Assembly (NCBI GenBank): GCA_030544685.1
Contig: CP086683.1
Span: 930,001-994,000, forward strand
Source: Pseudomonas sp. B21_DOA
Lineage (GTDB): Bacteria > Pseudomonadota > Gammaproteobacteria > Pseudomonadales > Pseudomonadaceae
Direction of reading: 5' to 3'
Length of the DNA: 64,000 nt
Shown here: positions 1-64,000 of the stretch, piece after piece
Position numbering within the stretch: the first letter of the stretch is position 1
Layout of the letters: each line of letters opens with the position of its first letter
Notes under the pieces: generated by a model
The model's database searches: none
Told to the model about the DNA's origin: nothing
What the model saw: only the letters and a program-made list of their open reading frames with translations
Program-made: the position numbers and the translations under genes

Positions 1-759
1 GCCGAACAACGTCGCGCAATACTCGGCGAGATTGGCGTGGCCGACGTGTTCGAACATGCCGACGCTGACAACCTTGTCGAAGCGACCGTCCTGCGGCAGA
101 TCGCGATAGTCGAGCAACTGCAGCTCGACCTGGTCTTCCAGCCCTTCGGCCTTGACCCGCTCCTGCGCCAGCGCCAATTGCTCCTTGCTCAAAGTAATAC
201 CGAAAACTTTCACACCGAATTCTCGCGCCGCGTACCGCGCCAGACCGCCCCAACCACAGCCGACATCCAGCAGATACTCGCCCGGCTGCAAACGCAGCTT
301 GCGGCAGAGATGGCGGAATTTGGCTTGCTGCGCCTGCTCGAGGGTTTCGCTGCCGGTTTCGAAATAGGCACAGGAATACACCATGTCGCTGTCCAGCCAC
401 AGCTGGTAGAACGCATTCGACAGGTCGTAGTGGTAGGAAATGGCTTTGGCGTCAGTGTCTTTGTCGTGATGCGCACGCACTGGCTGGCTGCCTTCTTCCT
501 CGTCGAGCAGCGCACTGCTCAATTCGTCGCAAACCCGGATGACCTCGCTGATCGAGCCCTCCAGTTCCAGCTTGCCTTCGACGAACGCCGCACCCAGCGC
601 ATCCAGGCTTGGGTGGGTAAATTGAGTGACCATCTGCGGGTCCTTGACGACGATGGTCACGCTGGGCGTCGGGCCCAGATTGAACTCATGGCCGTCCCAG
701 AGTCGCAGGCGAAGCGGTAGCTGCAGGTTCTGCAAGGCCGGTGGAAGTTGCGCGAGCAT
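1..759 (-). CDS. Cyclopropane-fatty-acyl-phospholipid synthase-like methyltransferase (5' part; cut by left edge)
   Basis: The reading frame is open for 253 codons from an ATG at 759 down to base 1, so the C-terminal part lies outside the window. The visible protein has a short N-terminal lipid-binding-like region and then a class I SAM-dependent methyltransferase fold. SAM motif I is seen as LLDVGCGWGGLARYAA around residue 175, followed by GITLSKEQLALAQERV. This pattern is that of the CFA synthase family, which transfers a methylene group from SAM to unsaturated acyl chains of membrane phospholipids. Pseudomonads carry more than one such gene, so I do not assign cfaA or cfaB. A different lipid methyltransferase of the same family is possible. 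Both the family and the start are well supported; the exact substrate is inferred. Confidence 0.85.
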   Translation of the reverse strand, partial: MLAQLPPALQNLQLPLRLRLWDGHEFNLGPTPSVTIVVKDPQMVTQFTHPSLDALGAAFVEGKLELEGSISEVIRVCDELSSALLDEEEGSQPVRAHHDKDTDAKAISYHYDLSNAFYQLWLDSDMVYSCAYFETGSETLEQAQQAKFRHLCRKLRLQPGEYLLDVGCGWGGLARYAAREFGVKVFGITLSKEQLALAQERVKAEGLEDQVELQLLDYRDLPQDGRFDKVVSVGMFEHVGHANLAEYCATLFG

Positions 760-862
760 GGAAAATCCCCCTTGTTTCAGACGTCTGATCTGAGGGTAGA
801 CCAACCTGAAAAAATAGCAGGCTATCGATTCGATAAGCCGTGTCTATCGTCACCAGCGCCTC

Positions 863-914
863 GGCTGAACAGCAGATACCACGCGCCTTACGATAAATGA
901 CTGCCTGTTCAGCC
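863..914. repeat. 10-bp inverted repeat between cfa-like gene and metal ATPase
   Basis: GGCTGAACAG at 863-872 is repeated inverted as CTGTTCAGCC at 905-914, with about 32 bases between the arms. It lies between the start of the cfa-like gene and the end of the ATPase operon. It could form a long-loop hairpin acting in termination of the ATPase transcript, but there is no T-run, so the function is unknown. Confidence 0.35.
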
Positions 915-935
915 CGCGGTTCGATGAATTTTCTT

Positions 936-2846
936 TCATTTCGCCTGAGCGTCGAGCTTGAGCAATGGCTCCTGAAAACGCAGCAAACGTCCGGCGTTGC
1001 CCAACACCAACAGGGTACTCAGGTTATGCAGCAGCGCTGCGATCATCGCCCCTGCGGCGCCAAGCCAACCGAAAGCCGCGAAGACCACGATGGCCAGCGT
1101 CCAGCCGAGACCGATGATTACATTGACCTGCAAGGTGCGCCGGCACTGACGGCTCAAGCGCACACAGGTACCGAGGCGACGCAGATCGCTGCCGATCAGG
1201 ACAATGTCTGCCGACGCCAATGCAATGTCAGCGCCGCCAGCGCCCATCGCCACGCCGACGACCCCGGCCTTGAGCGCGAGTGAATCGTTGATGCCATCGC
1301 CAACTACCATCGGCCGGAAGCCGTGATCGATTTCCTTGAGCACGCGGTTTAGTTTGTCTTCCGGTAGCGCTTGCGCCTGGACTTCATTCAGCCCGACTTC
1401 CTGCGCCAAGGTTCGGGCGACACTCTGACGATCACCCGTCAGCAGCAGCTGCCGTCCCAGACCCAGTTCGCGCAATTCGTTCAAGGCAATGCGTGCTTCC
1501 GGTTTGACGCTGTCGGCGAGCAACAGCCAGGCGAGGAACTTGCCGTTCAAAGCCAGGCCGGCGATCGGGCCATCATGTTCGGGAACAAGGGCTGTAGTGA
1601 TGCCCAGTTGCGCGAACAACTCTGGACGACCGAGCGCAGCTTCGCCCTTCCCTGTCGTCGCCACTACACCCAACCCTTGGCGCTCATGGATATCAGTTAG
1701 AGGCCAATAGGTCTCTTGATCGGCGATCCCCGCAAGTGCCCGGCTCACCGGATGACCGCTTGCCGCGCCAAGACTGGCGGCCAGTGTCTGCGCTTCGGCG
1801 GTGTCCGCGTTCAGGCTGTCGATCGCCTGCAAGCGCAACGTGCCGTAAGTCAGCGTGCCGGTCTTGTCGACCACCAGCGAGGTCAGATCGGCAAGCTCTT
1901 CAAGAAATGCCGAGCTGCGAATCAGAATCCCATGGCGCGCAGCAACGGCGACACCGGCAATTGCCGTGGCCGGCGCCGACAGCACCAATGCACACGGACA
2001 CGCTGCCACCAACACCGCGAGCATCGCCTGTGCATCGTTGGTGGCGAACCAGGTCACCGCTGCCAGCAGCAAGACCAGCACCATGTAACTGCCGGCATAG
2101 CGTTCGAGCAATCGCGTGATCGGCGGTTTCGAACGCTCGGCGTTCTGCATCAAAGCGATGACTTTACCCAAAGTGGATTCGTCGCCGGTGCGAGTGACTT
2201 CGACACGCAGCAATCCATCGAGGTTGATCGCGCCGCCGAACACCAGCATGCCGACGCCCGCTTCCACCGGTACCGACTCACCGGTAATCGACGCCGTATC
2301 GAGACTCGCTTGGCCGGATAACACACGACCGTCCGCCGGCACCCGATCACCGGCCCGCACCTCCACAACATCGCCCGCGCTGAGCATGCCGTTGTCCACT
2401 TCGATGATCGAACCGTCCGCTTGCAGCTTGCGCGCATGGCTGCGGGTCAACTGGCCAAGCGCGTTGATTGCTTCCTGGGAACCGATGACGCTGCGCTCCT
2501 CGAGCACATGGCCGAAGATCATGATGATCGGCAACAACGCCGCGGTGAGCAGATCACCGGTCGCCCAGGCGCCGAGCATGGCCAGCGCGATCAATTGATC
2601 GGTGATGCCATGCAGGCTCGGGTAACGCAGGCTGTACCACGCCGAACGCATGACCGGGACCGCGACCAGCAAGGAGGCGAAACCGAGCAGCAATTGGCTG
2701 ACACCGTTTTGCTCCGGTAGCATCCAGCGCCAGAGCAAACCCAGGCCCAGCAGTCCGAGCGCAAGCATTGCCAGAGTCAATTGCCGCGCCGCGCGACGCT
2801 GTTCGGCCGAAGACAACAGACTTGGAGCAACAGTGTTCGCGGTCAT
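936..2846 (-). CDS. P1B-type heavy-metal-translocating ATPase
   Basis: This 636-residue protein is an integral-membrane P-type ATPase that would move a transition metal across the inner membrane. Visible motifs are TGES (actuator domain), CPC within ACPCALVLSAP (metal path in the membrane), DKTGT (phosphorylated Asp), a GHP motif in ASGHPVSRAL (nucleotide domain) and GDGINDSLAL (hinge). There is no N-terminal HMA domain; the first membrane segments begin about residue 20. The last membrane helix carries HNLSTLLVLGNAGRLL rather than the usual copper or cadmium/zinc signature, so the metal is not assigned. The start ATG overlaps the stop of the upstream SPFH gene by four bases (ATGA), so it is translationally coupled as the last gene of a four-gene operon. 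The upstream SPFH protein has a histidine-rich arm, which may supply metal. Confidence 0.9.
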   Translation of the reverse strand: MTANTVAPSLLSSAEQRRAARQLTLAMLALGLLGLGLLWRWMLPEQNGVSQLLLGFASLLVAVPVMRSAWYSLRYPSLHGITDQLIALAMLGAWATGDLLTAALLPIIMIFGHVLEERSVIGSQEAINALGQLTRSHARKLQADGSIIEVDNGMLSAGDVVEVRAGDRVPADGRVLSGQASLDTASITGESVPVEAGVGMLVFGGAINLDGLLRVEVTRTGDESTLGKVIALMQNAERSKPPITRLLERYAGSYMVLVLLLAAVTWFATNDAQAMLAVLVAACPCALVLSAPATAIAGVAVAARHGILIRSSAFLEELADLTSLVVDKTGTLTYGTLRLQAIDSLNADTAEAQTLAASLGAASGHPVSRALAGIADQETYWPLTDIHERQGLGVVATTGKGEAALGRPELFAQLGITTALVPEHDGPIAGLALNGKFLAWLLLADSVKPEARIALNELRELGLGRQLLLTGDRQSVARTLAQEVGLNEVQAQALPEDKLNRVLKEIDHGFRPMVVGDGINDSLALKAGVVGVAMGAGGADIALASADIVLIGSDLRRLGTCVRLSRQCRRTLQVNVIIGLGWTLAIVVFAAFGWLGAAGAMIAALLHNLSTLLVLGNAGRLLRFQEPLLKLDAQAK

Positions 2847-3891
2847 TGACTGGCTCCTTGAATGATCAACCGGGAATCGTCTCTCGGGTTCACGCTAGTG
2901 ACAGAGCCGGCCTGACCGAGAATCTTAGGCATGCGCTCGCGATACAGACGCAGGAGCATTTGCGGATCGCTAGACGTGGCCAGACTCGAGACCGTTGCGG
3001 TATCGGCCGAGGCTTTCGCGAGGCGCTCGCTCGCCTGCGCGTGAGCCACCTGCAGCGTGCGATCAGCCTGTTCGTTGGCAGATTGCGTAAGCTTTTCCGC
3101 CTCGGTTCGCGCATTGGCCACGGCTTTATCGGCCTGCTGGCTGGCGGTGAGGACCGCATTGAAGGCACTGACCGCGGGCTCCGGCAGACTCGATTGCACA
3201 TCGACCCGTGACACCTCGATACCGATGCCCTGACCGCTCGCCTTCAGCTCGGCGAGACGCGCGTTGATGCCTTGCACCAGATCACCGCGCAATCGCTCGC
3301 GCCGCTCGGCCGCCTGATTGTCGGCGCCCACCAATTCCGGGCGAGCGACCAGAATAGTGTCGAGATCTCGCGCGGCGGTCAGGGCCACGGCGCTACGCGT
3401 TACCAACCGATCGAGTGCCGGCAGCACATGTTCGCCCTGTAACACGAACGCATAGGGATCGGAGACTTGGTAAAACACTCGCACGTCCAATTGCACTACG
3501 CCGGCGTCACCGGTCAATAAATAACCAGACCCAGCGAGTGCATCGCTCAATGGCGTGGCGAAGGACGCTACCCGGTCTGCCTTCAGCGCCTCGTCACTGC
3601 GCAACAGATTTTCCACTCGACGCTCGATCACCCGATCCGCCGCCGGCAACAGAACCACCTGCTCAAACGGCTGCGGCCACGCCCATAACAGTCCGGCATT
3701 CTGAACGCGGTCCAGCGCACCGAAGTGCAGTACTACTGCGCGGTTTTGCGGATCAATCTGCCGGACATTCGAGACCCCCATGCTAATGCGGCCAAAACAG
3801 TGATCACGTACAAGGCGATGAAGGTCAGACGACCGGCCTGAATCCACGGACTGTTCAACGCATGTGTTCCACGTGGAACTTCTTCGCTCAT
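2843..3891 (-). CDS. SPFH/HflC-like membrane protein, third SPFH gene (frameshifted as read)
   Basis: The expected start is the ATG at 3891, overlapping the stop of the preceding gene (ATGA). It gives a short cytoplasmic tail, then a hydrophobic segment ending in LYVITVLAALAWG. The frame then breaks at the five-C run 3775-3779. Adding one C joins this N-terminus to the SPFH body that begins SNVRQIDPQNRAVVLHFG, giving about 349 residues. Without repair, the body could only start at an internal ATG near 3781 and would lack its membrane anchor. The C-terminal third is an Ala/Glu-rich coiled coil (QADKAVANARTEAEKL). The family is the HflK/HflC/stomatin (band 7) group that builds membrane scaffolds and modulates FtsH. 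A parS site lies within the first 30 bases of the gene. A sequence error is the likeliest cause of the break, since four other genes here show the same defect. Confidence 0.75.
3865..3880. other. parS: parS centromere-like site (ParB binding)
   Basis: TGTTCCACGTGGAACT matches the Pseudomonas parS consensus TGTTCCACGTGGAACA at 15 of 16 bases, and the 14-bp core GTTCCACGTGGAAC is a perfect palindrome. It sits in the 5' coding part of the third SPFH gene, about 43 kb from dnaA. ParB encoded at 33.4 kb should bind here to seed the segregation complex. The motif is clear; binding is inferred. Confidence 0.88.
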
Positions 3892-4931
3892 GGTTGCGAT
3901 CCGGCTTTGTTGTCGAGCGCCGGTGGGCCGTCGACCAACACACGGAACGGCGCAGCATCGGTGCGCAGAATCAGTTTGGTTTCCGGTGTGACAATGGTGC
4001 CGAGGGTATCGAGCGAGCGCAGCAGGTTGTAAAGCTGCGGCGCGCTGGCGTAGGCGCGACCATAAATCTGCGCAGCCTCAACCCGTGACTGCGCTTCAAT
4101 GTCAGCGGCTTTCACCGTTGCATCAGCCTGGACTATTCGCGCATCGCGCTCGGCGGCGGAGCGAATTTGCGCCGCTTCGCGTTTGCCAATGGCTGTACGT
4201 TCCGTAGCAATGGTTTCACGCTCGGCGCGCATGCGATCGACCGTTGCAATGAGCGTGACCGAGGGCAAAGTCAGCCGCTCGATACCCACCTGCACCACAC
4301 GCACGCCATAAGTGACGAGCAACTGGTGATCGATCTGCTGACGCAACTGCGCTTCAAAATCGCCGATGCGCACTTGTTTGGCATCAGTGTTGACCAGATT
4401 GGCCAGATCGAAACTGCTGGCCGTGGTCTCCAGTGCTGAGCCGATAAAAGTGCGAATCTGCCGCGCTGCTTCGTCCGGCTGATTCTGCACGGCACGCATG
4501 AAACGCTGCACGTGTTCGGGATCACCCTGCACCTGCCACGCCACGTAGGCCTGAACGATGATGCGCAAACCGTCCTTGGTGCCGACGTCCTGCAAACCAC
4601 TTGAGGTGGTACGTAGACGCAAGTCCACCGGGATCGCCGCTTCGAACGGTGCCGGCCAGCGCCAGCTCAAACCGGGATCAAGCAATACCCGCGAAGGATT
4701 ACCGAAACGGGTGATGACTGTGGCTTCACCGGAGCGCACTTGCACCAGACTCGCGGCGGCAATGGCAAACGCCACCAGCAACGCAGCCCAAGCCATACGC
4801 CGCCATGGAAATGGACCGGCCTCTTGCGGATCGCCGTGATGATGGTGATGACCATGATGATGGTGATGCCCGCCGTGGCCGTGGTCGTGGCCGCTGTGGT
4901 CGTGAACATCATTAACAGGCGACTGGCTCAA
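3888..4931 (-). CDS. SPFH/HflK-like membrane protein with histidine-rich N-terminus
   Basis: This 347-residue protein begins with a TTG codon at 4931 that overlaps the upstream stop (TTGA). An AGGAG ribosome site lies about eight bases upstream, which fixes the start. Residues 10-33 are strongly histidine-rich (HDHSGHDHGHGG, then runs of five His), a typical metal-binding arm placed before the single membrane segment (WAALLVAFAIAAASLVQV, about residues 47-64). The SPFH domain follows (ATVITRFGNPSRVLLDPGLSWRWP) and then an Ala/Glu-rich coiled coil (AERDARIVQADATVKAADIEAQ). With the downstream metal ATPase, the His-rich arm suggests metal capture or sensing on a membrane scaffold; this is inference. 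HflK and HflC proper are encoded elsewhere, next to hflX, in this genus. Confidence 0.85.
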   Translation of the reverse strand: MSQSPVNDVHDHSGHDHGHGGHHHHHGHHHHHGDPQEAGPFPWRRMAWAALLVAFAIAAASLVQVRSGEATVITRFGNPSRVLLDPGLSWRWPAPFEAAIPVDLRLRTTSSGLQDVGTKDGLRIIVQAYVAWQVQGDPEHVQRFMRAVQNQPDEAARQIRTFIGSALETTASSFDLANLVNTDAKQVRIGDFEAQLRQQIDHQLLVTYGVRVVQVGIERLTLPSVTLIATVDRMRAERETIATERTAIGKREAAQIRSAAERDARIVQADATVKAADIEAQSRVEAAQIYGRAYASAPQLYNLLRSLDTLGTIVTPETKLILRTDAAPFRVLVDGPPALDNKAGSQP

Positions 4932-6888
4932 TGGGTGGCTCCTGGTTGAGCGGTGGTACGGACGGGCGACGGATCAGCCGGCAGCGTGAAAGTACGCAGG
5001 TCGATGGTTGGCGCATTTGCGCTGCCGCCGAGTCGATGATCGAGCACCAGCAACCTGGCTTTACTCAAGCCCTGACTGAGCTGGCTGAAATATTGCTCCA
5101 GCACGAAGGCCTGGCCAGCACTGGCGAAGGCTTTTTGCTCGGCGCTGAATTTAAGGTCTGCCGTTTGCGCAGCGGCATTGATCTCCCGCGCATTGGCCAT
5201 TGCCTGATCCCGCGCCGTACTCGCCTGCAACTGCGCCTCGTTAGTGGCCTGCGCAGCCGCCCCGCGTTCGCGAGCGATCAACGCCCGCGCGCCGATCTGC
5301 GCCGCTTGCACACTGTGATAGGCATTCGCCGCGCCGGCCGGTGGATGAATCGCTTCGACGACTGTGGCAAGGATCTCCAAGCCACTGTTCAATCTGTTCA
5401 GATCCCTTTGCACTGCGCGACCGATTTCCTCGGCCAGCCCTGCCCTGTCGTCGCCGAGCAGACCGTCGAGGGTGCGAGAGGCAAAATCGTGAACCAGGAT
5501 GCGGCTGGCGGTGCTGCGAATCAGTGTCGGCACATCGGCGCTGTTATAAGTCGCCGCGAGTGCCGCCTCGTCGTTCAACCCGATGCGATAAACGAAGCGC
5601 ACGTCCATGTTGACGATTTGCAGGCCCTGCTGCGTGCCGCGGCTGCTGGCGATGACCTGGGACTTGTCATTAACGTGGCTGGCGTCCCACAAACGGTTGG
5701 CGGTCAGCGGCGCCGGGCCTTCAGCGGAGTCGGACGACACGGCGATTGGCTTGTCGTCGACACTGGTTGCCAGTTCATGGACCACGCCGTTTTCAACGGA
5801 GATCACACGCCCCAATGGCCAAGGCAACCCGCTATGCAAACCCGGGCCGAAAACCTGTACCGGTTTACCGAAGCGCTCATATATGCCGCGACCTTGCAGG
5901 GAATTTCATGTACCCCAGTCAGCAACCAACCGCTAAGGGCGACCACTGCCAACACCGGCAACAACGCCCGGCGCATGTAACTGAACGCCCAGATCTGGCG
6001 CAGATCAATGCCGAAACGATTGTGCATTTCATGCTGCAAGACCAGCAAAGGCTGCGGCGGCCAACGCAGCATATCGGCGATAAAACTGCGCGTCAGCAGG
6101 GTCGGTTCGAGCTGTTCGCGGCGCGGGCTGAAGACCGACAGCGCCGCGCGCAACAACAGTTCAAGGGCAACCAGCATCGGCAAGATTGCGCTGAGCACTG
6201 CAACGCGAATCGGCCAGACGGCGTGCTCGCTGGCAAACAACAGACACAGTGCACCGATCAACAGGGTGATGATCACCACGCGGGTCAGTTGCGCCAGCGC
6301 AGCCGCTTCTGGCCACTGCGCTGGCGGCTCCTGCGCCAGTTGCCGCTCCAGCACCAGCAAGGCGAAGGCCAGCAACAACGTCAATGCTGCACCAACGTTT
6401 GCCGACAGGCCCAAGGCCGCCGCAGGTAAAGCGAGACTCCACACTTGCTCGGTGCTGAGCAGAACCAGCAATGCCCAGCCAGCGAGCCACAATGCCGGCG
6501 CGCCGATTTGTCCTAGCAAATACCGGCCGCGCAGACTCAATCGCTCCAGCAGCCTCTCGTACCAACCTTCGGTAGCGACGCCCTCCTCCACCGCGGCCAG
6601 TTGCGCAGTTGGCGGATGCATCACCCGCGCGCGCCATTGCGCCACCCACCAGGCCGATTGCAGCCCGGCAACCAGCACCAGCAACGCTGCGCTCTGATTG
6701 ACCAACAACGGCAACCACGCGGATTGCGGCGCAAATAAGCCGATGAAAAACGCCAACAGCCAGCCCAGCCCGGCCAACCCGCCGAGTCCGCAAGCCAGCC
6801 AACGCAACTTGCGTCCCTGCTCGCCAGCTTGCTGAAAGCGCGGCAGCTCGGCTACTGGCGTAGCGTCCAACTCAAGATCGACTTGCAT
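4928..6888 (-). CDS. Polytopic membrane protein fused to SPFH/HflK-like domain (frameshifted as read)
   Basis: Two overlapping open frames (6888 to 5803, and one ending at 4928) are one gene interrupted at the three-G run 5899-5901. Adding one G restores a continuous protein of 653 residues, with a junction reading VHEIPLQGRGIYERFGKPVQ. The N-terminal half (about residues 25-320) has several hydrophobic segments, for example WLLAFFIGLFAP, ALWLAGWALLVLLS and VVIITLLIGALCLLFA. A membrane segment just before the SPFH part (LLPVLAVVALSGWLLTG) is followed by the SPFH domain and a Gln/Ala-rich coiled coil (QATNEAQLQASTARDQAMA). It is the first gene of the operon that runs on into two more SPFH genes and the P1B ATPase. 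The polytopic extension is unusual for HflK. Either a sequence error or a recent inactivation would explain the break; I favour error. Confidence 0.75.
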
Positions 6889-7090
6889 ATCACCCCGGCT
6901 AAATTGGTCTTAGCGTTACGATATAACGGAAACTGTGAAATATTCGTACACATTTACCGCTATTCAAAAACGCCGCAGCTGTCGCTTGCCTGAAGCCTTG
7001 ACCGAAATGTCCGGCAAAGCTCATATTACGTACATAATTTTTATCGCGACTAATCTTGGCTATCCCCTTCGAGCAATCTGGAGCAAGCGC

Positions 7091-8490
7091 ATGAGCAACT
7101 ATGACGTAGTGATTCTGGGCGGCGGCCCCGGCGGTTATAACGCAGCGATCCGCGCCGGCCAGCTTGGCCTCAAAGCCGCTTGCGTCGAAGGACGCGCGAC
7201 CCTCGGCGGCACCTGCCTCAACGTTGGTTGCATGCCGTCCAAAGCCTTGTTGCACGCCTCAGAGCTGTACGCCGCTGCAGTGGGCACCGAGTTCGCCAAT
7301 CTCGGCATTGAGGTCAAACCAACACTGAACCTCGCGCAGATGATGAAGCAGAAGGACGAAAGCGTTGCTGGCCTGACCAAGGGCATTGAATTTCTGTTTC
7401 GCAAAAACAAAGTCGACTGGATCAAGGGCTGGGGCCACATCGACGGCCCCGGCAAGGTCACAGTGACCGACGATCAGGGCAACAAGACCGAGCTCAACGC
7501 CAAGGACATCATCATCGCCACCGGCTCCGAGCCCACTCCCTGCCCGGCGTCGAGATCGACAACCAGCGCATCCTCGATTCCACCGGCGCGCTGTCGCTCG
7601 GTGAAGTGCCCAGGCACTTGGTAGTGATTGGCGCCGGGGTGATCGGCCTGGAGCTGGGTTCGGTATGGCGGCGACTCGGCGCGCAGGTCACCGTGGTCGA
7701 ATACCTTGATCGCATCTGCCCCGGCGTCGATGGCGAGGCCGGCAAGACCTTGCAGCGCGCGCTGAGCAAGCAAGGCATCGCCTTCAAATTGAGCTCGAAG
7801 GTCACCAGCGCCACCAGTTCAGCTACAGGCGTGCAGCTGAGCGTCGAGCCTGCCGCCGGTGGCACGGCTGAGCTGATCGAAGCCGACTATGTGCTGGTGG
7901 CCATCGGGCGCCGGCCATACACCCGGGGCCTAGGGCTGGAGAACGTCGGCCTGAGTACCGACAAGCGCGGCATGCTCGCCAACCAGCAACATCGCACCGA
8001 AGCCGCCGGGGTCTGGGTGATCGGCGACGTCACGTCCGGGCCGATGCTCGCGCACAAGGCTGAAGACGAGGCCATGGCCTGCGTCGAGCAGATCCACGGC
8101 AAGGCTGGCGAGGTCAATTACGCGCTGATCCCCAACGTCATCTACACCCAACCGGAACTGGCCAGCGTCGGCCAGACCGAAGAACAGCTCAAGGCCGAGG
8201 GCCGTGCCTACAAGGTCGGCAAGTTTCCCTTCACCGCCAACAGCCGGGCGAAGATCAATCACGAAACAGAAGGCTTTGCCAAAGTCCTCGCCGACGAGCG
8301 CACGGACGAAGTGCTCGGCGTGCATCTGGTCGGGCCGAGCGTGAGCGAGATGATCGGCGAGTTTTGTGTGGCGATGGAGTTCAGCGCCTCGGCCGAGGAC
8401 ATTGCCCTGACCTGCCATCCGCACCCGACGCGTTCGGAAGCGTTGCGTCAGGCAGCGATGAATGTCGAGGGGATGGCGACGCAGATGTAG
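7091..8490 (+). CDS. lpd3: Dihydrolipoyl dehydrogenase, LPD-3 type (frameshifted as read)
   Basis: The ATG at 7091 is preceded by GGAG at 7080-7083. The protein opens with the FAD-binding motif ([20 protein letters not shown]) and the redox disulfide [13 protein letters not shown], then the NAD-binding motif [16 protein letters not shown] and the C-terminal dimer domain with the catalytic His in [11 protein letters not shown]. The frame breaks at the three-C run 7538-7540. Adding one C restores [21 protein letters not shown] and a total of 466 residues, the length of the P. putida LPD-3 family. The enzyme reoxidises dihydrolipoamide of 2-oxoacid dehydrogenases or the glycine cleavage system. 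Here it stands alone, with no E1 or E2 genes nearby, as is known for LPD-3. The break is probably a sequence error. Confidence 0.85.
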
Positions 8491-8520
8491 CTTGGAAATA
8501 CGGCGTCTGGTTAATCGCTA

Positions 8521-8585
8521 TCGCGAGCAGGCTCACTCCTACAAGGAGCATCGCGTTCCCCCTGTGGGAGCCAGCCTGCTCGCGA
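8521..8585. repeat. REP-type inverted repeat
   Basis: TCGCGAGCAGGCT at 8521-8533 is repeated inverted at 8573-8585, with TGTGGGAGCCAG next to the right arm. This is the common Pseudomonas REP/REPIN sequence, placed in the tail-to-tail gap between lpd and the Lrp-family regulator, where it may also help end both transcripts. Confidence 0.8.
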
Positions 8586-8600
8586 ATGGCCCTACTCGGT

Positions 8601-9073
8601 CTACAGCGGAAGATGCCCCAACGGCAACGCCCCCGGCGCTTTCACCGTATGAATGGCAAAGTTGCTGCGAATATCGCTCACCCCGGCAGTTTCAGGAGGT
8701 GCGCACTGACAAAGCGGTCATAAGCGCGCAAGTCAGGGACGACCACTTGCAAGAGGAAATCCGATTCGCCGGACACCAGAAATGCTGAGACCACCTCTGG
8801 CAGCGCAGTAACAGCGGCATAAAAAGCCTCGGCACGTTCTTCGTTGTGCCGCTCGACCTTGACCCCGACAAACACCGTCAGCCCCAGCCCGACTTCATCG
8901 CGATCGAGATTGGCCTGGTAGCCTCGAATCACCCCCGCCTCTTCCAGCATGCGCACCCGGCGCAGACACGGCGAAGCCGACAGGCCGATTTCCTCCGCCA
9001 GCTCGACATTGCTCAAGCGGCCGTTGCGTTGCAGCGCGGCGAGAATCTTGCGGTCATAGGCGTCGAGTTTCAT
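8601..9073 (-). CDS. Lrp/AsnC-family transcriptional regulator (frameshifted as read)
   Basis: The N-terminal winged helix (LDAYDRKILAALQRNGRLSNVELAEEIGLSAS, residues 3-34) and the RAM effector domain are typical of feast/famine regulators. As read, the frame stops early at 8678, after LLKLPG. Adding one C in the four-C run 8681-8684 continues the protein through VSDIRSNFAIHTVKAPG to a stop at 8601, for 157 residues, the normal family length with the conserved IRSNFA segment. The gene is divergent from a LysE/RhtB exporter at 9219, the usual arrangement of an Lrp-type regulator controlling an amino-acid exporter. The effector amino acid is not known. Confidence 0.85.
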
Positions 9074-9218
9074 CTTTGGCAGATCCCGATAGTCTGGCGA
9101 TGTAAAATCAGCAGGTTATGCCAAAAACGCCACGGTTTGAAGCCGACTACGCAAGCACCTGCCCTGCTCTCTCGCTCTAGACTGGCCGAAGTAAATCGAC
9201 ATCGAAAAGGGGTGTGAT

Positions 9219-9848
9219 GTGGCAAGTCTGTGGCTGTTTATCCTGACGCTGGCTGTGGTTCTGCTACTGCCGGGACCGGACATGATCCTGCTGTTGCAAA
9301 CCGGTGCGCGGCAAGGTCGAGGTGCGGCGCTGGCCACAGCGCTGGGCCTGGCCATCGCCCGTGCCTGTCACGTGGCACTGGCGGCATTGGGCCTGGCGGC
9401 GCTGTTCAAAACCGCACCGTGGACGTTTGATGTGGTGCGCATCGCGGGTGCGGCGTATCTGCTGTGGATCGGCATTCAATGTTTTCGCAGCTCACTGGTT
9501 CCGAACCTGCAAACAGGAGAAGCGACGCCTACCGAGGATCAGTGGCGCCAAGCGATCCGGCGCGGCCTGCTGACCAACCTGCTCAACCCCAAGGCATTGC
9601 TGTTCTGCTCGGTACTGTTGCCACAGTTTATCGTCAGCGACGGCGCGCCGGTGCTGACACAGTTCGCCGTGCTCGGCCTGGTGCTGGTCAGCGTCGGGCT
9701 GCTGTTCGACAGTGTTGTCGCCATGACCGGCGCGGCACTGGGCCGTTGGCTGCAACACAGTCCGACCGCCCAGCGCATTCAGCAATGGCTGTTCGGCAGC
9801 CTGTTGATTGGTTTTGCCGTGCGCCTGAGCTTCATTCAGCAGGCTTAA
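9219..9848 (+). CDS. LysE/RhtB-family amino-acid exporter
   Basis: This 209-residue, six-helix inner-membrane protein has the family signature near its N-terminus (LLLPGPDMILLLQTGARQGRGAA) and NPKALLFCSVLLPQF about residue 125. A GTG start at 9219 is preceded by an AAAGGGG-type ribosome site. LysE/RhtB proteins export amino acids or derivatives by proton antiport. The divergent Lrp-type gene is its likely regulator, acting from the 145-bp region between them. The substrate cannot be told from sequence. Confidence 0.88.
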   Translation: MASLWLFILTLAVVLLLPGPDMILLLQTGARQGRGAALATALGLAIARACHVALAALGLAALFKTAPWTFDVVRIAGAAYLLWIGIQCFRSSLVPNLQTGEATPTEDQWRQAIRRGLLTNLLNPKALLFCSVLLPQFIVSDGAPVLTQFAVLGLVLVSVGLLFDSVVAMTGAALGRWLQHSPTAQRIQQWLFGSLLIGFAVRLSFIQQA

Positions 9849-11980
9849 GCCTTGCGTACCTTGCGCTGACGACGGGTAATGAGCAGTAACGCGATGGCCG
9901 TGACCACGACGAAGACGCCAATCTGCACCGGCCACTTGTACGGCCGCAGTGTTTCACGCACGGCATCGGTCACCTGGGTGACGTAGCGCTTGTCAGCATT
10001 CTCGAAGTCCGGGTAAGGACATTGATTACCGAAGTCCACCGCCCACAGCACATAAGGACCTTCCTTGACGTAGCGCTGGTACAGCGCACTCTGGTCTTCA
10101 AGGCTGCTGTTCCAGCCGGCCGCGTTGCACAACACCGCCGCAAACGCCTGACTGGTGTGCGGCAGGTTATCGGCGGCGCGACTGGCCAATGCCGTAGCGA
10201 CAAAACGATAGTGATAACGCTGATCCGGTTGCGCGGCGCTGGCCTGCTGGCGCTGCACTTCCGCCGTGGAAATCAGCGGGCCGACATCCAGCTTCGTGCT
10301 CTCCAGCGTGTAATTGCCGCCGAAGGTGGCGTAATCAGGCGCCATCTCATAACCGAGGATGTCCATGCCCCACTCCCGGGCCGTCCATGCGGCGTTGTAC
10401 AACGCACTGGCGCGTTTGCTCGGCCACCACGCCGACTCGGCCTTGAGCCGTTGCTCGCCATACAGCCTGGCCTTGTGCTGCAGTTCGTCACTGGCGAAAT
10501 AAGCGACCGCTTCCTCGTAACGCCCCTCACGCAGCAAGCGCCGACCGAGCAGATTGCGCAGATTGGCGGCCGCCGACAGCGGCACATAGTTGTCGCGCTC
10601 CTGTTGGGTCAATGGCGGCGGCGCCGGCACGTTCTCATCGATATAACGCTTGAGCTCATCGACCGTCAGCACGCGCTCGGCAACTGTCGCGGCATCGAAC
10701 CAGTAAAGGCTATTGCTGCGATACAACTGCACAAAGGCTTGCAAATACTCGCCGCGTTGCAGCGCCAGGATCGCGCTTTCGCCCTCGACCCGACATTTTG
10801 GCTGCACCGTTTCAAACGCCCAGTCCGGCGTGCGGCGATAACCCCAGTCTTCGTTTTGCGGGAAGGCCTGGGCGGCTTTGGCGTAGGCGGCGGCAGCGGC
10901 AGTCGTATCGCCGTCACGCACTGCGAGTTTTGCCCGCAGCCACCAGGCCAGCCCGCCGTCGCCGGCGTTTACCAGAAAGGCCTTGGCGGACGCGTAATCG
11001 CCCTGTTGATAACTCATCGCCGCCAGTCGATCGGCATTGTCGAGGCTGCCACGCGTGCTGTTCTGCAACAGCGTCACCAGTTTCTTCTCGTTTGGCGGCT
11101 GCTCACCAAATGACCAGCCCTGACGGCTGACCAGCGATGCCGTGACCAGTTGCTGCACCGCTGGCTGCTGCAGCAGCTTCGCCAGCTGAGATTCCGGCAA
11201 TTCGGCCAGTTCGTTCATCAGTTGCTTGAGCGAGGTGTAACCGACGGCCGAACCGTGCAGGTTCTGTGCTTCGTACAGTTCGATGGCGCCGCTCCAGTCC
11301 CCGGCACTGCGCAGCACCCGCGCCTCCTCACCGAGGCTGGCAACGCCCAGTTCCAGCGGATCGCTGAAGCCGTCGATACTCAACTGCCGGGCCTGGCGAA
11401 AGGCATCACGCGCCTGTTCCAGCGCTTCGATACGATCGTGCGCCTCGTTGCTCAGGGCAAAAGCGATGCGCCCCAGGGAATACGCCGCCCAGGTGCTGCG
11501 CAACGGGCGCTGGTCTGCCGGCAGCGCCAGCACTTTGTTGAAATAGTCTGTGGCCAATTGCTGATCGCCGGTGGCAAAGGCCACGGCGCCGGCGACGTAC
11601 AAACGGATTTCCGCCGGCAGACTGGCGCCCTGCTCCTCGGCCTGATGCGCATCGCTGAGCCCGCGCAGTCGCTTGACCACGGCGTATTGCTCAGCGCTCA
11701 GGCCCACCTGCTCAGCCTGTTCGCGCGCCAACTCTGACGCGTTGTCTTCAGCGTAATCGTTAGGGTTATGGGTCGCGGCAGTGACATTTTTCAGCCCGGC
11801 AATGGTTTTACCGAGGCGACTGACCTCGAAGCTGAAACTGCCCTCGGGCAGATCGGCCAAGGTCTGTGCGCGATTGTCGAGCAGGCGCATCGGGAAGTCC
11901 GGGCCGCAGGCCAGCGCCGAACCCAGCGGCAGGCTGAGGCTCAGGCAGAGCAGATGGCGGGGCCAGTTACGGGTCAACAT
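9845..11980 (-). CDS. Periplasmic TPR-like protein with C-terminal membrane anchor (uncharacterised)
   Basis: The ATG at 11980 has a strong GGAGG ribosome site; longer upstream reading would remove the signal peptide. The 711-residue protein starts with a signal sequence (LLCLSLSLPLGSALA), with likely cleavage before CGPDFP. It is rich in Ala/Leu helical repeats resembling degenerate TPRs (YFNKVLALPADQRPLRSTWAAYSLGRIAF; AYAKAAQAFPQNE). It ends in one membrane helix (VQIGVFVVVTAIALLLI) and a basic tail. It overlaps the upstream DUF3142 lipoprotein gene by 14 bases and is surely co-translated with it. The pair is conserved in pseudomonads as I recall, but I know no function. A role in an envelope complex is inference. 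Confidence 0.75.
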   Translation of the reverse strand: MLTRNWPRHLLCLSLSLPLGSALACGPDFPMRLLDNRAQTLADLPEGSFSFEVSRLGKTIAGLKNVTAATHNPNDYAEDNASELAREQAEQVGLSAEQYAVVKRLRGLSDAHQAEEQGASLPAEIRLYVAGAVAFATGDQQLATDYFNKVLALPADQRPLRSTWAAYSLGRIAFALSNEAHDRIEALEQARDAFRQARQLSIDGFSDPLELGVASLGEEARVLRSAGDWSGAIELYEAQNLHGSAVGYTSLKQLMNELAELPESQLAKLLQQPAVQQLVTASLVSRQGWSFGEQPPNEKKLVTLLQNSTRGSLDNADRLAAMSYQQGDYASAKAFLVNAGDGGLAWWLRAKLAVRDGDTTAAAAAYAKAAQAFPQNEDWGYRRTPDWAFETVQPKCRVEGESAILALQRGEYLQAFVQLYRSNSLYWFDAATVAERVLTVDELKRYIDENVPAPPPLTQQERDNYVPLSAAANLRNLLGRRLLREGRYEEAVAYFASDELQHKARLYGEQRLKAESAWWPSKRASALYNAAWTAREWGMDILGYEMAPDYATFGGNYTLESTKLDVGPLISTAEVQRQQASAAQPDQRYHYRFVATALASRAADNLPHTSQAFAAVLCNAAGWNSSLEDQSALYQRYVKEGPYVLWAVDFGNQCPYPDFENADKRYVTQVTDAVRETLRPYKWPVQIGVFVVVTAIALLLITRRQRKVRKA

Positions 11981-13151
11981 GCGAACCTCCTTGATCAATA
12001 TGTGCACAACGCGCCCAACCGACAGCGCGCTGCCCGCCCGCCGGCAAGCGGCCGTCTCGCAGGCGGGTGAAGGTAAGCAGATTGGCGCTTTGTTGCAACG
12101 AGTAACCAGCGAGCGCATCGGCGCCTGCACAATCCTGCGCCTTCAGCCTGATTTGCGCGGGCCACGGGCTGTCGAGATTGCCGCGGTTTTCGAGCTGGAT
12201 GTCATAGAGACCGCCCTGCTCTTTGAATGACAAGCGCAACTGACTGCTCAACACATCGCCGCGAGCCACGGCACGCAAAGTGGTGAGGCTCCAGGCGCGC
12301 CGATCGTTGGCCAGCGGCAAGCGAAACCAGATCAACCCGGCCAGATGCTCGGGTGGATCCTCGCGCAAGGTCTTGGCGAGTTGGCTGAGTTGCTGCGGAT
12401 CGGCGAGCAGCTCCCGGCGCTGCCCGCCGCGCTCCAGTTGTACTTCACTCTCCACCACCGGCGCGCCACCGTCAGCGCCCAACAGCGCAACGCCATAAGC
12501 TGGCAGCGCCAGATAGAAGGGTTTGTCGCTGATACGGGCCCAGGCCTTGGCCCATTTCAACGCCTGCTTGGCGTCGAATAGACCCAGTCGCGGATCGCTC
12601 ACGGCATGGACTTGCAGCACGCTGCTATCAACGCTGTGCAAAAGTGCTGGCAATTGCGCACTGTCGAGCCAGGCCGGCAGCGCGGTAATGCTCAAAGGTA
12701 GAGATGGCGGCAAAGCTGCGCGCAAATGCTTGAGGAACTCAGCGTACGCGGGCAGCCGTGCATTGCCGGCATCGTGGTCGATCTCGACGCCGCTCAGCGT
12801 GAGGCCCCGCGCCTGCCAGTCGGCGATGACTTGCAGAATCTGCGCGGTGACCTGCTCCTGATCCAGTGATCGAAGCTGGCCGTCGAGGCGAACCACCGCG
12901 ATCAACGATCGGCCATCCGCTTTCAGTAACGCTGGATCGACCTGCGCCCTGCTCCAACGGGTACCGGGAAAACCCTGCAATGCCAGCACCCGCACCGTCG
13001 AGAAGTCACTGCGACTGTCGCTCAATGCCGGCACGTGCGCGGACGTCCATTGCCGCTGCCAGACGTAGAGTTGCTGGTCCAAGGCTGGTGCGACGTGTTG
13101 CTCGCAGCCCACAAGCAAGACGCCAAGAAACAGACCCACGATAAACCGCAT
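11967..13151 (-). CDS. DUF3142-type lipoprotein
   Basis: Starting at the ATG at 13151, the 394-residue protein has a lipoprotein signal (MRFIVGLFLGVLLVGC) with lipobox LVGC, so it should be a membrane-anchored lipoprotein. The body (YVWQRQW..., ALSGVEIDHDAGNARLPAYAEFLKHLRAALP) resembles the DUF3142 family, which has a TIM-barrel-like glycosidase fold with an acidic EIDHD motif. Activity is unproven. Its end overlaps the start of the next gene, the 711-residue periplasmic protein, indicating coupled expression and possibly a complex. Longer readings upstream of 13151 lack a signal peptide and run into the REP element. Confidence 0.75.
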   Translation of the reverse strand: MRFIVGLFLGVLLVGCEQHVAPALDQQLYVWQRQWTSAHVPALSDSRSDFSTVRVLALQGFPGTRWSRAQVDPALLKADGRSLIAVVRLDGQLRSLDQEQVTAQILQVIADWQARGLTLSGVEIDHDAGNARLPAYAEFLKHLRAALPPSLPLSITALPAWLDSAQLPALLHSVDSSVLQVHAVSDPRLGLFDAKQALKWAKAWARISDKPFYLALPAYGVALLGADGGAPVVESEVQLERGGQRRELLADPQQLSQLAKTLREDPPEHLAGLIWFRLPLANDRRAWSLTTLRAVARGDVLSSQLRLSFKEQGGLYDIQLENRGNLDSPWPAQIRLKAQDCAGADALAGYSLQQSANLLTFTRLRDGRLPAGGQRAVGWARCAHIDQGGSHVDP

Positions 13152-13199
13152 ACCCTGAAAATCCCTGAGACCACAGGCCGCAAGGTTACACAAAAACCC

Positions 13200-13289
13200 G
13201 TAGGAGCTGACGAGTGAAACGAGGCTGCGATCTTTTGATCTTGCTTCAAGACTCCAGGTCAAAAGATCGCAGCGTGCCGCAGCTCCTAC
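13200..13289. repeat. REP-type palindrome (GTAGGAGCTG / CAGCTCCTAC)
   Basis: GTAGGAGCTG at 13200 and its inverse CAGCTCCTAC ending at 13289 enclose a second nested pair, GCTGCGATCTTTTGATC and its inverse. This is a well-known Pseudomonas fluorescens-group intergenic repeat. Its right end supplies the stop codon of the methyltransferase gene (13286-13288), and it separates that gene from the DUF3142 lipoprotein downstream. Confidence 0.85.
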
Positions 13290-14113
13290 ACGGATGCCGC
13301 TGGTTTACGCGCGATGATCACTTGACTCTTCGCCACCACCGCATCCAGCGCCTGTTTGATCTGCGCCCCGCGCGGGGAGTCGAGTACCGCTTGCCACGTG
13401 TCGGCCCAGTGATTGAGCAGTGGGTGATCCGGGTTGCTGAATTCGACCTTGGCTTCCCAGAACAGCATCATCCACATCGACCAGTAAAAGCCGTATTGGC
13501 TATGGCTGATGATTTCCAGCCCGGCGTCGCTGACCATCTCCTTGAACTGCTCTTCGCTGATGATGCGTATGTGATTGGGTTTCTGGAAGTACTCGGGTGC
13601 GGCGATGTCCTTTTGCAGGTCTTCGGAGCTCGGGTGCGGCACACTGAGCAGGTACAACGCGCCAGGTTTTCCAACCCGTACCAGCTCAGCGAGAAACTGC
13701 GCAGGGTCGTCGACATGTTCGATCACTTCCGTCGAGACCACACGTGTCGCCGTGGCGTCGGCAATCGGCAGCGGATTGCAATCGGTGACGTGGCACTCAA
13801 CATCGCGCGCCGGAGTATCGTTCAAGCGCTGGCGGGTGGCTTCAACCTTGGCCGCATCGATATCGGCAATGATGATCTTCGCCCCGCGCGTGCCGCAAAA
13901 ATGCACGTTACCGCCATCGCCGCAGCCGACGTCGAGCAGCGTGTCGTCGGGGCTTACCGGAAACCCTGTGAACAGTTCGCCGGTTTGCTGATTGAACCAG
14001 CCGCTGAGCATCGCATCGTGCAGGCCGAGCATGTACGGGTCGGTCTTCTCGGCAACCGCCGCAACAGGCTGCGCCGGCGAGGCGTTCGTGAGTTTCTTCA
14101 AAAGGCTCAGCAT
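13286..14113 (-). CDS. Class I SAM-dependent methyltransferase of glycan cluster
   Basis: The 275-residue protein has SAM motif I LLDVGCGDGGNVHF about residue 60, IIIADIDAAKVEATRQRL for the ribose-binding acid, and a VVSTEVIEHVDDPAQFLAELVRVGKPGALYLLSVPHP block typical of UbiE/Methyltransf_11 enzymes. It is the last gene of a four-gene run (two glycosyltransferases, an acyltransferase and this), overlapping the acyltransferase stop by seven bases. By context it probably methylates a sugar or phosphosugar of a surface polysaccharide. The fold assignment is sure; the substrate is inferred. Confidence 0.85.
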   Translation of the reverse strand: MLSLLKKLTNASPAQPVAAVAEKTDPYMLGLHDAMLSGWFNQQTGELFTGFPVSPDDTLLDVGCGDGGNVHFCGTRGAKIIIADIDAAKVEATRQRLNDTPARDVECHVTDCNPLPIADATATRVVSTEVIEHVDDPAQFLAELVRVGKPGALYLLSVPHPSSEDLQKDIAAPEYFQKPNHIRIISEEQFKEMVSDAGLEIISHSQYGFYWSMWMMLFWEAKVEFSNPDHPLLNHWADTWQAVLDSPRGAQIKQALDAVVAKSQVIIARKPAASV

Positions 14114-15261
14114 GAGGTGGCTCCAGTGGATGGAAGGGCGGATCGGGGCGTGCCGAGGCGCTTGACCAACGCGGCGCCACGGTTGCGCATCGGCATTTCG
14201 ATCAAGCGGTAGTTCAGTTCACTGAGCAACACGATAAGTGCGCACGCCAGCAACAGCGTGCACACCGGATGCCCGGCAGGACTCGGCAAACCGGCGCTCT
14301 GCAAACGGAAAATCACTTCACGCACCAGTTGATAGGCCGGGATATGGATCAGATAAATGCCATAGGAGCGGCTGCCGATCCACGCGAGTAACCGTTGCAC
14401 CGCACCGGCAGGCACCAGGTAATCGCGGTTGTATGAAGCGATCCACACCAGCACGGCACTGAGCAGGGCGATTGAACCGATGCGATAAGGCGCGAAGGTG
14501 AAACGATCGGTGGCCATGAAGCTGAGCAGCAATGCGAGGGCGATCAAGGCTGAAATCCCCGCCCACGGTGGAGCCAGCCAGGTTGGCTGCCAGCGCTGAT
14601 AACCGGGCCGTGCGCTCCACATCGCCAACAGCACGCCAAGGGCCAGCGCGTCGGTGCGCACCACCATCAAAAACGGGGTGCGCACGGTCAGAATCTGCAC
14701 CGCGACCAGCGCCAGCAGCGCCCAGACCAGGCGCTGGCGAAATAGCAGGATCAGCAGCGGAAACAGCAGATAAAACTGCTCCTCCAGCGCCAGGCTCCAG
14801 TAGACAAAACTGCTGCCGTATTCATATCGGAAGAAGCTGTCGGCAAAACGGAAATTGGCGTATTGCAACACGCCGGCCAGGGTCGCTTGCACGTTGGCAT
14901 GCCAGGTACCGAAAGCGCCGGAGCGATTGAGGAACACACAGGCCAGCAGCATCAGCGCGAGCCATAGCCAAGCCGACGGCAGCAGGCGAAAGGCGCGGCG
15001 CAGCCAGAAGTTGCGCGTCTGCTGCCAACACTCCTGGCGACTGGTACAACCTTGCAACGCCGGAACCAGGCTGCGAGCGATGACAAAACCGGAGATGGCG
15101 AAAAACAGATCGACGCCCCACCACGTTTGCAGACTGCCGTGAATGCTGTCCAGCAAAGGCACCGGGTCCGCGAACAGACTGCCCTGCAGGTGATGGAACA
15201 ATACTCCCAGTACGGCGACGGCGCGCAGCACTTCTATATCCATGATGCGCTTGCCGTTCAT
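14107..15261 (-). CDS. Acyltransferase-3 family (OafA/YrhL-like) membrane protein
   Basis: Taken from the ATG at 15261, which overlaps the upstream stop as ATGA, the protein has 384 residues. It begins MDIEVLRAVAVLGVLFHH, the family motif with the catalytic-type His, then FFAISGFVIARSL. About ten hydrophobic helices follow, and the segment YWSLALEEQFYLLFPLLI is characteristic of O-acetyltransferases. These enzymes acetylate exported glycans such as O-antigen in the inner membrane. Its place behind two glycosyltransferases fits O-acetylation of the same glycan. It is shorter than forms that carry an extra SGNH domain. Confidence 0.88.
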   Translation of the reverse strand: MNGKRIMDIEVLRAVAVLGVLFHHLQGSLFADPVPLLDSIHGSLQTWWGVDLFFAISGFVIARSLVPALQGCTSRQECWQQTRNFWLRRAFRLLPSAWLWLALMLLACVFLNRSGAFGTWHANVQATLAGVLQYANFRFADSFFRYEYGSSFVYWSLALEEQFYLLFPLLILLFRQRLVWALLALVAVQILTVRTPFLMVVRTDALALGVLLAMWSARPGYQRWQPTWLAPPWAGISALIALALLLSFMATDRFTFAPYRIGSIALLSAVLVWIASYNRDYLVPAGAVQRLLAWIGSRSYGIYLIHIPAYQLVREVIFRLQSAGLPSPAGHPVCTLLLACALIVLLSELNYRLIEMPMRNRGAALVKRLGTPRSALPSTGATSC

Positions 15262-16559
15262 GCTTGGCAGGCTTCCCCTGCAGCGGCACGGTGTTCGAAC
15301 AACTGTGCAAGAAATGCCCGCAGGCGCTGCTCTGCCACGGCCTGACTGCAAAAAGCCTGCAGGCTGTCGACCGCTTGTGCGGACATCGCGGCATAACGCT
15401 GCGGCTGATTTTTTGCAACGTCGTAACTGGCCCGGTAGGCCTCACATAATGATGCCCAGTTGGTCACGTACCGCAGCGTGCGAAATGCCTTGCGCGGATC
15501 GTGCGGCCAGGCTGTCAGTTCGTCGGTGGACTCGATCAGAAACGCGTTCTCAGCGCTCAGGTAATCGATCATTGCCGTGGTTCGAGGCGCTACTGCGGGC
15601 TTGCCGCAAGACATGAACTCCATCAGAGGCAGGCACTGGCCTTCCCCGTAGGACGTGTTCACGACATAACGAGTCGCCTGCACGAGTCGCTCGTAGTCCG
15701 GATCGGCGAGATAACCGTGAATCAACACGATACGGCACCGATAGGACTGGTTTTTGTACAAATGATGGAGGATGTCAGCCAGCGCCTCTTCAGCATCGAA
15801 GTGTGTCAGTTTCAGCACCAGGGTAGCGTCTTCGACTTCGCGAAAGCTAACACAGAACGCGCTGAGCATGTCCTCCCAGTTCTTGCGGCCATCGCCGGGA
15901 TTGAACACTGACGTATACACCACGCCCTCAAGGGACAGGGTCTGCTCGGTCACCGGTGCGGCAAAATCAATGCCCTCGCCGCTGCGCAAATGCTCTGGGG
16001 CGAAGGCATTCAAGTCGAGCTGACGGCTGTCGGCCACCAGCCCTTTGATCGTCAAGCGCAACGGCTCGGCAGCGCAATGATCCTGTGCTTGCATCCCGCG
16101 TGCGGCGAAGCGGTCCCAGACCGGCGCCGGGATGGCGCTGATCGGGTAGTCCGCGGACATGGCTTCGCGGACCGCAGCGACGGTATAACTGGAATGGGTG
16201 ACAGCCGCTCCGCAGGCGTGCAAAACGCTGCGCCAGTCGTTGCGTGGCTCACCGGCGAACGGCTCGTTGGGGATCGTGCTGAATTCCCAGGCAAACACCG
16301 GCACGGTCGGACACGCCAGATCGACTGGAGTGCGGTGCGGTGGCGAAAACGAGAAGAATACACAAGGCTCGCCTCGCGCCAGGCATTCGCCATAGAGCGC
16401 GTCGACTTGCGTCAGCGGATCAGCCACTTCGATAACGCGCCCGATTCGTTCGAGAACCGGTCGATATTCCTTGAGCACGAAGTAATAGCTGTACTCCGAC
16501 CGCCCCAGATTTTGCGTAATGGTGTGCTGATTGGTTTCAGAATGAATGATGATCAGCAT
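15258..16559 (-). CDS. Glycosyltransferase, GT4-like (tandem paralogue A)
   Basis: The 433-residue protein has a GT-B style C-terminal half: VVYTSVFNPGDGRKNWEDMLSAF (the donor-domain start) and EGQCLPLMEFMSCGKPAVAP (the E-x7-E-like nucleotide-sugar signature). The N-terminal half (SEYSYYFVLKEYRPVLERIG...) is nearly co-linear with the next upstream gene, so the two are tandem duplicates. The start ATG at 16559 overlaps the end of the paralogue by seven bases. It probably adds a sugar to a lipid-linked surface glycan in the cytosol. Donor and acceptor are unknown. Confidence 0.85.
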   Translation of the reverse strand: MLIIIHSETNQHTITQNLGRSEYSYYFVLKEYRPVLERIGRVIEVADPLTQVDALYGECLARGEPCVFFSFSPPHRTPVDLACPTVPVFAWEFSTIPNEPFAGEPRNDWRSVLHACGAAVTHSSYTVAAVREAMSADYPISAIPAPVWDRFAARGMQAQDHCAAEPLRLTIKGLVADSRQLDLNAFAPEHLRSGEGIDFAAPVTEQTLSLEGVVYTSVFNPGDGRKNWEDMLSAFCVSFREVEDATLVLKLTHFDAEEALADILHHLYKNQSYRCRIVLIHGYLADPDYERLVQATRYVVNTSYGEGQCLPLMEFMSCGKPAVAPRTTAMIDYLSAENAFLIESTDELTAWPHDPRKAFRTLRYVTNWASLCEAYRASYDVAKNQPQRYAAMSAQAVDSLQAFCSQAVAEQRLRAFLAQLFEHRAAAGEACQA

Positions 16560-18130
16560 GAGGCGTTATCCAGAACAGGCTCGATATCAGCGGCCTTGGG
16601 AGCCACCGCGAAAAAATCCGCCAGGCGTGTCTGCAATGGCGCGAACGCACAGTAATCGTGCATCCGCTCGATGGCGGCGGCCGACATCCGCTGGTAATCC
16701 TGCGGGTGCGCAGTGGCCATACGGTAACTGTTTTCGTAGGCGCTTTTCAGCGAACCCCAGTCCGGTCGGTAGCGCAGGGTGCGGTAAATAATCCGCGTGT
16801 CCTGGGGCCAGATCGTCAACTCTTCGCTGGACCTGACCACGAATGCCACCGACTCGTCGATGTAATCCTCCATGGCCGTATGGGCAGGCGCGATCACCGG
16901 TTTGCCGCTGGACATGAATTCCATCAACGGCAGGCACAAACCTTCGCAGCGCGAGGCATTGACGTAGAACGTCGCCGCCTTGTAGAGCTCGGCATACTGC
17001 GCGTCGTCAAGGTAGCCGTGCATCACCACAACGCGGCAAGCGAACGGGCTGAGCTGCGCGAGCAACGTCATCAATTCGCTGTAATACAAGGCCAGATCGT
17101 TCTGGGTGATCTTGACCACCAGGGTCGCGTCTGGCTGCTCGCGAAATGCCCAGCAAAACGCGGTAATCAGTTGATGCCAGTTCTTGCGGCCATCCTTGGG
17201 ATTGAACACCGAAACGTACACCACACCGTCGACACGGGTTTCAACGATGCGGTCGGTGGCCGGCAGGTCCAGCGGCGGTGGTTCGCTGACCAGAATCGGT
17301 TGCGCGCCGCAAATGGCGGGCAGACGTTGCTCGAGCCAAGCGTGAAGGTTGTCGGGAACGCGATCACGAACCCCTTCCCAATACCAGTTCTGCAGGTATT
17401 TTACCCTTGGGACCGGCTCTGCCAGGTCACGCCCGAGATCCAGTGCCCACAGGCGCAGATAGTGCCGGGCGATGACGAACCGGCGCTTGAGTGTCAGCGG
17501 CGGTGGACGCGCGGCTTCTATTTCAGCCGCCAGCGCAGCCTCTTCTTCAGGCGTCAACGGAGCGGGGATCAGCGCATCGGCCGACAAGTCGAGTTCGCGG
17601 CTATCGAAAATACAGCCTTTGATCGCCAAGGTTGCGCCCGCGTTGATCGATGTCGGGACATGCGCCTGACGAATATCGGAAAACTTTTCCCATAGCGCTG
17701 TCGGCAACACCAGCACCGGAAAATCCTCACCCATGGCTCGCCGGATCGCCCGGGCAGTGTGGCTCGACAAGGTGATAACCCGGCCCTGGCGCGCGAGCAT
17801 TTGCGTCCAGTCCTGGCGTGGGTCGTTGTCCCACTGTTCGTCGGGAATCGAATCGAACTCCCACGCCACGACGCACATCGTCGGGCAATGAAGATCGGCC
17901 GGGGTTTTCTGCGGAGGGGCGAACGACAGGAATACGCTGTCTTCGCCAGCGGCGAGCAGTCGCCGATAGAGCGGGTCGACTTCTGCCACCGTGGATACGA
18001 CGTGCACACGACCGAGGCTTTCCAACAATGGACGATAAGCCTTGAGCACAAAGTAATAACTGTATTCGGGACGACCAAGACTCTGGCCGATGGAGTTGTC
18101 GTTGACATCTGAGTAAAGAATGAAATTCAT
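16553..18130 (-). CDS. Glycosyltransferase, GT4-like (tandem paralogue B, with insertion)
   Basis: Read from the ATG at 18130 (MNFILYSDVNDN), the protein has 525 residues. It shares with paralogue A the openings SEYSYYFVLK / PEYSYYFVLK, VVYVSVFNPKDGRKNWHQLI, and EGLCLPLMEFMSSGKPVIAP. It differs by an extra central stretch of about 90-100 residues (around residues 175-280, Pro/Glu-rich then basic), which A lacks. It is the first gene of the four-gene glycan operon, with its promoter in the 525-bp gap upstream. A longer reading from 18229 has no family support. Confidence 0.85.
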   Translation of the reverse strand: MNFILYSDVNDNSIGQSLGRPEYSYYFVLKAYRPLLESLGRVHVVSTVAEVDPLYRRLLAAGEDSVFLSFAPPQKTPADLHCPTMCVVAWEFDSIPDEQWDNDPRQDWTQMLARQGRVITLSSHTARAIRRAMGEDFPVLVLPTALWEKFSDIRQAHVPTSINAGATLAIKGCIFDSRELDLSADALIPAPLTPEEEAALAAEIEAARPPPLTLKRRFVIARHYLRLWALDLGRDLAEPVPRVKYLQNWYWEGVRDRVPDNLHAWLEQRLPAICGAQPILVSEPPPLDLPATDRIVETRVDGVVYVSVFNPKDGRKNWHQLITAFCWAFREQPDATLVVKITQNDLALYYSELMTLLAQLSPFACRVVVMHGYLDDAQYAELYKAATFYVNASRCEGLCLPLMEFMSSGKPVIAPAHTAMEDYIDESVAFVVRSSEELTIWPQDTRIIYRTLRYRPDWGSLKSAYENSYRMATAHPQDYQRMSAAAIERMHDYCAFAPLQTRLADFFAVAPKAADIEPVLDNASC

Positions 18131-18655
18131 GGCATCCCACGATAAAGCAGCCATACCGGCAACTTCATGCTGTGACGACCAGATACTGGATCGGCCCGGT
18201 AGTACCGGCACGCGTCCTTCATCAGGCACGTCTTAGTTCTTGTTTTAGTGGTCAGTTTCACTCTGCGCCGCAACCCCCGAAACACCGTTCGGATTATCGC
18301 GACAAGGGGCATTCTAAACACATCCATCGAGGGTTCGGGAACCGTCCCGCGTGAATAAATCGGTCTACGCTATCCAGAACTGACCGGTCACGGTTTGGCC
18401 TGTTGAAATTGTCGTGCAATTGGCACAGATTGATCGCAGAACAAATACAACAACTGTTTCGCCTGTTGTCCTACCGGGTTTTTCTCTCGGTCTGACAGCC
18501 CCTTCTACACCGCGTGTAGGAAATGGCGAAAGATCAGCCCAAGGGGTCGTGGTTTTGAAAAATTGCCTGCTTGTCACGGGTCTCGCCAGTTTCGCGCATC
18601 ACTCTCCGCGCCTAAGTTTGGTGTCCGCAGGAGCGGCGAACTCGGAGCGCGCGCT
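18131..18655. promoter_or_regulatory. Divergent intergenic region of the glycan cluster
   Basis: This 525-bp gap separates two divergent glycosyltransferase units and should hold both promoters. The base composition is less GC-rich than the genes. I see a palindrome CTACACcgcGTGTAG at 18505-18519 that could be an operator, and no convincing open frame or RNA gene. No promoter could be placed with confidence. Confidence 0.5.
18505..18519. promoter_or_regulatory. Palindrome, possible operator
   Basis: CTACAC and GTGTAG flank a CGC centre about 137 bases upstream of the glycosyltransferase start at 18656. The symmetry suits a dimeric regulator. It could also be a small hairpin in the leader. 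There is no known match. Confidence 0.3.
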
Positions 18656-20092
18656 ATGACTCGACTGTTGGTGGAGTGCACACACGTATTCAACCACCCG
18701 AAACTCAATTCGGGGATTCAGCGGGTGGTGCGCAATGTCATTAACAAACTGCCCTCCAGTGTTGGTGATAGCGAGTGCATACCGGTGGTATTGCTCAATG
18801 GCCAGCTCTATCGGGTCTTGCGCCTGGCGCCCCTGAACACGCCGGTGTTCAACGCCCTCGCGACATTCGCTGATCGCCTGGAACGCCTCGCTCATCGCTT
18901 CTGGCAATGGCATCAGCGCCGCGACGCCAAATGCCCGTCGAAGCTGACACGGAGGGCGCTGTATGTGGCGTATCGCCTGACCTCATTCGCCGTATTTGGT
19001 GTGCCGCTGCGATTGTTCACCCGCCTGCGGCATTTCCAGTTACTCAAGCGCTGTTCACCGTTGCAGCACCAGCCTGATGATCAACTGGTGTTGCTGGACT
19101 CGTCGTGGCATTCGGATTTCTTTCCCCATGTCGAACGGCTCAAGCGCGAAGGCGTCGCAATCATTGCGGTGATCTATGACCTCATTCCCCTGACGCATCC
19201 CCATTTCTACGAAGCCCGGCCCGCGCAGGTGTTCAGTGAGTGGTTTGACTGGGTGTGCCGCACTGCCGACGGTTACATGGCCATTTCCGCCACTGTGCGC
19301 GACGAGGTGCGCCATGAACTGCAGCGCCGACTCGGCCCCGCGCAGGCTGAAAAGCGCTGGTTCGACTACTTTCATTTGGGCTCCGAGCTGGACTTGCACA
19401 ATTCGGCAGCAGCAGTGGAACCCGCTTTGCACCAAATGTTCGAGGCACCCGGCCCGGTTTTCCTGATGGTCAGCACGATCGAGCCGCGCAAGAACCATGC
19501 GTATCTGCTCGATGCTTTCGAGCGTGCCTGGGCGGGCGGCTCCGGCGCCAGGCTATGCATCGCAGGGCGCATCGGCTGGAAGTGCGACGAGTTGCTATCG
19601 CGAATACGGCATCATCCCGAGCTCAACCGACGCCTGTTCATGTTCAACAACCTGAGCGACACCAGCCTCGAGCATGCTTATACGCGAGCCAGCTCATTGG
19701 TCTTTCCGTCATTTGTCGAAGGTTTCGGCCTGCCTCTGGTAGAAGCCATGCAACGAGGCTTGCCGGCCATGGGAAGTGACATCGCGGCATTTCGTGAAAT
19801 AGGCGGCGAGTTCATGGCCTATTTCGATCTGCAGGAGCCGCAAAGCCTGACCGACCTGATCAAGGCCTTCGAGGCCAGCGGCCAGTTCCCTGCCAGCAAG
19901 GATGTCAACGAATGGCGCTGGATTGACTGGCGCGAAGCAAGTCAGCAACTGGTCGAGCGCATTGCGCGACGCGTCCTTGCGGGACAGGCCACGCAAGCCG
20001 GCGTTACCCGCGAGAGCGCAAGTGAAGCGGTAGATGAGCCGCCGGGGCTTGGCGAATATCCGCGACTGCGTCCGTCAGGCAGTTTTCTGTAG
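18656..20092 (+). CDS. Glycosyltransferase, GT4 family (divergent third enzyme)
   Basis: Using the ATG at 18656 with GGAG nine bases upstream gives 478 residues. The N-terminus [28 protein letters not shown] has the glycine-rich acceptor-domain start; the C-terminal donor domain shows [30 protein letters not shown] and [19 protein letters not shown], the classical GT4 signature. It is divergent from the other two glycosyltransferases. Its last 18 bases overlap tail-to-tail with the glutathione transferase gene. It probably belongs to the same surface polysaccharide pathway. Mannosyl- or rhamnosyl-type activity is possible but not shown. Confidence 0.87.
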
Positions 20093-20701
20093 CCCGGCCA
20101 CCGTACGCGGCATCGCGACAAAACCCGGCAACGCTTCGATCCGCGCCAGCCAGGCGCGAACGTTGGCGTAGTCATCCAGCGAGACATTGCCCTCCGGCGC
20201 GTGGGCAATGTAGCTGTAGGCAGACACGTCAGCGATGGTCGGCTTTTCGCCCGCCAGATACGCTGTCTTGCCCAATTCCAGCTCCATGACCTTGAGCAGG
20301 TTGTGCGCACGGCCAATGACCTCCTCGGCATTCAGTTGCGCACCGAACACCGTGATCAGGCGCGCCGCCGCCGGGCCAAATGCGATCGGTCCCGCCGCCG
20401 CCGACAGCCAGCGCTGCACATGGGCTGCGCCCACCGGGTCGGTCGGCAGCCAGCGACCGTTGCCATACTTCTGCGCCAGATAAACCAGAATCGCGTTGGA
20501 ATCGGCCAGCACCACGCCGTTGTCATCAATCGCCGGCACTTGACCGAAGCTGTTGATCGCCAGGTACTGCGGCTGCTTGTGCTCACCCTTGGCCAGATCG
20601 ACGAAGATCAGCTCGGTCGGCAGTTGCAGCAGCGACAGCATCAACTCGACGCGATGGGCATGGCCGGAACGTGGGAAGTTGTAGAGTTTGATCGCTTGCA
20701 T
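20075..20701 (-). CDS. Glutathione S-transferase
   Basis: The 208-residue cytosolic protein has an N-terminal thioredoxin-fold domain ([22 protein letters not shown], with the cis-Pro region QVPAI and [14 protein letters not shown] binding glutathione) and an all-helical C-terminal domain with [13 protein letters not shown]. It conjugates or reduces electrophiles with glutathione. The lone LysR-type gene at 20806, on the same strand just upstream, may control it. The ATG at 20701 starts directly at the family N-terminus. The physiological substrate is unknown. Confidence 0.9.
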
Positions 20702-20805
20702 GGTCGACTCCGCTGAAAAGTGACGTCGCTACGGGGATGAGCGCGCCGATGGAGCCATCATCTATGGGTTGCCGGAACAACAGAATAACCAGCAGCTGCA
20801 ATCGA

Positions 20806-21732
20806 TTATTTCATCTCGTGCAATAACGCCGCTGCGCTCAAGGCCGGATGCTCGCGCAGCGCCTTCACGGCGAAGTCGACAAAACTGCGGATCCGCGCCG
20901 GCGCCTTGCGCCCGCCTTGATACACCACATGGATCGGCAACGGCGGCAACTCAAACTCGGCGAGGACGATTTCCAGCTCGCCCGCCGCCACCTTGTCCGC
21001 GACTTGATAGGACAGCACTCGCGTCAGGCCCAGGCCTTTGCGCGCGGCGGTGATCGCCGACTGATTGGCCGTGACGGTCAGGCGCGGTTCGGTGCGCACG
21101 CTGAGGGCTTCACCGCCGTCGAGAAACGGCCAGTTACGTTGCTGGCCTATCGCGGATGTCGCCACCACCGGCAGCGCGGCCAGGGCCTGGGGATGCTCGG
21201 GTCGGCCATACTCGGCGAGAAAATCCGGCGAGGCACAGATCACTCGCCGCACTTCCCCGACGCGAATCGCATGCTGATTGCTGTCCGGCAGCTCACCGAT
21301 ACGCACCGCGACATCAATGCCCTCCTCGACCATATTGACGACCCGATCCAGCAACAGCGCGTTGATCGACACATCCGGATAACGACAGAGGTAATCGGCC
21401 ATCACCGGCGTCACAAACAGATCGCCAAACAACACCGGCGCAGTAATCGTCAATTGCCCGCGAGGCAAGGCATGGCTGCCTGCCGCCGAATCCTCGGCCT
21501 CCTGCACTTCGGCGAGAATCCGCCGGCAGTCATCGCAGTATCGCTGCCCGGCTTCGGTGAGATGCACGGTGCGCGTAGTGCGCACCAGCAACTGCGTACC
21601 AATGTGCTCCTCCAGCGCCGCCACCGCCCGCGTGACACTTGCCGCCGACAGACCCAGACGCCGCGACGCCGCCGAAAAGCCTTGCTCCTGGGCAACGACA
21701 ACGAAGATCTGCATTTCCTGAAAGCGGTCCAT
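20806..21732 (-). CDS. LysR-family transcriptional regulator
   Basis: The ATG at 21732 with a GAGGAAT ribosome site gives 308 residues. The winged helix (QEMQIFVVVAQEQGFSAASRRLGLSAASVTRAVAALE, residues 5-41) is followed by the LysR substrate-binding domain (GQLTITAPVLFGDLFVTPVMADYL). It belongs to the large subgroup of LysR proteins with this RLTVTAN-type effector domain, for which effectors are mostly unknown. It lies upstream of, and on the same strand as, the glutathione transferase, its probable target. A reading from 21759 adds only nine unsupported residues. Confidence 0.9.
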   Translation of the reverse strand: MDRFQEMQIFVVVAQEQGFSAASRRLGLSAASVTRAVAALEEHIGTQLLVRTTRTVHLTEAGQRYCDDCRRILAEVQEAEDSAAGSHALPRGQLTITAPVLFGDLFVTPVMADYLCRYPDVSINALLLDRVVNMVEEGIDVAVRIGELPDSNQHAIRVGEVRRVICASPDFLAEYGRPEHPQALAALPVVATSAIGQQRNWPFLDGGEALSVRTEPRLTVTANQSAITAARKGLGLTRVLSYQVADKVAAGELEIVLAEFELPPLPIHVVYQGGRKAPARIRSFVDFAVKALREHPALSAAALLHEMK

Positions 21733-21756
21733 GGGATTCCTCGGTGGCGGATACGA

Positions 21757-21780
21757 CAATCGCAGCCGAGGCTGCGATTG
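21757..21780. terminator. Hairpin between glmS and LysR gene
   Basis: CAATCGCAGC (21757-21766) and GCTGCGATTG (21771-21780) form a perfect 10-bp stem with a four-base loop, followed by TGTGGGAGCG. It is a half REP-type palindrome placed just after the glmS stop, so it could end that transcript, although there is no T-run. Confidence 0.5.
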
Positions 21781-21807
21781 TGGGAGCGTAGATCAACGGT
21801 GGATAAC

Positions 21808-23640
21808 TTATTCCACAGTGACCGATTTCGCCAGGTTACGCGGTTGATCGACGTCGGTGCCCTTGAGCACGGCAACGTAATACGACAGCAGTTGCAGTGG
21901 GATCGTATAAAGGATCGGTGAAAGAATGTCGTGAATGTGTGGCATCTGCACTACGTGAGTGCCTTCGCCATTGGTCATCGCGGCCTTGACGTCGGCAAAC
22001 ACAATCAGCTCACCGCCACGGGCGCGGACTTCCTGCAAATTGGACTTGAGCTTCTCCAACAGTTCGTTGTTCGGCGCGACGGTGACCACCGGCATGTCGT
22101 TATCCACAAGTGCCAGCGGGCCATGTTTTAGCTCGCCGGCCGGGTAGGCCTCGGCGTGGATGTAGGAGATTTCCTTGAGCTTCAAAGCACCTTCCATCGC
22201 CACCGGGAATTGCGCGCCACGGCCGAGAAACAGAGTGTGGTTTTTCTCGGCGAACAGCTCGGCGATTTTTTCCACGGTGCTGTCCATCGCCAGCGCTTCG
22301 CCGAGACGGGTCGGCAGGCGACGCAGTTCTTCGACGAGTGTGGCTTCGACGCCGTTGGCCAGAGTGCCGCGCACCTGACCCAGCGACAAAGTCAGCAGCA
22401 ACAGGCCGACCAGTTGCGTAGTGAAGGCTTTGGTCGAGGCCACGCCGATTTCGCGACCGGCCTGGGTCAACAGGGTCAGGTCGGATTCACGAACCAGCGA
22501 GCTGATGCCGACGTTGCAGATGGCCAGGCTGGCGAGAAAGCCCAGCTCCTTGGCATTGCGCAGCGCCGCGAGGGTGTCAGCGGTTTCGCCGGATTGCGAG
22601 ATGGTCACGAACAGCGTGTCCGGCTGCACCACCACTTTGCGATAACGGAATTCGCTGGCGACTTCGACCTGGCACGGGATGCCGGCCAGTTCCTCGAGCC
22701 AGTAACGCGCAACCATGCCGGCGTGATAGCTGGTACCGCAGGCGACGATCTGCACATTGCGCACTTTGGCGAACAGCTCGGCGGCTTGCGGACCGAAGGC
22801 CTCAACCAGCACCTGATTATTGCCTAGACGACCTTCGAGAGTGCGCTGGACCACGGCCGGCTGCTCGTGGATTTCCTTGAGCATGTAGTGGCGGAACTCG
22901 CCCTTGTCGGCGGCTTCGGCACCGTCGGTGTATTGCACGGTCTGGCGCTCGACGGCATTGCCGTTTATGTCCCAGATCTGCACGTTGTCGCGACGGATTT
23001 CAGCGATATCGCCTTCTTCCAGGTACATGAAACGGTCAGTGACCTGACGCAGAGCGAGTTGGTCGGAAGCGAGGAAGTTTTCGCCCAGACCCAGGCCAAT
23101 CACCAGAGGGCTGCCACTGCGCGCGGCGACCAGACGATCCGGTTGCTGTGCATTGATCACCGCCAGACCGTAGGCACCGTGCAGCTCCTTGATGGTCGCT
23201 TTGAGCGCGGCCGTCAGGTCCGGTTGTTCCTTGAGCTTGTGGGTCAGCAGGTGGGCGATGACTTCGGTATCGGTGTCCGAGCTGAACGCATAGCCCAGCG
23301 CTTTGAGTTGTTCGCGCAGCGCTTCGTGGTTTTCGATAATGCCGTTGTGCACCACTGCGATGTCCCCGGAAAAATGCGGGTGGGCATTGCGCTCGCACGG
23401 CGCGCCATGGGTCGCCCAACGGGTGTGGGCGATACCGAGGCGGCCGGCCAGCGGCTGTTCGGCCAGTGCGGTTTCCAGTTCGCTGACCTTGCCCGGACGA
23501 CGCATGCGTTCCAGGGTCTGGTCGTTGGTATAAACCGCCACACCGGCGCTGTCATAGCCGCGGTATTCGAGGCGCTTCAGGCCTTCAAGAAGGATGGCGG
23601 TGATATTACGTTCAGCTACTGCACCGACAATGCCACACAT
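21808..23640 (-). CDS. glmS: Glutamine-fructose-6-phosphate aminotransferase (isomerising)
   Basis: The 610-residue enzyme makes glucosamine-6-phosphate from fructose-6-phosphate and glutamine, the first step to UDP-GlcNAc. Cys2 of [12 protein letters not shown] is the nucleophile of the glutaminase domain (to about residue 220). Two SIS sugar isomerase domains follow, with [17 protein letters not shown] and [14 protein letters not shown], and the C-terminal SVTVE ends as in E. coli. The stop of glmR lies two bases upstream of the ATG, so glmR-glmS form one transcript. No glmS ribozyme is present, as expected for a Gram-negative. Confidence 0.98.
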
Positions 23641-23642
23641 GG

Positions 23643-24419
23643 TTATTTCTCCTGACTGACAGCCGCACAGATCAACGTGATCCCGCGGGCCTGAAGCTGA
23701 TCGCGTGCCTCGACGGTCAGGCGATCATCGGTAATGAGGGTATGGATGCTGCTCCAGGGCAGCTCCAGGTTGGGAATCTTGCGGCCGATCTTATCGGCCT
23801 CGACCATGACGATGACTTCTCGCGCAACGTCGGCCATCACCCGGCTGAGGCCGAGCAGTTCATTGAATGTGGTAGTGCCGCGAACCAGATCGATGCCGTC
23901 GGCGCCGATGAACAGTTGATCGAAGTCGTAGGAGCGTAGTACCTGCTCGGCGACCTGGCCCTGAAAGGATTCCGAGTGTGGATCCCAAGTGCCGCCGGTC
24001 ATCAGCAATACCGGCTCGTGTTCCAGTTCGCTCAAAGCATTGGCGACATGCAGCGAGTTGGTCATCACCACCAGGCCCGGTTGCTGGCCCAGTTCGGGAA
24101 TCATCGCCGCAGTGGTGCTGCCGCTGTCGATGATGATGCGCGCGTGTTCGCGGATGCGTTTTACCGCCGCGCGGGCGATCGCCTGCTTGTACTTGGAAAT
24201 ACTCTGCGCCGCTTCTGCGACCAGTTCTTGCGGCATGGTGATTGCACCGCCGTAACGACGCAGCAACAGACCATGGGTTTCCAGCGCCGCGAGATCCTTG
24301 CGAATCGTAACTTCGGAAGTTTCGAAACGCTTGGCCAGCTCATCGACACTAACTTCGCCCTGCTCATTGAGCAAGGCGAGGATGTTATGACGACGCTGGG
24401 GAGTATTGCGCTTGGACAT
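23643..24419 (-). CDS. glmR: DeoR-family regulator of amino-sugar genes
   Basis: The 258-residue protein has the DeoR helix-turn-helix ([35 protein letters not shown], residues 9-43) and the C-terminal sugar-phosphate sensor domain ([26 protein letters not shown]). It is directly upstream of glmS on the same strand with a two-base gap, the Pseudomonas arrangement called glmR. It probably senses a phosphosugar and tunes glmS; this follows from the family and position only. The ATG at 24419 starts the family N-terminus. Confidence 0.88.
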
Positions 24420-24520
24420 GGCGACCTAAGTTTCGTTTCGAAAGATAACGCAAGCAATGAAACGCTATCGAAAGGTTGCCGTCAAGACGCGGAGAGAAAA
24501 ATTCAGAAAGATTGAAATGA

Positions 24521-24612
24521 GTGTGGGAGCGGGCTTGCTCGCGAAAGCGGTTGTTCATTCAACATTGATGTCGACTGAAACCACGCCTTCGCGAGAAGGC
24601 TCGCTCCCACAG
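24521..24612. repeat. REPIN-type inverted repeat pair
   Basis: GTGTGGGAGCGGGCTTGCTCGCGAA at the left and its near inverse ending in GGCTCGCTCCCACAG at the right enclose about 45 bases. It lies in the glmU-glmR gap and is the common Pseudomonas REP doublet. It could also terminate glmU transcription. Confidence 0.82.
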
Positions 24613-24628
24613 GGGGATTGTGGATAAA

Positions 24629-25996
24629 TCAGGATTTTTTGATTTTTTCCGGGCGCTTCCAGCCATCGATGTTCTTCTGACGGGCTCGGCCAACCGCCAG
24701 CTGAGCGTTATCCACATTTTGCGTGATGGTAGAGCCAGCCGCAGTGGTTGCACCATTGGAGATATCCACAGGGGCAACCAGCGAGTTGTTGGAACCGATG
24801 AACACATCCGCGCCCAAAACAGTTTTCCACTTGTTGGCGCCATCGTAGTTGCAGGTGATGGTGCCAGCGCCGATGTTGGTGCGCGCGCCGATTTCGGCAT
24901 CGCCCAGGTAGGTTAGATGCCCAGCCTTGGCACCCTCGCCCATGTGCGCATTTTTGAGCTCAACGAAGTTACCCACATGGGCGCGCGCTTCGAGCACAGT
25001 GCCCGGGCGCAAACGCGAGAAGGGACCGGCGTCGCTGCCTTCACCGAGAATGGCACCTTCGATATGACTGTTGGCCTTGATGATCACGCCTTTGCGCAGG
25101 GTACTGTCCTTGATCACGCAGTTCGGGCCGATCTGTACGTCGTCTTCAATGATCACCTTGCCTTCAAGGATCACGTTGATATCGATCAGCACATCGCGGC
25201 CTACGCTGACTTCGCCACGTACGTCGAAACGGGCCGGGTCGCGCAGGGTAACGCCTTGAGCCATCAGGCGACGGCCGGCGCGCAACTGGTAATGACGTTC
25301 CAGTTCAGAGAGCTGCTTGCGATCATTGGCGCCCTGCACTTCCATCGGGTCGTGCGGTTGTTCGGTAGCCACGACCAAACCATCGCTGACCGCCATTTCG
25401 ATCACGTCGGTGAGGTAGTACTCGCCCTGCGCGTTGTTGTTCGACAGGCGACTCACCCAGTCAGCCAGGCGATCGGCCGGCACAGCGAGGATGCCGGTGT
25501 TGCCTTCGGTGATCGCACGTTGCGCTTCGCTGGCATCTTTGTGCTCGACGATTGCCGCGACCTTGCCGTCAGCATCACGCACGATGCGGCCGTAACCGGT
25601 CGGGTCATCCAGCTCAACAGTGAGCAAACCCATCTGCCCGGGCACGACATGCTTGAGCAGACGTCGCAGGGTTTCCACTTCAATCAGCGGCACATCGCCG
25701 TAGAGGATTAGCACGGTGCCCGCTTCGATGAACGGCACCGCTTGAGCGGTGGCATGGCCGGTGCCCAGTTGCTTGTCCTGCAACACGAAATTCAGGTCAT
25801 CAGCTGCCAGACGCTCCCGCACCGCATCGGCACCGTGCCCGATCACCACGTGGATGCGTTGTGGATCAAGTTGTCGGGCGCTGTGGATAACATGACCAAG
25901 CATGGAGTTGCCGGCAATCGGGTGCAGCACCTTGGGCAGCGCCGAACGCATGCGAGTGCCTTGACCGGCCGCGAGGATAACGATTTCGAGAGACAT
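24629..25996 (-). CDS. glmU: Bifunctional GlmU: GlcN-1-P acetyltransferase / GlcNAc-1-P uridylyltransferase
   Basis: At 455 residues, this has the family length. The N-terminal uridylyltransferase domain carries [11 protein letters not shown] and [12 protein letters not shown]; the C-terminal left-handed beta-helix acetyltransferase has hexapeptide repeats ([16 protein letters not shown]) and [17 protein letters not shown]. It makes UDP-GlcNAc for peptidoglycan and LPS, completing the path begun by glmS nearby. The start ATG at 25996 follows the ATP synthase operon terminator by about 65 bases, so it has its own promoter or receives read-through. Confidence 0.97.
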
Positions 25997-26060
25997 GACT
26001 GGCTACCAATCCTGGGTGGTCAGCGACTGCGACCGGTTTGTGGGAATTCGGAAAAGAAAA

Positions 26061-26085
26061 AGGGTAGCCGAGGCTACCCTTTTTT
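26061..26085 (-). terminator. Intrinsic terminator of the ATP synthase operon
   Basis: AGGGTAGC (26061-26068) and GCTACCCT (26073-26080) form a tight GC-rich stem with loop CGAG, with A-runs on the left and T6 on the right. It therefore works in both directions and closes the atp operon after atpC. Confidence 0.9.
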
Positions 26086-26113
26086 ATCAATCGCACAACA
26101 AGCGGCTGACGGA

Positions 26114-26539
26114 TTAACCGCCAAACTTCTTGCGGATCTGCTGGACGGTGCGCAGCTGGGCTGCAGCCTCGGCCAGACGAGTGGCAGCGGCGCCGTAATC
26201 GAAGTCCGCGCCTTTTTCGTTCAGGGCATTCTCGGCAGCCTTGAGAGCTGCCTGAGCCTGAGCTTCATCCAGGTCGGCGGCACGTTGCACGGTATCGGCA
26301 AGTACCTTGACCATGTTCGGCTGAACCTCGAGGAAACCACCGGAGATGTAGAACACCTCAGCTTCCCCGCCTTGCTTGATCAGGCGGATCGGACCCGGCT
26401 TGAGATTAGTGATCAGCGGCGCGTGACCCAGAGCGATACCAAGATCACCCAGTGCACCGTGCGCAATCACCATCTCGACCAGGCCGGAAAAGATTTCCCC
26501 TTCCGCGCTGACGATATCGCAATGGACTGTCATAGCCAT
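26114..26539 (-). CDS. atpC: ATP synthase F1 epsilon subunit
   Basis: The 141-residue protein has the N-terminal beta-sandwich ([36 protein letters not shown]) and a C-terminal helical hairpin rich in Ala ([21 protein letters not shown]). Epsilon couples the central stalk to the c-ring and damps ATP hydrolysis. It is the last gene of the atpIBEFHAGDC operon, 45 bases after atpD, and is followed by the terminator. Confidence 0.97.
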
Positions 26540-26584
26540 CTGATTGCCTCAACCTAAATTAGCGCCCGTTGCCGGACGCCGGGA

Positions 26585-27991
<1,407 letters not shown>

Positions 27992-28852
27992 TTAAACCGC
28001 GGCAGCGCCGCCGACGATTTCCGAGATCTCTTGGGTGATCGCAGCCTGACGCGCCTTGTTGTAGATCAGCTGCAAATCGCTGATCAAATCACCGGCGTTG
28101 TCGGTAGCGTTCTTCATCGCGATCATCCGCGCAGCCTGTTCAGCCGCGTTGTTCTCGACCACCGCCTGGTAGACCTGCGACTCGACGTAACGGACCATCA
28201 AGCCGTCAAGCAGCTCCTTGGCGTCCGGTTCGTAGAGATAGTCCCAGTGGTGCTTGAGATCCTGATCCGGGGTGGCCACCAGTGGAATCAACTGCTCCAC
28301 GGTAGGCTGTTGCGTCATGGTGTTGATGAACTTGTTGGACACCACGGACAGGCGGTCGATACGGCCGTCCAGGTAGGCATCCAGCATCACCTTGACGCTG
28401 CCGATCAGATCATTGATCGACGGCTCTTCACCCAGGTGGCTGATAGCTGCAACGACGTTACCGCCGAAGTTGCGGAAAAAGGCCGCACCCTTGCTACCGA
28501 CTACACACAGATCAATCTCGACGCCGTTTTCGCGGTTTACCGCCATGTCCTTGACCAGGGCCTTGAACAGGTTGGTGTTCAAGCCGCCGCACAGACCACG
28601 GTCACTGCTCACCACAACATAACCAACGCGCTTGATTTCGCGGTCGATCATGAACGGGTGGCGGTATTCCGGGTTGGCGTTGGCCAGATGCCCAATTACC
28701 TGGCGGATACGCTCCGCATAAGGACGGCTAGCAGCCATGCGCATTTGTGCCTTGCGCATTTTGCTGACCGCCACTTTTTCCATGGCGCTGGTAATCTTTT
28801 GCGTGCTTTTGATGCTCGCAATCTTACTGCGAATCTCTTTTGCGCCTGCCAT
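27992..28852 (-). CDS. atpG: ATP synthase F1 gamma subunit
   Basis: The 286-residue rotor subunit begins [32 protein letters not shown] (the N-terminal half of the coiled-coil shaft) and ends [24 protein letters not shown] (the other half), with [10 protein letters not shown] in the Rossmann-like domain. It links c-ring rotation to the alpha3beta3 head. It lies between atpA and atpD. Confidence 0.97.
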
Positions 28853-28902
28853 GTAACACCTATCAGGTTAGCAAGCGGGAGCCTCGCGGCTCCCGCTGCG
28901 GC

Positions 28903-30447
28903 TTACCAGGTTTGGGTGGCCTTGAACTTCTCGATACCGGCTTTCATGCCAGCGTCGATTTCGTCATTGAAGTCACCTTTAACGTTGATCTTGGCCATCA
29001 AATCGGCGTGATCGCGGTTGAAGAAAGCAATCAGCGCTTGTTCGAAGCTGCCGACCTTGGCGATTTCAATGTCAGTCAGGAACCCACGCTCAGCGGCATA
29101 CAGCGACAGCGCCATGTCAGCGATCGACATTGGTGCGTATTGCTTCTGCTTCATCAGCTCGGTAACGCGCTGACCATGCTCAAGTTGCTTGCGGGTCGCT
29201 TCGTCCAGGTCAGAAGCGAACTGGGCGAATGCCGCCAGTTCACGGTACTGAGCCAGAGCGGTACGGATACCACCGGAGAGCTTCTTGATGATCTTGGTCT
29301 GAGCGGCACCACCCACACGGGATACCGAAACACCGGCGTTCACTGCAGGACGGATGCCCGAGTTGAACATGGCCGATTCCAGGAAGATCTGACCGTCGGT
29401 GATGGAAATCACGTTGGTCGGAACGAACGCGGAAACGTCGCCAGCCTGGGTTTCGATGATCGGCAGTGCGGTCAGGGAACCGGTTTTGCCGGTCACTGCG
29501 CCATTGGTGAACTTCTCTACGTATTCTTCCGAAACGCGGGATGCGCGCTCCAGCAGACGGGAGTGGAGATAGAACACGTCGCCTGGGTAAGCTTCACGGC
29601 CTGGTGGACGGCGCAGCAGCAGGGAAATCTGGCGGTAAGCCACTGCCTGCTTGGACAGATCGTCATAAACGATCAGCGCGTCTTCACCGCGGTCGCGGAA
29701 GAATTCACCCATGGTGCAACCGGAGTACGGTGCCAGGAATTGCAGCGCAGGAGATTCCGAAGCACTGGCAGCCACGATGATCGTGTTGGCCAGGGCGCCG
29801 TTTTCTTCCAGCTTGCGAACCACGTTGGCGATGGTCGATTGCTTCTGACCGATTGCAACGTAGACGCAGAAAATGCCGCTGTCTTTCTGGTTGATGATCG
29901 CGTCGATCGCCAGAGCGGTTTTACCGATCTGACGGTCACCGATGATCAGCTCACGCTGGCCACGGCCGACAGGGATCATGGCATCGACAGCCTTGTAGCC
30001 AGTCTGTACAGGCTGGTCTACCGACTTACGCCAGATCACGCCTGGAGCAACTTTCTCGACCGCGTCGGTCTCGGTGTTGCCCAGTGGACCTTTGCCGTCA
30101 ACAGGGTTACCCAGAGCATCGACTACGCGACCCAGCAATTCCTTACCAACGGGAACTTCGAGGATGCGGCCGGTGCACTTGGCGCTCATGCCTTCAGCCA
30201 GCGACTGGTAGGAGCCCAATACCACGGCACCTACGGAGTCCTGCTCCAGGTTGAGGGCCATACCGTAGACGCCGCCCGGAAACTCGATCATCTCGCCGTA
30301 CATGACGTCGGCCAGACCGTGAATCCGCACGATGCCGTCAGATACGCTGACGACAGTGCCTTCGTTACGGGCTTGGGAGGTCACATCGAGCTTGTCGATG
30401 CGGCCCTTGATAATTTCACTTATTTCGGAAGGATTGAGTTGCTGCAT
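28903..30447 (-). CDS. atpA: ATP synthase F1 alpha subunit
   Basis: The 514-residue regulatory nucleotide-binding subunit has the P-loop GDRQIGKTA near residue 170 and [41 protein letters not shown]. The N-terminus ([17 protein letters not shown]) packs with delta. It forms the F1 hexamer with beta. It lies 21 bases after atpH and 50 before atpG in the operon. Confidence 0.98.
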
Positions 30448-30468
30448 TGCTCTGCTGCCCCTTCAAAC

Positions 30469-31005
30469 TCAAGATTTCAATGCTTCGGCAAGTTTCGCGA
30501 TTTTGCCGCGAATCGAGCCATCGATAACCAGGTCGCCGGCGCGGATCACGACACCACCAATCAAGGCAGCGTCCTCCGCAACTTGCAGGCGCACTTCCCG
30601 GTTGAGTCGTGCACTGAGAACCTTGGCGAGTTTGTCTTGCTGTTCTTGGTTCAATGCAAATGCACTGGTTACTTCAACGTCTACCGATTTCTCTTGTTCG
30701 GCCTTGTACAGGTCGAACAGAGCGGCGATCTCCGGCAGAAGCAGGAGACGGTCGTTCTCGGCAACGACGTTGATGAAATTGCGTGCCTTTTCATCAAACT
30801 TGTCGCCGCACACGTCAATGAACGTGGCGGCCTTTTCTGCGCTCGTCAGTCGCGGGGCCTTGAGCACGCGCTGCAGGGTGTCGTCTTGCGACACCGCTGC
30901 TGCCAGGCCGAGCATGGCTGACCAATTGGCCAGTTGCTGGTGGGCCTGAGCGTGCTCGAAGGCCGCCTTAGCGTAAGGTCGGGCCAACGTGGTCAGTTCT
31001 GCCAT
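30469..31005 (-). CDS. atpH: ATP synthase F1 delta subunit
   Basis: The 178-residue protein has the N-terminal helical bundle ([15 protein letters not shown]) and the C-terminal OSCP-type domain ([29 protein letters not shown]). It ties the peripheral stalk to the top of F1. It sits 12 bases after atpF, inside the operon. Confidence 0.96.
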
Positions 31006-31017
31006 GATCGCCCTCGC

Positions 31018-31488
31018 TTAGATTTCAGCAGCCAGTTGGTTAACCAGCTCTGCGTGCGCGTTTTGATCGATTGTGGCACCCAGGATCTTCTCGGCGCCGC
31101 CAACAGCCAGCAAGCCCACTTGGGCACGCAGCTTGTCTTTGACGCTGTTCAGTTCCTGTTCGATCTCGGCTTGAGCCTGAACCTTCACACGGTCAGCGTC
31201 GATACGGGCTTTTTCAACAGCCTCTTCGACAATCTGGTTACCGCGTTTCTTGGCTTGCTCGATGATTTCAGCTGCCTGAGCTTTCGCTTCGCGCAGTTGC
31301 TGACCCGCTTTCTCTTGGGCCAACTCCAGGTCGCGAGCTGCACGGCTGGCAGCGTCCAGACCATCAGCGATCTTCTTTTGACGTTCGTGCAGAGCAGCGA
31401 TGACCGGAGGCCATACATACTTCATGCAGAACAGTACAAAAATCAGGAACGCAACGGACTGGCCAATCAGGGTCGCATTAATGTTCAC
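31018..31488 (-). CDS. atpF: ATP synthase Fo b subunit
   Basis: The 156-residue protein has one N-terminal membrane helix ([19 protein letters not shown]) and then a long charged helix ([20 protein letters not shown] to the end) that dimerises as the peripheral stalk. Its length equals that of E. coli b. It lies between atpE and atpH. Confidence 0.97.
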
Positions 31489-31546
31489 GCCAACACCTCG
31501 CAGTTACGTTGTCCATCACACCAAATTACCCGGAAGATCCGAGTAA

Positions 31547-31819
<273 letters not shown>

Positions 31820-31937
31820 TTACGTCGTATGGTTTAGGTTTTTTAGATTAAAGCGGTAAAACAAATCGTTTCAGCTGCCCCGCAAGGAGCTCCCTCCCGT
31901 TTGACCGGGAGGAACATCAGACTAGTCGAGACTGGTC

Positions 31938-33234
<1,297 letters not shown>

Positions 33235-33308
33235 AGTTGCTCTCCAATGGTCGGCTGCCGAAATTCAATAACTTGGCATAATTTGTGCCGACAAAATGCG
33301 CGCAGAGT

Positions 33309-33330
33309 ATAGGGGCGGTTCTGCCCCTAT
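33309..33330. terminator. Hairpin between parB and the atp operon
   Basis: ATAGGGGC (33309-33316) and GCCCCTAT (33323-33330) form an 8-bp stem with a six-base loop. It lies after the parB stop on the transcribed strand and may end the parAB transcript, but there is no T-run, so it is a weak call. Confidence 0.45.
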
Positions 33331-33379
33331 TCAACTGTCAGGTAGTGATTTCCGACTGCGCGCTACATGAGGAAATGTT

Positions 33380-34252
33380 TCAGCGGATGTGTGCGAGCAC
33401 ACCTTGAAGCTCATCGAGCGAGTTATACCCAATCACCAATTGGCCTTTGCCCTTCTTGCCATGGCGAATCTGCACCGCAGAGCCTAGGCGCTCGGCCAAA
33501 CGCTGCTCGAGGCGAGCGATGTCCGGATCGGGTTTTGCGGCTTCAACCGGCTCCGGTTTGCCACTCAACCACTGACGAACCAGTGCCTCGGTTTGGCGCA
33601 CGGTCAGTCCTCGTGCGACAACATGTCGCGCCCCTTCGACCTGCTGATTGTCCGGCAGACCGAGCAAGGCACGTGCGTGACCCATTTCCAGGTCACCGTG
33701 CGACAGCATGGTCTTGATCACTTCCGGAAGCGCAATAAGTCGCAACAGGTTAGCCACAGTCACACGTGATTTACCCACAGCCTCGGCAACCTGCTGCTGG
33801 GTCAGCTGGAATTCCTGCTGCAAGCGCTGCAAAGCCACTGCTTCTTCGATCGGATTGAGGTCTTCACGCTGGATATTCTCGATCAGCGCAATCGCAATGG
33901 CGGTTTCATCCGGCACATCGCGGACCATCGCCGGAATGGTTTCCTGCCCGGCCTGCTGACTGGCGCGCCAGCGGCGCTCACCGGCAATGATCTCAAAGCG
34001 ACCGCCGCCAATCGGGCGTACCACGATCGGCTGCATCACGCCCTGAGCCTTGATCGACTGCGCCAGCTCTTCCAGGGCCTGCGGGTCCATGTCGCGGCGC
34101 GGCTGATATTTGCCACGCTGCAGCAGATCCAGCGGCAGGTGCTGCAATTCGCGTGTGTCAGCCTGCGCGGCTTGTTCTTCCAGCGCGCTTACCGTCGGAC
34201 CACTCAGCAGTGCATCCAGTCCACGTCCGAGACCTCGTTTCTTGACGGCCAT
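33380..34252 (-). CDS. parB: Chromosome partitioning protein ParB
   Basis: The 290-residue CTPase/DNA clamp starts KKRGLGRGLDALLSG (the ParA-stimulating arm). It carries the ParB/Srx motif GERRWRASQQAGQETIPAMVRD around residue 90, a helix-turn-helix (LTQQQVAEAVGKSRVTVANLLRLIAL) and a C-terminal dimer domain (GKGQLVIGYNSLDELQGVL). It binds parS sites, of which two good ones lie in this window at 3865 and 50453. The gene follows parA by nine bases, in the rsmG-parA-parB unit. Confidence 0.97.
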   Translation of the reverse strand: MAVKKRGLGRGLDALLSGPTVSALEEQAAQADTRELQHLPLDLLQRGKYQPRRDMDPQALEELAQSIKAQGVMQPIVVRPIGGGRFEIIAGERRWRASQQAGQETIPAMVRDVPDETAIAIALIENIQREDLNPIEEAVALQRLQQEFQLTQQQVAEAVGKSRVTVANLLRLIALPEVIKTMLSHGDLEMGHARALLGLPDNQQVEGARHVVARGLTVRQTEALVRQWLSGKPEPVEAAKPDPDIARLEQRLAERLGSAVQIRHGKKGKGQLVIGYNSLDELQGVLAHIR

Positions 34253-34261
34253 GGGGATTCC

Positions 34262-35059
34262 TTAAGTTGGCTGAGCGGCAGCAATGCGTGAATTTTTGCG
34301 CTGACGGCGAACCATCTCGCCCGCCAGAGCCAGATAGGCCAGGGCGCCACGCGATTGCTTGTCGTAAGCCAGCGCCGGCATGCCGTAGCTCGGTGCTTCG
34401 GCCAGGCGAATGTTGCGCGGGATCACCGTGTCGTACAACTGATCGCCGAAGTGTTCCTTGAGCTGCGCCGAAACATCGTTCATCAGGCTCAGGCGCGGGT
34501 CGTACATGGTGCGCAGCAAGCCTTCGACTTTCAGGTTCGGATTGAGCAGCTCGGCGATGCGCTTGATGTTATCCACAAGGTCGCTCAAACCTTCCAGAGC
34601 GAAGTATTCGCACTGCATGGGGATAATCACCCCGTCAGCGGCGACCAATGCGTTGAGCGTAAGCATCGACAGCGACGGCGGGCAGTCGATCAGAATGTAA
34701 TCGTAGTTGTCACGGATCGGCGCCAGCGCGCTGCGCAGACGGCTTTCCTTCATCTGCATTTCCAGCAGCACGACTTCAGCTGCGGTGAGATCGCGGTTGG
34801 CCGGCAGCAGCTGATAACCGCCGTGCTCGGAGAAATGCATGGCCTGGCCCAGGTCGCATTCACCGATCAGCAGATCGTAGACCGAGTTTTCCAGACCATG
34901 TTTATCCACACCGCTACCCATGGTGGCGTTGCCCTGTGGATCGAGATCGATCAACAGCACCCGGCGCTTGGTCGCGACCAGGGATGCTGCGAGGTTGATG
35001 CAGGTGGTGGTTTTGCCCACACCACCCTTCTGGTTCGCTATCGCGAATACCTTAGCCAT
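34262..35059 (-). CDS. parA: Chromosome partitioning ATPase ParA (Soj)
   Basis: Starting at the ATG at 35059 (MAKVFAIANQKGGVGKTT) gives 265 residues, the normal length. The deviant Walker A KGGVGKTT is at residues 11-18 and the Walker B-like segment is YILIDCPPSLS. ParA binds DNA as an ATP dimer and moves ParB-parS complexes apart. It lies 18 bases after rsmG. Two perfect DnaA boxes fall inside the gene (34569 and 34902). Confidence 0.97.
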   Translation of the reverse strand: MAKVFAIANQKGGVGKTTTCINLAASLVATKRRVLLIDLDPQGNATMGSGVDKHGLENSVYDLLIGECDLGQAMHFSEHGGYQLLPANRDLTAAEVVLLEMQMKESRLRSALAPIRDNYDYILIDCPPSLSMLTLNALVAADGVIIPMQCEYFALEGLSDLVDNIKRIAELLNPNLKVEGLLRTMYDPRLSLMNDVSAQLKEHFGDQLYDTVIPRNIRLAEAPSYGMPALAYDKQSRGALAYLALAGEMVRRQRKNSRIAAAQPT

Positions 35060-35077
35060 TCTTGCTTGTGTTCCCAA

Positions 35078-35722
35078 TCATGCCGTGCGGCGCAGTATCA
35101 GCAGATGGCGTTGGCCTTGGCAACCGGGGACGGCCAGGGCGTGTTCGCTATCGAGTTTGAAATCTGCCGGCAATGCTACCAGCTCATCGGCCGGATGAAC
35201 GCCCTTCATTGCCAGCCAGCGTGTATCGGCATCGCCCAAGTGGCGAGTCCAGTTGGTGAAGTTTTCCATGCTGCTGAAGGCCCGGGAAATGATCCTGTTG
35301 AATGGCTGCGCAGGCTGGAACGCTTCGACGCGACTGTGGATAACCTGCAAGTTATCCAGCTTCAATTCGAGCTTGACCTGGGTCAGGAAGCGGGTTTTCT
35401 TGCCGTTGCTGTCCAGACAGGTCACTTGCGAGTCCGGGTACAGGATCGCCAGCGGGATACCAGGCATGCCACCACCACTGCCAACGTCGAGCCAGCGACC
35501 GTTTTCGATGAACGACATCACGCTGAGACTATCGAGCAAGTGCCGCGAAACCATTTCGTCCGGATCGCGCACGGCGGTCAGGTTGTAAGCCTGATTCCAT
35601 TTGATCAACAGGGCCAGATAACCCAGCAGCAATTCGTGCTGAGTTTCTGTGAGATTGACACCGAGCTCGCGGGCTCCTGTGGATAACTCTTCGGCGTGTT
35701 GCGAAGTGACCTTGGCACTCAA
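35078..35722 (-). CDS. rsmG: 16S rRNA (guanine527-N7)-methyltransferase
   Basis: The 214-residue SAM enzyme (GidB) has motif [18 protein letters not shown] and the downstream [13 protein letters not shown]. It methylates G527 in the decoding centre; loss gives low streptomycin resistance in many bacteria. The ATG at 35722 overlaps the mnmG stop (ATGA), so it is coupled to mnmG, as usual near the origin. Two DnaA boxes lie in it (35335 and 35678). Confidence 0.97.
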
Positions 35723-37620
35723 GCGCTTTGCTCCAACTGACGGCCCGCGCCGCGTTTTTTCAAATGAATCATCAACAGCGAAATCGCTGCCGGGGTAACG
35801 CCCGGAATGCGCGAGGCCTGACCCAGGGTCTCGGGACGTGTGGCGCCGAGCTTGCTCTGGATCTCCTTGGACAGACCGGAAATGTTGGTGTAATCGATAT
35901 CCACAGGCAGTTTCGTGTCTTCGCTGGCGCGCAGACGAGCGATTTCGTCCTGTTGACGGTCGATGTAACCGGCGTACTTGGTCTTGATCTCAACCTGCTC
36001 GGCGACCTGTGGATCTTCTGCGCCCTGCCCGGTCACTTCGACCAGACCGGCGTAATCGATTTCCGGACGGCTCAACAGGTTGAGCAAATTGTATTCGTGG
36101 GTCAGCGGCGTGCCGAATTTCTCGGCAATCGCATCGCCCTGCGGGGTATTTGGCCGTACCCAAGTGCTTTTCAGGCGCTGCTCTTCGAGTTCAATGCTTT
36201 CGCGTTTCTTGCAGAAGGCCGCCCAGCGCGCGTCATCGACCAGACCAAGCTCGCGACCTTTTTCGGTCAGACGCAGGTCGGCGTTGTCCTCGCGCAGAAT
36301 CAAGCGGTACTCGGCGCGGGACGTGAACATGCGATACGGCTCTTGGGTACCGAGGGTGATCAGGTCGTCGACCAGAACGCCGATGTACGCTTCATCGCGG
36401 CGCGGACACCAGGCTTCTTTGCCCTTCGCGCGCAGTGCGGCGTTGGCCCCGGCGAGCAGACCTTGCGCACCCGCTTCTTCGTAGCCGGTGGTGCCGTTGA
36501 TCTGACCGGCGAAAAACAGACCGCCAATGACTTTGGTTTCCAGGCTGTACTTCAGGTCGCGCGGATCGAAGTAGTCGTACTCGATCGCATAACCCGGACG
36601 CACGATGTGTGCGTTTTCCATGCCGCGGATCGATTGCACGATCTGCAATTGCACGTCGAACGGCAGGCTTGTGGATATCCCGTTCGGGTACAGCTCATGG
36701 GTGGTCAGACCTTCCGGTTCGATGAACACCTGATGGCTTTCCTTGTCGGCAAAGCGGTGGATCTTGTCTTCGATCGATGGGCAATAACGCGGGCCGATGC
36801 CTTCGATTTCACCGGCAGCGGAATACATCGGCGAACGATCGAGGTTCGCCGCGATGATTTCGTGGGTGCGGGCATTGGTATGGGTGATCCAGCAGCTGAC
36901 CTGACGCGGATGCTGTTCTTTGTTGCCCATGAACGACATCACCGGAATCGGCGTATCGCCCGGTTGCTCGGTCATTACCGAGAAATCCACAGACTTGCCA
37001 TCAATGCGCGGCGGTGTACCGGTTTTCAAACGCCCGACACGCAATGGCAACTCACGCAGACGGTGGGCCAGAGCAATCGACGGTGGATCACCGGCGCGAC
37101 CGCCGGAGAAATTCTGCAAACCGATGTGGATAAGTCCGCCGAGGAAGGTACCGGTGGTCAACACCACGGAATCGGCGAAGAAACGCAGACCCATCTGTGT
37201 AACCACACCACGGACTTGCTCCTGCTCGACGATCAGGTCGTCAGCAGCCTGTTGAAAGATCCACAGGTTCGGCTGGTTTTCCAGTATTTCGCGGACAGCT
37301 GCCTTGTAGAGAATCCGGTCGGCTTGTGCACGGGTGGCCCGCACGGCCGGGCCTTTGCGGCTGTTCAACACGCGAAACTGGATGCCGCCCTTGTCGGTAG
37401 CCATGGCCATCGCGCCGCCGAGGGCATCGATTTCCTTGACCAGATGGCTTTTGCCGATGCCACCGATGGCCGGGTTGCAACTCATGGCGCCGAGGGTTTC
37501 CACGTTATGCGTCAGCAACAGGGTTTTTGCCCCCATGCGTGCTGACGCCAGTGCTGCCTCGGTACCGGCATGACCGCCGCCGATGACGATCACTTCAAAA
37601 CGGGAAGGGAAATCCACCAC
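35719..37620 (-). CDS. mnmG: tRNA uridine-5-carboxymethylaminomethyl modification enzyme MnmG (GidA)
   Basis: The 633-residue flavoprotein has the FAD dinucleotide fold at the N-terminus ([19 protein letters not shown]), the GidA signature [21 protein letters not shown] with its conserved Cys, and a helical C-terminus that binds MnmE. With MnmE it modifies the wobble uridine of tRNAs. It begins the mnmG-rsmG-parA-parB unit. Its partner mnmE is 4.6 kb away because the siderophore cassette and an oriC-like region lie between them. Confidence 0.98.
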
Positions 37621-38186
37621 GCACCTCGTGCCTGCTTAAGTAGGTCATTCAGGAAATAGTTGAGCTCAGGTTTCTGGACCTGGTCGGCAAGTATAGGGAC
37701 TTCGCCCTTTCTAAAGAACCCTTTGCACAAAATTTAACCAGCTGTGGAGAACTCGAGGTTAAAAGAATAAAAAGAGAGAAATTTATAAAACCTTTGTTTT
37801 TATGTTTATTCTTAGTGAGCACCGTTTCTGTGGATAGATCGCCACAAGCCTTATTTCACAAGCTGTACAGAGGTTTAAAACTCTGTGATCATGTGGCAAT
37901 GAGGTCCTTGGATAACCGCTGTAAGCCTGTGGATGAAAGGGTATGTTATCCACAGAGGGGTTTATATCCAGTTTTAAAGCCCGTTTATCAACTGACCTCA
38001 TTGGCAGTTATCCACAGGGCTTAACCCACAGAAAATCGCCTACATGGTTTTCCCGGACACAAGAAAAGCGCCAGCGAAGGGATCGGTGACGGTTGGCAAG
38101 CCAAGGGCAGAAAATGAAAAGGCTATTGTGAGAGGACGTTACAGAGGCTAATAATAGCCATTATCATTAACTCGCCAGTTTCTCCC
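37621..38186. other. oriC-like region upstream of mnmG (paralogue of the rpmH-dnaA origin)
   Basis: This gene-free 566-bp region has an AT-rich stretch (about 37750-37815) followed by DnaA boxes: two perfect TTATCCACA at 37946 and 38008, and near matches TGTGGATAG at 37829 and TGTGGATGA at 37928. Shared blocks TTCTGTGGATA (37826), TGTACAGAG (37864) and the two perfect boxes recur in the rpmH-dnaA gap at a constant offset of 8,555 bp. So the two regions are duplicates of one origin architecture. Activity of this copy is unproven. The right end also carries the promoter and Fur-like box of the sigma-factor gene. Confidence 0.8.
38150..38168. promoter_or_regulatory. Putative Fur box upstream of the ECF sigma gene
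   Basis: AATAATAGCCATTATCATT contains the NATWAT hexamers of the Fur consensus and lies 18 bases before the sigma-factor start at 38187. Iron repression of this type of sigma gene is well established in pseudomonads. The match is partial. Confidence 0.55.
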
Positions 38187-38693
38187 ATGCCCCTACCCGC
38201 CCACACAGCTGCGATCGAGCAAATCTACAAGCAACATCATTCGTGGCTATATGGCTGGCTCAAGGGCAAACTGCACAACGCCTGCGATGCAGCCGATGTG
38301 GCGCATGACACGTTTTTGCGAGTTCTGGCGGCGCGCAATGCAGCTCATATTCGTGAGCCAAGGGATTACCTGACGACCATTGCGCGCGGCTTGGTCATCG
38401 ACCGTTATAGGCGGTGGGCCATTGAAAGCGCTTATCTGCAGGCCCTCGCAGCTCGGCCGCAAGCGACAATTGTCAGCGAAGAAGACAGAGCGCTGATCAT
38501 TGAAACCCTGGTTGCTGTGGATAAAGCGTTAACCGGGCTGGGCACGCGGACACGGCAGATCTTCATGCTTTCGCAAGTCGACGGACTGACTTATCAACAG
38601 ATCGCCGTGCAATTGAGGGTCTCGCTGACCACTGTGAAAAAACACATGATCCGCGCCCTGACTGAATGCGCCCTGATCATGGCGCAACCATGA
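38187..38693 (+). CDS. FecI-type ECF sigma factor
   Basis: The 168-residue protein has sigma region 2 (IEQIYKQHHSWLYGWLKGKL, DAADVAHDTFLRVLA) and region 4 (LTYQQIAVQLRVSLTTVKKHMIRALTEC). FecI-type iron-starvation sigma factors direct transcription of the adjoining TonB receptor when the siderophore binds. A Fur-like box precedes it, and its stop overlaps the fecR-type start (ATGA). The ribosome site is weak. A perfect DnaA box lies inside the gene at 38516. Confidence 0.93.
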   Translation: MPLPAHTAAIEQIYKQHHSWLYGWLKGKLHNACDAADVAHDTFLRVLAARNAAHIREPRDYLTTIARGLVIDRYRRWAIESAYLQALAARPQATIVSEEDRALIIETLVAVDKALTGLGTRTRQIFMLSQVDGLTYQQIAVQLRVSLTTVKKHMIRALTECALIMAQP

Positions 38694-39640
38694 TGGCCGC
38701 CGCTTCAGACCGTCAGGTATTCGAGACTGCCGCCAGTTGGTACGTGCAGTTTCAATCCCAGCCACCGAGCCTTGCCGAACAAAAGGCCTGGCAGCTGTGG
38801 ATAGACAGCGATCCGGCGCATCTGGCGGCGTGGAACCAGATGGAACAATTGCAGCGCCACCTCGGTACGCTGCCGCAGGATCTGAAACGACGTGCGCTCA
38901 ATAGCGGCCAACAACGACGCCAGGTACTCAAACTGCTACTGCTTGCAGCGGGAACAGGTTTCGTTGGCTGGAACGTTCAACGACACATATCCCTCGGCAA
39001 CGTCTGGGCCGACTATAAAACCGGTGTAGGCCAGCGTCGCACCATCAGCCTGGCCGATGGTAGCCAGATCCAGCTCAACACCAACTCGGCCATTGATGTC
39101 TCTTTCGACGCAGCACAACGCCTGATCCAACTGCGTGCCGGTGAAATCCTCGTCCAAACCGGCAAGCTTGGCGATCAGCGGCCGTTCTATGTGCAAACCC
39201 GTGACGGGCGGATACAAGCATTGGGCACCCGGTTCTCGGTGCATCAGATGCCGAACTCAACCCGGGTCGGCGTGCTGGAGGATCGAGTCAGCGTCCAACC
39301 TGCGCACTCATCCACCGCTGCGCAAATCCTGATAGCAGGCGAAGGCGCGGATTTCGACAGTCAGCATATCGGCCTCAGTCGTCCCTTCCAGTCATCAGAA
39401 GTGGCGTGGATCAACGGCCAATTGATCGTCCTGAATGCGCGCTTGGGCGATGTCATCGCAGAATTGGGTCGCTATCGCAGCGGTGTATTGCATTGCGATC
39501 GCCGCGCCCGGGATCTACGGGTTTCCGGGACTTTCCGGCTCGATTCGACCGACACAGTGTTGGCCAACCTTCGGGCTTCGTTGCCGATCAACGTCCGCTA
39601 TTTCAGTCGTTACTGGGTGTCGATCAGCCACAGCGTTTGA
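38690..39640 (+). CDS. FecR-family anti-sigma / signal-transfer membrane protein
   Basis: The ATG at 38690 overlaps the sigma stop and begins MMAAASDRQVFETAASWYV, giving 316 residues. The N-terminal cytoplasmic part (DUF4880-like, LAEQKAWQLWIDSDPAHLAAWNQME) binds the sigma factor. One membrane helix (VLKLLLLAAGTGFVGWNV) is followed by the periplasmic FecR domain (GVGQRRTISLADGSQIQLNTNSAIDV) and a C-terminal STN-like end that meets the receptor. It passes the signal of ligand-bound receptor to the sigma factor. Confidence 0.92.
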   Translation: MMAAASDRQVFETAASWYVQFQSQPPSLAEQKAWQLWIDSDPAHLAAWNQMEQLQRHLGTLPQDLKRRALNSGQQRRQVLKLLLLAAGTGFVGWNVQRHISLGNVWADYKTGVGQRRTISLADGSQIQLNTNSAIDVSFDAAQRLIQLRAGEILVQTGKLGDQRPFYVQTRDGRIQALGTRFSVHQMPNSTRVGVLEDRVSVQPAHSSTAAQILIAGEGADFDSQHIGLSRPFQSSEVAWINGQLIVLNARLGDVIAELGRYRSGVLHCDRRARDLRVSGTFRLDSTDTVLANLRASLPINVRYFSRYWVSISHSV

Positions 39641-39758
39641 TCAAAAAAAGCCTGGGGAAAAATAATCGCACAGAGGGTTATCTTTTTTCGCCCTGACCCG
39701 GCCCTACAGGTAATCGCGATCAACGCGGCTCTTCGCCACCTTCAGGGTTAACCCACAC

Positions 39759-42194
39759 ATGCGTCTTCCCACGTTCCGTCAGCGCTTTTCTCCACACTGC
39801 ATTGCATACAGCTTATTGATGGCTAGCGCTGCGTCTTGTCTGGTGATCAGCAACAGCGCCTTCGCGGCGTCGACATCCCAGCGCTTCGCCATCGCCGCCG
39901 GCCCGCTGGATAGTGCCTTGAGCCAGTTCGCCGCTGCCGCGAATGTAATTCTGTCGTTCTCGCCGCAGCAGACCAGCCGCTTGCGCAGTGCCGGGCTTAA
40001 CGGCGACTTCAGCGTCGAACAAGGTTTCGCTCGATTGCTGCAAGGCTCGGGTTTACAGGCCGTGCCACAAGCACCCGGCAGTTACATTCTGCAGAACGTG
40101 CCCAGCGGTGACTCCTTGGAGCTGGCGCCGACCAACATCAACGCGCAGTTGGCCAATCCAATGGATCTGGATTACGCCGCGGACGTCGGCTACAAGGCGC
40201 AAAACAGCCGGATCGGTACGAAAACCAGTACCCCGCTGTCGGAAACACCGCGTTCGGTGTCAGTGGTAACCGGACAACGCATCAAGGATCAGAAATCCCA
40301 GACACTCACCGACGTCCTCGGCTATGTACCGGGGATCTTCGCCCCACCGTTCGCCGCCGGCGACAGTCTGGCGGGGGACTTGTTCTATATCCGCGGCTTC
40401 AACGCCACCGATTACGGCTACGGTCTGCTCCGAGATGGACTGCGCGTGCAGGGCAATCGCTATGACACCAGCACCGAGCCGTACGGACTTGAACGGGTCG
40501 AGGTATTCCGTGGCCCTTCTTCGCTGCTGTATGGTGAAAATGCGCCGGGCGGTCTGGTCAATCTGGTCAGTAAGCGTCCGACTGCCGCGCCTCAGGGCGA
40601 AGTGCAGCTGGGCTATGGCTCGAACAATCGCCGGCAAATCGGCGTCGACGTCTCCGGCCCGCTCAATGACAGCGGCAACGTTCTCGGACGCGTGGTGATG
40701 CTGGGGCGCAAATCCGATACCCAGACCGATCACGTGCCTGACGACCGCATTTATATCGCCCCTTCGCTGTCCCTGAATTTCGACGACTTCAATACGCTGA
40801 CACTGCTGGCCAACTACCAGAAAGACCACACCAACATGGAGCTCGGTCTGCCGGCCGCCGGCACGTTGCTGAGCAATCCCAACGGGAAATTGTCCAAAGG
40901 CACCATGCTCGGCGACCCGGACTGGAATACTTTCGAACGGGAAACCTGGAGCACCGGTTACGAGTTCAGCCACTCGTTCAACGATGACTGGCAGTTCCGC
41001 CAGAACTCGCGCTACATGCAGTCGCGCATCACCCGCCACGAAACCTGGCCGGGCAATCTGAACAACGCCGGCTTCGGCACGCGGTTGAACATGACCGCCT
41101 ATGATCGCTTCAACAAATCCATGGTGTATTCGCTGGATAACCAGCTCGAAGGCAAATTCCAGGCTGGCGATCTGGAGAACACCGTGCTGTTTGGCGCCAG
41201 CTACGATCGCACCTCGTTCAACCAGGACTGGAATGCCGGCATTGTCGGGCCGATCGACATCTACAACCCGGTCTACCTGCGTGATCCGACGACACCGATA
41301 GCTGTGCAGAACACGTTGCTCGAGCAGCAGATGAAAGGCGTTTATGCACAGATCCAGAGCAAATACGATCATTGGCTGTTCCTGCTCGGCGGACGTCAAG
41401 ACTGGGTCGACAGCGACTTCCGCGACAAAGTGGCGCGAGGCAGCAACATCAGCTCCGAGGACAGGAAGTTCACCTATCAGGGCGGCGTGATGTATCAGTT
41501 CGACAACGGCATGACGCCATATGTCAGCTACTCCACTGCGTTCGTGCCGGTGCAGCAGATTTCCAATGCCGGCGCACCGCTTGATCCGATCACCAGCAGC
41601 CAGTACGAAGTGGGCTTGAAGTACGAACCGATCGGCTGGGACACCGCGTTCACCGCTTCGGTGTATGACCTGCGCAAGAAGGACGACACCTATTTCGACG
41701 CAACCACGTCGACCTATCGCCAAGTGGGTGAAAGCCGCGCCAAGGGTGTGGAGTTGGAACTCAACAGCAATCTGACGCAGAACCTCAATGTCACGGCGGC
41801 CTATACCTACACCGACGCGAAGATCACCAAGGATGCAGCGACATCGCTGGTTAAAGGCCATCAAATGACCGGCGTGCCACGTAATCAGGCCTCGGTCTGG
41901 GCGAAATATCGCTTCCTCGACAGTGATCTGAAAGGCTTGTATGTGGCCGGTGGCGTACGCTATTTCGACAGTGCGTTTGCCTACACCTCGCCTTCTCTGT
42001 ACGGAAAGCTGGATGCCGGCGACGTCACATTGATCGACGCGGCTGTTGGATATCAGATCGATACACACTGGAGTGTCGATCTGAATGCGAAGAACCTGTT
42101 CGACAAGGAATATGTGTCGGGCTGCAACGACGCAGGCCGCTGCTATTGGGGCGAGGATCGTACTTTGCTCGGTACGGTGTCCTATAACTGGTGA
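39759..42194 (+). CDS. TonB-dependent siderophore receptor with signalling (STN) domain
   Basis: The 811-residue outer-membrane protein has a signal peptide (about residues 1-36, ending SNSAFA), then an STN domain (about 40-112, FAIAAGPLDSALSQFAAAANVILSF) that contacts FecR. The plug domain (TPLSETPRSVSVVTGQRIKDQ ... RVEVFRGPSSLLYGENAPGG) and the beta-barrel end in a C-terminal aromatic residue (LLGTVSYNW). The end CNDAGRCYWGEDRT with paired Cys resembles hydroxamate-siderophore (ferrichrome/ferrioxamine-like) receptors; the ligand is inferred. It is under the FecI/FecR pair just upstream and may take up a xenosiderophore. Confidence 0.93.
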   Translation: MRLPTFRQRFSPHCIAYSLLMASAASCLVISNSAFAASTSQRFAIAAGPLDSALSQFAAAANVILSFSPQQTSRLRSAGLNGDFSVEQGFARLLQGSGLQAVPQAPGSYILQNVPSGDSLELAPTNINAQLANPMDLDYAADVGYKAQNSRIGTKTSTPLSETPRSVSVVTGQRIKDQKSQTLTDVLGYVPGIFAPPFAAGDSLAGDLFYIRGFNATDYGYGLLRDGLRVQGNRYDTSTEPYGLERVEVFRGPSSLLYGENAPGGLVNLVSKRPTAAPQGEVQLGYGSNNRRQIGVDVSGPLNDSGNVLGRVVMLGRKSDTQTDHVPDDRIYIAPSLSLNFDDFNTLTLLANYQKDHTNMELGLPAAGTLLSNPNGKLSKGTMLGDPDWNTFERETWSTGYEFSHSFNDDWQFRQNSRYMQSRITRHETWPGNLNNAGFGTRLNMTAYDRFNKSMVYSLDNQLEGKFQAGDLENTVLFGASYDRTSFNQDWNAGIVGPIDIYNPVYLRDPTTPIAVQNTLLEQQMKGVYAQIQSKYDHWLFLLGGRQDWVDSDFRDKVARGSNISSEDRKFTYQGGVMYQFDNGMTPYVSYSTAFVPVQQISNAGAPLDPITSSQYEVGLKYEPIGWDTAFTASVYDLRKKDDTYFDATTSTYRQVGESRAKGVELELNSNLTQNLNVTAAYTYTDAKITKDAATSLVKGHQMTGVPRNQASVWAKYRFLDSDLKGLYVAGGVRYFDSAFAYTSPSLYGKLDAGDVTLIDAAVGYQIDTHWSVDLNAKNLFDKEYVSGCNDAGRCYWGEDRTLLGTVSYNW

Positions 42195-42196
42195 AT

Positions 42197-42235
42197 AAAA
42201 AAAGGGCTGTGGATGAATTATCCACAGCCCTTTTT
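42197..42235. terminator. Bidirectional terminator built from two inverted DnaA boxes
   Basis: GGGCTGTGGAT (42204-42214) and ATCCACAGCCC (42220-42230) form an 11-bp stem with loop GAATT, flanked by A7 on the left and T5 on the right. It lies between the converging receptor and mnmE genes. The arms contain TGTGGATGA (42208) and a perfect DnaA box TTATCCACA (42218), so the terminator could also bind DnaA. Confidence 0.92.
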
Positions 42236-43601
42236 ATTTGCCGATGCAGAAGCTGGAGAAAATCCTTCCGAGCAAATCATCAGAGCTGAACGCCCCGGTA
42301 ATTTCACCCAGGGAATGCTGAGCCTGGCGCAAATCCTCGGCGAGCAACTCGCCAGCCCCGGCCAGGGTGAGTTGCGCGCGGCCATGTTTCAATGCCGCGC
42401 TGGCGTGGCGCAGTGCTTCCAGGTGCCGGCGACGTGCGCTGAAACTGCTCTCCGACGTCTGCTCGTAACCCATGCACGCCTTGAGGTGATCACGCAGCAG
42501 GTCGAGGCCTTCGGCAGACTTGGCGCTGAGACTGATGGTCACGTGGCCGTCGTCACTGGTTTCCAGAACAATCGCTTCGCCGGACAGATCGGCTTTGTTG
42601 CGGATCAGGGTGACTTTCGTCGGATCCGGCCGAGACTCGAGGAATTCCGGCCACAAGGCAAAAGGATCCAGTGCCTCTGGTGCGGTCGCATCGACTACCA
42701 ATAGAACCCGATCCGCTTCACCGATGGCTTTCAAGGCCCGTTCCACACCGATCTTTTCCACATGATCATCGGTGTCACGCAGTCCCGCAGTATCGACGAC
42801 GTGCAACGGCATGCCGTCGATGTGGATATGTTCGCGCAGGATATCCCGCGTGGTGCCAGCAATCTCGGTAACGATGGCGGCCTCACGACCGGCCAAAGCA
42901 TTCAACAGGCTGGATTTTCCGGCATTCGGCCGACCAGCGATGACGACGGTCATGCCATCACGCAATAACGCACCCTGTCCCGCTTCGCGGAGCACTGTGG
43001 ATAACTCATCGCGTACTTTGTCGAGCATGCTTAATACGTGGCCGTCGGCGAGAAAATCGATTTCCTCTTCCGGGAAGTCGATGGCGGCTTCGACGTAGAT
43101 ACGCAAGCCGATCAGTTGCTCGGTCAGGTTATGCACACGCTGGGAAAACGCACCCTGCAATGAACGCAGCGCATTGCGCGCAGCCTGGGCAGAACTGGCT
43201 TCGATCAAGTCGGCGATTGCCTCGGCCTGGGCCAGATCGAGTTTGTCATTGAGGAAGGCGCGCTCGCTGAATTCACCCGGACGGGCAAGACGGCAGCCCA
43301 GTTCCAGACAGCGTTTGAGCAACATGTCCAGCACGATCGGGCCGCCGTGGCCTTGGAGTTCCAGCACGTCTTCGCCTGTGAAAGAGTTCGGCCCCGGAAA
43401 ATACAAAGCCAGACCTTCATCCAGCACCTGCCGGTCGTCACTGAAAAACGGCCCGTAATGGGCGTAACGCGGTTTCAGTTCTCGGCCGCTGATGGCTTTT
43501 GCCGCCACGCTGGCCAACGGCCCCGAAATACGGACGATGCCCACACCGCCGCGCCCTTGAGCGGTGGCGACGGCGGCGATGGTTTCACGGGGTGTGCTCA
43601 T
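42234..43601 (-). CDS. mnmE: tRNA modification GTPase MnmE (TrmE)
   Basis: From the ATG at 43601 ([19 protein letters not shown]) the protein has 455 residues. It has the N-terminal formyl-THF-binding domain, a GTPase domain with G1 [12 protein letters not shown]2 TTRD, G3 DTAG and G4 NKAD, and the C-terminal catalytic motif CIGK at the very end. With MnmG it modifies wobble uridines. Readings upstream of 43601 add six unsupported residues. It shares the terminator at 42197-42235 with the receptor gene. Confidence 0.97.
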
Positions 43602-43632
43602 AAAGCGGCATCCAGACAAAAGTGGCAGATAG

Positions 43633-43659
43633 CAAAACGCCCCACTAGGGGGCGTTTTG
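43633..43659 (-). terminator. Terminator between yidC and mnmE
   Basis: CAAAACGCCCC (43633-43643) and GGGGCGTTTTG (43649-43659) form an 11-bp stem with a five-base loop. The A4/T4 ends of the stem give a short U-tract after yidC. It is followed upstream by a perfect DnaA box (43667). Confidence 0.75.
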
Positions 43660-43682
43660 AGTGGTGTTATCCACAGTGCAAG

Positions 43683-45365
43683 TTACGCCTCGGCTTTTTT
43701 CGTTGCCGCTTCGATCTTACGCGTGATGTACCACTGTTGTGCAATCGACAGACAGTTGTTCACAACCCAGTACAGCACCAGACCCGCCGGGAACCACAGG
43801 AAGAAGAAGGTGAAAATGATTGGCATCATTTTCATGACCTTCGCCTGCATCGGATCCGGAGGCGTCGGGTTCAGCTGCTGCTGGATGAACATGGTTGCGC
43901 CCATGATGATCGGCAGAATGAAGAACGGATCCTTGATCGACAGGTCGGTGATCCACAGCATGAACGGCGCCTGACGCATTTCCACGCTTTCCAGCAGAAC
44001 CCAGTACAGCGACAGGAAGACCGGCATCTGCACGAGGATCGGCAAGCAGCCGCCCAGTGGATTGATCTTCTCTTTCTTGTACAGCTCCATCATGGCCTGC
44101 GACATTTTCTGCCGGTCATCGCCATGTTGCTCTTTCAGCGCAGCCAGTTTCGGTGCCACGGCACGCATGCGCGCCATCGATTTGTAGCTGGCTGCCGACA
44201 GCGGGAAGAAGATCCCTTTGATCAGCATGGTCAGGAAGATGATCGACCAGCCCCAGTTACCGACGATGGCGTGGATATGTTGCAGCAGCCAGAAGATCGG
44301 CTGGGCAATGAACCACAGAATGCCGTAGTCGACGGTCAGTTCCAGACCTGGGGACAACTCTTTCAGTACAGCCTGGCTTTTCGGACCGGCGTACAGCACA
44401 GCGCTGGTTTCAACTTTTGCGCCTGGAGCAGCGGTCAAAGTAGGACCGGTGTAACCGATGATGTAGTTGCCTTTGCTGTCCTTACGGGTCTGGACGATGT
44501 TGTTTTCGCCCTTGGCCGGGATCCACGCGGTCACGAAGTAGTGCTGCAGCCAGGCTACCCATCCACCGGTGACAGTTTCCTTGAGCTGCGCCTTGTCCAT
44601 GTCCTTCATCGACACTTTCTTGTACGGCTCGGAACTTGTCCACAGGGCAGCGCCGAGGTAAGTCGCGGTGCCAGTAGCCGTGGTCGACGACGGATCAGCA
44701 CTGGCGTCTCGCTTCAACTGGGCAAACATTGCGCCGTTCCAGGGCTGAGCACTCTGGTTATCCACAATGTAGGAGACGGCAACGTCATACAGGCCACGTT
44801 TCAAGGTGAAACGCTTGATGTAATTCACGCCGTCCTTGCTGAATTTCAGGTCAACGACGAGTTGATCCTGACCGTCAGCCAGTTGGTAAACCTTCTTCTC
44901 CGAGGAATAAACCGGACGACCGGCCGGGTTTGCGTCCGGACCGTTGGTACCGATCAGACCGCTTTGCGCCAGATACACACGTTCGCCGCCGTTATCGAAC
45001 AGCTGGAACGGAACGTCAGGACGGTCCTGACGGCGTGGATACAGAGGCAGAGTCAGTTGCGCAACGTCGCCACCCTGTGGATCGATTGCCAGATCGAGCA
45101 CATCGGTCTTGACCTGAATCAGGTCCTTGCTGGCAGCAACCGGCGTTTCCGCTGGTGCACTGGTATCGCTGGCGGCGCGCGGAATATCGTCACTGGCGGC
45201 AGTATTTGTGCCAGTGGCGGTGTCCGGCAAACCGGATGTAGTCGTACTGGAAGCAACATTCTGAGTCGGCAGGGCAGCCTGGCCATAATCCTGGTTCCAT
45301 TTAAGAACCATGACGTAGGACACGATTGCCAGGGCGACGATCAGGATCGTGCGTTTGATATCCAT
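43683..45365 (-). CDS. yidC: Membrane protein insertase YidC (Oxa1 family)
   Basis: The 560-residue protein has an N-terminal membrane helix (TILIVALAIVSYVMVL), a large periplasmic beta-domain (about residues 60-340), and the conserved five-helix core with NWGWSIIFLTMLIKGIFFPLS, KMSQAMMELYKKEKINPLGGCLPILVQMPVFLSLYW. It inserts and folds inner-membrane proteins alone or with SecYEG. It lies two bases after yidD. The C-terminus is basic for ribosome contact. Confidence 0.98.
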   Translation of the reverse strand: MDIKRTILIVALAIVSYVMVLKWNQDYGQAALPTQNVASSTTTSGLPDTATGTNTAASDDIPRAASDTSAPAETPVAASKDLIQVKTDVLDLAIDPQGGDVAQLTLPLYPRRQDRPDVPFQLFDNGGERVYLAQSGLIGTNGPDANPAGRPVYSSEKKVYQLADGQDQLVVDLKFSKDGVNYIKRFTLKRGLYDVAVSYIVDNQSAQPWNGAMFAQLKRDASADPSSTTATGTATYLGAALWTSSEPYKKVSMKDMDKAQLKETVTGGWVAWLQHYFVTAWIPAKGENNIVQTRKDSKGNYIIGYTGPTLTAAPGAKVETSAVLYAGPKSQAVLKELSPGLELTVDYGILWFIAQPIFWLLQHIHAIVGNWGWSIIFLTMLIKGIFFPLSAASYKSMARMRAVAPKLAALKEQHGDDRQKMSQAMMELYKKEKINPLGGCLPILVQMPVFLSLYWVLLESVEMRQAPFMLWITDLSIKDPFFILPIIMGATMFIQQQLNPTPPDPMQAKVMKMMPIIFTFFFLWFPAGLVLYWVVNNCLSIAQQWYITRKIEAATKKAEA

Positions 45366-45367
45366 GA

Positions 45368-45613
45368 TTACTCGGCCATCGAAGAAGAACGGGAGGTAGG
45401 GACAGGTGGAACCGGGTCATAACCACCGGGATTCCACGGATGACAGCGACCTAAACGACGAAAGGTCAGCCAGCCACCGCGCAGAAGGCCATGATTTTCA
45501 ATGGCTTCATACGCGTAGCAGGAACAACTGGGGTAGAAGCGACAGTGGCTGGCCATTAGAGGACTAATGGCATAGCGATAAAACTGGATCGGAACGAGGG
45601 CCAGTTTACGCAT
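45368..45613 (-). CDS. yidD: Membrane protein insertion efficiency factor YidD
   Basis: The 81-residue protein has the family core [32 protein letters not shown] with three conserved Cys, and [23 protein letters not shown]. It is a membrane-associated helper of YidC-dependent insertion. It overlaps the rnpA stop by eight bases and is followed by yidC, the classical rpmH-rnpA-yidD-yidC order. Confidence 0.96.
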
Positions 45614-46006
45614 CGGTACTGTCTACCCCTACAGTTTCGGTTTTGACTGCCGGAACGGGCTTGTTGCGTGCCAGACGCTTCCAGAGCTTGCCGAAATGCT
45701 GAATCAATTCGGGGTTTTCTACATCACCCAAACCTTTGCGCGCGACGATAACGATGTCCCAGCCGACCAGTGAATCCTGGTGCAGACGGAACGATTCGCG
45801 CATCAGACGTTTGAGGCGATTGCGTTCAACGGAGAGCTTTACACTCTTTTTCCCGATAACCAGCCCTAGACGGGGGTGATCAAGATCGTTGTCGCGTGCA
45901 AGGAGCAGGAGGTTTTTCCCCGGAACCTTGCCGGTAGGGGAGTCAAAGACTGCCTTGAAATGCCGGGGGTAAGCAGACGCTTTTCCCGACTGAAGTCCTG
46001 ACTCAC
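45606..46006 (-). CDS. rnpA: Ribonuclease P protein component (frameshifted as read)
   Basis: RnpA assists the RNase P ribozyme in tRNA 5' maturation. The N-terminal part ([13 protein letters not shown]) and the C-terminal part ([27 protein letters not shown]) are in different frames. Adding one G to the five-G run 45965-45969 joins them through [26 protein letters not shown] and the RNP motif [13 protein letters not shown], for 133 residues. I place the start at the GTG at 46006, 16 bases after rpmH; GGAG directly abuts it, so the exact start is uncertain. The gene is essential, so the break is almost surely a sequence error. Confidence 0.88.
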
Positions 46007-46022
46007 CTCCAGTACCGGATTA

Positions 46023-46157
46023 TCAAACTGCCAGACGCGCACGACCTTTGGCGCGACGACGCGACAGGACTGCGCGGCCGTTCTTGGTAGCCATGCGAGC
46101 ACGGAAACCGTGGGTACGAGCGCGTTTGATAGTGCTTGGTTGGAAAGTACGTTTCAT
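46023..46157 (-). CDS. rpmH: 50S ribosomal protein L34
   Basis: The 44-residue, strongly basic protein reads [20 protein letters not shown] at its start and ends [12 protein letters not shown], the universal L34 sequence. It sits between oriC and rnpA, transcribed away from dnaA, the classic arrangement. Confidence 0.97.
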
Positions 46158-46723
46158 GTCGTGTTACCTGGTTCGTCCACAACGGGCCGGAATGGCCCCC
46201 GTTTTAAGAGACCGGGGATTCTAGAGAAAGCAAGCCCTCAGGTCAATTTCCAACCAGCGTTTCCTTATAAATAGATCGAGGCAGGGTTTGCGCTCGAATG
46301 CCTGTCAGCCAGATATAAAAATAAAGAAGGGAATTATTTAAAGCTTTTTTGTAAAGCTTGTAAAAGCTAGACACGCCATCTTCTGTGGATAACTGCTATC
46401 AGGCCTTATTCTGTGCGGTGTACAGAGAATGACAACTACAGTGGAAAACCGTGTTCAGCCTGTGCTGCGCTGTCGGATAAGCTGTGCGTGGAATGGGCTG
46501 TTATCCACAGGCTGGTTATCCACCGAGTTTAGCCCCTACTTGTCCAGTGCCCTCATAGGTGTTTATCCACAGGGCTTATTCACATGCCGTTGGTCGCCTT
46601 TTAATGCTTTAACGCATTGATAAATGATGGTGAGGGACCTACCTGCATGTGGATAAGTGAACCGCTCGCCGCTACAATGGCCGCTTGTTTTTGCCTCACC
46701 GGCTTTCAACTTAGGGGATATCC
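46158..46723. other. oriC: Replication origin oriC (rpmH-dnaA intergenic region)
   Basis: This 566-bp gap between divergent rpmH and dnaA has an AT-rich stretch (about 46310-46370, likely unwinding element) and DnaA boxes. These are perfect ones at 46384 (inverted), 46501, 46563 and 46648 (inverted), and near ones TTATCCACC at 46516 and TTATTCACA at 46576. The position and boxes match the established Pseudomonas origin. It also holds the dnaA and rpmH promoters, which I could not place exactly. A second, paralogous copy lies upstream of mnmG. Confidence 0.92.
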
Positions 46724-48247
46724 GTGTCAGTGGAACTTTGGCAGCAGTGCGTAGAGCTTTTGCGCGAAGAGCTGCCTGCCCAACAATTCAACACCTGGAT
46801 CCGTCCACTACAGGTCGAAGCCGAAGGCGACGAGTTGCGCGTCTACGCACCCAATCGTTTCGTGCTGGACTGGGTCAACGAAAAGTACCTGGGCCGCGTC
46901 CTCGAATTGCTCGATGAACATGGCAATGGCTCGACGCCGTCGCTGTCCTTGTTAATAGGCAGCAAACGCAGCTCGGCACCTCGTGCCGCACCCAATGCAC
47001 CACTGGCGGCCGCGCAGGTTGCTCAGGCGCAGGCCAACAACGCGCCGTCGAGCAACCCGGCACCAGCGCCCGCGCCTGCTCCGGCCAAGCGTTCCACGCA
47101 GAAAACCGCTGAAGTCAGTGAAGAGCCTTCCCGCGACAGCTTCGACCCGATGGCCGGTGCCGCCTCGCAGCAGGCGCCGGTTCGCGCCGAACAGCGCACC
47201 GTGCAGGTAGAAGGTGCGCTCAAGCACACCAGCTATCTCAACCGCACGTTCACCTTCGAGAATTTTGTTGAAGGTAAATCCAACCAGCTCGCCCGTGCGG
47301 CGGCCTGGCAGGTGGCGGACAATCCCAAGCACGGTTACAACCCGCTCTTCCTTTATGGTGGCGTCGGCTTGGGTAAAACCCACTTGATGCACGCAGTGGG
47401 CAACCATCTATTAAAGAAGAATCCGAATGCCAAGGTCGTGTACCTGCATTCCGAGCGTTTCGTGGCCGACATGGTCAAGGCGCTGCAACTGAACGCGATC
47501 AATGAATTCAAGCGTTTCTACCGTTCGGTGGACGCCTTGCTGATCGACGATATTCAGTTCTTCGCCCGCAAGGAGCGCTCCCAGGAAGAGTTTTTCCACA
47601 CCTTCAACGCTCTGCTTGAAGGTGGCCAGCAGGTCATTCTCACCAGTGACCGCTACCCGAAAGAAATCGAAGGCCTTGAAGAACGTCTCAAATCCCGCTT
47701 TGGCTGGGGCTTGACCGTTGCCGTCGAGCCGCCTGAGCTGGAAACCCGTGTGGCGATTCTGATGAAGAAGGCCGATCAGGCCAAAGTCGAGCTGCCCCAT
47801 GACGCCGCGTTCTTCATTGCCCAGCGCATCCGCTCGAACGTCCGCGAACTGGAAGGCGCGCTGAAACGCGTGATCGCCCACTCGCACTTCATGGGCCGCG
47901 ACATCACCATCGAGCTGATTCGCGAATCCCTGAAAGACTTGTTGGCGTTGCAGGACAAACTGGTCTCTGTGGATAACATTCAGCGAACTGTCGCCGAATA
48001 CTACAAGATCAAGATCTCCGATCTGCTGTCCAAGCGCCGTTCGCGCTCGGTAGCACGTCCGCGTCAGGTGGCCATGGCGTTGTCCAAGGAACTTACCAAC
48101 CACAGCCTGCCGGAAATCGGCGATGTGTTTGGCGGCCGCGACCACACTACGGTGCTGCACGCTTGCCGCAAGATCAATGAACTTAAGGAATCCGACGCGG
48201 ACATCCGCGAGGACTACAAGAACCTGCTGCGTACACTGACCACTTGA
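46724..48247 (+). CDS. dnaA: Chromosomal replication initiator DnaA
   Basis: The 507-residue protein starts at a GTG (46724), preceded by AGGGGAT. Domain I is about 1-85 ([22 protein letters not shown]), domain II a Pro/Ala-rich linker (about 86-170). Domain III is the AAA+ core with Walker A GGVGLGKT (212-219) and Walker [10 protein letters not shown]. Domain IV has the box-binding [15 protein letters not shown] near residue 471. It melts oriC and loads the helicase. A perfect DnaA box at 47968 lies inside its own coding sequence. dnaN follows after 39 bases. Confidence 0.99.
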
Positions 48248-48286
48248 TGAACACCAGCGCAGCTTATTAAGGCAAGGGACTAGACC

Positions 48287-49390
48287 ATGCATTTCACCAT
48301 TCAACGCGAAGCCCTGTTGAAACCCCTGCAACTGGTCGCAGGCGTCGTCGAGCGCCGACAGACCTTGCCGGTACTGTCCAACGTGCTGTTGGTCGTCGAA
48401 GGCCAGCAACTGTCGTTGACCGGTACCGACCTTGAGGTCGAGCTGGTCGGTCGCGTGCAACTTGAGGAGCCGGCTGAAACAGGTTCCATCACCGTGCCGG
48501 CGCGCAAGCTGATGGACATCTGCAAGAGCCTGCCCAACGATGCGCTGATCGACATCAAGGTCGACGAGCAGAAGCTGGTAGTGAAGGCCGGTCGTAGCCG
48601 CTTCACCCTGTCGACCCTGCCGGCCAACGATTTCCCGACCGTCGAAGAAGGCCCGGGCTCGCTGACCTGCAGCCTGGAGCAGAGCAAACTGCGTCGTCTG
48701 ATCGAACGCACCAGCTTCGCCATGGCCCAGCAGGACGTGCGTTACTACCTCAACGGCATGCTGCTGGAAGTTTCCGCTGGTGTGATCCGCGCCGTGGCCA
48801 CCGACGGTCACCGTCTGGCGATGTGCTCGATGCAGGCCGATATCGGTCAGCCGGATCGCCATCAGGTGATCGTGCCGCGCAAAGGTATCCTCGAACTGGC
48901 GCGTCTGCTCACTGAGCCGGATGGCAATGTCAGCATCGTCCTCGGTCAGCATCACATCCGCGCCACCACGGGCGAGTTCACCTTCACCTCGAAACTGGTT
49001 GACGGTAAATTCCCGGATTACGAACGCGTACTGCCCAAAGGTGGCGACAAGCTGGTACTCGGCGATCGTCAGGCGTTGCGTGAAGCGTTCAGTCGTACCG
49101 CGATTCTGTCCAACGAGAAATACCGCGGTATCCGTCTGCAACTGGCCAGCGGTCAGTTGAAGATCCAGGCCAACAACCCGGAGCAGGAAGAAGCGGAAGA
49201 AGAAGTGGGCGTTGAATACAACGGCGGCTCGCTGGAAATCGGCTTCAACGTCAGCTACCTGCTCGACGTGCTGGGCGTGATGACCACCGAGCAGGTTCGC
49301 CTGATCCTGTCCGACTCCAACAGCAGTGCGCTGGTGCAAGAGTCCGACAATGACGACTCGGCTTACGTTGTCATGCCGATGCGTCTGTAA
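48287..49390 (+). CDS. dnaN: DNA polymerase III beta sliding clamp
   Basis: The 367-residue protein, the normal length, begins MHFTIQREALLKPLQLVAGVVERRQTLPVLSNVLL and ends DDSAYVVMPMRL. Its three repeated clamp domains form a dimeric ring that holds polymerases on DNA. It lies between dnaA and recF with a good AAGGCAAGGG-type ribosome site. Confidence 0.99.
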   Translation: MHFTIQREALLKPLQLVAGVVERRQTLPVLSNVLLVVEGQQLSLTGTDLEVELVGRVQLEEPAETGSITVPARKLMDICKSLPNDALIDIKVDEQKLVVKAGRSRFTLSTLPANDFPTVEEGPGSLTCSLEQSKLRRLIERTSFAMAQQDVRYYLNGMLLEVSAGVIRAVATDGHRLAMCSMQADIGQPDRHQVIVPRKGILELARLLTEPDGNVSIVLGQHHIRATTGEFTFTSKLVDGKFPDYERVLPKGGDKLVLGDRQALREAFSRTAILSNEKYRGIRLQLASGQLKIQANNPEQEEAEEEVGVEYNGGSLEIGFNVSYLLDVLGVMTTEQVRLILSDSNSSALVQESDNDDSAYVVMPMRL

Positions 49391-49404
49391 TCAGCTGATC
49401 CTGA

Positions 49405-52928
<3,524 letters not shown>

Positions 52929-52950
52929 TCCAGGTTGTCGTCAACGAAAA

Positions 52951-52977
52951 GGCCAACGCATCGCGTTGGCCTTTTTT
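52951..52977 (+). terminator. Intrinsic terminator of gyrB
   Basis: GGCCAACGC (52951-52959) and GCGTTGGCC (52963-52971) form a perfect 9-bp stem with loop ATC, followed by T6, 22 bases after the gyrB stop. It ends the dnaA-dnaN-recF-gyrB run, and an A-run on the left allows use from the other side. Confidence 0.95.
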
Positions 52978-53028
52978 ATTTCGGGGTCTGTCCTTCCAAG
53001 CCAGTCCGGGCATTTTGCTTGGGATGGG

Positions 53029-53748
53029 CTACTCGACCGCAGTTGCGACACTTTCGAGACGATAGCCATACCCATAGATCGTCAGTAACTGCCAACCCCG
53101 ATCTGCCGTCAGCCCGAGCTTGTTGCGCAATCGGTAGATATGCGTATCCAGCGGCCGCGAGGAAGTTGTTTCCTCGTTCGGCCAGAAGCGCTCGTACAGA
53201 TAATCCCGCGACAATGGCCGCCCCAGGTTGCTGAACAGACACCGCGCCAGTCGGTATTCGCGCTCAGTCATGAGGATCGGTTTGCCTTCGCGGGTTACGG
53301 TCAATTCGGCGTCGTCGAAAGTCAGGTCGTGAAACGTTTGTACTTCACCTGCCGCACTGCGCGGTTGGCTATGCCGGCGCAATACCGCCGCCACCCTCGC
53401 CTTCAACTCGTTGGGGCGAAACGGCTTGCTGACATAATCATCGGCCCCGGCATTCAAGGCTTGAACGATATCGCTTTCGCCGTCGCGACTGGTCAGCATG
53501 ATCGCGGCCGGTGGCGCGTCCATGTGTTCACGGGTCCAGCGCAGCAGTGCCAGACCCGTGAGGTCGGGAAGTTGCCAGTCGAGGATCAGCAGGTCGAACG
53601 TTTCCCGGCGTAACTGGCGCAACAAGTCTTCGCCACGCTCGAAGCTGTGCAGTGACCACGGCTGTTCCCCAATTTCGGCCATTTGCTCCAGGGTTTGCTC
53701 GACCCGGCGCAGTTCGGCGGGTTCGTCGTCCAGAATGGCAACGCGCAT
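53029..53748 (-). CDS. OmpR-family response regulator
   Basis: Starting at the ATG at 53748 (MRVAILDDEPAELRRVEQTL) gives 239 residues. The receiver domain has the acidic pair DDE, the phospho-acceptor Asp57 (LLILDWQLPDLTG), the switch Thr/Ser in MLTSRDG and Lys in SKPFRPNE. The winged helix (MTEREYRLARCLFSNLGRPLSRDYLYERFW ... DTHIYRLRNKLGL) binds DNA. It is divergent from the sensor kinase at 53914, its likely partner; the 165-bp gap holds both promoters. Targets are unknown. Confidence 0.92.
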   Translation of the reverse strand: MRVAILDDEPAELRRVEQTLEQMAEIGEQPWSLHSFERGEDLLRQLRRETFDLLILDWQLPDLTGLALLRWTREHMDAPPAAIMLTSRDGESDIVQALNAGADDYVSKPFRPNELKARVAAVLRRHSQPRSAAGEVQTFHDLTFDDAELTVTREGKPILMTEREYRLARCLFSNLGRPLSRDYLYERFWPNEETTSSRPLDTHIYRLRNKLGLTADRGWQLLTIYGYGYRLESVATAVE

Positions 53749-53913
53749 CGGCGGTGTTCCTTGTCGCTGGGGCTGGGATGTCGACAATAGCGACTCCCCG
53801 GCCGCGATGAAAGAAGCAGCCCGTCGGTAGTCGACGTCCGCTATGATTCTTCGGGTCTACGCCTCAGACCTGAGACCTATGAACACATCCCACATCGCTT
53901 TGCCGTTTGCGCC

Positions 53914-55449
53914 ATGAATAAACCTCAACGCCGACTTGAAAGTCGGGAGCCGAGCCAGGTCCAGCGTCTGTTCCGGCGGTTGGTGCGCGAGTGGTTGTGG
54001 ATAAGTCTAGTGCTGTTACCGCTGACTGGCCTGTTGTCTTATCGCGCTCAGGTCAATCTGCACAATCCGTCGCCGGCGCTTGGCGCGCTGCTGTCGGTGA
54101 CGATGGTCGGGTGTGTGCTGGGATTGTTGCTGTGGCGACCGCGTTGGGCGCTGTGGGTAACCTTGATCGGCATGGCCGGTGCGCTGATCAGCAGTGCCCT
54201 GCTCGCCGAGATCCGCCACTGGTGGTCGCCGACATCTGCGGCGCTGGGCATGTTGTTCGGTTACCTGATCTGGAACTGGCGGCGCCTGAGTGTGGTGCTC
54301 ACCTATTTCGGCTGGGAGCTGGCGCGTCTGGACAGTGAACCGAAAGTCTTCCCGGAACGACGCCGGACTCGTTTCACCGGAACTGATCAACTGCAAGGCC
54401 AGATCATGGCGCTCGAACAAGCCATGAGCCGCACCCGCGATACCCGGCGCTTCATTGCCGACGGCCTGGAATACCTGCCAGTGGCGACGCTGATCAGTGA
54501 TCCGCAGGGCAAGATTCTGCTGGGCAATCGCAAAGCGCGTGAGCTGTTCGAAGATCCATTGGTAGGCGATGAAGTACTCGAGCAACTGGCTCGGCTCGGC
54601 TATCCGGATTTATCCACAGCACCGCGACCGGCGCTGGCCACGCTGGCGCTACTGGAGTTTCGCGATCACAAGGAGCGCAGCCTGCGCCTGGAAAGAGCGG
54701 CGTTGCTACCGGTCGATGGCGATACACCGATCGGTTGGCTGCTCAGCCTGACGGATTTGAGCGCCGAGCGCGCCGCCGAGGAGCAACGCGGCGTCCTGCT
54801 GCGCTTTCTTTCCCACGACCTGCGCGCGCCGCATTCGGCGATCCTCGCCCTGCTCGATGTGCATCGCCATCAAGCGGGCGCTGATGCACCGTTGTTCGAG
54901 CAAATTGAGCGTCAGGTGCGCCGCGCGCTGGATCTGACCGATGGTTTCGTCTTGTTGGCACGAGCTGAGTCCGAGACCTACCAGTTCCGCCCGACGTTGT
55001 TCGCGATGCTGGTATTGGACGTCCTTGATCAGGCGCTGCCCATCGCACAGCAGAAACGCATCGAGCTACTCAACGAAGTTGATGAGGAATGCCAGGAGCG
55101 GCTGATTCTCGCCGATCAGGGATTGCTGACGCGCGCCCTGTTCAATCTCCTGGAAAATGCCATCAAGTACAGTCCGGCAAACAGCACCGTGCAACTGAAG
55201 GTCAGCTGTTGTGGGTCATGGCTGCGCTGCGAATTGACCGATCAGGGCAAAGGGATTGCTGCTGATGAATTGCCTGACCTGTTCAGCCAGTATCGGCGTT
55301 TCTCCTCAGCCCAAGGCATCGACGGCGTGGGCCTGGGTCTGTCGATGGTCAAAGCTGTGATTGATCATCATGGCGGTACGATCGAGTGTCACAGCGTGGT
55401 CGATGCGGGAACCACATTCCGCATCGAGTTGCCGCTGATTGCCGAATGA
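53914..55449 (+). CDS. Membrane sensor histidine kinase
   Basis: The 511-residue protein has four hydrophobic segments in residues 28-125 (ISLVLLPLTGLLSY; LLSVTMVGCVLGLLLW; VTLIGMAGALISSALL; LGMLFGYLIWNW), and then a WELARLDSEPKVFPE linker. A PAS-like domain (about 180-280) precedes the phospho-acceptor His301 (RFLSHDLRAPHSAIL) and the ATPase with N-box LLENAIKYSP and GVGLGLSMVK. The linker and kinase resemble CHASE2-type kinases, but no extracytoplasmic CHASE2 domain is present, so it may sense within the membrane. Partner: the divergent response regulator. A perfect DnaA box lies in it at 54610 and another at 53996. Confidence 0.9.
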   Translation: MNKPQRRLESREPSQVQRLFRRLVREWLWISLVLLPLTGLLSYRAQVNLHNPSPALGALLSVTMVGCVLGLLLWRPRWALWVTLIGMAGALISSALLAEIRHWWSPTSAALGMLFGYLIWNWRRLSVVLTYFGWELARLDSEPKVFPERRRTRFTGTDQLQGQIMALEQAMSRTRDTRRFIADGLEYLPVATLISDPQGKILLGNRKARELFEDPLVGDEVLEQLARLGYPDLSTAPRPALATLALLEFRDHKERSLRLERAALLPVDGDTPIGWLLSLTDLSAERAAEEQRGVLLRFLSHDLRAPHSAILALLDVHRHQAGADAPLFEQIERQVRRALDLTDGFVLLARAESETYQFRPTLFAMLVLDVLDQALPIAQQKRIELLNEVDEECQERLILADQGLLTRALFNLLENAIKYSPANSTVQLKVSCCGSWLRCELTDQGKGIAADELPDLFSQYRRFSSAQGIDGVGLGLSMVKAVIDHHGGTIECHSVVDAGTTFRIELPLIAE

Positions 55450-55460
55450 ACAAGCACAAA

Positions 55461-55487
55461 AAAACCGGCTATAAGGACCGGTTTTTT
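55461..55487. terminator. Bidirectional terminator between sensor kinase and acyltransferase
   Basis: AAAAACCGG and CCGGTTTTT flank a nine-base loop, with A-run on the left and T7 on the right. It serves the converging kinase and plsC-type genes. The rest of the 167-bp gap is AT-rich and carries a perfect DnaA box at 55604. Confidence 0.85.
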
Positions 55488-55616
55488 TACATCGGAATAA
55501 AACTTATGCACGGATTTCGTTCAATTTGTCCATATAGAAATATCGTTAAAAAACAATAAGTTAGATAGCGATTGCGGACTTTTTAAACGAAAGCGTACAC
55601 AGGTTATCCACAAAAT

Positions 55617-56396
55617 TCAGACAGCCAGTTGATCACTGGCTGCCGGTGCCTGTGGCACCTGCGGCAGCGAACCCATTTCGCGCTGGGTTTTCTCGTTCCA
55701 CGCCTGCACACGGTCATTCAGATCAGCGATGGCGCGCGGCCCGCTGCCTTCGGCATACATCGGTTCGCCGATGACCACGGTGATCACTCCGGACTGTTTG
55801 CCCCAGCCGATTTTTGGCCAGAATTTGCCGGCATTGTGTGCAATCGGCAGTACCGGAAGCGCTGCATTCACCGCCAAAGCGCTACCACTGCGGGAGAACT
55901 TGCCGACAGTGCCGTAAGGAACACGCGTACCTTCCGGAAAGATCAGCACCCAGACGTTGTCCTTGAGCAGTTCGTCGCCTTTGGCTGCGACTTGTTTGAG
56001 CGCGGCTTTCGGGTTGTCGCGGTCGATGGCGATCGGGCGCAGCATGGCCATGGCCCAGCCGAAGAACGGCACGTACAGCAATTCGCGCTTGAGCACCTGG
56101 CTCAATGGCGAGAAATAAGCGGAGAGAAAGAACGTCTCCCAAGTGCTCTGGTGGTTCGACTGAATCACGCAGGGGCGGTCTGGCACGTTTTCCGCGCCTT
56201 TGATTTCGTAGCGGATACCAAGGAACACCTTGGTCAGCCACAGGGCGCAACGGCACCAGTAGACATTGATGAAACGATAGCGCGCCTTGAATGACAGAAA
56301 CGGCGCGATGAAAAAGCTCAGGCTGCACCACAGCAACGCTGTTGTACCCAGCAGCAGATAGAAAACAAAGATTCTGAAGGCCCGCAGTATCGACAT
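55617..56396 (-). CDS. 1-acyl-sn-glycerol-3-phosphate acyltransferase (PlsC family)
   Basis: The 259-residue membrane protein has an N-terminal hydrophobic helix (IFVFYLLLGTTALLWCSLSFFI) and the acyltransferase motif with His in QSNHQSTWETFFLSAYF; the usual H-x4-D is H-x4-E here. The acceptor motif is FPEGTRVPYG. It makes phosphatidic acid from lysophosphatidic acid and acyl-ACP. The place after gyrB and before gmhB matches PA0005 (lptA) of P. aeruginosa. It has 83 bases between it and gmhB. Confidence 0.9.
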   Translation of the reverse strand: MSILRAFRIFVFYLLLGTTALLWCSLSFFIAPFLSFKARYRFINVYWCRCALWLTKVFLGIRYEIKGAENVPDRPCVIQSNHQSTWETFFLSAYFSPLSQVLKRELLYVPFFGWAMAMLRPIAIDRDNPKAALKQVAAKGDELLKDNVWVLIFPEGTRVPYGTVGKFSRSGSALAVNAALPVLPIAHNAGKFWPKIGWGKQSGVITVVIGEPMYAEGSGPRAIADLNDRVQAWNEKTQREMGSLPQVPQAPAASDQLAV

Positions 56397-56479
56397 GGCG
56401 ACGGTTACCGTTACGGGGCAATGCCCGACTGTTCAAGCGCACTCCCGAGCAATCCCTGGCCAGGGAATTCAGAAGTACT

Positions 56480-57013
56480 CTAGTTGTGGATAAGTTCTGC
56501 GGCAATCGCCGCCAGATCGTCAAAAATCAGAGTGCCCACCGGCAGGGTTTTGCCCCGGGTCTTTTCGCCTTTCCCGGTCTTCACCAAAACTGGCTGTGAA
56601 TCGACGGCTTTGGCGGCCTCCAGGTCACCAAGGCTGTCGCCAACGAACCAGACATTGGTCAACGGCACCGTGTAATGCTCGGCAATGGTTCTCAACATTC
56701 CCGGTTTCGGTTTACGGCAATCGCAGCCTTCGTCCGGGCCATGCGGGCAATACACGATCAAGCCAACTTCGCCGCCCTGCTCCGCGACCAGCTCGCGCAG
56801 GCGCGCGTGCATGGCCTCGAGGGTGGCGATGTCGTAATAGCCGCGAGCAATGCCCGACTGGTTGGTGGCCACCGCCACCGTCCAGCCGGCCTTGCTCAAC
56901 TGCGCGATCGCTTCGATCGAGCCGGGCAGCGGAATCCACTCCTCCACCGACTTGATGTAGGCATCGGAGTCGTAATTGATCACGCCGTCACGATCGAGAA
57001 TCAGCAGTTTCAA
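56480..57013 (-). CDS. gmhB: D-glycero-beta-D-manno-heptose-1,7-bisphosphate 7-phosphatase
   Basis: The start is a TTG at 57013 (KLLILDRDGVINYDSDAYIKS), preceded by TTGAGGAA, giving 177 residues, the normal length; longer readings run into glyS. HAD motif I is DRDGVIN, with ATNQSGIARGYY and CDCRKPKPGM, the GmhB zinc-binding Cys pattern, and VGDSLGDLEAA. It makes heptose-1-phosphate for the LPS inner core. It lies ten bases after glyS. Confidence 0.94.
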   Translation of the reverse strand: MKLLILDRDGVINYDSDAYIKSVEEWIPLPGSIEAIAQLSKAGWTVAVATNQSGIARGYYDIATLEAMHARLRELVAEQGGEVGLIVYCPHGPDEGCDCRKPKPGMLRTIAEHYTVPLTNVWFVGDSLGDLEAAKAVDSQPVLVKTGKGEKTRGKTLPVGTLIFDDLAAIAAELIHN

Positions 57014-57023
57014 CAGCAATTCC

Positions 57024-59078
57024 TCAACCCAGCAGCGAAATGTCGGCAACACCGAGGAACAGGCCACGCAGACGCGCCAGCAGCGCGTAACGGTTGGCCC
57101 GCACGTTGGCATCGTCGGCATTGACCATCACCGCGTCGAAGAACGCGTCGACCGGCTCGCGCAGGGCGGCCAGGCGTGCCAGCGATTCGTTGTACTGACG
57201 CGCCGCGGCCATTGGCTGCACCGCTTGGTCCGCTTGCTGGATTGCCGAATACAGCGAGAACTCGTTGGCGTTGTCGAAATACTTGGCTTCGACCACGGTC
57301 GGTACCGAGCCTTCGACCTTGCTCAACAGGTTCGACACACGCTTGTTCACCGCTGCCAGCGCTGCCGCTTCCGGCAGTTTGCGGAAGGCCTGCACCGCTT
57401 GCACACGCTGGTCGAAGTCCAGCGCCGAGCCCGGCTTGAGGGCACGGACCGACAGGTAAGTAGCGACATCAACGCCTTCGTCTTCATAACGCGCCCGCAG
57501 GCGGTCGAAGATGAATTCCAGCACGGCTTCGTTGAGGCCGGCAGCCTTGACCTTGGCGCCGAATGCATTCACCGCGAAAGCCACGGCGTCGTTCAGGTCC
57601 AGGTCCAGTTGTTTCTCGATCAGGATACGCAGCACGCCCAGTGCCGCACGGCGCAGGGCATACGGGTCTTTGCTGCCGGTTGGCAGCATGCCGATACCGA
57701 AGATGCCGACCAGGGTGTCGAGCTTGTCGGCGATGGCCACGGCTGCACCCGTCAGGGTCGCCGGCAATTCAGCCCCGGCACCGCGTGGCATGTACTGCTC
57801 GTTCAGTGCCAGCGCGACATCCTGTGGCTCGCCGTCATTGAGCGCGTAGTAGTAACCGGCGACACCTTGCATCTCCGGGAACTCGCCGACCATTTCGGTG
57901 GCCAGGTCGCACTTCGACAGCAGGCCCGCGCGGGCGGCCCACGAAGCGTTGCCGCCGATGCGTGCGGCGATGTACGCCGCCAGTTTCGATACGCGCTCGG
58001 CCTTGTCGTAGACGCTGCCGAGCTTTTCCTGGAACACCACGTTCTGCAGGCGCAGGTTGAAGTCTTCGAGCTTCTGCTTCTTGTCCTGCTTGAAGAAGAA
58101 CTCGGCGTCGGTCAGGCGTGGGCGAACCACTTTCTCGTTACCGGCGATGATCTGCTGCGGGTCTTTGCTTTCGATGTTGGCCACGGTAATGAAACGTGGC
58201 AGCAACTTGCCGTCGGCATCCAGCAGGCAGAAGTACTTCTGGTTGTCCTGCATGGTGGTGATCAGCGCTTCCTGCGGCACGTCGAGGAAGCGTTCCTCGA
58301 AGGAACACACCAGCGGCACCGGCCATTCGACCAGTGCGGTCACTTCGTCGAGCAGCGCCGGCGGCACGATTGCGGTGCCTTCCTGACGGGTAGCCAGCTC
58401 TTCGGTGCGCTTGCTGATGATCTCGCGACGCTCGTTGGCATCGGCCAATACGTAAGCGGCACGCAGGTCAGCGAGGTAGCTCGATGGCGAACTGATGCGC
58501 ACGCTTTGCGGGTGATGGAAACGGTGGCCACGGGAGTCACGGCCAGCCTTCTGCGCAAGGATCGTGCAGTCGATGACCTGGTCACCGAGCAGCATCACCA
58601 GCCACTGGGTCGGACGCACGAATTCTTCCTTGCGCGCACCCCAACGCATGCGTTTCGGGATCGGCAGGTCGTTCAGCGAATCTTCGACGATGGTTGGCAG
58701 CAGGCTCGCGGTCGGCTTGCCGGCGATGTTCTGGCTGTAGCGCAGTTTCGGACCGCTCTGGTCGATTTCGCTCAGCTCGACGCCGCACTTTTTGGCGAAG
58801 CCGAGGGCGGCCTGCGTCGGATTGCCGTCAGCGTCGAACGCCGCCTGACGCGGCGGGCCATCGAGGTTGATGCTGCGATCCGGCTGCTGAGTGGCCAGCG
58901 CGGTGATCAGCACAGCCAGACGCCGTGGTGCGGCGTAGACGGTTTTGCTTTCGTAGCTCAGGCCGGCGGCTTGCAGGCCCTTGTCGATACCGGCGAGGAA
59001 CGCATCAGCCAAAGTGTTCAGGGCTTTGGGTGGCAGTTCTTCGGTGCCCAGTTCAACCAGAAAATCTTGCGCACTCAT
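57024..59078 (-). CDS. glyS: Glycyl-tRNA synthetase beta subunit
   Basis: The 684-residue protein starts [27 protein letters not shown] and has the family's HD-like core and C-terminal tRNA-binding domain. It pairs with the alpha subunit as alpha2beta2. The ATG overlaps the glyQ stop (ATGA), so subunits are made together. The frame is intact over the full expected length. Confidence 0.98.
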
Positions 59079-60028
59079 TGTGCAGCCTCCAGCTTGGCCA
59101 GTACTTCATCACGCAGGTCCGGGGTCGCCATCGGGAAGCCCAGCTTGGCGCGTGCCAGCAGGTAGGCTTGCGCAACGGAACGCGCCAGGGTGCGCACGCG
59201 CAGAATGTATTGCTGACGCGCAGTCACCGAGATCGCCCGGCGCGCATCCAGCAGGTTGAAGGTGTGCGACGCCTTCAGGACCATTTCGTAGCTCGGCAAC
59301 GGCAGCGGCTGGTCGAGTTCGATCAGGCGCTTGGCTTCGCTTTCATAGAAGTCGAACAGCTCGAACAGTTTGTCGACGTTGGCGTGTTCGAAGTTGTAGG
59401 TGGACTGCTCCACTTCGTTCTGGTGGAACACATCGCCGTAGGTGACTTTGCCGAACGGGCCGTCAGCCCAGACCAGGTCGTAGACCGAATCGACGCCTTG
59501 CAGGTACATCGCCAGACGCTCGAGACCGTAGGTGATCTCGCCGGTCACCGGGTAGCACTCGATGCCGCCCGCTTGCTGGAAGTAGGTGAACTGGGTGACT
59601 TCCATGCCGTTGAGCCAGACTTCCCAGCCCAGACCCCAGGCGCCGAGGGTCGGCGATTCCCAGTTGTCTTCGACGAAGCGGATGTCGTGCACCAGCGGGT
59701 CGAGGCCGACATGCTTGAGCGAGCCCAGGTACAGTTCCTGGAAATTGTCCGGGTTCGGCTTGAGCACGACCTGGAACTGGTAGTAGTGCTGCAGACGGTT
59801 CGGGTTTTCGCCGTAACGGCCGTCAGTCGGACGGCGGCTTGACTGCACGTACGCGGCGTTCCAGGTTTCCGGGCCGATGGCGCGCAGGAAGGTCGCGGTG
59901 TGGAAAGTGCCGGCGCCTACTTCCATATCGTAGGGCTGAAGTACCACACAACCTTGCTCGGCCCAGTATTGCTGGAGCGCGAGGATCAAGTCTTGGAAGG
60001 TACGCACGGCTGGCGTAGGCTGGCTCAC
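59075..60028 (-). CDS. glyQ: Glycyl-tRNA synthetase alpha subunit
   Basis: Starting from the GTG at 60028 ([37 protein letters not shown]) gives 317 residues, the Pseudomonas length. ACAGGTGA is the ribosome site. The class II aminoacyl-tRNA synthetase motifs are seen ([32 protein letters not shown]). It charges tRNA-Gly together with GlyS. It is divergent from tag with an 80-bp gap. Confidence 0.97.
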
Positions 60029-60108
60029 GAAATTCACCTGTTTCTTGGGCTGCGATTTAAAGAGCGGGAGTATACCCGATTCGTTGCTGCGCACGCCCCT
60101 GGAGCCTT

Positions 60109-60666
60109 ATGCCACGCTGCTTTTGGTGTACCGAAGATCCGCTGTACATGGCTTATCACGATCAGGAGTGGGGCACGCCGCTACGCGATGCGCAGGGTTT
60201 GTTCGAGTTGCTTTTGCTCGAAGGGTTCCAGGCCGGGCTGTCGTGGATAACCGTGTTGCGCAAACGTGAGCGCTATCGCGAGGTGTTGTTCGGCTTCGAC
60301 GTGCAGCGCGTGGCGCAGATGAGCGACGCCGAGATCGACGAGCTCATGCTTGATCCGGGCATCATCCGCAATCGCCTGAAACTCAACGCCGCCCGGCGCA
60401 ACGCCCAGGCGTGGCTGGCGCTGGAGGATCCGGTGGCATTTCTGTGGTCGTTCGTGGGCGACCAACCGATCATCAATCATTTCAAGGATCGCAGCGAAGT
60501 CCCGGCGATCACCCCGGAAGCGCTGGCGATGAGCAAGGCGCTGAAAAAAGCCGGCTTCACTTTCGTCGGCCCGACCATTTGCTACGCGCTGATGCAGGCC
60601 TCGGGCATGGTCATGGACCACACCCAGGATTGCGACCGCTACGCGCAGCTTGCCAACGCCGGTTAG
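60109..60666 (+). CDS. tag: DNA-3-methyladenine glycosylase I
   Basis: The 185-residue enzyme removes 3-methyladenine from DNA. It begins with PRCFWCTEDPLYMAYHDQEWG, with the Cys and His zinc ligands, has AGLSWITVLRKRERYREVL in the core, and ends DHTQDCDRY, with the other ligands. Its length is like E. coli Tag. It is 41 bases before the lipid A acyltransferase-like gene and divergent from glyQ, as in PA0010. Confidence 0.96.
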   Translation: MPRCFWCTEDPLYMAYHDQEWGTPLRDAQGLFELLLLEGFQAGLSWITVLRKRERYREVLFGFDVQRVAQMSDAEIDELMLDPGIIRNRLKLNAARRNAQAWLALEDPVAFLWSFVGDQPIINHFKDRSEVPAITPEALAMSKALKKAGFTFVGPTICYALMQASGMVMDHTQDCDRYAQLANAG

Positions 60667-60707
60667 AATGCCCGCCTCGCGCACAGCACAAAGATCAGGA
60701 GTGACCT

Positions 60708-61595
60708 GTGGAAAAGTTTAAAGGCGCCTTGCTGGTAGGCGCTCTGCGGCTGTTTGCCCTGTTGCCATGGCGGGCCGTGCAGGCCGTGGGTTCGGCGATC
60801 GGCTGGATCATGTGGAAAACCCCCAACCGTTCCCGCGACGTGGTGCGGATCAACCTGTCCAAGTGTTTTCCCCAGATGGATGCGGCCGAACGTGAGCGTC
60901 TGGTCGGGCAGAGTCTGAAGGACATCGGCAAGTCGCTGACCGAAAGCGCCTGCGCGTGGATCTGGCCGGCGCAGCGCTCGATCGATCTGGTCCGTGAGGT
61001 CGAAGGTCTCGATGTGTTGAAAGACGCGCTGGCTTCGGGCAAAGGCGTGGTCGGCATCACCAGCCACCTCGGCAACTGGGAAGTGCTCAACCACTTCTAT
61101 TGCAGCCAGTGCAAACCGATCATTTTCTACCGTCCGCCGAAGCTCAAGGCAGTGGATGAATTGCTGCGCAAACAGCGCGTGCAGCTGGGCAACAAGGTCG
61201 CGGCGTCGACCAAGGAAGGCATTCTCAGCGTCATCAAGGAAGTGCGTAAGGGTGGTGCCGTGGGTATTCCTGCCGACCCGGAACCGGCCGAATCCGCCGG
61301 GATTTTCGTGCCGTTCTTCGCCACTCAGGCGCTGACCAGCAAATTCGTGCCGAACATGTTGGCCGGCGGCAAAGCGGTCGGTGTGTTCCTGCATGCCCTG
61401 CGCCTGCCTGACGGCTCGGGCTACAAAGTGATCCTCGAAGCCGCGCCAGAAGCGATGTACAGCACCGATACCGCCGAATCCTGCGCGGCTATGAGCAAAG
61501 TGGTCGAGCGTTACGTCGCGGCGTATCCGAGCCAGTACATGTGGAGCATGAAACGCTTCAAGAAGCGTCCGCCTGGCGAGGCGCGCTGGTACTGA
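60708..61595 (+). CDS. Lipid A lauroyl-type acyltransferase (LpxL/HtrB family)
   Basis: A GTG start at 60708 (EKFKGALLVGALRLFALLPW) with AGGAGTGA upstream gives 295 residues. An N-terminal membrane helix is followed by the H-x4-E motif (GITSHLGNWEVLNHFY) and GIPADPEPAESAGIFVPFF. The family adds secondary acyl chains to lipid A. Its place after tag matches PA0011 (htrB1), but I do not assign a number because pseudomonads have two paralogues. The end converges on the small TPR gene. Confidence 0.9.
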   Translation: MEKFKGALLVGALRLFALLPWRAVQAVGSAIGWIMWKTPNRSRDVVRINLSKCFPQMDAAERERLVGQSLKDIGKSLTESACAWIWPAQRSIDLVREVEGLDVLKDALASGKGVVGITSHLGNWEVLNHFYCSQCKPIIFYRPPKLKAVDELLRKQRVQLGNKVAASTKEGILSVIKEVRKGGAVGIPADPEPAESAGIFVPFFATQALTSKFVPNMLAGGKAVGVFLHALRLPDGSGYKVILEAAPEAMYSTDTAESCAAMSKVVERYVAAYPSQYMWSMKRFKKRPPGEARWY

Positions 61596-61646
61596 GCAAC
61601 TTCGCTTGGGTGACGGTTAAAGCAGACGCCTTGGGCCGTCTGTAGC

Positions 61647-61970
61647 TCAAAGCGCCTGCCGCTCGAGCTTCTTCAGGAACACCGTCATCTCCTTCTCGGC
61701 CTGTTTGTCACCGTGGGCGCGGGCGGCTTCCAGGCCCTGTTCCCAGGCCTGACGCGCAGCGGCGTGATCGCCTAGCGCCAGCTGCGCCTTGCCCAGCAGC
61801 TTCCACGCCGCCGAGTATTTCGGGTCGAACGCGACACAACGCTGAAAATGCTCGACAGCCTTGGCGTTTTCGCCCAGATCCAGATACCCCTTACCCAGGC
61901 CGAAGCGCAACAAAGCGTTATCCACACCCTTGGCGAGCATTTTTTCCAGGGATTCGAGCATTTTATTCAA
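61647..61970 (-). CDS. Small TPR-repeat protein
   Basis: The 107-residue cytosolic protein holds two to three TPR units (LLRFGLGKGYLDLGENAKAVEHFQRCVAFDP; AAWKLLGKAQLALGDHAAARQAWEQGLEAAR) between Lys-rich ends. It should be a small protein-binding adaptor; no partner is known. It lies near trkA on the same strand, separated by a REP pair. An ATG three codons in (MLESLEK) could be the true start. A perfect DnaA box is inside at 61918. Confidence 0.85.
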   Translation of the reverse strand: MNKMLESLEKMLAKGVDNALLRFGLGKGYLDLGENAKAVEHFQRCVAFDPKYSAAWKLLGKAQLALGDHAAARQAWEQGLEAARAHGDKQAEKEMTVFLKKLERQAL

Positions 61971-61978
61971 CCTCGCAT

Positions 61979-62089
61979 GATCGTTCCCACGCTCCGCGTG
62001 GGAATGCAGCCCGGGACGCTCCGCGTCCCTTCAACAGCCGAACGCGGAGCGTCCGCTGAGGCGTTCCCACGCAGAGCGTGGGAACGATC
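61979..62089. repeat. REP-type inverted repeat pair (GATCGTTCCCACGC)
   Basis: GATCGTTCCCACGCTCCGCG at the left is repeated inverted at the right (GAGCGTGGGAACGATC), and an inner pair GGGACGCTCCGCGTCCC / ACGCGGAGCGTCC lies between. It is another common Pseudomonas intergenic repeat, in the gap between trkA and the TPR gene, where it may stabilise or end the trkA message. Confidence 0.85.
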
Positions 62090-62099
62090 AGTGGTGGGA

Positions 62100-63476
62100 T
62101 CAGAAAAAGCTCAAACCCACATGAAACAGCTTCTCCACATCGCGAATATGCTTTTTATCCACAAGGAACAGAATCACGTGGTCGCCCGCTTCGATCACCG
62201 TGTCGTCGTGGGCGATGATCACTTTCTCGTTGCGGATCACCGCGCCGATGGTGGTGCCCGGTGGCAGGCCGATCTTCTCGATCGGCTTGCCGATGACCTT
62301 GCTCGACTTCGCATCACCGTGGGCAATCGCCTCGATCGCTTCCGCCGCGCCGCGCCGCAGTGAGTGCACGCTGACGATATCGCCTCGGCGCACGTGGGCG
62401 AGCAAGGTGCCGATGGTCGCCAGTTGCGGGCTGATGGCGATGTCGATGTCGCCGCCCTGGATCAGGTCGACGTAGGCCGGGTTGTTGATGATCGTCATGA
62501 CCTTCTTCGCCCCCAGCCGTTTGGCCAGCAGCGATGACATGATGTTGGCTTCGTCGTCGTTGGTCAGGGCGAGGAAAATATCGGCATCGGCGATGTTCTC
62601 TTCCAGCAGCAGATCGCGATCCGAGGCGCTGCCCTGCAACACCACGGTGCTGTCGAGGGTGTCGGAGAGGTAGCGGCAGCGCGCGGGGCTCATCTCGATG
62701 ATCTTCACCTGATAACGGCTTTCGATGGCCTCGGCCAGGCGCTCGCCGATCTGCCCGCCACCGGCGATGACGATGCGTTTGTAGGTCTCGTCGAGGCGGC
62801 GCATTTCGCTCATCACTGCGCGAATATCCTCACGGGCAGCGATGAAGAAGACTTCGTCATCCGCCTCGATCACCGTGTCGCCCTGGGGCAGGATCGGTCG
62901 GTCACGGCGGAAAATCGCCGCCACGCGCGTTTCGACGTTCGGCATGTGCTCGCGCAATTGGCGCAGTTGCTGGCCCACCAGCGGACCGCCGTAATAGGCG
63001 CGCACCGCCACCAGTTGCGCCGCGCCTTCGGCGAAGTCGATCACCTGCAAGGCGCCGGGGTGCTGGATCAGGCGCTTGATGTAGTTGGTCACGACCTGCT
63101 CGGGGCTGATCAGCACGTCGACCGGAATCGCCTCGTTCTGGAACAGTTGCTCCTCGCGATTGAGGTACGACGCTTCGCGCACCCGGGCGATTTTCGTCGG
63201 GGTATGGAACAGCGTGTGCGCGACTTGGCAGGCGACCATGTTGGTTTCGTCGCTATTGGTCACCGCCACCAGCATGTCGGCGTCATCGGCACCGGCCTGA
63301 CGCAGCACCGACGGCAACGAGCCACGGCCCTGCACGGTGCGGATGTCGAGGCGGTCGCCGAGGTCGCGCAGACGCTCGCCGTCGGTGTCGACCACGGTAA
63401 TGTCGTTGGCCTCGCTGGCCAGATGTTCGGCCAGCGAACCGCCGACCTGTCCCGCACCGAGGATGATGATTTTCAT
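62100..63476 (-). CDS. trkA: Trk potassium transport system regulatory protein TrkA
   Basis: The 458-residue cytosolic protein has two halves, each an NAD-binding TrkA-N domain ([38 protein letters not shown]) followed by a TrkA-C domain. It gates TrkH/TrkG channels by NAD(H) and ATP. It follows rsmB by 21 bases, in the fmt-rsmB-trkA order known in pseudomonads. A perfect DnaA box lies near its end at 62155. Confidence 0.97.
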
Positions 63477-63497
63477 CCAGTCACTCCATGAATCCGT

Positions 63498-64000
63498 TTA
63501 GCCGCGCGCGGCAGCGATCTTGATCAGCTTGGCGTAATAGAACCCGTCATGCCCGCCCTGCTGGGCCAGCAATTGGCGACCATGGGGCTGCTTGATCCCG
63601 GCCGCCGTGGCCAGATCCAGTTCCCGCGCACCGGGTGTGCGTTCGAGGAACGCGGCGATGACTTCGGTGTTCTCCGTCGGCAGCGTCGAGCAGGTGGCGT
63701 AGAGCAGGATGCCGCCGACTTCGAGGGTCTTCCACATGGCATCGAGCAGCTCGCCTTGCAGTTGCGCGAGGGCGACGATGTCGTCGGGCTGGCGGGTCAG
63801 CTTGATGTCCGGATGGCGGCGGATCACCCCAGTGGCCGAGCAAGGTGCATCGAGGAGGATGCGCTGGAACGGTTTGCCGTCCCACCATTTATCGATATCG
63901 CGACCGTCGGCGGCGATCAGTTCAGCGTCGAGGCCGAGGCGCTCAAGGTTTTCCTTCACCCGTACCAGACGCTTGGCTTCCAGATCCACGGCTACCACGC
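63498..64000 (-). CDS. rsmB: 16S rRNA (cytosine967-C5)-methyltransferase (3' part; cut by right edge)
   Basis: Only about 167 C-terminal residues are visible and the frame runs open to the last base, so the N-terminal NusB-like domain and motif I are outside. Visible are [34 protein letters not shown], the motif [21 protein letters not shown] with one catalytic Cys, and [22 protein letters not shown] with the second. This pair is the RsmB/Sun family pattern. It precedes trkA in one transcript. Confidence 0.94.

Follow-up and report, generated by a model that had tools for sequence, protein, structure and literature searches.

A bacterial chromosome is generally assumed to carry a single replication origin. 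The locus between mnmG and dnaA of Pseudomonas sp. B21_DOA raises the question of whether the sequence upstream of mnmG is a second copy of the origin in the rpmH-dnaA gap and, if so, what it does there. In the window, by which we mean the whole 64,000-nucleotide stretch of DNA that was analyzed, the mnmG-side block at 37820-38040 (the M copy) was compared with the rpmH-dnaA block at 46375-46595 (the D copy). The features of the locus are collected in Table 1. The mnmE, yidC, and dnaA genes were matched in relatives, and two further ORFs of the block between the copies are presumably rnpA and yidD.

Table 1. Features of the mnmG-dnaA locus (window coordinates; box offsets counted from the R1-like box).
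Feature	Coordinates	Strand	Basis or remark
mnmG (gidA), reads away from M	35719..37620	-	MnmG query match 99%
M element (AT-rich side and DnaA-box array), upstream of mnmG	37681..38040	+	Conservation across 41 aligned M gaps
Most AT-rich 60 bp of M (82%), candidate unwinding element, mnmG side	37759..37818	.	AT content
M R1-like box, CTATCCACA, 1 mismatch	37829..37837	-	Same variant in 57/83 M copies
M box at +99, TCATCCACA, 1 mismatch, M-typical	37928..37936	-	
M box at +117, TTATCCACA, perfect	37946..37954	+	
M R4-like box at +179, TTATCCACA, perfect in window	38008..38016	+	
Insert between M and mnmE: FecI-type sigma factor, FecR, TonB-dependent receptor	38187..42194	+	
mnmE, yidC, yidD-like ORF, rnpA, rpmH block between the copies	42234..46157	-	
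Most AT-rich 60 bp of D (77%), rpmH side	46314..46373	.	AT content
D R1-like box, perfect	46384..46392	-	
D box at +117, perfect	46501..46509	+	
D box at +132, TTATCCACC, without M counterpart	46516..46524	+	
D R4-like box at +179, perfect	46563..46571	+	
D box at +192, TTATTCACA	46576..46584	+	
Perfect box near dnaA, putative promoter role	46648..46656	-	
dnaA, right of D	46724..48247	+	

The first-pass annotation had listed six sequence blocks shared by the two gaps, each gap beginning with an AT-rich stretch. All six were found where it had placed them, every pair exactly 8,555 bp apart, and both AT-rich stretches are present. The constant offset, which had been read as evidence against independent convergence, is thus real, but it means only that the alignment is gap-free; the number itself is specific to this lineage, because the FecI/FecR/TonB-receptor insert separates the copies. 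A full-length match to the receptor was found in 10/40 genus loci, and the mnmG-to-dnaA distance ranged from 4,805 to 9,139 bp across 37 genus loci.

Aligning the two gap regions, as the annotation had proposed, revealed a match that extends well past the 9-mers. On the 8,555-bp diagonal, the ungapped alignment of M and D has 119 identical bases in 221, compared with 83 matches for the runner-up among 63,280 plus-strand placements of 37820-38040 in the window (mean 54.3, SD 6.4; self-overlaps within 250 bp left out). The two copies were also aligned by blastn over 105 bp with gaps (72% identity, E-value 1e-9). Since 71 of 147 positions outside the DnaA boxes agree in the window, we regard the likeness of M and D, as judged from these alignments, as homology beyond the common boxes. 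The non-box identity averages 47% over 36 genomes, and in the control with D slid by 5-60 bp it had a mean of 25% and a maximum of 35%.

The arrangement of the boxes also sets the two copies apart. Allowing at most one mismatch in the inverted and at most two in the direct box, a scan of both strands of the window found the inverted and direct box pair with a spacing of 178-180 bp in M and D only. The M gap contains five boxes and the D gap six (at most one mismatch), so both reach the minimum of three boxes expected of an oriC. Both also have the expected distance of about 180 bp between an inverted R1 and a direct R4 box, with an AT-rich stretch outside R1. Among the remaining 566-bp stretches of the window, 172 of 6,118 had three or four boxes (four in 38, including a cluster at 24619-24969) and none had five. 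The origin region thereby has a pair of DnaA-box clusters, as bipartite origins do. The GATC count was two in the M core and zero in the D core.

The annotation had made its reading depend on the presence of the mnmG copy in relatives, and M was present in 18 of the 19 Pseudomonadaceae genera examined. An M profile match together with an R1/R4-like box pair at 179 bp was found in 41/41 loci of the genus and in 42/42 named Pseudomonadaceae loci; for the other genera of the family, 28/32 loci had a profile match, 27 of these with a pair at 178-180 bp. M was absent from g204 (3/3 loci) and from one of the two g202 genomes and is therefore dispensable. All 41 genus copies of M share one geometry, an inverted box at 0 and direct boxes at 117 and 179, with one to three mismatches summed over the three boxes, while 300 mononucleotide shuffles scored for the same geometry gave 10-15. 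At the level of the order, at least three boxes were seen at both sites in 17/35 genomes.

Over 36 genomes, the mean identity was 0.707 among M copies and 0.691 among D copies, values that give no sign of decay of M. In the 41 aligned M gaps, conservation was 0.72-0.89 in all twelve 30-bp steps from 37681 to 38040 and dropped to 0.38-0.50 past 38040; mnmG promoters could contribute to it. The AT-rich side had a mean AT content of 0.80 in M (83 copies, -75 to -15 from the R1-like box) and 0.75 in D.

The outer boxes of M are weaker than those of D. The R4-like box was perfect in 4/83 M copies versus 70/72 in-register D copies, and the R1-like box in 24/83 versus 64/72 (five of 77 D copies were out of register and were dropped from the D statistics). 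The central box was perfect in 54/83 M copies. With at most one mismatch, the +99 box occurred in 75/83 M and 7/72 in-register D copies, and the +132 box in 64/72 in-register D copies and 0/83 M copies. The R1 motif given for Pseudomonas by gammaBOriS was found in 54/104 M and 2/82 D copies.

Concerted evolution by gene conversion was rejected as a main force acting on the pair, the M-D identity being 0.534 within and 0.529 between genomes; this slight excess was reached by 87 of 2,000 permutations. A tree was built from 76 copies, comprising a random draw of 12 M and 12 D copies of the genus together with copies from the family, the order, the named loci, and the window. In it, the genus M copies stood apart from the genus D copies, and the family and order copies were mixed at depth. 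Among outgroup M sites with a match, 15 favored the M core profile and nine, E. coli among them, the D core profile; L248, matching neither, was left out of this tally, and L051 and L250, with identical scores, are perhaps one organism. For outgroup D sites, five scored higher with the M and four with the D core profile, leaving out the second rows L195 and L196 and L080, which matched neither. The GC skew over the 64 kb was noisy. The four-fold-site skew of mnmE and yidC was +0.13 in 67 Pseudomonadaceae loci, in agreement with D as the start point; other groups had few loci (1 to 7) and were scattered.

The best explanation, which we hold with moderate confidence, is that M may be a second DnaA origin module, complete, of lower affinity, homologous to D, and auxiliary or dormant beside it. 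Such a module would consist of the candidate unwinding element in the AT-rich stretch toward mnmG, the inverted R1-like box, and the direct boxes up to the R4-like box at 179 bp. A DnaA complex of one kind would be assembled on M and on D, with later or less frequent DnaA loading on M, because the +132 box is missing there and the outer boxes mostly deviate from consensus by one base. M could then serve as an auxiliary or dormant origin and hold DnaA as well. DnaA binding, unwinding, and firing order at M are predictions from sequence. M is strictly kept and is therefore probably a working, toned-down partner of D and not a leftover.

Weak boxes would also fit a DnaA-holding or regulatory site that never opens, either a datA-like sink or a means of DnaA control of mnmG transcription. 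The position of M upstream of mnmG and its often perfect central box are in line with such a role. Perfect boxes are abundant in the whole region, with 21 in the window besides those of the two gaps, and the holding of DnaA close to the origin may therefore be important. However, a sink of weak boxes would contribute little amid so many perfect ones, and neither a sink nor an operator requires an AT-rich side, a fixed 179-bp R1-R4 spacing, or non-box homology to D. Sites of the datA/DARS type comprise DnaA boxes and an IHF site without an unwinding element, against which stands the AT-rich side of M. We therefore consider a purely DnaA-holding or regulatory M doubtful. If M were the decaying remnant of an earlier origin, outer boxes off consensus and occasional loss, as seen for M in two lineages, would also be expected, and the account of PMC4403523 brings up an origin "no longer used" for P. 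aeruginosa. Nevertheless, M appears unlikely to be a relic, and we give this reading little weight, because its conservation equals that of D; the 179-bp pair is moreover retained in 83/83 genus and named loci, with conservation dropping only past 38040. Convergence of M and D on one DnaA-complex geometry, in place of common descent, is hardly credible. The nearly equal R1-R4 distance of E. coli oriC means that geometry alone could be selected, but the non-box identity exceeds anything reached with D slid. In each of three shuffling trials that left only the boxes intact, 0/220 outgroup sequences matched any of the three core profiles, compared with 24-29 of the unshuffled sequences (plus strand). 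Convergence is thus disfavored by the box-keeping controls.

A further possibility, to which we assign a rather low probability, is that M and D are halves of one split origin, in which DnaA at both sites would cooperate across mnmE-yidC-rnpA-rpmH and D alone would be opened. The first-pass proposal of an origin duplicated or split around this block fits the data, as both copies flank it even in the genera g198 and g208, whose dnaA genes have been relocated by about 57 kb (G275) and 24 kb (G285). These two genera had been candidates for an M-only state, with no box cluster beside dnaA, which was rejected when D proved to have stayed beside rpmH. The order genomes with boxes at both sites also favor cooperation, as do the M-less loci, in which D fell under the 15-bit profile cut in 3/3 readable cases (no hit in L287 and L316, 14.1 bits in L315), compared with 0/24 other family D loci. 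When the D sequence was searched against three genomes of g204 and one of g202, nothing was returned, an outcome uninformative by itself. Against a split origin, this co-loss concerns two lineages only, with one locus barely under the cut, and the D sites of M-less loci retain three to five boxes, in L316 even the 179-bp pair. The variable mnmG-dnaA distance and L041, in which mnmE alone lies more than 8 kb away from M, also speak against it. Known bipartite origins, according to the account in PMC4285127, usually have dnaA as the spacer, with a length of up to about 2 kb, whereas here the spacer is mnmE-yidC-rnpA-rpmH and the span 8,555 bp.

The second-module reading can be set beside known systems. 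Yee & Smith in 1990 and Jiang et al. in 2006 reportedly described two putative origins on the P. aeruginosa chromosome. According to the account in the review PMC4403523, this member of the same family has two autonomously replicating elements, of which only one is essential in the laboratory; a dispensable element also counts against a split origin. That account does not locate the second element at the mnmG site, nor does it state the homology of the two elements, a fixed geometry, or their spread. We infer that the dispensable second origin corresponds to M. Two predicted origins in some Gammaproteobacteria, the gidA one being retained, are mentioned in the DoriC 10 account, and a gammaBOriS figure legend gives two oriC sequences in 105 chromosomes and one in 355; in these accounts the chromosomes are not named, and paralogy, geometry, and a functional pair are not discussed.

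E. coli oriC (mnmG-mioC) resembles M in its mnmG neighbor and in having its inverted R1 box toward mnmG, the side where its unwinding element also lies, and its R1-R4 spacing is 180 bp compared with 179 in M and D. The D core profile aligned to E. coli oriC from position 5 to 194 with 17.8 bits, a score reached by 0/200 box-kept shuffled controls; the M core and combined core profiles gave no match to it. The E. coli rpmH-dnaA gap has a single box (at most one mismatch), a perfect one, compared with six in the D gap. The bipartite origins known from B. subtilis and H. pylori likewise have two neighboring DnaA-box clusters, but Pseudomonas differs from them in the mnmE-yidC-rnpA-rpmH spacer, the 4.8-9.1 kb between mnmG and dnaA, and the AT-rich side on both copies.

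Tentatively, and with the balance of probability against it, the gammaproteobacterial origin may long have been a cooperating pair of an mnmG module and an rpmH module. On this reading, E. coli oriC would be the mnmG module as kept by the Enterobacteria, the rpmH-dnaA module would have been retained in other lines, and Pseudomonas would still use the two together as a single cooperating origin. If true, such an ancestral pair would account for shifts of the main origin between dnaA and mnmG with no lethal intermediate. With a homologous, weaker-box module in nearly all genera of the family examined, the function of a conserved spare origin becomes testable in innocuous laboratory strains, and so does, through the M/D pair, the movement of oriC between dnaA and mnmG in evolution.

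The first-pass annotation had proposed an origin duplicated or split between the dnaA side and the region upstream of mnmG, citing six shared sequence blocks. All six lie at the coordinates claimed, every pair 8,555 bp apart. We refer to the block upstream of mnmG as M and to the rpmH-dnaA block, the main origin site, as D; mnmE, yidC, rnpA and rpmH lie between them. At the 8,555 bp offset, ungapped identity over M was 119/221, while the second-best among 63,280 plus-strand placements of the segment in the window gave 83 matches (mean 54.3, SD 6.4). Outside the DnaA boxes, 71 of 147 positions were identical. Each copy carries an inverted R1-like box (position 0) and a direct R4-like box (+179), and pairs of this kind spaced by 178–180 bp occurred in the whole window at M and D only. 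When the genome (5.94 Mb, one contig) was searched with D, D itself and M were retrieved and no others at E ≤ 0.001. The observation was right, and the reading of a duplicated origin is supported.

Coordinates of the features at and around the two sites
Feature	Location	Position	Strand	Remark
M, origin-like block upstream of mnmG	window	37820-38040		
D, rpmH-dnaA block	window	46375-46595		
TGTACAGAG in M	window	37864-37872		also in genus consensus line
TGTACAGAG in D	window	46419-46427		also in genus consensus line
FecI-type sigma factor, FecR protein, TonB-dependent receptor	window	38187-42194	opposite	between M and mnmE
rnpA start, apparently in two frames	window	about 45940-46010		
C-terminal TonB receptor remnant	L025	1223-1543		adjoins mnmE
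ORFs resembling type I restriction-modification system (named by eye)	L041	1503-9498		M-mnmE gap
Inserted ORFs of unknown kind	L014	6584-9218		M-mnmE gap
dnaA	G275	C3:78,724-80,160		rpmH near 21.6 kb
dnaA	G285	C1:380,814-382,289		rpmH near 405.2 kb

From 59 genomes searched, 40 Pseudomonas loci, picked to avoid contig ends, were fetched. The TonB-dependent receptor was full length in ten of the 40, and one more (L025) held a C-terminal piece, suggesting loss of the insert there. The mnmG-dnaA distance, readable in 37 loci, was 4.8–5.2 kb in 21, 5.4–8.9 kb in six and about 9.1 kb in the ten with the receptor. Because the distance varies with this insert, the 8,555 bp spacing belongs to the present lineage; conservation lies in the register within M and within D. 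The M-mnmE gap accepts inserts of other kinds as well, and M remains on the mnmG side in the window, L041 and L014 despite them. Further along, the residues that we take to be the RnpA N-terminus lie in a different frame from the remainder of rnpA; the break is likely an assembly error (genome completeness is given as 95.3%).

Boxes at 0 (inverted), +117 and +179 (both direct) could be fitted to all 41 M copies of the window and the 40 loci with 1–3 summed mismatches and to 36 of 38 D copies with 0–2, the register being slightly shifted in L033 and L034; 300 mononucleotide shuffles needed 10–15 mismatches. A profile match to M together with the 179-bp box pair was found in 41/41 genus loci and in 42/42 named Pseudomonadaceae loci, drawn from a set of 80 and possibly overlapping the genus set in species. 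D was matched in 39/39 and 40/40 readable loci, respectively, with the 179–180 bp pair in 37 and 38. As the profiles were trained on the genus set, its matches arise by construction, while the named and family counts are independent except for shared species. In other genera of the family, M was matched in 28/32 loci and D in 24/27. Counted by genus, M is present in 18/19 (g202 in one of its two genomes) and D in 17/18 readable. Conservation of the gap holding M was 0.72–0.89 in all 12 30-bp steps of 37681-38040, to which an mnmG promoter may contribute, and 0.38–0.50 past 38040, a drop partly due to inserts in some genomes. Over 36 genomes, mean identity was 0.707 among M copies and 0.691 among D copies. 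M and D of the same genome were barely more alike than those of different genomes (0.534 vs 0.529, reached by 87 of 2,000 permutations), which indicates that the two split before the genus arose and evolve separately.

The copies differ in their boxes. Among in-register copies of the genus and named sets (83/83 M, 72/77 D), the R1-like box was perfect in 24/83 M vs 64/72 D and the R4-like box in 4/83 vs 70/72; the window, whose own M has a perfect R4-like box, is atypical here. A box at +132 (at most one mismatch) was present in 0/83 M vs 64/72 D, and one at +99 in 75/83 vs 7/72. The AT content of the AT-rich side was 0.80 at M and 0.75 at D. With its weak boxes and AT-rich side, M looks like a complete module of lower affinity that may bind DnaA, open and fire. 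The shared TGTACAGAG is not a DnaA box.

In E. coli K-12 (NC_000913), oriC adjoins mnmG, its R1 and R4 lie 180 bp apart, and the rpmH-dnaA gap holds one box (at most one mismatch). The E. coli oriC aligned with the D core profile over positions 5–194 at 17.8 bits, a score reached by 0/200 versions with the boxes kept and the rest shuffled; neither the M nor the combined core profile matched it. Of 220 outgroup sites of either kind, 24 matched the M core profile on the plus strand, 25 the D and 29 the combined one, vs 3, 1 and 3 on the minus strand; six decoy sets yielded no match. For the order, 76 genomes were searched and 40 loci fetched, of which one belonged to the family and 39 were tabulated. 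In the 35 with both sites readable, at least three boxes were present at both sites in 17, at D only in 11, at M only in three and at neither in four; control stretches of order and named outgroup loci had at least three boxes in 6/1,159. Beyond the order, hand counts gave at least three boxes at 4/79 class-level M sites (80 loci, from a search of 140 genomes) and in 0/21 named beta-type records. Sampled genomes were drawn automatically and then chosen by locus position on the contig. The rpmH-dnaA gaps of L072 (G120, f33) and L186 (G074, f17), from other families, matched the Pseudomonas origin profiles; the mnmG site of G074 (L078) had no box at one mismatch or fewer.

The window contains 27 perfect TTATCCACA boxes, whereas 100 dinucleotide shuffles averaged 0.21 (maximum 2); 21 of the 27 lie outside both gaps, between 22100 and 62163, where the reversed word occurs once. 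Genome-wide there were 132 vs 17 of the reversed word, so the window holds 27/132 in about 1.1% of the genome. The 42 named loci (796 kb, gaps masked) contained 299, at least two per locus, and the reversed word once. With such box-rich surroundings it is plausible in general that DnaA is held close to the origin, and there is less need for M in particular to serve as a sink of weak boxes; the weighing of the readings of M was left unchanged by this.

According to Gao 2015 (PMC4403523), two autonomously replicating P. aeruginosa elements have been characterised (Yee and Smith 1990; Smith et al. 1991), one essential and the other not (Jiang et al. 2006); the second may correspond to the mnmG site. 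DoriC 10 and gammaBOriS, as far as consulted, record two origin calls in some Gammaproteobacteria, and the gammaBOriS Pseudomonas R1 motif is the M variant, present here in 54/104 M and 2/82 D copies. An orisome review (PMC4451416) counts P. aeruginosa with the members that have additional central sites. In rnhA and rnhAB mutants of E. coli, PMC12000880 (2025) reports an initiation zone next to dnaA that is induced by UV and depends on DnaA, a result compatible with a two-site history. The literature searched, in which subscription papers were thinly covered, held no description of the paralogy of M and D or their 179-bp register.

Taken together, M is most likely an auxiliary or dormant origin of lower affinity. 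The strongest rival is that M and D form a cooperating pair. In two genera (g198, genome G275, and g208, genome G285) dnaA has moved away from rpmH, and M and D both still flank mnmE-yidC-rpmH. M was not found in g204 (L289, L290, L314) nor in one g202 genome (L287), and in the loci lacking M with a readable rpmH side (L287, L315, L316) D fell under the 15-bit cut in 3/3, narrowly in L315 (14.1 bits), vs 0/24 of the other family loci; these D sites still have 3–5 boxes. Co-loss in two lineages can only suggest that M and D work as a pair, a reading that would be newer in kind than that of an auxiliary or dormant origin.
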